A DNA stretch of 37,636 bases from a virus. The stretch spans positions 1-37,636 of IMG/VR virus record IMGVR_UViG_3300039149_000036. One strand, 5' to 3'. Below, piece after piece: positions 1 through 37,636 of the stretch. The notes under the pieces are model-generated. The model saw nothing but the letters and a program-made list of their open reading frames with translations. It was not told the DNA's origin and made no database searches. Within the stretch, counting starts at the first letter, position 1; each line of letters starts with the position of its first letter. The translations under genes were made by a program, and so were the position numbers.

Positions 1-261
1 CCCATACCCGGCCCCGTCCCCGGCCCCATCCCCGGACCGCACCAGTAACGCCAACGCTACGTGCTGCTGCGCAGATGATAGCGCTAGCCGCTCACGCACG
101 GCAGGCCCAAGCGGCGATTGATCCAACCACAGCAGTTCGCCTTGCGGCAACGAGAGCAATGACTTGCCTATGTGGTCGAGGGCGCCGGCACAGGCGCCAC
201 ACCATATAGCCTGCTGCACATCGTCGCGGGTGATTATCCACTCCACGGTGCGGTCTCCCAT
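1..261 (-). CDS. Hypothetical protein, 3' end outside the window
   Basis: An open frame starts at an ATG at 261 and runs without a stop to the window edge (87 codons seen). The protein begins MGDRTVEWIITRDD, has a CGAC pair of cysteines around residue 22, and becomes a Gly/Asp/Ala-rich low-complexity tail. The start lies inside the last 28 bases of the upstream DUF6948-like gene in another frame, so the two are probably translationally coupled. I do not recognise a family. The Gly-rich end comes from a repetitive C-rich tract at the very start of the plus strand (1-40). Confidence 0.6.
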   Translation of the reverse strand, partial: MGDRTVEWIITRDDVQQAIWCGACAGALDHIGKSLLSLPQGELLWLDQSPLGPAVRERLALSSAQQHVALALLVRSGDGAGDGAGYG

Positions 262-521
262 TTTTCCACAGCCTCTCTGCTGGCCGGCAGTACGGCAGTA
301 ACGCCGTAAAAGGTGCCGGCAGGTGTCGCGTGACTAATGCGGCACTGGGCGCTAGGCCCGTGGCTGGCTAACCCCAAGACGCCACGCCGCGATACATCCC
401 AGGAGACGCACATCCGCACGTCACGGAGTTTAACGATCCGGGTCGCCTCGTCGTGGCTCTCCAGTTCGCCAAAAAACACGCCTCGCCATTCGGTCGTGAT
501 GACCACCTTCTGGCCTTCCAT
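234..521 (-). CDS. DUF6948-like small phage protein
   Basis: This 95-residue protein begins MEGQKVVITTEWRGVFFG and continues with a GELESHDEATRIVKLRDVRMC segment, split here for length (GELESHDEAT then RIVKLRDVRMC). This pattern matches my memory of DUF6948-type proteins, small phage proteins of unknown function found near early or accessory genes. An AGGAG Shine-Dalgarno site lies five bases before the ATG. The C-terminus (WETAPWSG) overlaps the start of the next minus-strand gene. A strong hairpin terminator sits between it and the tRNA-like element upstream, so it must be transcribed from a promoter just after 560, which I could not identify. Function unknown; family recognition moderate. 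Confidence 0.7.
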   Translation of the reverse strand: MEGQKVVITTEWRGVFFGELESHDEATRIVKLRDVRMCVSWDVSRRGVLGLASHGPSAQCRISHATPAGTFYGVTAVLPASREAVEKWETAPWSG

Positions 522-559
522 GATGTTCTCCTATCGCGGGTTGCGATTGAATGCGCATG

Positions 560-599
560 AAAACGCGGCCGGCGACGATACCCGCACGCCGCCGGCCGC
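560..599 (-). terminator. Intrinsic terminator, minus strand
   Basis: A perfect 10-base-pair GC stem (565-574 with 590-599) with a 15-base loop is followed on the minus strand by GTTTTC. This is a standard rho-independent shape. It would end transcripts coming from the integrase and tRNA-like element and insulate them from the DUF6948-like gene. The rest of 522-630 holds no gene I can see. Confidence 0.7.
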
Positions 600-630
600 A
601 TCGAGGAACGAACGAAACGCAGATCGCAAG

Positions 631-805
631 TGGCTCCGGCAGGAATCGAACCTGCGATGGATACTTTACTGTGCCTATTCATTCTGGCATTAGCACTATC
701 GCTTAGTTCACACGTGCTTGCGCAGTGCGGGCCCAATGCAAGGCCTGCCAGGGGAACACAACCGCCTCTGCATTGAGGCTGCGTATACCTTTCCGCCACG
801 GAGCC
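631..805 (-). tRNA. Interrupted tRNA-Leu-like gene (pseudo-tRNA or attachment remnant)
   Basis: On the minus strand, 631-655 is an unmistakable tRNA 3' end: T-arm GCAGG/TTCGATT/CCTGC, acceptor strand CGGAGCC, then A. The matching acceptor strand GGCTCCG lies at 805-799, followed by a leucine-type D-arm (TGGCGGAAAGGTATACGC) and an anticodon-position hairpin GCCTC-AATGCA-GAGGC. Two copies of GCAGG, at 750-746 and 655-651, bracket about 90 bases that do not belong to a tRNA. Removing the bases between them gives an 82-base class II tRNA. The anticodon loop has six bases and no U33, so decoding is doubtful. It starts five bases after the integrase stop codon. An intron, an insertion, or a decayed tRNA or attachment site are all possible. 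Confidence 0.45.
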
Positions 806-810
806 ATATA

Positions 811-1722
811 TCAAAACAGCCGAAGTTGCCGCCACTCGCTTAAACGGAACGTCGGCCGCGGCAGCCGATCGAGTTGGCCGTCGCCGATCACGCGTGGATC
901 GCAATAGTGCCGCTCGAACACTCCGCGGGTGTTGCCGAGGTGCCGGGAGCCGTCCCCGCCGTTGGCTTCGATCAACGAGCCGCTGGTCCGTCGGAGCTTG
1001 TGGAAGAGGCCACCGCGACCGCGGCCGTATCGAACGCCTGCCTGCCTCAGGATCCGCTTGAACGATCTGTACAAATACTGCTCGGTGAACGGCCACGGCC
1101 AGACGCGATCCCGCGACGGATCGTAGACCGAGGCGATCGCCGCCACCGACTGATCCGAGAGCCGGCAGAATTTCGGCCGGGCGTCTTTCTGGACCTCGGC
1201 CCGCAATACAAGGTACCGGTCGCTGAGCGATATGTCGGCCGGCCGGATCTGTAGGCTCGCCCCCACGCGGACCCCAGTCGTATACAACATCAGCAGAAGC
1301 GAAGGCCACCAGTACCTCCGCTCGACCCCGCAGCCATCGCAGATACAACCCCGTTGCATCCGGGCCACCGCCAGAATCCGCTCGATCTCGGCGACGGTCC
1401 ACGCCTCGGGAAGGGTGCGTCGCTCTTTGAGCTTGGGCACATGGCGGGGCAGCTCCGGCACCAGCCCATCCCCATGGGCCGCCCGCCAGAGGGTCAAGAG
1501 CATCCTGCGCTTGGAATTGACTGTAGCGGCAGAACGAGTCCGAAGCAGGTGGGCCAAAAACCGTTGGAGCAGGGTGTCCGAGAGACTGGACAATCGCGTC
1601 GGCTGTCCATGCCACGCATCCAGAAGCTGGACTACGACCGTGAGTTGCTCGATATAGCCACCCGAGATTCCCAGGTGCGCCGGAACATAGGTGGCGGTCA
1701 GATACTCCGCCAGGGTCCGCAT
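811..1722 (-). CDS. int: Tyrosine recombinase / phage integrase
   Basis: This 303-residue protein has the catalytic set of tyrosine recombinases: Arg152 in TTGVRVGASL, a probable Lys in EVQKDARPK near 179, the HKLRR box (His241, Arg244), His261 in SRHLGNT and the nucleophile Tyr273 in ERHYCDP. The N-terminal third looks like the usual SAM-like arm/core DNA-binding region. An unusual Cys-rich insert (CICDGCGVERRYWW, about 126-139) lies just before the Arg motif and may bind zinc. There is no clear Shine-Dalgarno site before the ATG. It should catalyse site-specific integration and excision. Two tRNA-derived sequences flank it, at 631-805 and 2479-2524, fitting a tRNA-targeting integrase. Confidence 0.92.
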   Translation of the reverse strand: MRTLAEYLTATYVPAHLGISGGYIEQLTVVVQLLDAWHGQPTRLSSLSDTLLQRFLAHLLRTRSAATVNSKRRMLLTLWRAAHGDGLVPELPRHVPKLKERRTLPEAWTVAEIERILAVARMQRGCICDGCGVERRYWWPSLLLMLYTTGVRVGASLQIRPADISLSDRYLVLRAEVQKDARPKFCRLSDQSVAAIASVYDPSRDRVWPWPFTEQYLYRSFKRILRQAGVRYGRGRGGLFHKLRRTSGSLIEANGGDGSRHLGNTRGVFERHYCDPRVIGDGQLDRLPRPTFRLSEWRQLRLF

Positions 1723-1813
1723 CGGGGTGTCCAGTCGCGTGACCGCGCCATCCGTGCAGATACTCGCTCCGTCTACTACTTACCGTAATTCCCACGACTA
1801 CGGGTGTCCACAG

Positions 1814-1871
1814 AAAAAGCCCCCGGCGTGGTTTACCACGGCTCCGTCGTGCGCAGTCGACCCGCGGGGGC
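1814..1871 (-). terminator. Intrinsic terminator between repressor and integrase
   Basis: Read on the minus strand, GCCCCCG (1871-1865) pairs perfectly with CGGGGGC (1825-1819) and is followed by TTTTT (1818-1814). Inside the loop a second perfect hairpin, CGTGGT-AA-ACCACG (1840-1827), would form. This stops repressor transcripts before the integrase. The integrase must therefore use its own promoter in 1723-1813, where I see no convincing -10/-35 pair. No gene is apparent in 1723-2006. Confidence 0.6.
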
Positions 1872-2006
1872 AACAAGGTGACGCTCAGGCTGCGAGGCTT
1901 GACGGAGCCAGCCATGGCCGATAATCCGGGTGAGTGGGTCGCACCCGTCGCCGCAGAGGCGGCTGAGAGTGCCAGTGATTAAGTACACTGGCGATTATCC
2001 ACAAAA

Positions 2007-2288
2007 TTAACTATTCGTCAAGGCGAGATCGGCCGAATTCTCAGATTTTTTCGGTCGTTTAGCGGAGCGATTGACGAAAAGCTTTGCGGGGGCAATACTT
2101 AGGGCTTCAGAAAAAAGTGCGATAGTTTTCAGAATCGGCGATCGCTTACCATTTTCAATCGCACTCAAGTAGCCTTGTCCGATTTCCATTCGTTGCGCCA
2201 ACTCCTGTTGCGTCAGCCCGAGTTCGATACGTCGCTCCCGGACGTTGCGGCTAAACACGCGAATCAATTGCTCTGGTTGCATGACCAT
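2007..2288 (-). CDS. Cro/CI-type (XRE) helix-turn-helix repressor
   Basis: This 93-residue DNA-binding protein has a classic XRE helix-turn-helix at about residues 24-50: LGLTQQELAQRMEIGQGYLS followed by AIENGKRSP. The remainder is a short helix and a basic, Ser-rich tail with no S24 peptidase domain, so it would be removed by means other than RecA self-cleavage. A longer frame from a TTG at 2303 is possible, but the -10 box of the gene's own promoter lies across it, so the ATG at 2288 (or 2282) is the likely start. Its position opposite the rightward operon suggests it is the lysogeny or immunity repressor; binding to the palindromes at 3039-3053 or 2304-2314 is inference. Confidence 0.88.
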   Translation of the reverse strand: MVMQPEQLIRVFSRNVRERRIELGLTQQELAQRMEIGQGYLSAIENGKRSPILKTIALFSEALSIAPAKLFVNRSAKRPKKSENSADLALTNS

Positions 2289-2294
2289 GGCTCC

Positions 2295-2323
2295 ATTATA
2301 CAATCCGTTGGATAGTCTGTAAA
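2295..2323 (-). promoter_or_regulatory. Repressor promoter, leaderless
   Basis: On the minus strand TTTACA (2323-2318), a 17-base spacer and a perfect TATAAT (2300-2295) are followed after six bases by the repressor ATG. Transcription should begin at or next to the start codon. The spacer contains an inverted repeat, ATCC-AAC-GGAT (2314-2304), a candidate operator for autoregulation. Confidence 0.75.
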
Positions 2324-2328
2324 GGAGA

Positions 2329-2474
2329 ATCGGGAGCCTGTACTGGGCTCACTGACGCGGCCTGCGGTCCTCGCGGATGACGCGGACTCCCGATCCCCAA
2401 ATCCGATCAGGGCAGTTTCCGCGACGTCATAGCTGGCCGCCCGGCCCTTACGGATTACCGGCTACCCTGATCGG
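2329..2474. repeat. Nested inverted repeats beside the attachment site
   Basis: Two perfect inverted repeats lie between the repressor promoter and the tRNA-Val half: ATCGGGAG (2329-2336) with CTCCCGAT (2387-2394), and CCGATCAGGG (2403-2412) with CCCTGATCGG (2465-2474). They could be arm-type integrase or excisionase sites, or replication-related sites. No gene is seen between 2324 and 2478. Confidence 0.45.
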
Positions 2475-2478
2475 CAAG

Positions 2479-2524
2479 TGGGCGATACTGGGCTCGAACC
2501 AGTGACCCCTAGCTTGTCGAGCTA
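2479..2524 (-). other. attP: tRNA-Val 3' half, likely attP core
   Basis: On the minus strand this is the 3' half of a tRNA-Val(GAC): anticodon loop TCGACAA (2520-2514), stem strand GCTAG, variable GGGTC, T-arm ACTGG/TTCGAGC/CCAGT, acceptor strand ATCGCCC and discriminator A (2479). Similarity stops at the anticodon arm; the complementary GGGCGAT and a normal D-arm are absent upstream. Phage that integrate into tRNA genes carry exactly such a fragment, from the anticodon loop or T-loop to the 3' end, so that integration restores the host gene. The integrase lies about 760 bases away. Confidence 0.6.
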
Positions 2525-2588
2525 CTCAACCCTGCAAGTGGGGACTACCGAGAGCCAGGAAGTCTGAGAGAAGGTGCGGATCGGGGCG

Positions 2589-2702
2589 CTAATCGTCCTC
2601 GCCCCGCGGCCCGAAGAAGAGTAGGTACAGGTGCCAGAAGAGCGTCACGAGGTTCGCCAGCAGCCAGAGTATGGCGGCCCACCATTGCCATTCCCATTGC
2701 AT
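2589..2702 (-). CDS. 37-residue single-span membrane protein
   Basis: A short frame from an ATG at 2702 encodes MQWEWQWWAAILWLLANLV followed by TLFWHLYLLFFGPRGEDD. It is a Trp-rich N-terminus, one hydrophobic segment (about residues 9-31) and an acidic tail. GGAGG lies eight bases before the start, which supports translation. Unknown function; it could be a lysis helper, a superinfection-exclusion peptide or a toxin. Lies in the same direction as the gene at 2829-2933. Confidence 0.6.
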   Translation of the reverse strand: MQWEWQWWAAILWLLANLVTLFWHLYLLFFGPRGEDD

Positions 2703-2828
2703 GGTCGCGTCCTCCGCGGCGCCAGGCGATAGAGTCAGGCGGCCGATCGTAGCAGCCGCCCCGGCGCCCTGCCTTTAGTATGGCCGCTGATCGGCGCCAT
2801 GTGAAGGGCAGCGTTGCATAGCGGGCCC

Positions 2829-2933
2829 TCACATGACGTAAGTTCTGATCGCCGCAGCTAGGCATATCAGCAGGACTACGACCCCGCAGAATATCCAGAA
2901 TCCGAAATCGCGGCGTGGGAACAAGAGGCTCAT
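2829..2933 (-). CDS. 34-residue single-span membrane protein
   Basis: The frame encodes MSLLFPRRDFGFWIFCGVVV then LLICLAAAIRTYVM: a short basic N-terminus and a single hydrophobic helix to the end. A GGGTGGT stretch just before the ATG could serve as a ribosome site. It is divergent from the rightward operon and upstream of the other tiny membrane gene at 2589-2702; a bicistronic minus-strand message is possible. No known family recognised. Confidence 0.5.
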   Translation of the reverse strand: MSLLFPRRDFGFWIFCGVVVLLICLAAAIRTYVM

Positions 2934-2973
2934 ACCACCCACTCGTAGGGCTGCCCGGAAAGTTTTTTGGGCC

Positions 2974-2991
2974 GTTTTCCCCGAGGAAAAC
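2974..2991. repeat. Perfect 7-bp inverted repeat GTTTTCC-CCGA-GGAAAAC
   Basis: A compact palindrome with a four-base centre lies about 45 bases upstream of the -35 box of the rightward promoter and about 40 bases upstream of the minus-strand gene at 2933. It could be a regulator binding site for either direction or an RNA hairpin. It is not followed by a T-run on the plus strand. Confidence 0.4.
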
Positions 2992-3033
2992 CGCCTATTC
3001 ACCAACTATTTCGTCAACTTATAGAAAAGGCCC

Positions 3034-3061
3034 TTGACATAAGCGTAGCTTATGCTATAAT
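3034..3061 (+). promoter_or_regulatory. Rightward promoter with embedded operator
   Basis: Consensus TTGACA (3034-3039), a 16-base spacer and consensus TATAAT (3056-3061). The spacer holds a perfect palindrome ATAAGC-GTA-GCTTAT (3039-3053), an ideal site for the dimeric repressor to block RNA polymerase. The first gene's ATG is eight bases after the -10 box, so the mRNA would be leaderless or nearly so. This is the only strong rightward promoter I see ahead of the long plus-strand gene series. Confidence 0.85.
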
Positions 3062-3069
3062 ATTACGGC

Positions 3070-3741
3070 ATGAAGAGGCTGCAATGGAATGCGGGCGACC
3101 TGGTGTTCTTTTCCGGGCGATCGTTCGTCTCCCGGGTGATTCGACTGCGCACCTGTTCGCGATTCTCGCACGTGGGGATCGTGGCCCCGCTCGCGCACGA
3201 CGTGATAGCCCGACGGTTTCTACTCGGCCATCAGTATATCGCGCACCGGATTTTAGAGGACTGGGACGAGCGGCCGCTGCTATTCGAGTCGACCACCCTG
3301 GGCGTGCGGCCTTGCGAGATCGCCGGCCGCCGGATTGAGGGTCTCCAGGCCCACGACCCCGACCGGCTGATCGACGAATATGACGGTCGCGTCTACCGGA
3401 TGTCCCTGCGGCCCTGCTGGGCGCTGAGCGTCCAGGAAACGCTGGACCTGGCGTGGTACCTGATCTCCAACATTGGGCGCCGGTACGACACGGGCGGCGC
3501 GCTGCTGGCCGGTACCCGACTGCTGAAACACCTATTGACCTTCCGGGCCTCCGACCGCCGGACCGTGTTCTGCAACGAACTGGTCGGCGTGGCCCTCCAG
3601 GCGGCCTACCGTCACGAGATCAAGCGGGCCCGCAACCACCCGTTGCACCGCTCCCGATTCCATCCCGGCCGGATGCACCCGGGGTCGTTTGCGAGGTGGG
3701 CCCGAAAAAACCTGTACGAGCCCCTGGAGCGAATCAAGTGA
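3070..3741 (+). CDS. YiiX-like permuted papain-fold hydrolase
   Basis: This 223-residue protein has the circularly permuted NlpC/P60 (YaeF/YiiX, DUF830) pattern: GDLVFF at 9-14, the His in SRFSHVGIVAP (His34), an acidic residue in LLFESTT (Glu73), and the C-terminal nucleophile in TVFCNELVG (Cys168). No signal peptide is visible. Relatives cleave amide or thioester bonds in peptides, lipids or cell-wall material. It is the first gene after the repressed rightward promoter and starts eight bases from the -10 box, so it would be among the first products made after induction. A role in lysis or in modifying a host envelope component is inference. Confidence 0.75.
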   Translation: MKRLQWNAGDLVFFSGRSFVSRVIRLRTCSRFSHVGIVAPLAHDVIARRFLLGHQYIAHRILEDWDERPLLFESTTLGVRPCEIAGRRIEGLQAHDPDRLIDEYDGRVYRMSLRPCWALSVQETLDLAWYLISNIGRRYDTGGALLAGTRLLKHLLTFRASDRRTVFCNELVGVALQAAYRHEIKRARNHPLHRSRFHPGRMHPGSFARWARKNLYEPLERIK

Positions 3742-3756
3742 CTCGATGGTGCGAAT

Positions 3757-3954
3757 ATGGCGGCACGAATCAATGAAGTCCGCGACTGGGGAGAGTGCCG
3801 GCGTTGCTCGCAACCGTGCGATCGCCGCGAAATGGTCGAGGAACTGTGTCTCGATTGTCAGGACGCGCCGGACCACCACGCGGCCCGCGGGAGTTCCCAC
3901 TACGGAGAACGATTGGAACACGGTTTTCTGATGATGGGCGAAGATGAGGAGTAG
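3757..3954 (+). CDS. Small zinc-finger-like protein
   Basis: The 65-residue product has a treble-clef-like or ribbon cysteine set, CRRCSQPC then CLDC (about residues 14-34), followed by an acidic, Met-rich tail ending GEDEE. Its last codons (GATGAGGAGTAG) double as the Shine-Dalgarno site of the next gene. Probably a small regulatory or nucleic-acid-binding phage protein; family not recognised. Confidence 0.6.
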   Translation: MAARINEVRDWGECRRCSQPCDRREMVEELCLDCQDAPDHHAARGSSHYGERLEHGFLMMGEDEE

Positions 3955-3957
3955 ACG

Positions 3958-4143
3958 ATGCCGGCGAATAAGGCCGTCACGTTCTCGAAAGAATTGAGCG
4001 CGCGTATCCTTGAGAACTATGCCCGCGATTTCGGAGACCTCGGGCAGGATTCACACAAGCGGTTTCGCTTGGTTGATATTCTGTTTCACCAAACGGGCGC
4101 CGTATCGTGCGTGTTCGAGCCCATCCCGCAGGATGAGGAGTAG
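3958..4143 (+). CDS. Hypothetical 61-residue protein
   Basis: Begins MPANKAVTFSKELSARIL and ends with PQDEE. It is mixed helical, without cysteine pairs or membrane segments. A strong GAGGAG ribosome site, encoded within the previous gene's end, lies in front of the ATG. The same GATGAGGAGTAG sequence ends this gene and primes the next one. No recognisable family. Confidence 0.6.
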   Translation: MPANKAVTFSKELSARILENYARDFGDLGQDSHKRFRLVDILFHQTGAVSCVFEPIPQDEE

Positions 4144-4146
4144 GTG

Positions 4147-4371
4147 ATGGCGATGGTGAGCGTGACGCTAACGCCGGACGAAGTTCGCGAGGCGCTGGAC
4201 CATTGGCTACGCTCCTGCAGCGGCAAGATGCCTGACGGCTTCGGCGCTTGCTTCGAGGCAGTGTCGGTCACCTACGTGGGCGGCGGGATGGAAGGTGTTC
4301 GCTGCAATTTCGAGGAGGCCTCTCGCCAGAAACAACCCCACAACCTAACCTCCCCGCAGGATGAGGAGTAG
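4147..4371 (+). CDS. Hypothetical 74-residue protein
   Basis: Begins MAMVSVTLTPDEVREALDHW, a pattern of a beta strand followed by a TPDEV helix that is common in small phage proteins, and ends SPQDEE. The GAGGAG site in the preceding gene's last codons sits before the ATG. A second Met two codons in is an alternative start. It is the third gene in a row to end in DEE-stop. Function unknown. Confidence 0.6.
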   Translation: MAMVSVTLTPDEVREALDHWLRSCSGKMPDGFGACFEAVSVTYVGGGMEGVRCNFEEASRQKQPHNLTSPQDEE

Positions 4372-4374
4372 ACG

Positions 4375-4479
4375 ATGGGCCTATCGCTCAACCCGGGGCC
4401 GCAGATTCCGACGGAATGGTTTCTGGCCGGAATCCTGTTGCTGCTACTGATGGGGCTGGTGGTGGCGCTGGCATTGTGA
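4375..4479 (+). CDS. 34-residue membrane peptide
   Basis: A short frame after the third GAGGAG site encodes MGLSLNPGPQIPTEW followed by a continuous hydrophobic stretch (about residues 15-34) to the stop. The ribosome site GATGAGGAGTAGACG is identical in layout to those of its neighbours, which supports it being real. Single-span peptides of this size in phage operons are often lysis- or envelope-related; no direct evidence here. Confidence 0.55.
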   Translation: MGLSLNPGPQIPTEWFLAGILLLLLMGLVVALAL

Positions 4480-4506
4480 ACGAATGACTTGACAAGGAGA
4501 CAGACG

Positions 4507-4824
4507 ATGACGGAGACAGATGGGCCGGTAGTGACCGGCAGGACGATCGAACTGCGGCGCGGCGTCGCGCGCCGGCAGCGGAGAGACATGGGGCTGACGC
4601 TCGGCAACGTGCGGTCGATCCTATTGGATATGGGCTCAGCCGGCATGCTAGACGGTCGCACATGCGAGGCGGTGGCGGCCGACGTGTTGGAACAACTACA
4701 GTCCCAAAACCAAAGTGCCTTTCTGGAGGCGGCCGGAAACACCGACTTCGACTGGGACGCCTTTATGGAGTTCCTGGAACGGCTCATCGAGATCCTGATG
4801 GTACTCCTGCCGATATTTCTATAG
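4507..4824 (+). CDS. Hypothetical 105-residue protein
   Basis: AAGGAG lies eight bases before the ATG at 4507, which is preferred to an upstream TTG. The protein is mostly helical (RRDMGLTLGNVRSILLDMG; VAADVLEQLQSQNQSAFLEA) and ends with an amphipathic to hydrophobic stretch FLERLIEILMVLLPIFL that could contact a membrane. No family recognised. The downstream start follows its stop within eight bases. Confidence 0.6.
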   Translation: MTETDGPVVTGRTIELRRGVARRQRRDMGLTLGNVRSILLDMGSAGMLDGRTCEAVAADVLEQLQSQNQSAFLEAAGNTDFDWDAFMEFLERLIEILMVLLPIFL

Positions 4825-4832
4825 GAGGTCGG

Positions 4833-4952
4833 ATGATGCCTGAATGGAACAGCTATCTCGGCTGCTGGGTGGTGCGACTGACGTTGCACTGCGATCCCGC
4901 GTGCTCAGATCGGACAGATGGGAAATTCTGGCGGGAGGGCCAGCCGGCATGA
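4833..4952 (+). CDS. Hypothetical 39-residue protein
   Basis: The frame begins MMPEWNSYLGCWVVRLTLHC and ends FWREGQPA. An ATAGGAGG ribosome site that overlaps the previous stop codon lies just before the double ATG, and the stop overlaps the next gene's ATG (ATGA). This spacing on both sides is good evidence for translation. It contains three cysteines and an aromatic N-terminus. Function unknown. Confidence 0.55.
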   Translation: MMPEWNSYLGCWVVRLTLHCDPACSDRTDGKFWREGQPA

Positions 4953-5662
4953 AACGACACGAAATCGTCATGGCTGCCGGCCTGACCGGCTTGATCCTGC
5001 TGGCCCTCTCGGCGATCCTCCGGGGCGCCGAACCGGCTCCCGTCTTCATCGACGGGCCGGCGACGGCGGAAGTCGGCGAACTGGTGACGTTGCGGGCGGT
5101 TGCCGATGGAGCCCTCCAGTACGCCTGGGACGCCGATCCCGACACGCTCGACTTTGCCGTCGATTCATCCGGGGCCGTGGCCTACTTTTCACGACGCGCA
5201 TCCGCCGGACCGGGCGAGGTGTCGTTCGATTTGGCGGTCGTGGACGTTGATGGAAAACTGCACCTGGTTGAACATACGATGACGATCGGCGAGGGGGACG
5301 ATCCGCCGGACCCTCCGCCGCCGCCACCGCCGCCCCCCGAACCCGGCACGCGGTGGCTGATACTCTTGCGAGAATCCTCGAATCAGACCAACAAGCTGGG
5401 GCCGCTGGAACACAGTACGCTGCTGCGGGATTATCTGCGGAAGAACGGGCACCCCCCGATGTTAGTTCGGGACCCGAACGAAAAGGACCCGTGGATTCCG
5501 GGGTATCTGAAGGTTGTGAGGGAGGCCGGTGCTACGATCCCGAGACTGCTCATCGTCGCGCCGCCAGCCGATGGTGGTGGCGTCGGTAAGGTACTTTCCA
5601 ACACGCCACCGCCGACAACGGACGAGGCGGCGATCGAACTGCTGCAGGAACACGGAGGGTAA
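4949..5662 (+). CDS. Exported or anchored protein with Ig/PKD-like domain and Pro linker
   Basis: This 237-residue protein has a signal or anchor segment (MKRHEIVMAAGLTGLILLAL), a beta-rich PKD/Ig-like domain (about 35-115), a run of nine or more prolines near 125-133, and a mixed alpha/beta C-terminal domain (TRWLILLRESS; LRDYLRKNGHPPMLV). The C-terminal part resembles small repeat-adjacent domains in planctomycete proteins as I remember them, where it precedes protease genes. The gene overlaps its upstream neighbour by ATGA and ends two bases before the papain-like gene. The pairing suggests an envelope-located complex with that protease. A longer frame upstream is rejected because the 4833-4952 gene lies there. 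Confidence 0.6.
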   Translation: MKRHEIVMAAGLTGLILLALSAILRGAEPAPVFIDGPATAEVGELVTLRAVADGALQYAWDADPDTLDFAVDSSGAVAYFSRRASAGPGEVSFDLAVVDVDGKLHLVEHTMTIGEGDDPPDPPPPPPPPPEPGTRWLILLRESSNQTNKLGPLEHSTLLRDYLRKNGHPPMLVRDPNEKDPWIPGYLKVVREAGATIPRLLIVAPPADGGGVGKVLSNTPPPTTDEAAIELLQEHGG

Positions 5663-5664
5663 TC

Positions 5665-6381
5665 ATGCCGCTCAACTGGCACGGATACAAGCGGGGTTGC
5701 CTGCCGCGGGCGTCGCGGTTCGCCACCCGATGCCCGGCCTTCTCGGATCACATCAAGCCGATCCCCGAGCGGGATTGGCCGGAGGCGATTCGGGAGGCCA
5801 AGTCCCTGAGGCCCTGGGTGCCGTGCATCTTCGACCAGAACGGATACGGCAGTTGTGCGACGGAATCGGCCGGCGGCGGGATGCAGATCGTCCGGGCGGC
5901 CGCGGGCAGGGCACCGATCGAACTGAATCCACTGAGCGTCTACTGCTTCACAAAAGTGGGCCGGGACGGCGGCAGTGCGATCGACACGAACCTCGCACAG
6001 CTGCGCGACGTGGGAATCCTGCCCGAGGACATCTGGCCGCGATCGAAGGGTATTCACCAGAAGCCACCGCAGGACCTGTTGGACGAGCACGCGATCCGCA
6101 TCGAAGAGTTCTACGATCTCGGGTCGATTGCCGACGGAGTGACGGCGTACTACGAGGGTTGGCCGTTCGTCTACGCCCGACGCGGCCACAGCATGCTCGG
6201 CGTGACGATCTGGCAAGACCTCATGTTCGAGGCACTGAATTCGTGGGGCAAGAAATCGGGCGACGGCGGATACGTCCGGGAGTCGCTCTACTCGGATATT
6301 GATTTTCGTTACGGGCTGTTTGCCGTTCGGACGGTGACTGGCCATCCGGATGACCTGGTACCACCGCCCCTGGAGGTCTGA
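5665..6381 (+). CDS. Papain-like (C1) cysteine protease
   Basis: All C1 peptidase hallmarks are present in this 238-residue protein: the oxyanion Gln58 and nucleophile Cys64 in DQNGYGSCATESAG, His175 in RRGHSMLGV, and Asn192 in ALNSWGKKSGDGGY, the conserved NSWG box. There is no long pro-domain and no signal peptide. A GGAGGG site precedes the start. Papain-like proteases are uncommon in phage; possible jobs are cleavage of host or virion proteins, or a lysis-associated activity together with the anchored protein encoded just upstream. The family call is firm, the role is not. Confidence 0.85.
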   Translation: MPLNWHGYKRGCLPRASRFATRCPAFSDHIKPIPERDWPEAIREAKSLRPWVPCIFDQNGYGSCATESAGGGMQIVRAAAGRAPIELNPLSVYCFTKVGRDGGSAIDTNLAQLRDVGILPEDIWPRSKGIHQKPPQDLLDEHAIRIEEFYDLGSIADGVTAYYEGWPFVYARRGHSMLGVTIWQDLMFEALNSWGKKSGDGGYVRESLYSDIDFRYGLFAVRTVTGHPDDLVPPPLEV

Positions 6382-6599
6382 TGATGCCAATCAGCCCGAT
6401 GAGACGGGAAGTGACCGCGACGGCGCAGATCTACGGGCGCTTGGGTGTCCGGGTCGGTAAGTTGATCGACGAATTCCGCCGGCGGGGCATCGTCTGGGAG
6501 CCTACCCTATTGGGTATCAAACTGGGGCCGCAACTGTTTCGGCTGGCCACCGAAGACGAGAGTGCGGGTCGGGAACGCCCCGTGCCGCCGGGGAGTTAG
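6381..6599 (+). CDS. Hypothetical basic 72-residue protein
   Basis: Starts at an ATGATG that overlaps the protease stop (TGATG), so it is coupled to it. The sequence has a TAQIYGRLGVRVGKLIDEFR helix-rich core with a possible short DNA-binding helix-turn-helix, then a Pro-rich end. No family recognised. Confidence 0.5.
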   Translation: MMPISPMRREVTATAQIYGRLGVRVGKLIDEFRRRGIVWEPTLLGIKLGPQLFRLATEDESAGRERPVPPGS

Positions 6600-6601
6600 G
6601 G

Positions 6602-6724
6602 ATGGAAATCACTCTGGGGGAAACTATTGTTACGGCCGTCGGAGCGGCGATTGGCGCGTCTATCGGCGTGTTGCTCGGGTGGCCGATTGGCCTCGTTATC
6701 TATCGCCTGTTACATCCAAAATGA
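6602..6724 (+). CDS. 40-residue membrane protein, holin-like
   Basis: The frame encodes MEITLGETIVTAVGAAIGAS then IGVLLGWPIGLVIYRLLHPK: one or two Gly/Ala-rich hydrophobic segments and a basic C-terminus. Its stop overlaps the next gene's ATG (ATGA). Adjacent to a coiled-coil plus membrane-anchor protein, it resembles the paired small membrane proteins of phage lysis modules. Holin function is inference. Confidence 0.55.
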   Translation: MEITLGETIVTAVGAAIGASIGVLLGWPIGLVIYRLLHPK

Positions 6725-7002
6725 CCGATCCTGACGTAACCGTACTTCGCGGCGACCTCCAACAAGTCAACGAGTCGCTGGTAGCCCTGGCGACCACCGT
6801 GGCCCGCTTCGACGCAAAACAAGCGGACCTCGTCGAGAAGGTCCACAATCACGAGCGGGTCTTGCACGGCCTGCCGGAGAACGGCCAGAAGGTCGGGTTG
6901 ACGGGCCGCGTGGACCGCATCGAACAGCGTCTCCGCATGGCCTGGGCCGTGGTGCTCGGCGTGGGGGCCCTGTTGGCCGATATGATTCGTGGTTGGTTTT
7001 AG
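6721..7002 (+). CDS. Coiled-coil protein with C-terminal anchor, XhlA-like
   Basis: This 93-residue protein has a heptad-patterned N-terminal and middle region (LRGDLQQVNESLVALATTVA; VDRIEQRLRMA) and a hydrophobic segment near the C-terminus (WAVVLGVGALLADMI). This layout is typical of XhlA-type haemolysin/holin-accessory proteins. It overlaps the preceding small membrane gene by four bases. Together they could form a lysis pair, though no endolysin with a standard muramidase or amidase motif is visible nearby. Confidence 0.6.
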   Translation: MTDPDVTVLRGDLQQVNESLVALATTVARFDAKQADLVEKVHNHERVLHGLPENGQKVGLTGRVDRIEQRLRMAWAVVLGVGALLADMIRGWF

Positions 7003-7013
7003 GAGTAGAAAGC

Positions 7014-7664
7014 ATGCTCGTACCCAAGCCGTGCCCCGTCTGTAAGCACCCGCTCCAGATGACGATCGTCGCGATCAGGTTCTCGGACAGCGCGGTCACC
7101 TACGCTTTTGAGTGCCCAAGGTGTGGCAGTGCCGGCCGGATCGGCCCCACACCGCGCGACCCCAACGAGCCACTGCCCGAGGAGCTACGGGAGCCCGTCC
7201 TATCGCCCACAGGCGACGGGCAGGGCGGCATGCCGGAGCCCGACGAGCCCGATATACTCGGGTCCGGCGCGGGCGACAAGGTGGTCTTCACTCATCCGCA
7301 TCGCGGCATGCCTGTAGATCAGAGGCAGGTCCGCCAGTTTCTGAAAGAGGGCGAGACGTACACGCTCAAGAGTCTCCACGTCGGAGCCTTTCATACCTAC
7401 GTCCTGCTGCACGAGGTCCCGGGCCAGTCGTTCAATGCCGTCCACTTCACGCCGGACTCCGGACCGCGGGGCCGCGGGTTGTCGATGGACGAGGTCGAGT
7501 TCGGGCCCGGCAATTCCTACCGCGTGGGCATCGAGGACGGCAAGCTGGTCGTGGCCGACCGGCCGGGCCGCAATGCCCCGAAGGTCGCGCTGGGTGTGCG
7601 GATGGTGGCCTGGCTCTACCACAACGGGATCGCCGGGCTGATGGACGCTATGGGGGGCCCGTGA
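7014..7664 (+). CDS. Zinc-ribbon protein with C-terminal beta domain
   Basis: The ATG at 7014 follows an AGGAG site. Residues 6-40 form a zinc ribbon (CPVCKHP ... CPRCGSAG), followed by a Pro/Glu-rich linker and a C-terminal domain of about 130 residues containing GDKVVFTHPHRGMPV and KEGETYTLKSLHV. The C-terminal domain, rich in beta strands, resembles small phage domains of unknown function. 216 residues in all. The stop is followed after one base by the AP2 gene. Confidence 0.6.
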   Translation: MLVPKPCPVCKHPLQMTIVAIRFSDSAVTYAFECPRCGSAGRIGPTPRDPNEPLPEELREPVLSPTGDGQGGMPEPDEPDILGSGAGDKVVFTHPHRGMPVDQRQVRQFLKEGETYTLKSLHVGAFHTYVLLHEVPGQSFNAVHFTPDSGPRGRGLSMDEVEFGPGNSYRVGIEDGKLVVADRPGRNAPKVALGVRMVAWLYHNGIAGLMDAMGGP

Positions 7665-7665
7665 T

Positions 7666-7923
7666 GTGCGTAGGTACCGCGGCGTCTCCTGGCACCGGGG
7701 CCACGGCAGGTGGCGGGCGAAACTGAAGACACACGGGAAGCACGTCCACCTGGGCGATTACTTGACGGCGGAGGATGCGGCGCGGGCCTGGGACTGCGGG
7801 GCGAATATGATCCGGGGCACCATGGCCCGGCTGAACTTCCCGGCAGATGCCGGACGGCCGCCCACGTGCGTAACGCAGGCAGCCATCTTACAGCGGTTGA
7901 TGGACGCGGGAGTGGTGGAGTAG
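7666..7923 (+). CDS. AP2/ERF-domain DNA-binding protein
   Basis: This 85-residue protein is essentially a single AP2 domain: YRGVSWHRGHGRWRAKL, then GKHVHLGDYLTAEDAARAWD and a helix carrying RLNFP. These are the YRG element, the three-strand sheet and the AARAYD-type helix of the family. Phage AP2 domains usually sit beside HNH nuclease domains in homing endonucleases; here no HNH motif is present in it or its neighbours. It could be a nuclease remnant or a stand-alone DNA-binding regulator. The start codon is GTG, one base after the upstream stop. Confidence 0.85.
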   Translation: MRRYRGVSWHRGHGRWRAKLKTHGKHVHLGDYLTAEDAARAWDCGANMIRGTMARLNFPADAGRPPTCVTQAAILQRLMDAGVVE

Positions 7924-8124
7924 ATGCAAGACTGGCAAGAACGACGCGTTCGGTTGAACCCCCACGAATTCGAGGAAGCGATCCGCAACTACTGCAAGTT
8001 GAAGAAGCTCACGCCTCCCTTGCCGCGGGAGGCCCATTTCACGATTGAGATCGAATGGTCTTACTCCGGACACGCCGAATCGCCCGTCGCACACCCCAGC
8101 GCTCTCTGCACATTTTCCTATTGA
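7924..8124 (+). CDS. Hypothetical 66-residue protein
   Basis: Starts directly after the AP2 gene's stop (TAGATG). It has an Arg-rich helical N-terminus (WQERRVRLNPHEFEEAIRN) and an aromatic, beta-like C-terminus. No recognised family or motif. Confidence 0.5.
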   Translation: MQDWQERRVRLNPHEFEEAIRNYCKLKKLTPPLPREAHFTIEIEWSYSGHAESPVAHPSALCTFSY

Positions 8125-8134
8125 GGACCAGCCC

Positions 8135-8503
8135 ATGCCCGAAACCTACAACGTCAAGTACGCGTGTCACAACTGCGGTTGCACGATGATCGCCACGATC
8201 CCCAAGGGCCACCCGTCCCCGGACGAGGCGCAGTGTGAGAACTGCGGGACGTCGGGGGCGCGGCCGGTCTGGAAACTACAGCGCGAGGGCGTGGCCCAGA
8301 CGATCACGAAGCCCCTGGGCCCCGCACCGCCCGATCCGCGCTATGTCCCGCCGACTGCAAGGCCCTTGCCGCGACCGCCGGAGGTGACGTGTGGCGATAC
8401 GGCGGCGGGCGAGGCCATGATCGAACGCTCACCCCAACACATTCAGCAGGCACCGACACCACCTGACCAACCACCCGTTTTGTACGCACAAGGAGATTTG
8501 TGA
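8135..8503 (+). CDS. Zinc-ribbon protein with Pro-rich tail
   Basis: The ATG at 8135 follows a GAGGA site. A zinc ribbon is formed by YACHNCGCTM and QCENCGTSGARP (about residues 8-45). The second half is Pro-rich and disordered (LGPAPPDPRYVPPTARPLP). 122 residues. The stop overlaps the protease start (TGATG), so the two are coupled. Function unknown. Confidence 0.6.
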   Translation: MPETYNVKYACHNCGCTMIATIPKGHPSPDEAQCENCGTSGARPVWKLQREGVAQTITKPLGPAPPDPRYVPPTARPLPRPPEVTCGDTAAGEAMIERSPQHIQQAPTPPDQPPVLYAQGDL

Positions 8504-9399
8504 TGAAGCCCAGAAGGATGTGGGCGATCCTGACCGCCGTGTTGCTCCTGGCGAGCACCGCATGGGCAGGAAGTTGGACCGATGCCTTGCCGCCCGAAGA
8601 TCAGGTGGCCGAGTACCTGCAATCGATCAGCGTGACGATCAAGACCCCGTATGCCGAGGGATCGGGGGTCGTCAAGACCCGGGAGGTCGACAAGCGGAAG
8701 ATCAACTTCGTCTGGACCGCCGCGCACGTGGTCGACGACTTGCGGCAGGTCAAGGAGGTGATCGACCCTAAGACGGGCACCAAGCGGCAGCACGTCACCT
8801 TTAAGGACTGTCAGATCGTCAAGGAACTTTCGGAGGCCGGGCGGCGTGTGGGCGAATTGAAGATGGACGCCCTGGTCGTACGCTATTCGGAAGAGGAAGA
8901 CCTGGCGCTACTGCGGATACGCAAGACCGATTTTGTCGACGCCTCGGTCGTGTTCTACCTCGACGAGAAGATCCCGCCGATCGGGACCGATCTCTACCAC
9001 GTGGGTTCTTTGCTGGGCCAGATGGGCGCCAACTCGATGACCTCCGGAATCGTCTCCCAGATCGGACGGACGATCGACAAGTCGGAATACGATCAGAGTA
9101 CGTGCGTGGCCTTCCCCGGGTCTAGTGGCGGCGGGGTCTATTTGGAAAACGGCGCCTACGTCGGCATGCTGGTCCGAGGCGCGGGCGAGGGGTTCAACCT
9201 CAGCGTGCCGATCCGCCGGTTGCGCGAGTGGGCGGCTGACGCCCGGGTCGAGTGGGCCGTGGACGATCGCGTCAAGGCACCGACCGAAGAGGAACTGGAG
9301 GCCCTGCCCGTGGAAGACTCGGGCGTCGTATTCGACGACGGGGACGAGAAGTCGCTGAAGGAGTTTCCGTACTTGATACGAGGTCGCAAGCCGAACTAA
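8503..9399 (+). CDS. Secreted trypsin-like serine protease
   Basis: This 298-residue protein carries a signal peptide (KPRRMWAILTAVLLLASTAW) and a chymotrypsin-fold catalytic triad: His75 in WTAAHVV, Asp133 in EEDLALLRI, and Ser208 in FPGSSGGGVY. The layout resembles DegP/HtrA-type catalytic domains but has no PDZ domain. The last 50 residues are acidic. An exported trypsin-like protease in a phage late region is unusual; it could act on envelope or surface proteins, or protect against superinfection. It ends 22 bases before the glycan cassette. Confidence 0.87.
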   Translation: MKPRRMWAILTAVLLLASTAWAGSWTDALPPEDQVAEYLQSISVTIKTPYAEGSGVVKTREVDKRKINFVWTAAHVVDDLRQVKEVIDPKTGTKRQHVTFKDCQIVKELSEAGRRVGELKMDALVVRYSEEEDLALLRIRKTDFVDASVVFYLDEKIPPIGTDLYHVGSLLGQMGANSMTSGIVSQIGRTIDKSEYDQSTCVAFPGSSGGGVYLENGAYVGMLVRGAGEGFNLSVPIRRLREWAADARVEWAVDDRVKAPTEEELEALPVEDSGVVFDDGDEKSLKEFPYLIRGRKPN

Positions 9400-9421
9400 C
9401 ACCGCCATTTATCCCCGCCCT

Positions 9422-10129
9422 ATGCACATCATCTACCGCCTATCCGAAGGAAATGGCCGCAAGCCGCGCCCGCCCTGGTTCAACAAGGAGGCGTGCCTGC
9501 GGAACTTCCTGCGGGTGTTTGGCGGAGTGAGGTGCCGCGCCACGGTGGCTCTGGATGGCGTGAAGCGGCCCTTTCAAGACATGGTAGTCACGGCCGCGAC
9601 GGAACTGCGGTGGCTACAAGATCGCCTTGATATCGTGGCCCTCGGCAACCGCGGCAACAGCGGCAGCTTCCTCTGGGCGCTGGACAAGGCCTGCAAGGAG
9701 GCGGCCGACGACGAGATCGTCTACCTAGTGGAAGACGACTACGTCCACCGGGCCGGGGCCCCTGAGGTCCTGGAAGACGGGATGAAGCTGGGCTTCGATT
9801 ACGTCACGGGGTACGACCATCCGGACAAGTATCTACCGGAAGGGACACCCACAACGCTGCTCTACCGCGGAGGGAAAGCCCATTGGCGGCTGACGCCCAG
9901 TACCACGATGACGTTTGCCGCCACAGGCCGAACGCTACGTGAGGACCGCGATTTCTGGGAGGAGAGTTGCGAGGGCCCCGTGCCCCGGGATCACGCGACG
10001 TTTCGCCGACTCGCGATCGGTGGCTACCGTACCGTCGGTTCCTCTATCCCCGCCTACTCCACGCACGCCGAGACGAAGTGGCTGGCCCCACTGGTCGACT
10101 GGGAAGCGGTGGTTCGAGAGACCATATGA
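9422..10129 (+). CDS. GT-A-type glycosyltransferase
   Basis: This 235-residue protein has a Rossmann-like N-terminus with a nucleotide-sugar-type start and a DxD-like metal site, YLVEDDYVH (residues 101-109), typical of GT-A glycosyltransferases. The region WFNKEACLRNFL resembles phage and viral GT2-like proteins annotated near surface-glycan genes. It lacks membrane segments and is probably cytoplasmic. It opens a run of nine coupled genes; its stop overlaps the next start by ATGA. Donor and acceptor cannot be inferred. Confidence 0.75.
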   Translation: MHIIYRLSEGNGRKPRPPWFNKEACLRNFLRVFGGVRCRATVALDGVKRPFQDMVVTAATELRWLQDRLDIVALGNRGNSGSFLWALDKACKEAADDEIVYLVEDDYVHRAGAPEVLEDGMKLGFDYVTGYDHPDKYLPEGTPTTLLYRGGKAHWRLTPSTTMTFAATGRTLREDRDFWEESCEGPVPRDHATFRRLAIGGYRTVGSSIPAYSTHAETKWLAPLVDWEAVVRETI

Positions 10130-10665
10130 TCTGCGACTTCGACGACTTTTACGATGGGAACACGGGGCTGGATTACCTGTTTCATCTCCACGCCATGCGC
10201 CCCGATTTCCGGTGTACGCTGTTTACCGTCCCCAACCGGATCACCAACGCGACGCTAGAGAGTCTGCCGAGCTGGATGGAAGTTGCGGTGCACGGCTTTG
10301 ACCACCCGACCCCCCGCGAATGCGAGGGCTGGGATCGGGATGCGATGGACAGACTGCTCGACCACGTCTCGACCCGCCCGAAGTTCGTCCGCGGATTCAA
10401 GGCGCCCGGCTGGCAGATTTCCAACGCCTGCTACGACGTACTCCTGGAGCGCGGCTACTGGGTGGCGGATCAGGATTACAATAACGGCCGCCGGCCCCCG
10501 GGTTTGCCCTGCTACTTGCTGGGCCCCGAGAGTTGGCATGGGCACATCCAGAACGTCTGCGGCAACGGCCTGCAAGAGACGTTCGACGAGTTGTCCAGGC
10601 GGGTGTCTGAGGCGGATCGATTCCAGTTCGTCAGTGAGGTGATAACCGGTGCGCAAACAACTTGA
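10126..10665 (+). CDS. Polysaccharide deacetylase-like (NodB/CE4) protein
   Basis: The 179-residue protein has CE4 family motifs: an Asp pair in ICDFDDFY (residues 2-8), the metal-binding HGFDHPTP (His56, His60), and a GFKAPGWQIS motif (90-99) like the family's later Arg/Trp region. It would remove N- or O-acetyl groups from a sugar. It overlaps both neighbours. No signal peptide, so it acts inside the cell, for example on a glycan precursor. Confidence 0.78.
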   Translation: MICDFDDFYDGNTGLDYLFHLHAMRPDFRCTLFTVPNRITNATLESLPSWMEVAVHGFDHPTPRECEGWDRDAMDRLLDHVSTRPKFVRGFKAPGWQISNACYDVLLERGYWVADQDYNNGRRPPGLPCYLLGPESWHGHIQNVCGNGLQETFDELSRRVSEADRFQFVSEVITGAQTT

Positions 10666-11386
10666 GATTACGACCGTGGTGCCGTGCCCGCTGCAATGCG
10701 AGTACTGCCCGCAGGGATTGCTGTACGCCTGGTACGAAGGTACGCCCGAGTTGACTCTGGACGACTTCAAGTACTTCGTCGGCAAGGTGCCGACCGACGT
10801 ACGAATCCACTTCTCGGGGATGGCCGAACCGTGGGCCAATCCCGCCTGTACCGAGATGGTCGAGTACGCGGTGCAGACGCACGAAGTGCAGGTCTACACG
10901 ACCACGGCCGGCATGTCGTTCGAGGATGCGGAGCGGATCGCCCGGTTGCCGTTCTCGTGTTTCGTCATTCACCTGCCGGACGATACCCCGACGTGCCGGG
11001 TTCCCTACCAGCCTGCGATTCTGGAGATATTGGCGCCGGTCATCACGGGACGCATGACCGTCGGGACCCCGCGCCGCGACGTCCCACGAGGCGGCGTGCA
11101 CCAGGCAGAACGCATCGTCCGCGCCGGCCTGCTGCAAACGCCATCCCGACAGGGACCGCTCCACTGCCGCTGGGGCCGTTGCGAACAGAACGTCCTGCTG
11201 CCAAACGGCGACGTGGTGCTCTGCTGTATGGACTACGGCATGGAACACTGGCTGGGCAACCTCCGCCGCGAGTCGTACGAATCCCTAGAGGTAATCCGGA
11301 AACAAGTCCTCGCGTGCCTGTCTACCGATTCCGAGCCCGTTATTTGCCGTCACTGCTGCTATGCCGAATGTGGTCCTCCCCAATAG
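10649..11386 (+). CDS. Radical SAM/SPASM-domain protein
   Basis: The GTG-started 245-residue protein has the radical SAM cluster motif CPLQCEYC (Cys13, Cys17, Cys20) near the N-terminus and a SPASM-like C-terminal Cys set (Cys173, 178, 192, 193, 233, 236, 237, 241) around CRWGRCEQNVLLPNGDVVLC. It should bind two or three iron-sulfur clusters and make a 5'-deoxyadenosyl radical. Relatives modify peptides or sugars. Here the neighbours are sugar enzymes, so a carbohydrate or a glycopeptide substrate is possible. It is shorter than many SPASM proteins (about 350), suggesting a compact barrel. Confidence 0.85.
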   Translation: MRKQLEITTVVPCPLQCEYCPQGLLYAWYEGTPELTLDDFKYFVGKVPTDVRIHFSGMAEPWANPACTEMVEYAVQTHEVQVYTTTAGMSFEDAERIARLPFSCFVIHLPDDTPTCRVPYQPAILEILAPVITGRMTVGTPRRDVPRGGVHQAERIVRAGLLQTPSRQGPLHCRWGRCEQNVLLPNGDVVLCCMDYGMEHWLGNLRRESYESLEVIRKQVLACLSTDSEPVICRHCCYAECGPPQ

Positions 11387-11981
11387 CCTGTTTATCCACG
11401 TGATGAAGACCGGCGGGTCGTGGGTTTGCGAGGCCCTGATCGGCAGTAAGCTGGGCCGCGATGCCGGGTTTCCGCACACGACGATCGCCGAGTTGCGGGA
11501 AACCGATTACTACCGCGACGGGCAGTTTCGGTTCTCGTTCGTGAGGCACCCGATCCCCTGGTACCAATCCTTTTACCGGTTTTCGGTCAGTCGGCCGCAG
11601 AACCAATGGCCGCCGCGGGGCTGGCAGTACCGCAAGCAGTACGAGCGCCTGGCCCACCCGCATCCGGGCGTGAGTTTCGAGGAGTTCTGTGAATACGTCC
11701 TGGAGTACCATCCCGGCTACTGCACTAAGAACTACTGGGTCTCGCTCGGCGCGCCGGAGACGGAGATTGAGTTTATTGGCCGTACAGAGAACCTCCGGGA
11801 AGACCTGTTGCGAGCCCTGGAATTGGCCGGCGAGACCGTCACCGACGAGCAACGCCGGTTCATCCGCGAATTCCCTCCGCACAACGTGAGCCCACGGGTG
11901 TCCGCCGAGTACACCTTACGCCACCTACGCGAGTTCCGCCGTCTGGAGGCACCGACCTTGGAACGATTCGGTTATGCGTAA
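11361..11981 (+). CDS. Sulfotransferase (first copy)
   Basis: This 206-residue protein begins LFIHVMKTGGSW: the 5'-phosphosulfate loop with Lys16, Thr17 and Gly18. The 3'-phosphate-binding part is FSFVRHPIPWYQSFY (Arg62, Ser70). These are hallmarks of Golgi-type/sulfotransferase family 2 enzymes that use PAPS. It would transfer a sulfate group to a hydroxyl or amine, most likely of a glycan given the neighbours. It overlaps the radical SAM gene by 26 bases and the next GT by eight. Confidence 0.85.
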   Translation: MPNVVLPNSLFIHVMKTGGSWVCEALIGSKLGRDAGFPHTTIAELRETDYYRDGQFRFSFVRHPIPWYQSFYRFSVSRPQNQWPPRGWQYRKQYERLAHPHPGVSFEEFCEYVLEYHPGYCTKNYWVSLGAPETEIEFIGRTENLREDLLRALELAGETVTDEQRRFIREFPPHNVSPRVSAEYTLRHLREFRRLEAPTLERFGYA

Positions 11982-12675
11982 CGAAAAGGTCTGCATCGTC
12001 ACCCGGGCGCTGAACCGCCTGGAGTACACCGCCCAGTGCGTGGCGACGGTGCGGAACCACACGCGGTATCCCGAGTACGATCACCTGGTTCTCAATCAGG
12101 CCTCGACCGACGGCACTCGCGAGTGGCTGGACTGGATCGCGAAGATGCCGAACCAGTGGTATTCGCGGGTCCGTCCGATCCACCTGAAGAAGAATTGCGG
12201 CGATTGGGGCGGGATGCGTGCGGCGATCGACTTCCTGGGTGACGCCCAGTACGTCGTGCAACTGGACAACGATATCCGCGTGCCGCGCGGCTGGCTCACT
12301 GTGATGGTCGCCGTCTTGCAGGCCATGGGCGCCTCGGCTGTCATGCTCCGCCGCACCGGCGTGCAGAACCGCATTCACGGAGAGGCCGCCGAACCGCTGG
12401 TCTTCAACGAAGGTCAGGCGGAGACAGATTCCCACCAACTGCTGTCCATTAGTGTCGTTCCCAAAGTCGTCGCGTGCTACGTGTGCCGCACGGCCGATTT
12501 CCTCCGTTACGCCCACCGGATTCCCATGTGCGACCAACTAGTCCAGGCGATCGGCCGACCGGCCGCGAAGATCGAGAACCTGCCTTGCCACCAGATGGAA
12601 GGTTTCGATTCGCTCGACAAATCGTACATCCAGCACGACAAGTACGGGGAAAGCGAACCCCGCCAGGTGATATGA
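11974..12675 (+). CDS. GT2-family glycosyltransferase
   Basis: The 233-residue protein opens KVCIVTRALNRLEYTAQCV and has a GT2 nucleotide-binding pattern, an NQASTDGTREWLDW element and a DxD site in YVVQLDNDIRVPRGWL. Cytoplasmic; single GT-A domain with a short C-terminal extension that includes a CDQLVQAIGRP segment. It starts within the sulfotransferase end (TTATGCGTAA). Acceptor and donor unknown. Confidence 0.82.
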   Translation: MRNEKVCIVTRALNRLEYTAQCVATVRNHTRYPEYDHLVLNQASTDGTREWLDWIAKMPNQWYSRVRPIHLKKNCGDWGGMRAAIDFLGDAQYVVQLDNDIRVPRGWLTVMVAVLQAMGASAVMLRRTGVQNRIHGEAAEPLVFNEGQAETDSHQLLSISVVPKVVACYVCRTADFLRYAHRIPMCDQLVQAIGRPAAKIENLPCHQMEGFDSLDKSYIQHDKYGESEPRQVI

Positions 12676-13277
12676 GCGACGTCCTGCCGATCAGCGTGAT
12701 CGTGACCCTCTTGCCCTCGCGGGACGAGTTCTTCGTAGAGCATTGCCTGCCGTCGATCGTCGCCAATAACCCGGCCGAGATTATCGTCGAGCGGGCTCCC
12801 GGCGGGATGTGCGAGCGACGCAACCGCGGGGCAGCGAAGGCGACCCAGCCCTTCCTGCTCTTCTGCGACGACGACGACGTTCTGTATCCCGAGACCCTGC
12901 GTAAACTACTGGACGCGCTGACCGGTGACGGTGATGCCGCTCTGGCCTACGGACACTATCGTGTCGTCCCGCACGGCGATCACTGGCACCCCGCTGTGGA
13001 TGTCGTGAAGGCCGCTCCCTGGAACGTACCCGCCTTACGCTCGCGTAATTACGTGAACAGTTGCAGCCTGTTGCGGGCATCCACGTTTCCAGGTTGGGAC
13101 GAGAAGCTCCTGAGTTACGTCGACTGGGATATGGCCCTGACCCTGGCGGGTCGCGGTCACCACGGGGTGTTTATCGACGAGATCCTCTTCGAGGCCCACT
13201 ACATCGACAAGTGCAATAGCGCCCACCCTTACGGCCCGGCGAGTCGAAGGTATATCCTCCAGAAGCACGGTCTCTGA
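12672..13277 (+). CDS. GT2-family glycosyltransferase
   Basis: Starts by ATGA overlap and encodes a compact GT-A domain of 201 residues: PISVIVTLLPSRDEFFVEHC, the sugar-binding ERRNRGAAKATQ element, a Asp-rich DxD site in LLFCDDDDVLYPETL, and a later SYVDWDMALTLAGRG region that is the usual ED/WDxxL catalytic area. It should add one sugar from a nucleotide donor. Nearest relative in the window is the GT at 14883-15566. Confidence 0.83.
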   Translation: MSDVLPISVIVTLLPSRDEFFVEHCLPSIVANNPAEIIVERAPGGMCERRNRGAAKATQPFLLFCDDDDVLYPETLRKLLDALTGDGDAALAYGHYRVVPHGDHWHPAVDVVKAAPWNVPALRSRNYVNSCSLLRASTFPGWDEKLLSYVDWDMALTLAGRGHHGVFIDEILFEAHYIDKCNSAHPYGPASRRYILQKHGL

Positions 13278-13285
13278 GGTCTTGA

Positions 13286-13906
13286 TTGGCTATCGTTCTG
13301 CCCAAGTCGATCTTCCTGCATATCCCCAAGACCGGTGGCGAATGGGTCCGGAAGGTTTTATGGGACAACCACCTGGAGGCCGTCCCACTCGATCCCGGCC
13401 GCCAGAAACACGCCCCACTCCAGTGGTTCGAGGAACGCGGCAATTTCAATCGCGTCTGCCGGTTTGCGTTTGTCCGCGATCCGTTGGCTTGGTACTGGTC
13501 GTTTTTCCGCTACCAGACGGCCCGGGACTGGCGCGAGATCCCCGAGGTGGCGTTAAGCGACTGCCGAGCCCCCGATTTTGGGCGCTTCCTGAATAACGTG
13601 TTTAGCCGCCGTAAACCCAATTGGCTGTCCCGCTTATATGAAAACTACATCGGCCACCCTTCGTGGGCGATCGAGTTCGTCGGACGGACCGAGCGGCTGG
13701 CCGACCATCTCGGATACATCCTCACGCGGATTGGGGAGCGGTATGATCCGGACACACTACGCAGCCCGCCCCTGAACGCCGCGCCGCCAGTCCCTCTGCC
13801 CGCCGAGCACCGTAACGCAGTCCGTGCATTTGAACCACGGTTCTACGAGCGATTCTGTTCCCGTACCATGCCCCAACGAGTCGTACCATGCCCAAACGAG
13901 TCCTGA
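13286..13906 (+). CDS. Sulfotransferase (second copy)
   Basis: A TTG start five bases after a GAGGT site is the best start. The 206-residue protein has the PAPS-binding loop SIFLHIPKTGGEW (Lys15) and the 3' motif FAFVRDPLAWYWSFFRY (Arg64, Ser72). It aligns by eye with the first sulfotransferase over its length, so the two are likely paralogues with different acceptor positions. The last codons arose by a small tandem duplication of the next gene's start region. Confidence 0.82.
   Translation: MAIVLPKSIFLHIPKTGGEWVRKVLWDNHLEAVPLDPGRQKHAPLQWFEERGNFNRVCRFAFVRDPLAWYWSFFRYQTARDWREIPEVALSDCRAPDFGRFLNNVFSRRKPNWLSRLYENYIGHPSWAIEFVGRTERLADHLGYILTRIGERYDPDTLRSPPLNAAPPVPLPAEHRNAVRAFEPRFYERFCSRTMPQRVVPCPNES
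13862..13901 (+). repeat. 20-bp tandem duplication across the next gene's start
   Basis: CGTACCATGCCCCAACGAGT is followed at once by the same 20 bases with one change (C to A). The second copy holds the ATG of the dehydratase gene. The first copy also has an ATG, but in another frame. The duplication supplies the end of the sulfotransferase (TMPQRVVPCPNES). Confidence 0.85.
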
Positions 13907-14883
13907 TTACCGGTGGCTGCGGATTCATCGGCCACCACGTCGTCGAGCACATCCTGAAGAACACCGACTGGGAGGTCGTGGTCTGGGACAAGCTCTCCTA
14001 TGCGTCCGGCGGATTCGACCGCCTGCGGGACATCGACGCCTTCGATGACCGGCGGGTCACGATCCTGGGCGTCGACTTCTCGCAACCCATCGAGCCGGGA
14101 ATCGTCTCGGAGACGGGGCCGCTGAACTACATCCTGCACCTGGGGGCCGAGACGCACGTGGACCGGTCGATCCGGGACGCCGCGCCCTTCGTGACCGCCA
14201 ACGTGATGGGCACCCTGCGAGTCCTGGAGTACGCCAGGGACCACCAGCCGGACCTGGAGAAGTTCGTCTACTTCTCGACCGACGAGGTGTTCGGCCCGGC
14301 GCCGGAGGATATCGAGTACGACGAGTGGGACTGCTACCGCAGCTCGAACCCGTACGCGGCCAGCAAGGCCGGCGGGGAGGAAATGGCGATCGCCTTTGAG
14401 AACACCCACGGGGTCCCGGTGATCGTGACGCACACCATGAACGCCTTTGGCGAGCGCCAGCATCCCGAGAAGTTCATCCCGATGGTGATCCGCCAGGTCC
14501 GCGACGGCGAGAAGGTGACGATCCACGCCAACGCCGATCGCACGGAGGCCGGATCTCGGTTCTATATCCACGCCCGCAACGTGGCCGACGCCCTGTTGTT
14601 CCTGCTCGATCTGGGCGAGGTTGGCGACAAGTACAATATCGTGGGCGAGCAGGAGGTGGACAACCTGGATCTAGCCCTGACGATCGCCCTGAGCGTGGGT
14701 AATCCGCTGAAATATGAGATGGTCGACTTCCATTCGAGCCGGCCCGGTCACGACCTCCGCTACGCCCTGGACGGGACCAAGATGTCTGAACTGGGCTGGG
14801 AACCGCCCAAGACCCTCCAGGCGTCCCTGGCAAAGACGGTTCGCTGGATGCTGGACCATCCCCGCTGGCTGGAGGTCGCCTGA
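13888..14883 (+). CDS. dTDP-glucose 4,6-dehydratase-like sugar-nucleotide enzyme
   Basis: This 331-residue extended short-chain dehydrogenase has the NAD loop GGCGFIG (residues 9-15), the catalytic triad region FSTDEVFG (Thr131, Asp132, Glu133) and YAASK (Tyr156, Lys160). The TDE order and the GAETHVDRSI element fit RmlB-type 4,6-dehydratases. It would make a 4-keto-6-deoxy sugar nucleotide as donor for the neighbouring glycosyltransferases. No RmlA, RmlC or RmlD is seen in the window, so either the host supplies them or this enzyme makes a different nucleotide sugar. Confidence 0.88.
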   Translation: MPKRVLITGGCGFIGHHVVEHILKNTDWEVVVWDKLSYASGGFDRLRDIDAFDDRRVTILGVDFSQPIEPGIVSETGPLNYILHLGAETHVDRSIRDAAPFVTANVMGTLRVLEYARDHQPDLEKFVYFSTDEVFGPAPEDIEYDEWDCYRSSNPYAASKAGGEEMAIAFENTHGVPVIVTHTMNAFGERQHPEKFIPMVIRQVRDGEKVTIHANADRTEAGSRFYIHARNVADALLFLLDLGEVGDKYNIVGEQEVDNLDLALTIALSVGNPLKYEMVDFHSSRPGHDLRYALDGTKMSELGWEPPKTLQASLAKTVRWMLDHPRWLEVA

Positions 14884-15566
14884 TGTTACATCTCGTGATG
14901 CCCACCTGCGGCGAGCCCTGCCTGGAACGCTGCCTGGAAACCCTGTACCGGCACACCGATCCGGGGCTGGATTGTCAGTTGTGGCTGGTAATGAACCACG
15001 ACGATCCGCAGCGGCTGGCGAACGTCGCCGGCATGGTGGCCCACCGCGACCTGGTGTACCTGAGTATCCCGCAGAAAATCGGCTACACGCAGGCCTGCAA
15101 CTACGGCTGGCAACTTGCCAACCCGGCCGACAACGATTACTTCGCGATCCTGAACGACGATCTCGTGTTCGACGGCGAGTGGACCGGACCGCTGTTGGCC
15201 GCCCTGGACGCCGGGGCGACCCTGGCCGGCCCGGCGATCCACCACGTGGGCCGGGACGGTTACTGGGGCAGGGGCGACGAGCAGTACCAGTTCATCGAGG
15301 GTTGGTGTTTTATGGCGCGGGCCGCACACCTGACCGGCGCCGCGGCGGCCTTCGGTCAATCGCCGTTCTACGAACTATTCGACTCCAAGTTCGGCATGGG
15401 CTACTGCGAGGACGTCGACCTCTCGATTCGCCTCCAGCGGCTTGGCGGAAAGCTCCGGCAGGTCGACGTTCCCATCCGTCATCTGCACAGCCAGACCTAC
15501 GGCCACGAGCGACCAAGCTGGGCCGCCAACCGCCAGTACCTGATGAGCAAATGGGACTTGGGATGA
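14883..15566 (+). CDS. GT2-family glycosyltransferase
   Basis: The start overlaps the upstream stop (TGATG). The 227-residue protein has a GT2 layout: LHLVMPTCGEPCLERCLETL, a QKIGYTQACNYGWQLA nucleotide/sugar contact element, FAILNDDLVFDG as DxD, and GMGYCEDVDLSIRLQRLGG, which is the acidic ED motif used as catalytic base in this family. It is the last gene of the sugar cassette. Confidence 0.85.
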   Translation: MLHLVMPTCGEPCLERCLETLYRHTDPGLDCQLWLVMNHDDPQRLANVAGMVAHRDLVYLSIPQKIGYTQACNYGWQLANPADNDYFAILNDDLVFDGEWTGPLLAALDAGATLAGPAIHHVGRDGYWGRGDEQYQFIEGWCFMARAAHLTGAAAAFGQSPFYELFDSKFGMGYCEDVDLSIRLQRLGGKLRQVDVPIRHLHSQTYGHERPSWAANRQYLMSKWDLG

Positions 15567-15781
15567 ATAGCCGCAGATACGGTTTCTGGGAGAGTGTGAA
15601 CTTCTGCGTCGAATGCGACGCGATCCTCGGGATGCTCGACGAGATGTATTCCGACGCCGCCTGCCCTTATTGCGGCCACGCGAGCGGTGGCACGGTCTGC
15701 GATACTCGGCCCGGCGCCCGCCGCAAGGTGTATACGGGGCCATGGTGGAAATTCTGGCAATGGGAGTGGGAGTACAAATGA
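15563..15781 (+). CDS. Small zinc-ribbon protein ending WEWEYK
   Basis: This 72-residue protein starts by ATGA overlap with the GT gene. It has four cysteines in two pairs (FCVECDAI and CPYCGHA), a zinc-ribbon pattern, and a Trp-rich end GPWWKFWQWEWEYK. The last codons also form the GGGAGTGGGAG ribosome site of the following gene. No named family. Confidence 0.6.
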   Translation: MNSRRYGFWESVNFCVECDAILGMLDEMYSDAACPYCGHASGGTVCDTRPGARRKVYTGPWWKFWQWEWEYK

Positions 15782-15787
15782 GCACCG
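15760..15787 (+). repeat. 28-bp direct repeat, copy 1
   Basis: Perfectly repeated at 16014-16041. Both copies hold the end of one gene (codons for WEWEYK), a GGGAGTGGGAG ribosome site and the start of the next gene (MST). Confidence 0.9.
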
Positions 15788-16035
15788 ACCAACCCGACGC
15801 CCCCGTGCGTCTCGAAGTGACCGTCAAGGGGCAAGCCTTCCTGTTGACCCTGGACGAGGTCGACGCCCTTTATGAATCTCTCAGCCGCTTCCTGGGTAGG
15901 GGTCTCACGAACCCTGGGCCGCCGATCAGGCAGGCGCCGTGGCACTCCGACGTCGTGTGCGATACCCCGTGTAACTGCCCGCACCAGAGCGTTTTGCCGT
16001 CGCAGTCCGGGCCATGGGAGTGGGAGTACAAATGA
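15778..16035 (+). CDS. Hypothetical 85-residue protein ending WEWEYK
   Basis: Begins MSTDQPDAPVRLEVTVKGQA, a beta-strand-like start followed by DEVDALYESLSRFLG. Cysteines CDTPCNCPH near residue 65 could bind metal. The last residues, WEWEYK, are the same as those of the previous gene because the 28-bp junction is repeated. Overlaps both neighbours by four bases. Function unknown. Confidence 0.55.
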   Translation: MSTDQPDAPVRLEVTVKGQAFLLTLDEVDALYESLSRFLGRGLTNPGPPIRQAPWHSDVVCDTPCNCPHQSVLPSQSGPWEWEYK

Positions 16036-16041
16036 GCACCG
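16014..16041 (+). repeat. 28-bp direct repeat, copy 2
   Basis: Identical to 15760-15787; again joins a WEWEYK end to an MST start with an overlapping ATGA. Confidence 0.9.
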
Positions 16042-16214
16042 CCACCTCCGAACCGACAGACCTCGACGGCCACCCTAGCGTCGACGTCGAATGCTTTATG
16101 GAAATCCAGGCGCACGACCGACTCATTCGGCTCCCCTTTAAGGACGCGATGGATCTCCGGGACCGCTTAGTCGAGGCCGCGGCAGGGCTCCCACATCTGA
16201 AATCTGCAATCTGA
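16032..16214 (+). CDS. Hypothetical 60-residue protein
   Basis: Begins MSTATSEPTDLDGHPSVDVE and ends LVEAAAGLPHLKSAI. Its middle (QAHDRLIRLPFKDAMDLRD) has the same beta-then-helix pattern as the upstream gene's KGQAFLLTLDEVDALYE, so the two may be diverged copies. Function unknown. Confidence 0.55.
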   Translation: MSTATSEPTDLDGHPSVDVECFMEIQAHDRLIRLPFKDAMDLRDRLVEAAAGLPHLKSAI

Positions 16215-16223
16215 AATCCGATA

Positions 16224-16256
16224 TCCAGCCACCCGCCCCACCACCCCTTCACCAGT
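16224..16256 (+). repeat. 33-bp repeat before the scaffold gene
   Basis: TCCAGCCACCCG... recurs at 23271-23303 with two mismatches, each time shortly before a gene that starts with ATCGATGTCTACC (16272-16284 and 23316-23328). A shared leader or a duplicated start module, possibly for gene expression control. Confidence 0.8.
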
Positions 16257-16275
16257 CTCTTCTCTGGAGTAATCG

Positions 16276-17352
16276 ATGTCTACCGATCCGCAAGAACCCG
16301 CCGAACCCGTGGCACCGGATCTGGGCGTAGAAGACGCCCTGATGGCCACGGCAGCCGATCCGCCGCCCGCGGACCCGCCCGTCGATCCACCCGCCGATCC
16401 ACCGCCCACAGACCCCAAGCCACCGGAACCCGGCGATCCACCGCCGGCCCCGGCACCCGAACCTTCGCCGGAACCTACACCTGCACCGGCACCGGCACCG
16501 CCGAACATCCGGCAGTTGGTCCAGAGCGAGTGGGGCGTCGATATGTCGCCCTACCAGAGCGACTACGAGGCCATCCGGGCGATGGTCGAGGCCAAAAAGC
16601 TCGTGGGGGTCCGCAACGACGATGCCGTGCTGGGCCGGGCCATCCGGGACAGCGGGCGCGAGGGCGACGTGCGGGCGATCCTCTCGGGGCAGCAACCGCA
16701 ACCACCGCAACCGCCGGCACCGGAGCCGGAAGCCCCGGTGAGTATCCAGGAGTTGCGTTATCTGGCAACCCAGGTCACCCGGGACGAATCGGGACGGCTG
16801 GTCCCCGTTCCCGGCGCGGCACCCGACGCAGCCAACCGCTTTCAACAGGCGGAAGAGCGCTATCAGGCACAGATCGACCGCGTGGTCACCCGGCCCGAAG
16901 AGGTCGTCGCCCCGGTGATCCAGAAGCAGCTCGCCGAGTTCCAGTCGCAGATCCAACGGCAATGGGATCTCCAGCAGCAGCAGGCGAGGCAGGCGCAGGA
17001 GATCGCCGGCTGGGCCCAGCAGAACGCCTCCTGGCTATTCAACGGGGGTAACCCGCAGCAGGACGTGTCGCCTCAGGGACGGCAGTGCTGCCAATTGTTC
17101 GACCGGGCCGTGTCTTCGGGCATGCCCCCGAACGCCGCACTGGAGTACGCCACCGCAGTGGTGCGGAGCCAACAGCCTCAGCAGCCTCCACCCCCGCAAC
17201 CGAAACCGCAGGCGACCCGTCAACCGGCCGTGGGCACCCCGCCGGCCGAGACGGAAGAGCAATTGGAGAAGCGCCTGCAGGACATGGATATCGTCGAGGC
17301 CCTGATCGCCCGTGCCGAGCACGATGCGGCGATCGCGGGAACGGCGGGATAA
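16276..17352 (+). CDS. Capsid scaffold-like protein
   Basis: This 358-residue protein has a disordered Pro/Asp-rich N-terminus (DPPPADPPVDPPADPPPTDP), a folded middle (NIRQLVQSEWGVDMSPYQS), a long Gln-rich helix (about residues 190-245; QAEERYQAQIDR and FQSQIQRQWDLQQQQARQAQ) and a Pro/Gln-rich tail. Helical, highly charged proteins placed directly before the major capsid gene are usually scaffolding proteins that guide shell assembly. The call rests on position and composition rather than a motif. Confidence 0.6.
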   Translation: MSTDPQEPAEPVAPDLGVEDALMATAADPPPADPPVDPPADPPPTDPKPPEPGDPPPAPAPEPSPEPTPAPAPAPPNIRQLVQSEWGVDMSPYQSDYEAIRAMVEAKKLVGVRNDDAVLGRAIRDSGREGDVRAILSGQQPQPPQPPAPEPEAPVSIQELRYLATQVTRDESGRLVPVPGAAPDAANRFQQAEERYQAQIDRVVTRPEEVVAPVIQKQLAEFQSQIQRQWDLQQQQARQAQEIAGWAQQNASWLFNGGNPQQDVSPQGRQCCQLFDRAVSSGMPPNAALEYATAVVRSQQPQQPPPPQPKPQATRQPAVGTPPAETEEQLEKRLQDMDIVEALIARAEHDAAIAGTAG

Positions 17353-17400
17353 AACTAACAGACCACCAGTCGCTTCCGGAGGAGGGGCGGCTGGTGCGAA

Positions 17401-17460
17401 GCGGGGCCGGGGACGACACTCCCGTAGCGGACCCGACCCGGCCCCGCACTTTTCTCTCCC
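17401..17460 (+). terminator. Terminator or attenuator upstream of the capsid gene
   Basis: A perfect 11-base-pair GC stem (17401-17411 with 17437-17447) is followed by ACTTTTCTCTCC. It lies between scaffold and capsid genes in the same direction, so it would reduce or set apart capsid transcription. The region 17353-17619 holds no gene. Confidence 0.6.
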
Positions 17461-17550
17461 AACTATTCGGGATCTCCGAATGGTTCCCTCCTCCGCGCTA
17501 CCCCCGCCTTTTCTTCTCCCACCTCCTCCCCAGCGCACCCGAGCCGACCC

Positions 17551-17593
17551 GGTTACCGCGCCAGACGACCCACATGGTTTTTTTGTGGTAACC
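17551..17593 (+). promoter_or_regulatory. Composite hairpin in the capsid leader
   Basis: GGTTACC (17551-17557) is complementary to GGTAACC (17587-17593), and within it CCACA (17570-17574) pairs with TGTGG (17584-17588), with a run of seven T in the loop. The two stems share two bases, so they could be alternative structures in the capsid mRNA leader. Confidence 0.45.
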
Positions 17594-17596
17594 CAA

Positions 17597-17613
17597 CCTC
17601 CGTTTTTAGGAGG
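17597..17613 (+). promoter_or_regulatory. Hairpin that covers the capsid Shine-Dalgarno site
   Basis: CCTCC (17597-17601) pairs perfectly with the Shine-Dalgarno GGAGG (17609-17613) across a seven-base T-rich loop; the ATG follows six bases later. This would keep the site closed until opened by a ribosome, protein or temperature change. Confidence 0.6.
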
Positions 17614-17619
17614 AGCAAT

Positions 17620-18696
17620 ATGGCTCAGATTGAAAATTGGGCACGGCCTGACATTTCTACTCTGCAAGCGCAGATCAAGAAACTCACCGAGCCCTGCATT
17701 CGCGATCACGTTCTCCTCGCGATGATGAGGAAACGTGGCCGGATCAGCTACGGCCACTCTGGCAAGAACCCGAAGTGGCGCGTCAAGTGGCGGCGGTTCG
17801 AGCCGCTTCCCAACGACGACATGGACACGATCAACGCACCGCGGCGCAATCGGTACAAAGAGGCCGAGCTGCCGTGGCGATCGTATCGTATGGCCGAATC
17901 GTACTCCAAGTACGAGACGCTGGTCAACCAGGGCAAATGGGCCCTGATCAAAATCGTATCCCAACTCGCCAAGGACATGGCGGCCGACGCGAACGAATAC
18001 TTCGCGATGGAACTCTATCGAAACGGCGACGCCTCGGGATACACCGACAGAATCCACGGCCTGGAGTCCGTGTTCACCGAGGCCGACGCGGCGATCTCCG
18101 CGAGTAACACGCCCTGTCTCGCCCCGTCCGGAACTTCCTACGGCGGGCTCAACAGCGTGTTGGGCACCTACGGCGGGTCCTGGACGACCTACTGGCCGCT
18201 GGGCACCGGGCCCATGCGGTATCACTTCTGGTCGCCGATGATCATCGATCATTCGGCCACGTTCTGGCCGGACGACAGCGATGAGTGGAAGTACACGTGG
18301 CAGAAGTGCCTCCGGTTCGCGGAAATGTACCAGATGAAGCTCCACAAGAAGCGTGTGGACCTCTGGTTAATGGACCCCGAACTGGAGCGCCAAGCCAAGG
18401 ACTCCATGCTCGACAAGGAACGGGTGCTCGTCAATTCCAACGATGAACTGAAGTCCCTGGGCTTCGGCAAGGCGTGGAACTGGGAAGGCACCCCGATCAT
18501 GTCCGAGTACGGCTGCACGGCCGATTCCGCCTACGGGATCAACTGGAGCGCCCTGGAGTTGAAGAGCATGCAAAAGCAGCTCTTCGCCACCAGCAACGCG
18601 CCCGAGTGGGACGTGCAGGCCAAAAAGCTCGACATCGATTTCTGGGGTAACCTGTTCATCAGTACCCCGGCCCATCTCTGCAAGATCACCTCGTAA
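17620..18696 (+). CDS. Major capsid protein (HK97-fold, inferred)
   Basis: The 358-residue protein has the size, position (after scaffold, before a decoration-like gene) and sequence style of a major capsid protein. Features are an N-terminal helical arm (PDISTLQAQIKKLTEPCIRD), a spine-helix region (ALIKIVSQLAKDMAADANEY), the LYRNGD and GLESVF elements that are frequent in phage capsid proteins of this group, and an A-domain-like C-terminus. Separate leader structures suggest its expression is controlled individually. No N-terminal protease site is obvious. Confidence rests on family likeness and context. Confidence 0.82.
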   Translation: MAQIENWARPDISTLQAQIKKLTEPCIRDHVLLAMMRKRGRISYGHSGKNPKWRVKWRRFEPLPNDDMDTINAPRRNRYKEAELPWRSYRMAESYSKYETLVNQGKWALIKIVSQLAKDMAADANEYFAMELYRNGDASGYTDRIHGLESVFTEADAAISASNTPCLAPSGTSYGGLNSVLGTYGGSWTTYWPLGTGPMRYHFWSPMIIDHSATFWPDDSDEWKYTWQKCLRFAEMYQMKLHKKRVDLWLMDPELERQAKDSMLDKERVLVNSNDELKSLGFGKAWNWEGTPIMSEYGCTADSAYGINWSALELKSMQKQLFATSNAPEWDVQAKKLDIDFWGNLFISTPAHLCKITS

Positions 18697-18714
18697 GAAA
18701 GGAGGTAAGTGATT

Positions 18715-19302
18715 ATGAGTATCCAATCCGTGCTTCCATTTGAGCGGGGCACTACGTTGTGTGACGGTTACGTCACGCCGAACGACACGACCTTCATGCA
18801 CCTTGAAGGCCGCGTCTACGAGGTACCCGACACGAACCACGGCACCGGGTCGATGGTCCAGTTGCGGGTGGTCAAGAACGACAGCGGCGCGGCCTTCACG
18901 GCCACGCACATGCGCAAGTGCGTATCGTTCTCCTCGACCACCAAAAACGACTGGGGTTGCCGCGTCGACGGGCTGGCGAAGACCGACGGCGAGTTGTGCA
19001 AGCCGATCGACGACGAGTACTACAACCAGAACGCGACGATCCCGGACAACGATCTGTTCTACGTGGTCGAGAGCGGGCCGGTGGACGTGCTCAGCCGAAC
19101 CGACAACCTCCTCACCGCGGCCAAGCAACTCGTCTCGGTCGCCGGCGGGGGTGGCCTGCTCGACATCGCGTCCGACGGCCACTACGGGGTCGGCATGGCC
19201 ACCGAGGCCCCGGCCAGTACGGCCGCCTCGACCGCGTTCTGCGTGTTCGTCAACGCGGGGATCGCGAACGTGAAGACCGGCGCCGCAGGCACGGCTCAGT
19301 AA
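18715..19302 (+). CDS. Capsid decoration or head-associated protein
   Basis: GGAGGT lies eight bases before the ATG at 18715, preferred over GTG at 18709, which is too close. The 195-residue protein is beta-rich with Gly/Ala-rich C-terminus (LVSVAGGGGLLDIA; ATEAPASTAASTAF). Position directly after the capsid gene and strong ribosome site suggest an abundant head-associated protein. Family not recognised. Confidence 0.6.
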   Translation: MSIQSVLPFERGTTLCDGYVTPNDTTFMHLEGRVYEVPDTNHGTGSMVQLRVVKNDSGAAFTATHMRKCVSFSSTTKNDWGCRVDGLAKTDGELCKPIDDEYYNQNATIPDNDLFYVVESGPVDVLSRTDNLLTAAKQLVSVAGGGGLLDIASDGHYGVGMATEAPASTAASTAFCVFVNAGIANVKTGAAGTAQ

Positions 19303-19310
19303 ACCCTTCC

Positions 19311-19336
19311 GGGCCGCTTTTCTGACGGCCCTCTTC
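19311..19336 (+). terminator. Possible weak terminator
   Basis: GGGCCG (19311-19316) pairs with CGGCCC (19326-19331) over a nine-base loop, followed by TCTTC. Directly downstream lie two more hairpins, CCCCGA/TCGGGG (19366-19384) inside GCCCGCCA/TGGCGGGC (19341-19408). The region 19303-19440 is thus highly structured and would separate capsid genes from the following glycosyltransferase. Confidence 0.45.
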
Positions 19337-19440
19337 ATATGCCCGCCAGGCGGACCTCGCCGGTACCCCGACATCCCATCGGGGACCGCCGCGGCCGGCT
19401 TGGCGGGCCTCTCACCAACCCCCTCGCCCCAGAGACCGCC

Positions 19441-20244
19441 ATGTACAAGATCACCATCGCCCGTCCCACCGGTTACAAGTTGGAATGCCCCGAGATCGGG
19501 ACGTTCCTAATGGACTTCACGGCACGCGTCCGGGACTTCCCGGACGTCGGCCTGATCGACACCTTCAACGTCCAGAACCCGCGGATCGCGATGTGCCGCA
19601 ACGCCTGCGTCGCGCACGCGCGGGACGTCGGGTCCACGCACATCCTCTGGCTCGATCCCGACATGGTGATCGACCGCTACGTGCAGCGGACGGCCGACGG
19701 CCGCAGTGTCCCGGGCCGGGCCAAACCGTTCTTCCCCGTCGCCTGGGACTTCATCAAGCGGCACGCCCAGGCCTACGGGCCCTGCGTGGTCGCCGCACCT
19801 TACGCGAGTTGCTACCCGCACCGCGCCATCCACGTGTTCGCCGCCAGTACGACCGGGAACAGCCTAGCCCGGATCACCCACGCCGAAGCGGCCAAGCTCA
19901 GCGGCTGGACCCAGGTCCGAGCGGTCGGGACCGGGTGCATGCTGATGGACGTAAAGGTCTTCGACCGCCTACAGGAGCCCTACTTCGACGACCTGTTTAA
20001 GACGGTGGCCCACGCCGACCTGCACCACAGCCAGGACGTGCGGTTCTGCCTGAAGTGCGCGGGCGCCAAGGTACCGATCTACGTCAACTGGGATTGCCCG
20101 GCCGGCCACTACCAGAACACGATCGTCGAAATGCCGGGTTGGGATTCGGGGAAACCGCCCGAGTCGATCATCCCTACGGCCGCCGATCCCTCGGTCCCGC
20201 TGCTGGTCATCCAGGGCGAGGGCGATACCTCTTGGAATAAATAG
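19441..20244 (+). CDS. GT-A-type glycosyltransferase within the head module
   Basis: The ATG at 19441 begins a 267-residue protein MYKITIARPTGYKLECPEIG with an ILWLDPDMVID metal site (DPD at 72-74), an NPRIAMCRNACVAHA element (PRIAxxRN) and a VRAVGTGCMLMDVKVFDRL region, the usual pattern of phage and viral GT-A-like proteins of this kind. An upstream ATG at 19339 would read through the structured region and is less likely. It sits between the capsid/decoration genes and the terminase, apart from the main sugar cassette, which suggests it acts on a virion protein. Confidence 0.72.
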   Translation: MYKITIARPTGYKLECPEIGTFLMDFTARVRDFPDVGLIDTFNVQNPRIAMCRNACVAHARDVGSTHILWLDPDMVIDRYVQRTADGRSVPGRAKPFFPVAWDFIKRHAQAYGPCVVAAPYASCYPHRAIHVFAASTTGNSLARITHAEAAKLSGWTQVRAVGTGCMLMDVKVFDRLQEPYFDDLFKTVAHADLHHSQDVRFCLKCAGAKVPIYVNWDCPAGHYQNTIVEMPGWDSGKPPESIIPTAADPSVPLLVIQGEGDTSWNK

Positions 20245-20255
20245 GAGTTTACCGC

Positions 20256-20588
20256 ATGGTCGATCAAGCCTATCGGTCTCAAACCGTCTCCATTGCCAGT
20301 TCGCAGATGACCAGCACGACCTTTCAGGTCGCCGATGCGATCCTGGGCGGCCAGGTCATCTTCCCCGCCGAGATGACCGCCCTGACGGCCGGATTCATCG
20401 CGTCCACGGGTCGCATCTCGACGAATTTCTACGAAGTCTGCGGGAGCGACGGAGAGGCCGACACGCTGACGATCTCGACCAGCAAATCGGTCCAACTGCC
20501 GACCAGCGTCCTCTGCCATCACACGGTCAAACTGGTGACCGTCCGTGCGGAGGGCGGTCCCCGCACGCTGGTGGTCTCCCGTAAGTAA
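20256..20588 (+). CDS. Hypothetical 110-residue virion-region protein
   Basis: A TAGGAG site precedes the ATG. The protein is beta-rich with many Ser/Thr residues (QTVSIASSQMTSTTFQVADA; ADTLTISTSKSVQLPTSV), a style common to head or tail accessory proteins. No named family. Confidence 0.55.
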   Translation: MVDQAYRSQTVSIASSQMTSTTFQVADAILGGQVIFPAEMTALTAGFIASTGRISTNFYEVCGSDGEADTLTISTSKSVQLPTSVLCHHTVKLVTVRAEGGPRTLVVSRK

Positions 20589-20592
20589 CGCC

Positions 20593-20931
20593 ATGGCTCA
20601 CTTCGCGCGAGACCCGACGGGCCGACTGATCCCCCACCGGCTCCAGGACGTCTTCCGCGACCGGGCCCAGTTGCGGCAGTGGGTCCGCAAGATCGAACGC
20701 CTCAAACGCGAGTTGTGCCAGGTGAGCCGGGGCCCGGCGGGCGCCACGCTTCCGCTGGACGACCTGCTCGAACGGCTCGATTCGATCCGGCACGACGTCG
20801 CCGGCTCGATGCCCTACTGCCGGTGCGTCTGCCCGACTTCCGTACCCGTCGACGAATGTCCTTACTGTGGAGGCCGCGAGTGGCTGACCGTCCACCAACG
20901 CCGAAAGGTCTTAGAGAATACTGCGACGTGA
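20593..20931 (+). CDS. Hypothetical protein with helical N-terminus and zinc ribbon
   Basis: 112 residues: a basic helical region (RAQLRQWVRKIERLKRELCQ), a second helix (LDDLLERLDSIRHDV), and a C-terminal zinc-ribbon-like Cys set (YCRCVC, then CPYCGGREW). The stop overlaps the next GTG start by four bases. Could be a DNA- or terminase-associated helper; no direct evidence. Confidence 0.55.
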   Translation: MAHFARDPTGRLIPHRLQDVFRDRAQLRQWVRKIERLKRELCQVSRGPAGATLPLDDLLERLDSIRHDVAGSMPYCRCVCPTSVPVDECPYCGGREWLTVHQRRKVLENTAT

Positions 20932-21236
20932 CCCTTCAGGGCGTGCTATGCGAGCAGCCCACCGTCACGTTTGTGCCGGGCCAGGGTGCCTTTTGCGAGG
21001 TTCACGTGGCCGTCGAGGGCCAGCGGTACCCGGTCCGGTTCTTCCAGGACGACGCCGAACGCGTGGGCGAGATGCCCTCGGGCAGCGGCGTGCAGATCGA
21101 AGCCACGCTGGAGCGCGAGGAATGGAAGCTCCAGGTCGAGCACCACTTCCGCCACCGCCACGCCATCAACGCCTACGCGGTTCGACAAGTCAGCCAGCCC
21201 GACCGCGACTGTCCCGTAGGAGAAGATCAGCCGTGA
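20928..21236 (+). CDS. Possible OB-fold (SSB-like) protein
   Basis: A GTG start overlapping the upstream stop begins a 102-residue protein with a strand pattern like OB-fold single-strand binding proteins: VTLQGVLCEQPTVTFVPGQG, FCEVHVAVEGQRYPVRFFQD, and SGVQIEATLEREEWKLQVEH. It lacks the long acidic tail of replication SSB. It sits just before the terminase genes, so a role in packaging or DNA handling is possible. The fold call is from pattern only. Confidence 0.45.
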   Translation: MTLQGVLCEQPTVTFVPGQGAFCEVHVAVEGQRYPVRFFQDDAERVGEMPSGSGVQIEATLEREEWKLQVEHHFRHRHAINAYAVRQVSQPDRDCPVGEDQP

Positions 21237-21604
21237 GTACCAAGAAGGATCTCGCCGAGAAGTACGCCAACCAACTCAAGCGCGCGGTGAGCGACCGCGT
21301 GGACGTGCGCCGGGTACTCGGGGACATCACCCGGGAGTTCGGTGGCCCCGCGGGTCTGGCCCGCGAATTCAAGCAGGAATATACCGCCTGCGGGGACGCC
21401 CACCATATCCGCGTGCGGATGCTGACCGACCTGATGAAACTGATGGCCACGGTTACCCAGTACGAAGACGAGCTGGATGCGCTGACCGACGAGGACTACG
21501 AGGCCGAGATGCGGATCGTGCTCACGGAACTTAACCTCGCCCCGGAAGATTCGCCCGAACCACTTGAAGGTCCCCGTGAACCGGTCCCCGCTGAAACTGG
21601 ATGA
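21233..21604 (+). CDS. Probable terminase small subunit
   Basis: GTG overlaps the upstream stop (GTGA). The 123-residue protein has a helical N-terminal half (KKDLAEKYANQLKRAVSDRV; LGDITREFGGPAGLAREFKQ) that could form a DNA-binding helix-turn-helix, a middle helix (LTDLMKLMATVTQYEDELDA) and an acidic/Pro tail. It lies directly before and overlaps the large terminase gene, the usual place of the small subunit. Assigned mainly by position. Confidence 0.55.
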   Translation: MSTKKDLAEKYANQLKRAVSDRVDVRRVLGDITREFGGPAGLAREFKQEYTACGDAHHIRVRMLTDLMKLMATVTQYEDELDALTDEDYEAEMRIVLTELNLAPEDSPEPLEGPREPVPAETG

Positions 21605-23270
21605 GGCGCTCCGGCGGGCGGCTACCCGGTACGCACCGGCGGAACCGACGCCGGACAGGCCACCGCTCGACTCCCGGCCCGCGCTGCTGGCCCAGGCTCG
21701 GCGGATGGTGCGTGCTCGCATCCACCGGCGGATGGAGGGGCTACGGCTCTACCGGCCGCTACCTCCGGCGGCCGCCTTTCACGACTCCGCCAAGCGTATC
21801 CGTATCCTCTGCGGGTCCAACCAGAGCGGCAAATCCCTGACGGCAGCCGCCGAAGTGGCGATGGCCGTGACGGGGATGGCCAAACATAACTTTCCCGTCG
21901 CCGGTGGTAATGGGCTGGTAGTCGGACAGAGCGAAGACCACCTGGGCGACCCGATGTACGCTCGGTTGTGCCTTCCCGGCGCCTTCTCGATCATCCGGGA
22001 CGAGCAGACCCGCCGGTGGCGTTCGGTCCGTCCGGACCCGAACGACCCGCTCAAGCTCGATCCGTACGACGCAGCCTACCGTGAGAAGTGGCAAGACGCA
22101 CCACCGCTGTTGCCGCCGCGGGTCATCAAGGGGAATCCTAGCTGGCAGGACAAGTCTAAGGGCGTCCCGCGCAAGATCACGCTGCACAATGGCTGGAAGC
22201 TCCTATGGTTGCCCGGCGGGTCGAAGCCGAAGCGTGGCTCGCAATGGCACCTCTGGTGGTTTGACGAGGAAATCGAAGATCAGTCGCACCTACCCGAGGC
22301 CCTGCGTGGTTGTCTGCGGTTCGGCGGCAAGGGGTTCTGGAGTGCGACGCCGGAAACGGGTGGCGTCCAACTCTACGAACTTTACGAGCGGGCGGAGGCC
22401 GGCGACCGGGACGTCGGGGCATTTCCGCTCTATCTCGAAGAGAACCCGTACTACACGGACGAAGAGAAAGAGGCCTTTTACAACTCGCTGGACGAAGACC
22501 AGCGGGCCGTGAAGTACTTCGGGAAATTCGCCTTGGCCGGCCGGCGGATTTATCCGATGTACGAGCCGATGGGCGTCCACGGCTGCGAGCCGTTTGCGAT
22601 TCCCGAGACGTACACCCGCTACGTCATACTCGACCCCGGCCGCCAGCATATGGGGACGATCTTCGCCGCCGTCGATCCCGACGAGCAGTACGTCTACATC
22701 TACGATGGATTCGATCTACGGAACGCCGACGCCAACCGCTGGGCGCAGCGGGTCAAGCAACGGCAGGGCGATACGCGGTTCGAGGCGATGGTGATCGACA
22801 AGCGCTGCGGGAAGACCAAGCCTATCGCCGCCCTGGAGACGGTCGCGGAACATTACTGGCGGGCGCTGGAAGAAGTGGGTATCCGGCCCCGCACGCCCGG
22901 TCCGATGTACGGATTTTTCCCCGGCTCAGACGACGTGTCGGCCCGGGAGGAGGCATTGCTGGACTGGATGCGTATCCGCGGCGCCGGCCCACACCGGGGC
23001 ACCGCCCGACTGAAGGTCTTTCGCGGTGCGATCCCGGACCTCGATACCCAGATCAAGCACGCCCACTACGATCTGAAGCGGCCCGACAAGCGCGTCGAGT
23101 TGCAAGAGGACGTACTGGACTGCCTCGAATACCTCGCCGCCTTCAATCCGCACTATCGCGAGCCCGAGCCGATCGAGGCGAGCCAGCAGGACAAACTGAT
23201 GGCCGTCTGGGAGGCCAAGCAAGCCCGCCTGAAACGCCGCCGGCCCGACGAGGGCCACGTCTACGGCTAA
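21576..23270 (+). CDS. terL: Terminase large subunit
   Basis: This 564-residue motor protein has Walker A GSNQSGKSLTAA (about 80-91), Walker B WHLWWFDEEIED (about 224-235), the coupling motif SATPETG (about 256-262) and the nuclease-domain start VILDPGRQHMG (about 345), with a later VIDKRCGKTKP segment. It cuts and pumps DNA into the capsid. GTG at 21576 is chosen because GAAGG lies five bases before it; a TTG four codons earlier is the alternative. It overlaps the likely small-subunit gene by 29 bases. Confidence 0.92.
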   Translation: MNRSPLKLDEALRRAATRYAPAEPTPDRPPLDSRPALLAQARRMVRARIHRRMEGLRLYRPLPPAAAFHDSAKRIRILCGSNQSGKSLTAAAEVAMAVTGMAKHNFPVAGGNGLVVGQSEDHLGDPMYARLCLPGAFSIIRDEQTRRWRSVRPDPNDPLKLDPYDAAYREKWQDAPPLLPPRVIKGNPSWQDKSKGVPRKITLHNGWKLLWLPGGSKPKRGSQWHLWWFDEEIEDQSHLPEALRGCLRFGGKGFWSATPETGGVQLYELYERAEAGDRDVGAFPLYLEENPYYTDEEKEAFYNSLDEDQRAVKYFGKFALAGRRIYPMYEPMGVHGCEPFAIPETYTRYVILDPGRQHMGTIFAAVDPDEQYVYIYDGFDLRNADANRWAQRVKQRQGDTRFEAMVIDKRCGKTKPIAALETVAEHYWRALEEVGIRPRTPGPMYGFFPGSDDVSAREEALLDWMRIRGAGPHRGTARLKVFRGAIPDLDTQIKHAHYDLKRPDKRVELQEDVLDCLEYLAAFNPHYREPEPIEASQQDKLMAVWEAKQARLKRRRPDEGHVYG

Positions 23271-23303
23271 TCCAGCCACCCGTCCCACCACCCCATCACC
23301 AGT
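23271..23303 (+). repeat. 33-bp repeat, second copy
   Basis: Near-identical (two mismatches) to 16224-16256. The following bases up to the ATG contain a GAGGAG ribosome site and ATCGATGTCTACC, the same start sequence as the scaffold-like gene. Confidence 0.8.
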
Positions 23304-23319
23304 CGAGGAGTTTTGATCG

Positions 23320-23925
23320 ATGTCTACCAATCCGCAATCGCAAGCCGTCCCGCCGGAACCGCCCCCGTGGAGTCTACCCGAGGTCTATCCGGGCGATCCC
23401 GTGATCTACGCGCGCGACGCCGCCCAGTTGGACGCCTGGCTGCAAGAGGAAGAGAACCGCCGCCTGGCAGCCTGCAAGGCGATCGAGGGCGAGGCGTACA
23501 ACGGCCCCGAGCCGCGGCCCATCGACCCGCAACTGACCAGCCGGGTCACCGCGGGCACGATCGTCCGGGTCTCCGGGGATACGGTCGATCTGGCCATTTT
23601 CGGGAACGGCTACGGCTCTCGTGTGAGTTGCCGCCACCGCAGCGACCCGAAGCTCGTGACGCATCCGCACCTGATCACCGACGACGAGAATTCCGGGGTC
23701 TTCGTCCTGGCCCGCACCGAAATCCAGCGGCGACGGCTCCTGCTCGCCTACGAGGCGGTCGAGACCTCGCTGGCCGACCTGACGGGACGCGTGACCCGGC
23801 TCGAACATGCGGCGGTCGAGACCTCGCTGGCCGACCTGACGGGACGCGTGACCCGGCTCGAACATGCGGCGCAACCGCCTTCTCAGCCCGCGCCGCAGAA
23901 AAAGAAGCCGCAGAAAACGAAATAG
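23320..23925 (+). CDS. Hypothetical protein with duplicated coiled-coil segment
   Basis: The 201-residue protein shares its first residues (MSTNPQ) and leader with the scaffold-like gene. The middle is folded (DAAQLDAWLQEEENRRLAAC). Residues 146-183 are two exact copies of a 19-residue segment AVETSLADLTGRVTRLEHA, a likely coiled coil. The C-terminus is Lys/Pro-rich. Between terminase and portal genes; could be a head-assembly or portal-associated protein. Confidence 0.6.
   Translation: MSTNPQSQAVPPEPPPWSLPEVYPGDPVIYARDAAQLDAWLQEEENRRLAACKAIEGEAYNGPEPRPIDPQLTSRVTAGTIVRVSGDTVDLAIFGNGYGSRVSCRHRSDPKLVTHPHLITDDENSGVFVLARTEIQRRRLLLAYEAVETSLADLTGRVTRLEHAAVETSLADLTGRVTRLEHAAQPPSQPAPQKKKPQKTK
23755..23868 (+). 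repeat. Perfect 57-bp tandem duplication
   Basis: Two adjacent, identical 57-base copies (23755-23811 and 23812-23868) encode the repeated coiled-coil segment. The lack of any base change points to a recent event or ongoing copy-number change. Confidence 0.92.
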
Positions 23926-23936
23926 CAAACTGACGC

Positions 23937-25898
23937 ATGGATATTCTCCACTCGCTGACGACGCTCTGGGAAAAGCGTATCCGCTACGCCGAAAAGGTGA
24001 AGCGGGACCAGTTCGGGCGCATGGCCGACCGGGCATGGAAGTTCCTCGGCAAGAACTACGAGGACCTCTACCTGGGCACCGATGGGGCGGAGAGTTTCCC
24101 GCACAGCGAGCACCGGGTTCGGCGGAACATCACCGCCGAATACCGGGCCCTGATGCTGCCGACGATCCATCATAAGGTCCCTCACCGGTTGGTCAGCCCG
24201 AGCCGGCCTCCGCTGCCGCCCGAACTGGAGGCCCTGCTACAAGGGCCGCCCATGCCGGCGATGCCCGGGATGCCTCCGCCGATCTCCCCGGCCTTGCAAC
24301 AGCGGATGATCCTCGACCAGCAGGATGCGATCCGGTCGTGGCTCATGCAGTTCACGCTCAATCACTGGCCGAATCACGAGTACAACCTGCGGGACGAAAC
24401 GCGGCAAGCGGCCACAGAGGCGCTGATCAAGGGCCGGGGAATCGTCGTGCATTCGCTGATCCCCGGCATTCACGGGTACGTGCCGGCCTCGCACTACATG
24501 TCCGTGGACAACCTGTTGATCGATCCCGACACCGAGCACGCCGTCCGCGACGCCGGCTGGATCGCCCTGAAGTACCGGCGGCACGTCTGGAAACTTGCCG
24601 AGGAGTTTGAGATTCCCCGCGATGAGATCCGCGGCAAGTACAAATCGGCCATGGAGCGGTCGCTGGAAGACTCGCCTGCGGACGCGGCCTCAGACGAAAA
24701 GGGGGACGCCGACGAGAAGGAGCGGGACGTGGTGGACGTGTACTACGTCTACTCCCGCGCCGGGCTGGGCCAGAAGTTCCTCTCCGCGGACGAGGATATC
24801 AAGCGGGTCGCCCAGTCGATGGATGACCTGGGGGACAATGCGTTCCTGGTGATCTGTCCGGGGGTGAATTACCCGCTGAACCTCCCGCCGCATATCGCCA
24901 CGCTGCCCGACGCCCGGGATGAGATCCAGGCCCGGCTCTCCTGGCCGATCCCGTTCTACGCGAACTACGACAATCCCTGGCCGTTCACCCACCTGGACTT
25001 CTACAAGAACCTAGACAACGTCTGGTCTGCGTCGCCGCTGGAAGGCGCGATGCCCCTACTGTCGTTCCTGGACCATGCCTACGGCTACCTGATGAGCCGG
25101 GTGCGGACGACCAGCCGGGATATCATCCTGGCCGCCGCGGAGTTGGAGGACGCCCTAAAGAAGGCTATTGTCAGCGGGCGAGACCAGGAAGTCGTCACGG
25201 TGGACGGCAAGACGGTCGAGGATCTTGGCAAACTGGTCGAGGTACTCCAGTTCCCATCGGTGCAGAAGGATCTGTATCAGGTGATCGCCATGGTCGAGCA
25301 GGCCGCCGAGCGGGCGACCGGTTTGACCGCGCTACTCTACGGCAATCAGGGCAAGAGCCAGATGCGTTCTTCGGCCGAGGCCCAGATCCGCCAGGACAAC
25401 ACGATGAGTCGGCCGGAGGATATGGCCGAGTGCGCGGAGCGGTGGCACAGCGAGATCGCCCGAGCCGAGGGCTTTATGGCGCGCGTGATGGTCGCCCCGA
25501 ACACGGTAGCACCGTTGTTCGGCGAGGCCGTCCAAGAGTCGGCGATCGGCCCGCTGATGGGGCCGTTGACGCAGGCCTGGGCGCAGTTGGTGAACACACC
25601 CGACCCGCTATTGGCCGCGGCCGAACTCTCGTACACGATTGAGGCGGGCAGCGGTCGCCGCAAGAACAAGCAGAAACAGCAGCAGGACGTGGAGATCCTC
25701 AGCCAGAATCTCTTCCAGCCGCTGTTGGGTTACGCCGCCCAGACCGGCAACGTCGGACCGATCAACGCCCTGGTCCGGCTTATCGGCGACGCGCACGAGA
25801 TGGACGTCCGCGAGATGATGTTTCCACCGCCCATGTTGCCTCCCCCGGGCGCCGGCCCACCGGAAGGAGAACCCGCACCCGCACCCCCAGGAGCGTAA
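23937..25898 (+). CDS. Portal protein
   Basis: The 653-residue protein follows the terminase and has the size of podovirus-type portals. Recognisable parts are the helical N-terminus (WEKRIRYAEKVKRDQFGRMA), the clip-to-wing region around HSLIPGIHGYVPASHYMSVD and LLIDPDTEHAVRD (PDT element), a long stem-helix region with EQAAERATGLTALLYGNQGK and SSAEAQIRQDNTMSRPEDMA, and a Pro-rich tail. Twelve copies would form the ring through which DNA is packaged and ejected. Confidence 0.85.
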   Translation: MDILHSLTTLWEKRIRYAEKVKRDQFGRMADRAWKFLGKNYEDLYLGTDGAESFPHSEHRVRRNITAEYRALMLPTIHHKVPHRLVSPSRPPLPPELEALLQGPPMPAMPGMPPPISPALQQRMILDQQDAIRSWLMQFTLNHWPNHEYNLRDETRQAATEALIKGRGIVVHSLIPGIHGYVPASHYMSVDNLLIDPDTEHAVRDAGWIALKYRRHVWKLAEEFEIPRDEIRGKYKSAMERSLEDSPADAASDEKGDADEKERDVVDVYYVYSRAGLGQKFLSADEDIKRVAQSMDDLGDNAFLVICPGVNYPLNLPPHIATLPDARDEIQARLSWPIPFYANYDNPWPFTHLDFYKNLDNVWSASPLEGAMPLLSFLDHAYGYLMSRVRTTSRDIILAAAELEDALKKAIVSGRDQEVVTVDGKTVEDLGKLVEVLQFPSVQKDLYQVIAMVEQAAERATGLTALLYGNQGKSQMRSSAEAQIRQDNTMSRPEDMAECAERWHSEIARAEGFMARVMVAPNTVAPLFGEAVQESAIGPLMGPLTQAWAQLVNTPDPLLAAAELSYTIEAGSGRRKNKQKQQQDVEILSQNLFQPLLGYAAQTGNVGPINALVRLIGDAHEMDVREMMFPPPMLPPPGAGPPEGEPAPAPPGA

Positions 25899-25901
25899 AC
25901 G

Positions 25902-26384
25902 ATGATCCTCCGTTCCCCCGAGTACAACCGCAGTAAGCCACCGCGGCGACAAGGCAAACGCAGCCCGCTGGGCGTGCCGAACATCCAGACGGACGCCACG
26001 TTCATGCGCGGCCGGCTGCTGTCGGACGAGTTTGGCGGCGACGTGGCCACCCGCCGGGCCTACGAGGCCAAGGCGCGGGCCGCGGGGGTCAATCCCACAG
26101 GTAAGGTCTATTCGCGACCGCTGGCCTCCGGGCCGGGCGATCCCGAGGCGTGGATCGACGGCAAGGCCGACGTCCGTCGGATCTGCGAGCAACGCGGGAT
26201 CGGTTGCGAAGGGGCGGTCACCGTCAAGGGCCGTGAGGTGGAGCCGTTCGATCCGGAGACGGCCCGGATCGCCGACGACATCGTGCAGACCGAAGTGGAG
26301 CGGCGGTTGGGCGACAACGAGGCCACGCCGCAAGAACGGGCCGATCTGGCGGAACGGGTTCAAGCGGACCTATCACCGGCATAA
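25902..26384 (+). CDS. Hypothetical 160-residue protein
   Basis: Starts four bases after the portal stop. It has a basic N-terminus (YNRSKPPRRQGKRSPLG), a central region with FMRGRLLSDEFGGDVATRRA and RRICEQRGIGCEGAVTVKG, and an acidic helical end. The MRGRLLSDE... and KADVRRICE... pattern recalls small phage proteins of portal-adjacent position. No function recognised. Confidence 0.6.
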   Translation: MILRSPEYNRSKPPRRQGKRSPLGVPNIQTDATFMRGRLLSDEFGGDVATRRAYEAKARAAGVNPTGKVYSRPLASGPGDPEAWIDGKADVRRICEQRGIGCEGAVTVKGREVEPFDPETARIADDIVQTEVERRLGDNEATPQERADLAERVQADLSPA

Positions 26385-26445
26385 ACGGCGAGAGACGTAA
26401 CCAATGGCCGCTATCAGCAAAATCGCGTGGGGAGGGCCTTGATCC

Positions 26446-27399
26446 ATGCCTCCAGGAATCTCGTTGAACTTCGTCGTCTACACCGATCCGGTCTTCGGGG
26501 GCAATGCCGATTTCGGCGGCTTCGACGTGACGAACATCGGTGCCCAGACGGCCAGCGGTGACTATACGGTCGACAGCGACTCGGCCGGGGTGGTGTTGGG
26601 CGACGGGCAGGACTGGCGAATCTACAGCGACGGGGAGTTGTACCTTGACCGCCTGGTCGGAGGCGGCGGGATCACCACCGACGCCGCGCATTTCTACGGT
26701 CCGGCCACGTTCTATATGGGCGTCTCGGGGAGCGAATACAAATTCTACTGGGCCACGGACACGGTCGTCCAGTCCGACGCCGATATCAATCTGATCGCGC
26801 CGAACATCACGGTCAAAATCGCCAAAGACGGCAAGGGCTACGTGAATCTGACCGACGCCAATGCGCTAACTACCGGGGCAACCTGGGTGGTGAACGTAGC
26901 GTCCAACGTGCAGCGGCACGGTGGTGCGGCCCTCTCGGAGATGACCCGCGCCAACGGCGCGATTGGCTCGCCGACCGCGGTGGTGGACACCGACCAGATC
27001 GGGGCGTTTTCGTTTCGCGGCTACGACGGCACGAGCGTGTTGAACCGCGCCCAGTTCGGGGCGGTCGTACACGATACGGTCGGTACCGGCGTGATCCCGA
27101 TGGCCCTGTTTTTCGCCACGGGTGACACCGCGGCACCGGCCACGCGGATGTATATCGATCCGGACGGCAACGTGGGGATCGGCACGGAGACGCCCTATTA
27201 CCCGCTCGACGTGAACGGGGCGATCGGTCTTTTGGAAAAGTCGGTCGATCCCGCCGAGCCGAACGACGGGCAGGCCGTGATCTGGCTCAGCGACGGCACG
27301 GGAAAGGGCGACGACGGCGACGTGATGATCGCCGTGCAGGCCAATAGCACGACCAAGTACGGGACACTCTTCGATTATTCCGCTGGAACTGGCTGGTAG
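26446..27399 (+). CDS. Tail-fibre-like protein
   Basis: This 317-residue beta-rich protein contains DFGGFDVTNIGAQTASG, the NVGIGTETPYYPLDVNG element common to tail fibres and spikes just before a C-terminal domain, and a Gly/Asp-rich end. This motif family occurs in receptor-binding fibres and in intramolecular-chaperone-bearing tail spikes, but no peptidase S74 domain is visible. Probably part of the virion that touches the host. Confidence 0.72.
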   Translation: MPPGISLNFVVYTDPVFGGNADFGGFDVTNIGAQTASGDYTVDSDSAGVVLGDGQDWRIYSDGELYLDRLVGGGGITTDAAHFYGPATFYMGVSGSEYKFYWATDTVVQSDADINLIAPNITVKIAKDGKGYVNLTDANALTTGATWVVNVASNVQRHGGAALSEMTRANGAIGSPTAVVDTDQIGAFSFRGYDGTSVLNRAQFGAVVHDTVGTGVIPMALFFATGDTAAPATRMYIDPDGNVGIGTETPYYPLDVNGAIGLLEKSVDPAEPNDGQAVIWLSDGTGKGDDGDVMIAVQANSTTKYGTLFDYSAGTGW

Positions 27400-27412
27400 A
27401 AAGGAATGGGCG

Positions 27413-27676
27413 ATGCGTTGTGAAGAAGTTGGTGACGGGCACGCGGTCTTCGTGAAAGGATCCATGGCGGTCGAGAAGCTGCCAGAGCTCCGCACGCTGC
27501 TGGTCTGTACTCCACGCGGGGACGTGACCTTCACGTTCCCGGCCTCACAGTTGGCTGCGCTCCGCGATGCGATTGACGAAGTTCTGGCGACTGCCGGCGG
27601 CGATCCGGAAGAGGTATTGACGGTATATGCCCCAAACGAAATGGCGGAGGCTATTCATGGCACAAATTACAATTGA
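27413..27676 (+). CDS. Hypothetical 87-residue protein
   Basis: AAGGA precedes the ATG. The protein (GHAVFVKGSMAVEKLPELRT; FPASQLAALRDAIDEVLATA) has a beta hairpin followed by helices. Overlaps the next gene by 20 bases. No family recognised. Confidence 0.55.
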   Translation: MRCEEVGDGHAVFVKGSMAVEKLPELRTLLVCTPRGDVTFTFPASQLAALRDAIDEVLATAGGDPEEVLTVYAPNEMAEAIHGTNYN

Positions 27677-27878
27677 CATCCCCGCGGACAAGCTTCCGCG
27701 GGTCCTCAGCGCGGTTGAGGGCCTTTGGCCGATCCCCGAGACCGACGGCGTGCCGGACCACACGGCGGCCGAGTGGGCCAAAGCGAAGCTGATCGGGTGG
27801 ATTCGCACGACGGTGCATCGCTGGGAATGCAAAGCGGCGCAAACGGGCGTGGTGCCAGACGAAGACATCGCCAGTTGA
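27657..27878 (+). CDS. Hypothetical 73-residue protein
   Basis: GGAGG precedes the ATG at 27657, inside the previous gene's end. Protein begins MAQITIDIPADKLPRVLSAV and contains AAEWAKAKLIGWIRTTVHRW, a pattern like small phage proteins with a short beta strand and two helices. Function unknown. Confidence 0.6.
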   Translation: MAQITIDIPADKLPRVLSAVEGLWPIPETDGVPDHTAAEWAKAKLIGWIRTTVHRWECKAAQTGVVPDEDIAS

Positions 27879-27888
27879 GGTAACAGCC

Positions 27889-28665
27889 ATGGCGGGCGAA
27901 ATCAATCTGAAACATACGGCGACCGGAGCGACCATTAAGGCGCTTATCCTCGATGCGAACCGCACGCAACGGTGGAACGGCTCCGCAATGGTGGCCATCT
28001 CGTCGGTGGCGGACGCCGATTGGGCAACGGGGCTCGTGGCCTGCACCGAACAGCAGACGTCGGATGCCACGGATACGGCAGTCTACGTTGGCAACTGGCC
28101 GGCGATTACGACGGCCGGCGATTACACGATCCTGTTTTTCAGCGGTGCGTCGCCGGCGCCGGGAGACCGAGCGGTGGGAGTCCAGGATTATCCGGTCGGT
28201 ATCGGGGCTGCCCTTACTCAGCAAAACATCCGCGATGCGATGAAGCTGGCGCGCACGGCGGGGACGCCGCCGGCCGGGTCGGTCGATAAAGACCTGGAAG
28301 ACATCGTCACCAAGACCGATCAACTTGCGTTTACGGACGGCGACGTGAAGGCCACGCTGGACGGGGAGACGGTAACCCTCGACTCCGATTACGACGCGGC
28401 GAAGACGGCGGCGGCAGCCGGAGCAGCCATGTCCCTGACTGCCGCCGAACGGAACAGTATTGCCGACGCGTTCCTAAACCGAGGGACGAGCAATATCGAG
28501 GATACGGCCGACAAACACTCGGTCGGCGCAATGGTTATGATTGCTACCAACTCGTCTATTTCGGGCACCACGTTGACCGCCAAAAAACCGTCGGATGACT
28601 CGACGTTCCAAACTTATACCATCACCGTCTCCGCCGATGCCGATCCGATTACGGGAGTCTCCTGA
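27889..28665 (+). CDS. Structural protein of the tail or fibre region
   Basis: The 258-residue protein begins MAGEINLKHTATGATIKALI and has an N-terminal beta sandwich-like domain, QDYPVGIGAALTQQNIRDAM, a helical middle with Ala-rich runs, and a Thr-rich C-terminal strand region (TLTAKKPSDDSTFQTYTITV). Such proteins are common among virion appendage genes. No exact family. Confidence 0.6.
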   Translation: MAGEINLKHTATGATIKALILDANRTQRWNGSAMVAISSVADADWATGLVACTEQQTSDATDTAVYVGNWPAITTAGDYTILFFSGASPAPGDRAVGVQDYPVGIGAALTQQNIRDAMKLARTAGTPPAGSVDKDLEDIVTKTDQLAFTDGDVKATLDGETVTLDSDYDAAKTAAAAGAAMSLTAAERNSIADAFLNRGTSNIEDTADKHSVGAMVMIATNSSISGTTLTAKKPSDDSTFQTYTITVSADADPITGVS

Positions 28666-28666
28666 T

Positions 28667-28867
28667 ATGGCTGCTGGATGGCGAGATCTGTTTGCGCTGG
28701 TACTGGGCTGGAAGTCGTCCGACGAGTTTCAGCCGTCGGCCGACACGGTGATCCGCCGCCGCCCCACGGTTGCCGATAGTACCATCCGCCGCAGGCCATC
28801 CCAGGCCAGCAGCACGATCCGCCGCCGATCCTCGGTGGCATCCAGTACGATCCGGAGGCCCAGGTGA
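28667..28867 (+). CDS. Short protein with Arg-rich repeats
   Basis: This 66-residue protein has an N-terminal WRDLFALVLGWKSSDEF segment and then four degenerate copies of an 11-residue unit with core TIRRR (DTVIRRRPTVA, DSTIRRRPSQA, SSTIRRRSSVA, SSTIRRPR). The basic repeats could bind DNA or RNA in the capsid. Overlaps the next gene by four bases. Confidence 0.6.
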   Translation: MAAGWRDLFALVLGWKSSDEFQPSADTVIRRRPTVADSTIRRRPSQASSTIRRRSSVASSTIRRPR

Positions 28868-30042
28868 GCGCCCCACAACTTCTGACCTACCGCGACGCGG
28901 TCGACCAGGCCATGGCCTACGTGGGCCACGGCATCGGTTCGGCAGCCCAGGCCGATATCTACCGTGCGATCCACGGGGCGCTCCGCGAACTCTGCGACGC
29001 GCATCCGTGGTCGTTCCTCTTCAAACACCACCGCATCTACCGGTATGCCCCCGAGACCACGGGGACGATTACCTACGATCACACGGGCGGTACCTACGAA
29101 CGCGAACTGACGCTCTCCGGCGCCACGTGGCCCAGTTGGGCGGAGGACGCGGTGGTCCGGATCGACGGCCTGATCCACCACGTCGAGGCCCGCAAGTCGA
29201 GTACCGTGGTGACCCTGGACGTGAATTTGAATCCGGGCGCCGACGTCGATGCAGGGACGTCCTTCTCGATCTGGCCGGCTTACCATGCCCTGCCACACGA
29301 CTTCATCGCCATGTCGGAACCGTGGGATGAGTCCCTGTGGCGGTTCGGCACGCCGGTAGACTACTCGCAGTTCCTCAGTCTCCAGCGATACGAGTCGCAT
29401 ACGGGGGACGTCCGCCATTACTGCATCCGGGGTATCGACGACCTGTACGGTGCGCAGGGTCTTTACCTGCATCCGCCCACGGATTCCGACGAGACGATCG
29501 ACTTTATCTACCGGCGGGCGCCCAGGCAACTCCGCTACTCCGGGATGGACTCGTCGGTGGATACGGCCGGGACGATCACCGTCACCGCCGCCAGTACGGC
29601 GGTCACGGGCGCCAGTACGGCCTTTGACGACGCGATGATCGGGTCGGTCCTGCGGATCGGCCGCAGTGCGTCCAACGTGCCCACCGGCCTGGACGGACTC
29701 TATCCGTTTGCCGAAGAACGGGTCATCGTCGACGTGACCAGCGCCACGGTCGCCACCCTGGACGCCAACGTCGCGACCACCCGCAGCGGCGTGAAGTATT
29801 GCGTCTCCGATCCGATCGATATCGACCGGGCGGCGTACAACGCCTTCATGCGGTGCGTGGAAAAGCACCTGGCAATCGGCCGGAATATGAAACACAAGGG
29901 CGACGCGCTGGCCCTCTACGAAGAGGCGCTGCGCAAGGCCAAGGGGACCGACAACCGCGTCCGGCAGCGGCAGGTCGCCGGCGAGGTCACGCGCTACCCC
30001 TCGCGCATCTACGACACCCCAATCGGCACCGACGTGCCCTAA
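28864..30042 (+). CDS. Head-tail adaptor (P22 gp4-like)
   Basis: The first 60 residues (YRDAVDQAMAYVGHG; AAQADIYRAIHGALRELCDA then HPWSFLF) show the helical pattern of gp4/gp11-type adaptors that dock under the portal. A beta-rich domain with ITVTAASTAVTGAS follows, and the last part (VEKHLAIGRNMKHKGDALAL) is a conserved C-terminal helix pair in such proteins. 392 residues, longer than P22 gp4, because of an inserted Ig-like or barrel domain. It joins portal to nozzle. Confidence 0.7.
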   Translation: MSAPQLLTYRDAVDQAMAYVGHGIGSAAQADIYRAIHGALRELCDAHPWSFLFKHHRIYRYAPETTGTITYDHTGGTYERELTLSGATWPSWAEDAVVRIDGLIHHVEARKSSTVVTLDVNLNPGADVDAGTSFSIWPAYHALPHDFIAMSEPWDESLWRFGTPVDYSQFLSLQRYESHTGDVRHYCIRGIDDLYGAQGLYLHPPTDSDETIDFIYRRAPRQLRYSGMDSSVDTAGTITVTAASTAVTGASTAFDDAMIGSVLRIGRSASNVPTGLDGLYPFAEERVIVDVTSATVATLDANVATTRSGVKYCVSDPIDIDRAAYNAFMRCVEKHLAIGRNMKHKGDALALYEEALRKAKGTDNRVRQRQVAGEVTRYPSRIYDTPIGTDVP

Positions 30043-30058
30043 GCGGAGGATTTTTTGG

Positions 30059-30838
30059 ATGGTCAATGTTTCCGATACAGCCCAGCACGCATTGAGCGTG
30101 GCCATGGGGAATCCGGCGTCGGCGGCGCAGATCGTCGATATCCTGGACAGCGTGGACAACTTGGCGGGCGTGACCGCGACATCGAGCGAGCTGAACCGCC
30201 TGGACGGGATCGGCACGCCCACGGCCGGGAAGATTCCCATCGGCGACGGAGATAGCCTGGTATGCAAGGCCGTCTCCGGGGACCTTACGCTTTCGCAGAC
30301 GGGGACGGCGACGCTGGCTACCGCCACCAAGGCGATCAAACTGCCGCTAAGCGAGTTTCGGCAGGTGGCGGCGATCAAGGATGCGCTGCCGGACGCCGCC
30401 GACGGAACCACCCTGGGGCTGGCGGATACACCCGGTGCCCCGATCTTCAGCAGCGACATCACTAACGATACGGCGACGGAAACGGCCGGCATTATCGTCA
30501 ATATGGAGCCGACGTACGTGGCCGGCGGCGATGTGTCCGTGGACGTCTATTGCGAGATGGTCACGGCCCGTCGCGTCACGTCGACCGTACACGCCGAACT
30601 CTACAACCTGGCCGTCGACAGCGTCGAGTTGCCGAGTGACATCACGGAGACCACCGCCACGGTCCTCACCCCCGGCGAAAACTACGCCGCCTACTCCTTT
30701 GCCGTCGATGCGACCGATCTCTCGCCGGGCGATAGCGTCTACCTCAAGCTCACCGTCGACTGCGACGATACGGATGGAACCACCTCGGGGGCCGTGCGCA
30801 TCTCCGGCGTGGTTCTCAATCAAACCTGCAAAAGTTAA
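30059..30838 (+). CDS. Virion structural protein, fibre- or head-associated
   Basis: GCGGAGGA precedes the ATG. The 259-residue protein has a helical start, a segment LAGVTATSSELNRLDGIGTP, widely seen in phage tail fibres and head fibres (the ATxxELNxLDG motif), and a beta-sandwich C-terminal domain. This motif marks the start of fibre shaft regions. Probably trimeric and surface-exposed. Confidence 0.7.
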   Translation: MVNVSDTAQHALSVAMGNPASAAQIVDILDSVDNLAGVTATSSELNRLDGIGTPTAGKIPIGDGDSLVCKAVSGDLTLSQTGTATLATATKAIKLPLSEFRQVAAIKDALPDAADGTTLGLADTPGAPIFSSDITNDTATETAGIIVNMEPTYVAGGDVSVDVYCEMVTARRVTSTVHAELYNLAVDSVELPSDITETTATVLTPGENYAAYSFAVDATDLSPGDSVYLKLTVDCDDTDGTTSGAVRISGVVLNQTCKS

Positions 30839-30853
30839 CGAAGGAGCCTTTTT

Positions 30854-31213
30854 ATGGCACTCTCCGGTAATGCCCAAAACTCTCTGGCAATCGCGCTCGG
30901 TCAAGAGGGCGCGGCAGCGGCGATCTGCGACGCGATCGACGCCAACACGATCAAGACCTCGATTAACGCCGTGCAAGCGGCGGCGATCGTGGCGAACACC
31001 GCTAAGACGTCCTACTCGGATGCTGCGGCGGTGGCGCTGAATACTGCCAAGACCTCGTACGCGGATGCGGCGGCGGTGACACTCAACACTGCCAAGACGT
31101 CGATGCCGACCATCGACATCACCACGTCGGCGGTGACGGTCACCACGGCCGCCATTGCCCGCCGCTTTGACGAGTTGGTCACCGCCATGGTCGCCGACGG
31201 ACACGCCGCCTGA
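30854..31213 (+). CDS. Ala/Thr-rich repeat protein
   Basis: The 119-residue protein has a 15-residue unit of form NTAKTSYSDAAAVAL repeated about two and a half times (30995-31110), flanked by helical segments. The repeat resembles the triple-helix linkers of fibres (NTAKTS...). Overlaps the next gene by one base (TGATG). Could be a fibre linker or chaperone. Confidence 0.6.
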   Translation: MALSGNAQNSLAIALGQEGAAAAICDAIDANTIKTSINAVQAAAIVANTAKTSYSDAAAVALNTAKTSYADAAAVTLNTAKTSMPTIDITTSAVTVTTAAIARRFDELVTAMVADGHAA

Positions 31214-31386
31214 TGGAACGTCCCGAGGAATCCGTTCGTATCCGGCGGTTCGAGGGCCTGGTCTCCAATCGCGGAGCCTTCCCCGAGAAACCGGGGGAGG
31301 CCAAGGTCCAGACGAACCTCCGCTGCCGGTCTCCGGGTCAACTGGAGGTCCGCGGGGGGATGCGGCAACTTCAATTCGAGGCGTAA
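31213..31386 (+). CDS. 57-residue protein resembling the N-terminus of nozzle proteins
   Basis: The short frame encodes MERPEESVRIRRFEGLVSNR and then GAFPEKPGEAKVQTNLRCRS, LEVRGGMRQL. The order (FxGLVSNRGAF...KPGEAKVQTNL...RPGxLxVRxGM) is the pattern that normally opens gp10/gp12-like nozzle proteins. Its start overlaps the upstream stop (TGATG). Here it appears as a separate product. Confidence 0.6.
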   Translation: MERPEESVRIRRFEGLVSNRGAFPEKPGEAKVQTNLRCRSPGQLEVRGGMRQLQFEA

Positions 31387-31389
31387 CCG

Positions 31390-31824
31390 ATGGCGGCGTG
31401 GCAGTTTACGGTCGATCAGGGACAGGTGGTGATCAACTCGCCACTGCTGATCTGGTGGGAGGCGCCCGCCGGGTTCGATGACTTCGACTCCGCGACGCTG
31501 GACCTCACACGGTGGTCGCCCACCGGGTACTCCGAGTTATTGGATGACGAGGAGGCCACGGTTACGCCGAACGTCCGCGCCACGTACGCGTACCTGCCCA
31601 CGGCGGTCGGTACTTACACCGCGACGTTCACGCTCACGAAGGGCGAGACGGCCGTCGGACCCGGCTACGTGACCTTCGAGTGCGTCGATCCCAGCGGCGA
31701 CAATAGCGGCACGCATGGGGCAGGGCGGATCATCGAGGTCCAGGACTACGAGCTGCCGGAAGTAAACTACGTGGTGTGGGAGACGGTCAACGGCGACCTG
31801 GTGGCCCGTTCCGATCCGAGTTAG
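31390..31824 (+). CDS. Hypothetical 144-residue Ig-like protein
   Basis: The protein begins MAAWQFTVDQGQVVINSPLL and consists of beta strands with TYAYLPTAVGTYTATFTLTK, an Ig/PKD-like layout, and an acidic GRIIEVQDYELPEVNY segment. Ig-like domains are often found on virions. It lies between the small nozzle-like gene and the main nozzle gene. Confidence 0.6.
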   Translation: MAAWQFTVDQGQVVINSPLLIWWEAPAGFDDFDSATLDLTRWSPTGYSELLDDEEATVTPNVRATYAYLPTAVGTYTATFTLTKGETAVGPGYVTFECVDPSGDNSGTHGAGRIIEVQDYELPEVNYVVWETVNGDLVARSDPS

Positions 31825-31863
31825 CTATGCGTGGAAGTATATATACTCCACGCAGCTAACTCG
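31817..31863. repeat. 47-bp near-perfect palindrome with AT core
   Basis: CGAGTTAGCTATGCGTGGAA pairs with the reverse sequence ending CTAACTCG (31854-31863) over two short bulges; the centre is GTATATATAC. It starts in the stop codon of the upstream gene. No T-run follows it, so it is not a normal terminator. It may be an RNA processing site, an RNA hairpin for mRNA stability, or a recombination scar. Confidence 0.8.
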
Positions 31864-31875
31864 ACTTGAGGTGAT

Positions 31876-33984
31876 ATGGCACTCCTGAAGACAGGCTTGA
31901 ATACGTTCCAACCGCTCACGATGGCCGTGGGTCCGGACGGTGCTCTGTACTGCGCCAATGGGATCGACCGCCCGCAGCGCTGGGACGGCCAGACCTCGTC
32001 GGCGGAAAACGCGGGGATCGATGCGGCCAGTACGGCCGTCTCGATCGCCGGCACCGGTTCGGGCACCATCTGGGGCGAGTACGCCGCGTACGCCCGGTAC
32101 GTAGACGACGAGGATACGCCCTCGAACCTCACGCCGATCGCCCGAACGTCGATCGCCTCGGGGGCCGCGGGAAGCGGGTTCAACTACAGTAACATCCCGG
32201 TGTCCGGCGATTCGCGGGTCACGGGCCGGCAGTTATGGAGGACGGCCCATGACGGCGAGGGACTGGCGATCTACCTGGACGCCGAGATCGCCGACAACAG
32301 TACCACCACCTACACCTCGACCCGGACCGATGGGAACCTGATCGTCCAGTCCTCGATGCGGATGCAGACGATCGACGGCTACCCGAACGCCAACCGGTTC
32401 GGGCCACCGCCGGATCACATGGGGATCGTCGCCTGTTTCCGCGACCGGATGTGGTACGCCGGGGCCTCGGAGTACACTTACGGCTCGGTCTCGATCAGCG
32501 GGACCCACGTGCAGGTCGAGGGTGCCCGGTTCCACTCCCGGATGGTCGGCCGAAAGCTCCGGGCCGCGGGGAAGTTGGAGGGCACGATCTCGGCGGTGCC
32601 GACCTCGACCACCCTGACGTTGACTACATCGCAATCGAGCGGGTTCGGGACCTCGGGCGATCATTACTCGATCCACGCGGGTGCCGACGAGCGGGACCGG
32701 GTCTACTTCTCGGAGTCCGGGGAGCCCGAGTCCTTCCCCCGGGATTCGGACGGCAACCACGTCAACGTCCTGCAACTCCAGCAAGACGGCGACCCGGGGA
32801 TCAGGGCCTTGATGCCCCTGTACTCGTACCTGTTCATCTTCAAGGGCCAGCACGTCTACCGGCTCAGTACGGCCGGGGACCCGCGCCGGGACGCGCAGGT
32901 CTCGCTGGTCGCCGAGCGGGGGTGTATCAACCAGCGATGCTGGTGCCGGGTCGAGGGTACGGCCATGGTTATGGACGAGGGCGGCTTCTACGTGTTTAAG
33001 GGGATGGAGACCGCGCCGACCAGCGTACCGATCCAGGACTTCTTCTGGGGCCGGATCAACTGGGGCCGGAAGCGATGGTTCCACTGTGCCCACGCCCCGG
33101 GCGAGCAGGTAGTGCGGTTCTTCGTGGCCCTGGACAACAATCAATGGCCCGAGCACGCGCTAACGTACAACTACCGCATGGCCCAGTGGCACCTCGAACA
33201 GTACCCGTATGCGATCGGTTGTTCCGGCCAAGTCGATCTCGGTGGGCAGGTTCGCCAGATCGCGGGGACCGAACAGGTCGTCTCGGTCATGGATGAGGGC
33301 GTCTTCGACGGATGTGCCCCGATGGCCACCAGTTACGCGGAAACCGCCGGGTCGCTTCCCGGGGGACAGGTCCAGGGCACGGTCGATTCGGGCACGGCCA
33401 CTACGATCGTGGACGCCGACGCCGATCTCGACTTCTCGGACTGGCACGTGGCGCCCACGGACGTCGGGGCCCCGGTCTCGGTGATCGCCGCGGACGGGAG
33501 TTGGCAGACGCGGCGGATCGCCTCGTTGCAGACGACCACCGGCACGATCACGGTCCAACAGGCCTTCACGACCACCAGTACGCTCGCCGGGAGTACATGG
33601 CAGATCGGGGCCGTCCAATATCAAGCCAAGTTCGGCACCTTTTCTTTTCTCCCTCAGGAGCAATCGAATGTCCGGCAACTGCAACTCCGGTTCAAGCCGC
33701 AAAGCGAGTCCTCGAAAGTCAACCTCCGCCAATACATCGACCACTCGACCACCGCGCAAACGGCCCAGGTCGACTACGACCCGAACGACGGGGCGGAAGT
33801 AAAGAGGTCGTCCGAGAATATCCAGGTCGACCTGACGCACACCCACGGGCACGTGCAATGGCGGTTCGACGACGGATTCGAGGGCACCGGTCCGGCGCCC
33901 CGGATGTTGGAAGTCGAGTTGGCGGGGGTCTCGGGCGCCGAGCGGACGAAGATTTACGAGCTGACCGTCGACGGGGTGGAATAG
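31876..33984 (+). CDS. Tail nozzle / DNA-stabilisation protein (P22 gp10 or T7 gp12-like)
   Basis: This 702-residue protein has the beta-propeller style of nozzle proteins: NTFQPLTMAVGPDGALYCAN, CFRDRMWYAGASEYTYGS, DERDRVYFSESGEPESFPRD, LMPLYSYLFIFKGQHVYRLS and AMVMDEGGFYVFKGME. The pattern (R-hydrophobic-W; RVYFSxxGxPExFP; LxxFKxxHVYxL) is typical of proteins that cap the short tail and hold the packaged genome. The C-terminal third is a separate beta domain. Its usual N-terminal opening appears to be encoded separately at 31213. Confidence 0.75.
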   Translation: MALLKTGLNTFQPLTMAVGPDGALYCANGIDRPQRWDGQTSSAENAGIDAASTAVSIAGTGSGTIWGEYAAYARYVDDEDTPSNLTPIARTSIASGAAGSGFNYSNIPVSGDSRVTGRQLWRTAHDGEGLAIYLDAEIADNSTTTYTSTRTDGNLIVQSSMRMQTIDGYPNANRFGPPPDHMGIVACFRDRMWYAGASEYTYGSVSISGTHVQVEGARFHSRMVGRKLRAAGKLEGTISAVPTSTTLTLTTSQSSGFGTSGDHYSIHAGADERDRVYFSESGEPESFPRDSDGNHVNVLQLQQDGDPGIRALMPLYSYLFIFKGQHVYRLSTAGDPRRDAQVSLVAERGCINQRCWCRVEGTAMVMDEGGFYVFKGMETAPTSVPIQDFFWGRINWGRKRWFHCAHAPGEQVVRFFVALDNNQWPEHALTYNYRMAQWHLEQYPYAIGCSGQVDLGGQVRQIAGTEQVVSVMDEGVFDGCAPMATSYAETAGSLPGGQVQGTVDSGTATTIVDADADLDFSDWHVAPTDVGAPVSVIAADGSWQTRRIASLQTTTGTITVQQAFTTTSTLAGSTWQIGAVQYQAKFGTFSFLPQEQSNVRQLQLRFKPQSESSKVNLRQYIDHSTTAQTAQVDYDPNDGAEVKRSSENIQVDLTHTHGHVQWRFDDGFEGTGPAPRMLEVELAGVSGAERTKIYELTVDGVE

Positions 33985-36189
33985 ATGCTTTCCCGTCAAG
34001 CCTCACGGATCGTCGAAGCGTTTCGCTCGGTGGATTTCCCTGCCGAAGCGGCACAGGAGATTGCCAGCGCGCTCTGCGATGTGGACCAGGAGATCGAGCA
34101 CCACGGGCCGGTCACCATCCGCCGGGACCTCCCGCGAGAGGATCGACAGTTCAGCCCGCGGACCGGGGATGAGAACCTGCACCCGGTCCCGCCCATGCGG
34201 GCACCGCGGATCACCGGGGCCTGCCTGACCCTTTCCAATCCGCCGATTGGCGATAGCGATCGGCGGGGCGAGAACGGCTTTACGCTCGACCTGCCCAACG
34301 GCGTGATGCGCAACCGGGGCGAGACCTGGGTACGGAAATGGGCGAAACTCACGGCCCACACCACGGTGATGGACGCCGAGAGTACCCGGATCAATACGTC
34401 CAGCGCCTACGTGAACGCCTACTACTACGCGGGCGACGGCGTCGAGTGCGGGGATAGCAAGGGGCGGGATGAGTCCGACACCCAGATCCGGATCTTCTAC
34501 GCCAACGAGGACAATCGTCCGCCCGTCGGCTCGGTCGTCAGCTATCTGCGGGATCAGGATGGTCTAGCCTGGGGCGATATCAGCGGGGGCGCGGCGGCCA
34601 GCCCGCTCCGCTGGGCCAAGGCCACGACGGGCTGGGAGTGGCACGACGAGCAGGCCCATCTCGGCTACGTCGTCGCGCAGGAGGCCGAGGACCATCACGG
34701 CAATAACCTTTCGTCGACCACCACGCGGATCTACCTGGCCGGCTCTCCCAAGGCCGACCCGAACGTCCAGAAGAACTGGGTGATCGGCTGGCGGTACGAC
34801 ATCCACGGCGAGCCGGCCGCCGTCTGTGATCACCTGGACGCCCCGATCGGCCGGGTGGCGATGCAGGACAACCTGACGGTGCCCGGTGGCTGGGCGGCCT
34901 ACACGACGATGGCGAGCTACTCGCCCGTCGGCTACGATTCCGGGAATTCCGATTACGACGCGATCGGCAAACAGGTCGGCAATCACCCGATCCGCCCGAC
35001 CGAGCATAGCAGCGATGAGCCTTCGAGCGGGACGTCCACCTGGGGCGCCGCCGGATGGTACGATACCGGTTGGTGCCTGGACGATCACGCCGAGACCGAC
35101 ACCTTCACGTCGCAGACGGGCATTACCGTCCTGGTCACCTCCCCGCCCACCAGCGAGTCCCAGGCGGGCATCACGGTGCAGACGACTTCGCCTCCGACGA
35201 GCGCCTCGCAGACGGGCATTACGGTGCAGGTCACCTCCCCGCCGACCAGCGCCTCGCAGGCGGGCATTACGGTCAATGCACCGAGCCCCAGCGAGTCGAG
35301 TCTGACCCTTGACTCGCTTCAAGTCGTGGCCGCGGGCGGCGACACGGGGACGGCCGCGCTGACGATCGGCTCTCAAGCACTGGCGACCAACTCGGCCGTT
35401 GCCCCGATCTCCGTCACCGGCAACCTGGACGTCGCGGCGTTTACGGTGGCGGCCGACACCAGCAAGATCGTGATCGGCATCGGCACGCACGTCCCGCATA
35501 CGCATGCGGCACTTGAAACCACCTGGACGTTCGATGCTCTGGGGGGGCACGAACTCAATCCTGATAATGGCCTGGATATCGAAACCGAGCCACCGTCCGG
35601 CACCTCCGACACCCACACGCACATCCTGGATGGGACAAGTACGCAATGCTGGTATTCCTACGAGGGCAACGATCATACGACCACCGAGTCGCACACGCTC
35701 ACCCACGTCATCGCCCAGAATGCACACGATCATAATATCGCGGTCGGAACCCAGGCGATCAGCACGGCGAACCTGATCGTCACCGACGCGGGGCATACGC
35801 ACCATGTCGGCGGTCACGCCCACACCGTCTCGCCCGACCCGCATTCGCACTCGCTCGGGGCCCACACCCATTCGCTGACCGGGCTGACCTACCAAGTCGA
35901 TCTCCAGCACAGCCATTCAGCTACCGCCCAAGCCCATACGCACACGGTTGCCCACAGCCACTCGACGCTCGACGAGGCCCATACGCACACGGTTACCCAT
36001 AGCCACTCGGTTACCGACCAGGCGCATACGCACACCGTTACGCACAGCCACTCGACCGACGATCCCAGCCACGCGCACACGACGCCGGTGCTGACACACA
36101 CCGGCACGCTCTATCACCGCGAAGAGGACTTCCGGCCCCCGCTGAACACGATCCTGTTCATCCGGCGCGTCGGACCCGCTGACGACTAG
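33985..36189 (+). CDS. Long fibre-like protein with Ser/Thr/Pro and His repeats
   Basis: The 734-residue protein starts right after the nozzle stop. It has an N-terminal helix domain, a beta-rich middle (TRINTSSAYVNAYYYAGDGV), four 16-residue repeats with core SQTGITV (35110-35301), and a C-terminal region with three 15-residue units like AHTHTVTHSHSVTDQ (35932-36066). HxH repeats in phage fibres such as the T4 long fibre tip coordinate iron and stabilise trimeric shafts. Probable host-recognition or adhesion fibre; receptor unknown. Confidence 0.75.
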   Translation: MLSRQASRIVEAFRSVDFPAEAAQEIASALCDVDQEIEHHGPVTIRRDLPREDRQFSPRTGDENLHPVPPMRAPRITGACLTLSNPPIGDSDRRGENGFTLDLPNGVMRNRGETWVRKWAKLTAHTTVMDAESTRINTSSAYVNAYYYAGDGVECGDSKGRDESDTQIRIFYANEDNRPPVGSVVSYLRDQDGLAWGDISGGAAASPLRWAKATTGWEWHDEQAHLGYVVAQEAEDHHGNNLSSTTTRIYLAGSPKADPNVQKNWVIGWRYDIHGEPAAVCDHLDAPIGRVAMQDNLTVPGGWAAYTTMASYSPVGYDSGNSDYDAIGKQVGNHPIRPTEHSSDEPSSGTSTWGAAGWYDTGWCLDDHAETDTFTSQTGITVLVTSPPTSESQAGITVQTTSPPTSASQTGITVQVTSPPTSASQAGITVNAPSPSESSLTLDSLQVVAAGGDTGTAALTIGSQALATNSAVAPISVTGNLDVAAFTVAADTSKIVIGIGTHVPHTHAALETTWTFDALGGHELNPDNGLDIETEPPSGTSDTHTHILDGTSTQCWYSYEGNDHTTTESHTLTHVIAQNAHDHNIAVGTQAISTANLIVTDAGHTHHVGGHAHTVSPDPHSHSLGAHTHSLTGLTYQVDLQHSHSATAQAHTHTVAHSHSTLDEAHTHTVTHSHSVTDQAHTHTVTHSHSTDDPSHAHTTPVLTHTGTLYHREEDFRPPLNTILFIRRVGPADD
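35110..35301 (+). repeat. Four 48-bp units encoding SQxGITV repeats
   Basis: The period is 16 codons; units differ at a few positions. They encode a Ser/Thr/Pro-rich segment, a possible glycosylation or linker region of the fibre. Confidence 0.85.
35932..36066 (+). repeat. Three 45-bp units encoding His-rich repeats
   Basis: Each unit encodes AHTHTV-HSHS- with 15 residues. His-x-His patterns suggest metal-binding stacks in a trimeric fibre. Confidence 0.88.
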
Positions 36190-36198
36190 GAGCCCCCG

Positions 36199-37290
36199 AT
36201 GGCCTATCAATACGCCGACTACAATCCCAACTGGAATCCGTGGAGTTCCGGGCAACAATGGTTGACCGGCACGCGGCCGGTGGGACCTCAGCAGCAAGCG
36301 GCCCAGACCTACGCCGACGCCTCGATGTACGGGGCGGATCAAGGTTTACGGGGTTCGCTGGCCCAGACCCAGGGCTCGATGTGGAACACGGACCGTTCGG
36401 CCCGGGCCAATGAATACGGCTCGAACCTCGGCGCGCTGGCCTCGATGTACGGGTCCAACTTGGGCGCCACGGCCAACATGTACGGCAGCGACCGCGGGTT
36501 GCAGGGGATCCTGGCCTCCTTGCCGTGGAACTACGCGGGTCAGCAGTTGGCGGCCGACGCCAGCCGGGACGCATCGCGGTGGGGCGCCTATGGGAGCATC
36601 TTCGGCGGCTATTACCCGGCCCAGGCGAACATGTACGGGGCGAATCAGGCAGCCGGCGCCAGTATGTTCGGGTCGGGCATGGGCGCCCTGGCCAGTATGT
36701 ACGGCTCGAATCAGGCGGCCGACGCCAGCCGGTACGGGTCCGGGATGGGCGCGATGTCGAATATGTACGGGGCGGACCGGGCGGCCGACGCGAGCATGTA
36801 CGGCTCGGGCGTGGGCGCCCTTTCCAATATGTACGGGGCAGACACCGCAGCCCGGGCTAACATGTATGGGTCCGGGATGGGCGCGATGGCCAGCATGTAC
36901 GGCTCCGATGCGGCCGAACGGACCGGCTTGGGCACCGCCCAGATCGGAGCCGATGCCTCCCGCGACGTCGAGCGGATGCGGACAGGACTCGGCTACTACA
37001 ACGCCGACGTCGGACTCCAGGGTCTGCTGGCCCAGATCACGGGGCAGAAGGATATTGCCGGCATGGAGGGCCAGACGGCCCGCGACGTCGCCCAGTACGG
37101 TTTGCAGGGCACGATCGCCTCAGCGGCGATCCCCGCCCAGTCGGCGCTGCAATTGGCGCAAATGGAGCAAAGTTTCAAGGCGGCGACGCTGGCGAAAATG
37201 CTGGGGCTGGTGGCTCCCCTCCTCTCATCCGCCCCGCCAGCGATGCCGTCGATCGGGACCAACTACGGTGCCGGGGTCTCGGCGAGGTAG
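36199..37290 (+). CDS. Hendecad-repeat virion protein (possible ejection protein)
   Basis: The 363-residue protein has a Gln/Trp/Tyr-rich start (NPNWNPWSSGQQW) and a long central region of 11-residue repeats of form ASMYGSGMGAL (e.g. ASMYGSNQAAD, SNMYGADTAAR), about residues 35-235. This gives a right-handed coiled coil or helical rod rich in Gly, Ala and Met. A helical C-terminal domain follows. Placed at the end of the tail genes, it may be an internal ejection/pilot protein that makes a trans-envelope channel, or a short tape-measure-like rod. Unclear. Confidence 0.6.
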   Translation: MAYQYADYNPNWNPWSSGQQWLTGTRPVGPQQQAAQTYADASMYGADQGLRGSLAQTQGSMWNTDRSARANEYGSNLGALASMYGSNLGATANMYGSDRGLQGILASLPWNYAGQQLAADASRDASRWGAYGSIFGGYYPAQANMYGANQAAGASMFGSGMGALASMYGSNQAADASRYGSGMGAMSNMYGADRAADASMYGSGVGALSNMYGADTAARANMYGSGMGAMASMYGSDAAERTGLGTAQIGADASRDVERMRTGLGYYNADVGLQGLLAQITGQKDIAGMEGQTARDVAQYGLQGTIASAAIPAQSALQLAQMEQSFKAATLAKMLGLVAPLLSSAPPAMPSIGTNYGAGVSAR

Positions 37291-37508
37291 GCTAGGCCTT
37301 TCGGTGTCAACCATCCGCTACGCAATGACACCCCGCACTGCACAAGCCCGCGGTCACCAGCTCGCTCCATGGCTCTCCAGAGCACTTTATCTGGGCAGCC
37401 TGGAAACATGCCCCGCAGTTCGTCGGTTGCGAACGTATCGCGGCCCCGCTTGCGAGCGTAGGCCTCGCAGACAGCCCGGTCTGTGATGTCGGATCGTTTC
37501 CATCTCAT
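37263..37508 (-). CDS. Small winged-helix-like protein on the opposite strand
   Basis: The 81-residue protein reads MRWKRSDITDRAVCEAYARK, then ELRGMFPGCPDKVLWRAMER and GLVQCGVSLRSGWLTPKG. The pattern (ITDRxVxEAY; KVxxRAxERA; GLxxYGVSLRxGWLTxKG) is one I recognise from small phage proteins that look like winged-helix DNA-binding domains. It is opposite in direction to every structural gene around it, has its own promoter and overlaps the end of the repeat-protein gene by 28 bases. Start at 37508 chosen because of the promoter; a longer frame from 37562 is possible. Confidence 0.7.
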   Translation of the reverse strand: MRWKRSDITDRAVCEAYARKRGRDTFATDELRGMFPGCPDKVLWRAMERAGDRGLVQCGVSLRSGWLTPKGLAYLAETPAP

Positions 37509-37515
37509 ACACCAG

Positions 37516-37544
37516 ATTATAGACAGAGTAGACAGCCCACGCAA
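37516..37544 (-). promoter_or_regulatory. Promoter of the minus-strand gene, leaderless
   Basis: On the minus strand TTGCGT (37544-37539), a 17-base spacer and TATAAT (37521-37516) are followed after seven bases by the ATG at 37508. It resembles the repressor promoter. The spacer has direct repeats of TGTCTA (37533-37528 and 37524-37519), a possible regulator site. Confidence 0.65.
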
Positions 37545-37555
37545 GGAGCAGGCAG

Positions 37556-37636
37556 ATGCCATATTTTCAGGGTTCGCAACGTCCGTTTGCCGGCGACCGC
37601 GGCAATCCGCAGTATCAAGAGCGTCCGGCCCCGGGC
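37556..37636 (+). CDS. Start of a further plus-strand gene (truncated by window end)
   Basis: A strong AAGGAG ribosome site lies seven bases before an ATG at 37556, and the frame is open to the end of the window (27 codons: MPYFQGSQRPFAGDRG...). It is Gln/Gly/Pro-rich at the start. It probably continues the virion gene series beyond the window. Confidence 0.65.
   Translation, partial: MPYFQGSQRPFAGDRGNPQYQERPAPG

Follow-up and report, generated by a model that had tools for sequence, protein, structure and literature searches.

For what purpose does a phage carry, beside its capsid genes, a run of genes predicted to build and sulfate a glycan, and which molecule receives that glycan? The question was raised by an uncultured phage, IMG/VR virus record IMGVR_UViG_3300039149_000036, which was analyzed over its full 37,636 nt (the window). 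Nine genes at 9422-15566, all on the plus strand and overlapping or nearly touching (gaps of -26 to +8 nt in the ORF list), encode four predicted glycosyltransferases (GT_A to GT_D), a CE4-fold deacetylase (DAC), a radical SAM/SPASM protein (rSAM), two PAPS sulfotransferases (ST1 and ST2), and a dTDP-glucose-4,6-dehydratase-like enzyme (RmlB-like; Table 1). The first-pass annotation had described nine coupled same-strand genes at this range, as the ORF list bore out, and had placed them in the late operon beside the capsid genes, in agreement with the positions of the scaffold and major capsid genes. The promoter upstream, with its internal palindrome, is a candidate operator-controlled start of the plus-strand array that includes the cassette. 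We favor a role in decorating virion proteins in the cytosol over a change of the host surface or a modification of DNA, and give this reading an even chance of being correct.

Table 1. Features of the sugar and sulfation cassette and of its surroundings in the window.
Feature	Position	Strand	Basis
Sigma-70 consensus promoter (12/12)	3034..3061	+	Perfect 17-bp palindrome inside, 3038-3054
GT_A, putative glycosyltransferase (GT-A-like, VEDDY motif), 235 aa	9422..10129	+	Homology to phage genes
DAC, CE4-fold polysaccharide deacetylase-like, 179 aa	10126..10665	+	AlphaFold model, fold matches
rSAM, radical SAM/SPASM protein, 245 aa, GTG start	10649..11386	+	Pfam and cysteine motifs
ST1, PAPS sulfotransferase (Sulfotransfer_2), 206 aa	11361..11981	+	Pfam 9e-6, above cut-off
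GT_B, GT2 glycosyltransferase, 233 aa	11974..12675	+	PF00535 1e-14
GT_C, GT2 glycosyltransferase, 201 aa	12672..13277	+	PF00535 3e-10
ST2, predicted second PAPS sulfotransferase, TTG start	13286..13906	+	Sulfotransfer_2 3e-4; ST1 paralogue
RmlB-like nucleotide-sugar 4,6-dehydratase, 331 aa	13888..14883	+	phrog_540 9e-90; PDB 1g1a 5e-59
GT_D, GT2 glycosyltransferase, 227 aa	14883..15566	+	PF00535 1e-10
Putative scaffold protein, adjoins cassette	16276..17352	+	Position and homology among relatives; function inferred
Major capsid protein	17620..18696	+	phrog_9953 4e-12
Glycosyltransferase-like gene (weak call), between capsid and terminase genes	19339..20244	+	phrog_34859 E 0.067; LDPDM motif
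Virion-region protein, Pro/Ser/Thr-rich and His-rich repeats	33985..36189	+	Sequence

The two sulfotransferases shared 30% identity (E 9e-18), which identified them as paralogues. The sulfotransferase motifs noted in the first-pass annotation proved real, as F11, H13, K16, G18, G19, F58, R62, P64, and S70 (ST1 numbering) were invariant in 10 phage homologues, and these columns correspond to the 5'-PSB (xPKTGG) and 3'-PB (RxPxxxxxS) motifs. ST1 has MKTGG where PKTGG was expected; ST2 has both PKTGG and RxPxxxxxS. The Sulfotransfer_2 score of ST2, 21.4 bits, fell 0.6 bit short of the cut-off of 22, and ST2 is a predicted sulfotransferase through its motifs and its paralogy to ST1. Structure prediction, which had been proposed as a check, upheld the call for ST1: with a predicted structure of pLDDT 84, the top 50 Foldseek and VIA rows were sulfotransferases without exception, the best being heparan sulfate 2-O-sulfotransferase (Z 11.9, about 10-15% identity, ST1 being a small bacterial-virus protein). 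The model thus indicated that ST1 folds like carbohydrate 2-O-sulfotransferases, a likeness that speaks for virion decoration. ST1 alone as a query yielded no viral relative, and only the alignment of ST1 with ST2 gave one. A tblastn search of cultured phages with ST1, ST2, and DAC returned no match. PF03567 matched none of the terminase relatives searched, but it did not match the control either, so this result says little about absence.

The deacetylase call was likewise upheld by structure prediction. DAC had no Pfam match, and its AlphaFold model (pLDDT 74, weak at residues 126-147) matched CE4 esterases 7fbw and 2cc0 at Z 11.6, with all of the top 11 Foldseek matches being CE4 proteins. 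D7, H56, H60, and H140 were invariant and correspond to the CE4 metal-binding Asp-His-His and the motif histidine. The CE4 fold does not by itself imply activity, as a CE4 pseudoenzyme was among the fold matches. The deacetylase domain of NDST1, a heparan sulfate N-deacetylase/N-sulfotransferase, also matched the DAC fold (Z 8.2, about 10-15% identity); that the deacetylase and sulfotransferase pair could make a heparan-like N-sulfated or O-sulfated sugar is, in our judgment, very unlikely. In rSAM, the Radical_SAM match (6.5e-5) was below the Pfam cut-off and the SPASM match (7e-5) above it; cysteines were conserved in CxxxCxxC (C13/C17/C20) and in the C-terminal SPASM region (C173/C192/C193/C233/C236), and the protein falls short of its relatives by about 25-30 residues. 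The RmlB-like enzyme contained an Epimerase domain (Pfam, 5e-45) and the motifs GGCGFIG (NAD-binding), STDEVFG (TDE), and YAASK (YxxxK). Its match to TIGR01181 (5e-79, 265.6 bits) did not reach the NCBI equivalog cut-off of 365.1 bits, and its nucleotide and sugar specificity is therefore not fixed by the match. GT_A matched nothing in Pfam or PDB; its enzyme call is indirect, through alignment with members of phage glycosyltransferase clusters (E 2e-28) and conservation in a relative. Overall, the family assignments of the first-pass annotation were supported, with reservations for the indirect call of GT_A, the short rSAM, and the RmlB-like enzyme.

The first-pass annotation had suggested looking in other phages for this set beside capsid genes; the setting of the cassette was compared accordingly, and the outcome was positive. 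In the relative IMGVR_UViG_3300037247_001239 (G001; 47% terminase identity), GT_A, GT_B, GT_C, and GT_D homologues were colinear and directly upstream of scaffold and capsid, with identities of 44-47%, 53-57%, 51%, and 39%, respectively. The genes between these transferases differed: G001 has a glycosyltransferase-rSAM fusion, a LicD/cytidylyltransferase, and an rSAM/SPASM protein, and lacks the sulfotransferases, deacetylase, and RmlB. The same slot held glycosyltransferases, FkbM methyltransferases, an epimerase, and a weak sulfotransferase in G014, methyltransferases, rSAM, and glycosyltransferase matches only below cut-off in G016, and one GT2 in L015. Gene content thus indicates that this slot in the late operon is swappable, with the transferase frame kept and the finishing enzymes turning over. 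Both the conserved four-transferase frame with its swapped finishing genes in G001 and the other sugar-gene contents in G014, G016, and L015 argue for virion decoration.

The same reading is favored by unrelated phages whose sugar cassettes lie next to head or tail genes and include a homologue of the sulfotransferases or of the deacetylase. In L045, a sulfotransferase accompanied GDP-mannose dehydratase, FkbM, and GT8, and in L054, L055, and L057, deacetylase homologues lay inside glycosyltransferase clusters. The cultured cyanophage S-SRM01 (NC_070963) encodes consecutively, at gp345-gp349 and after baseplate and tail-fibre genes, a sulfotransferase, a GT_A homologue (gp346), a GT2-methyltransferase fusion, and a nucleotide-sugar epimerase. 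Its set differs from the present cassette in having a Sulfotransfer_3/1-type sulfotransferase, in being tail-side rather than head-side, and in belonging to another family (Kyanoviridae). A scan of viral contigs for the capsid protein gave no match, a terminase-profile scan of genome contigs for host assignment found no relative, an Rfam scan gave no match, and ARAGORN detected no tRNA.

Not every enzyme in such a slot need serve one product. In a mixed "moron" island, some enzymes would glycosylate virions, and rSAM, the dehydratase, or the deacetylase would have separate targets among host metabolites or peptides. The coming and going of finishing enzymes between relatives is in keeping with this, as is Methanomicrobiales virus vir524, in which an rSAM homologue stands alone beside head genes and the neighboring proteins tested had no glycosyltransferase domain. 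However, the overlap of the genes points to one pathway, and so does the finding that unrelated phages repeatedly combine glycosyltransferase, sulfotransferase, and dehydratase genes; we regard a mixed island as distinctly unlikely.

A change of host surface polysaccharide (capsule, LPS, or a teichoic-type polymer) during infection or lysogeny, serving superinfection exclusion or keeping progeny off debris, was considered rather unlikely. Integrase and HTH_3 repressor genes on the contig make a temperate lifestyle probable, and temperate phages often carry serotype-converting morons. GT_B weakly matched phrog_841 "GtrB-like" (4e-8), and DAC showed a distant structural likeness to WbmS of O-antigen synthesis (3hft). 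On the other hand, no clear membrane segment was present in any of the nine proteins (maximum mean hydropathy over 19 residues 0.37-1.83), all nine look soluble, and no flippase, polymerase, ligase, or membrane-anchored transferase was recognized among the nine cassette genes. The cassette also lies in the plus-strand array with the capsid genes rather than in a lysogeny module, and the promoter palindrome suggests repression in lysogens. GtrABC modules share with the cassette a phage-borne sugar modification, but serotype conversion of this type was rejected, as the cassette includes neither a membrane flippase nor a membrane-anchored GtrB. The lack of clear membrane segments, together with the placement of the array downstream of a consensus promoter that contains a palindrome, is instead consistent with virion decoration.

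Hypermodification of phage DNA bases by the cassette is most improbable. Some viruses are known to encode glycosyltransferases that add sugars to DNA (Pyle 2024, cited in PMC12619734), and sulfotransferases in base-modification systems are mentioned in PMC10829341. However, the genes adjoin capsid rather than replication genes. Tet_JBP (PF12851) and thymidylate-synthase-type (PF00303) proteins had no match in the contig and seven relatives, fragmentary contigs for which the Tet_JBP control was weak, and DNA modification was rejected as the main reading.

Under virion decoration, the four soluble glycosyltransferases would assemble a short chain in the cytosol, straight onto the acceptor, which would most likely be a virion protein (capsid or fibre) not yet built into a particle. 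The RmlB-like enzyme would provide a 4-keto-6-deoxy sugar nucleotide, DAC would remove an acyl group, ST1 and ST2 would place sulfate from host PAPS on two positions, and rSAM would perform one more redox step on sugar or peptide. With the cassette expressed in the lytic phase, the particle would gain a sulfated glycan that is negatively charged and specific to the phage. More tentatively, it is possible that particles of the group carry a sulfated glycan whose core is built by the conserved glycosyltransferases, with interchangeable finishing enzymes (deacetylase, sulfotransferases, rSAM, LicD, and methyltransferases) giving phage-specific surface chemistry. Several points tell against virion decoration: cytosolic transferases could act on host molecules too, closeness to capsid genes may merely mark a tolerated insertion site, PF03567 had no match in the terminase relatives searched (nor in the control), GT_A and rSAM are weak calls, the latter being shorter than its relatives, and the distant relatives G017 and G018 had no clear cassette.

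A precedent that supports virion decoration is found in mycobacteriophages Che8, Corndog, and Myrna, in which glycosyltransferases encoded by the phage modify proteins of capsid and tail (Freeman 2023, cited through PMC12363180 and PMC12619734). These accounts describe glycosyltransferases and make no mention of a sulfotransferase, a deacetylase, or a swappable capsid-side slot; the glycan they report was measured, whereas that of the present cassette is predicted from genes. The first-pass annotation had called phage-encoded sulfated glycans hardly described. This held insofar as no sulfated virion glycan was found for any phage in the literature searched, but virion glycosylation was already known, and earlier annotations of phage genomes include sulfotransferases (PHROG 3347, S-SRM01, and the OM43 phages). 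Phage sulfotransferase genes are scattered through genomes, and their role, including in the OM43 phages, is called unclear in PMC10580990. A conserved transferase frame with swapped finishing enzymes by the capsid offers a concrete hypothesis, namely that virions have sulfated coats subject to diversifying selection; the comparable set of S-SRM01, a phage in culture, makes it testable. If this is correct, phage particles would bear chemically diverse, phage-encoded, charged glycan coats, which could control adsorption and persistence as well as escape from surface-recognizing defenses.

Two further genes of the window lie beyond the cassette. The glycosyltransferase-like gene downstream of the capsid gene was conserved in L015, L017, L022, and L029; it had no PF00535 match, profile comparison with GT_B and GT_C gave no support, and its only PDB match was a lectin (E 0.01). 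The virion-region protein has Pro/Ser/Thr-rich repeats (SPPTSxSQxGITV) at about aa 385-443 and may, speculatively, be one acceptor of the glycan.

The window comprises one IMG/VR virus record, linear and 37,636 bases long. An integrase-like gene and an HTH_3 repressor gene lay on its minus strand, and a long array on its plus strand, in which the nine-gene cassette occupied the site just upstream of the scaffold and capsid genes (the slot). The cassette genes overlapped or almost abutted (intergenic gaps of -26 to +8 nt). In overall G+C (0.61-0.64) as well as in third-position G+C (0.72-0.89) they matched the structural genes; by composition, therefore, the cassette is no recent foreign patch. 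Because it shared an array with the capsid genes, behind a perfect consensus sigma-70 promoter (TTGACA-16-TATAAT) whose spacer contained a perfect 17-bp palindrome (CATAAGCGTAGCTTATG), the arrangement suggests that the cassette would be expressed while particles are produced. The palindrome looks like a repressor operator.

Positions of features in the window
Feature	Position	Strand
tRNA 3'-end-like sequence (T-arm and acceptor stem)	631-658	
Integrase gene	811-1722	-
HTH_3 gene	2007-2303	-
Promoter-like match of the HTH_3 gene (11/12)	2323-2295	
Consensus promoter, upstream of the late array	3034-3061	
Palindrome in the promoter spacer	3038-3054	
Start of plus-strand array	3070	+
Array before cassette: NlpC-like, peptidase, trypsin-like genes		+
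Small AP2-domain gene, upstream of cassette	7666-7923	
Nine-gene cassette	9422-15566	+
Array after cassette: putative scaffold, major capsid protein (phrog_9953), terminase (phrog_2), portal/adaptor, fibre, other virion genes		+
Protein with a segment shared with L038	27889-28665	
Protein with Pro/Ser/Thr repeats	33985-36189	
Protein with Met-Tyr-Gly-Ser repeats	36199-37290	

Slot contents varied among the 24 related viral loci reached via the terminase. The most informative relative, contig G001, carried homologues of GT_A (44%), GT_B (53%), GT_C (51%) and GT_D (39%) in the window's order when read toward the capsid gene. In the window, the deacetylase DAC, the radical SAM protein rSAM and the sulfotransferase ST1 lay between GT_A and GT_B, and ST2 and the RmlB-like gene between GT_C and GT_D; in G001, GT_A, GT_B and GT_C were adjacent without intervening genes, and a glycosyltransferase-rSAM fusion, a LicD/cytidylyltransferase and an rSAM/SPASM protein preceded GT_D. 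In this slot, G014 combined several GT2 genes with FkbM methyltransferases, an epimerase and a weak match to Sulfotransfer_1/3; G016 had methyltransferases and an rSAM, with only sub-cut-off glycosyltransferase matches, and L015 a single GT2 gene. In G015, glycosyltransferase and rSAM genes lay downstream of large fibre-like genes, not ahead of the capsid gene, and a clear cassette was absent from the more distant G017 and G018. From these gene orders, we infer that the slot can keep its transferase frame while finishing enzymes are swapped.

GT_B, GT_C and GT_D were GT2 enzymes; GT_A had no Pfam match, aligned over its full length to phage genes within glycosyltransferase clusters, and shared 47% identity with the corresponding protein of a relative. 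The RmlB-like protein was nearest to dTDP-glucose 4,6-dehydratases, yet scored under the equivalog cut-off, and rSAM kept every cluster cysteine at a length some 25-30 residues below its relatives'. ST1 and ST2 were paralogous, with PAPS-binding motifs invariant in ten phage sequences. Two structure searches with the ST1 model (pLDDT 84) each returned sulfotransferases in 50/50 matches listed, the best among these being heparan sulfate 2-O-sulfotransferases (Z 11.9 and 11.6), with cytosolic SULTs at about 10; because this gap is small, a glycan substrate for ST1 is suggested, not proved. DAC had no family match; its metal-site residues were invariant, and its model (pLDDT 74) had CE4 enzymes as its top 11 Foldseek matches and reached Z 11.6 against CE4 esterases.

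Comparable sugar sets occurred in unrelated phages. A sulfotransferase homologue in L045 belonged to a sugar cassette (GDP-mannose dehydratase, FkbM methyltransferase, GT8) adjoining a capsid-like gene, whose product itself had no Pfam match, and those in L042 and L043 adjoined structural genes. DAC homologues of about 50% identity lay inside glycosyltransferase clusters in L054, directly after portal and protease-capsid genes (Pfam calls), in the similarly arranged L055, and in L057, ahead of connector-like genes. The isolate S-SRM01, a cyanophage, carried a sulfotransferase, a GT_A homologue, a GT2-methyltransferase and an epimerase downstream of baseplate and tail-fibre genes. That such sets lie independently next to head or tail genes in different phages speaks for a role linked to the virion. 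The two main rivals are modification of the host surface and modification of DNA; the latter is weakened, as base-hydroxylation enzymes were not found in the window or the relatives' contigs searched.

All nine cassette proteins appeared soluble, and no flippase, polymerase or lipid-carrier transferase was recognised; stepwise glycosylation in the cytosol would thus be the simplest reading, with the sulfotransferases presumably fed by host PAPS. Candidate glycan acceptors would be the capsid protein and the protein with Pro/Ser/Thr repeats. The latter has three to four near-identical TSPPTSxSQxGITV repeats, then a long His-Thr/Ser-rich repeat (HTHTVxHSHS); the repeats of the Met-Tyr-Gly-Ser protein are degenerate (xxANMYGSxxGA...).

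For mycobacteriophages, it is established that glycosyltransferases encoded by the phage glycosylate the virion (Freeman 2023, as reported in PMC12363180 and PMC12619734). Phage sulfotransferases are already annotated, with a function called unclear (PMC10580990), also in PMC10829341 and as phrog_3347. Neither a report of a sulfated phage glycan nor an earlier description of the modular-slot arrangement was found in the open literature searched, a search that most subscription papers fall outside.

Several further observations were made. In vir524, a Methanomicrobiales virus, an rSAM/SPASM homologue of the window's rSAM (36%; L090:14840-15580) lay beside head genes, with no glycosyltransferase domain found among the neighbouring proteins tested; it could act on a virion peptide. 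Residues 191-257, the C-terminal segment of one window protein, matched a stretch of an L038 protein at 75% identity, although L038 is a distant relative whose terminase identity (35%) is well under that value; the segment appears to be a fibre-like module exchanged recently. A candidate attP site is the tRNA 3'-end-like sequence adjoining the integrase gene; no tRNA was reported for the window by ARAGORN or Rfam. AP2-like small genes were in direct contact with GT_A in G001 (L019:3765-4211(-)) and with the scaffold in L030 (L030:1205-1594), and look-alike small genes without Pfam match abutted the scaffold in L025 and L026; the AP2-domain gene is possibly a mobility factor of the slot.
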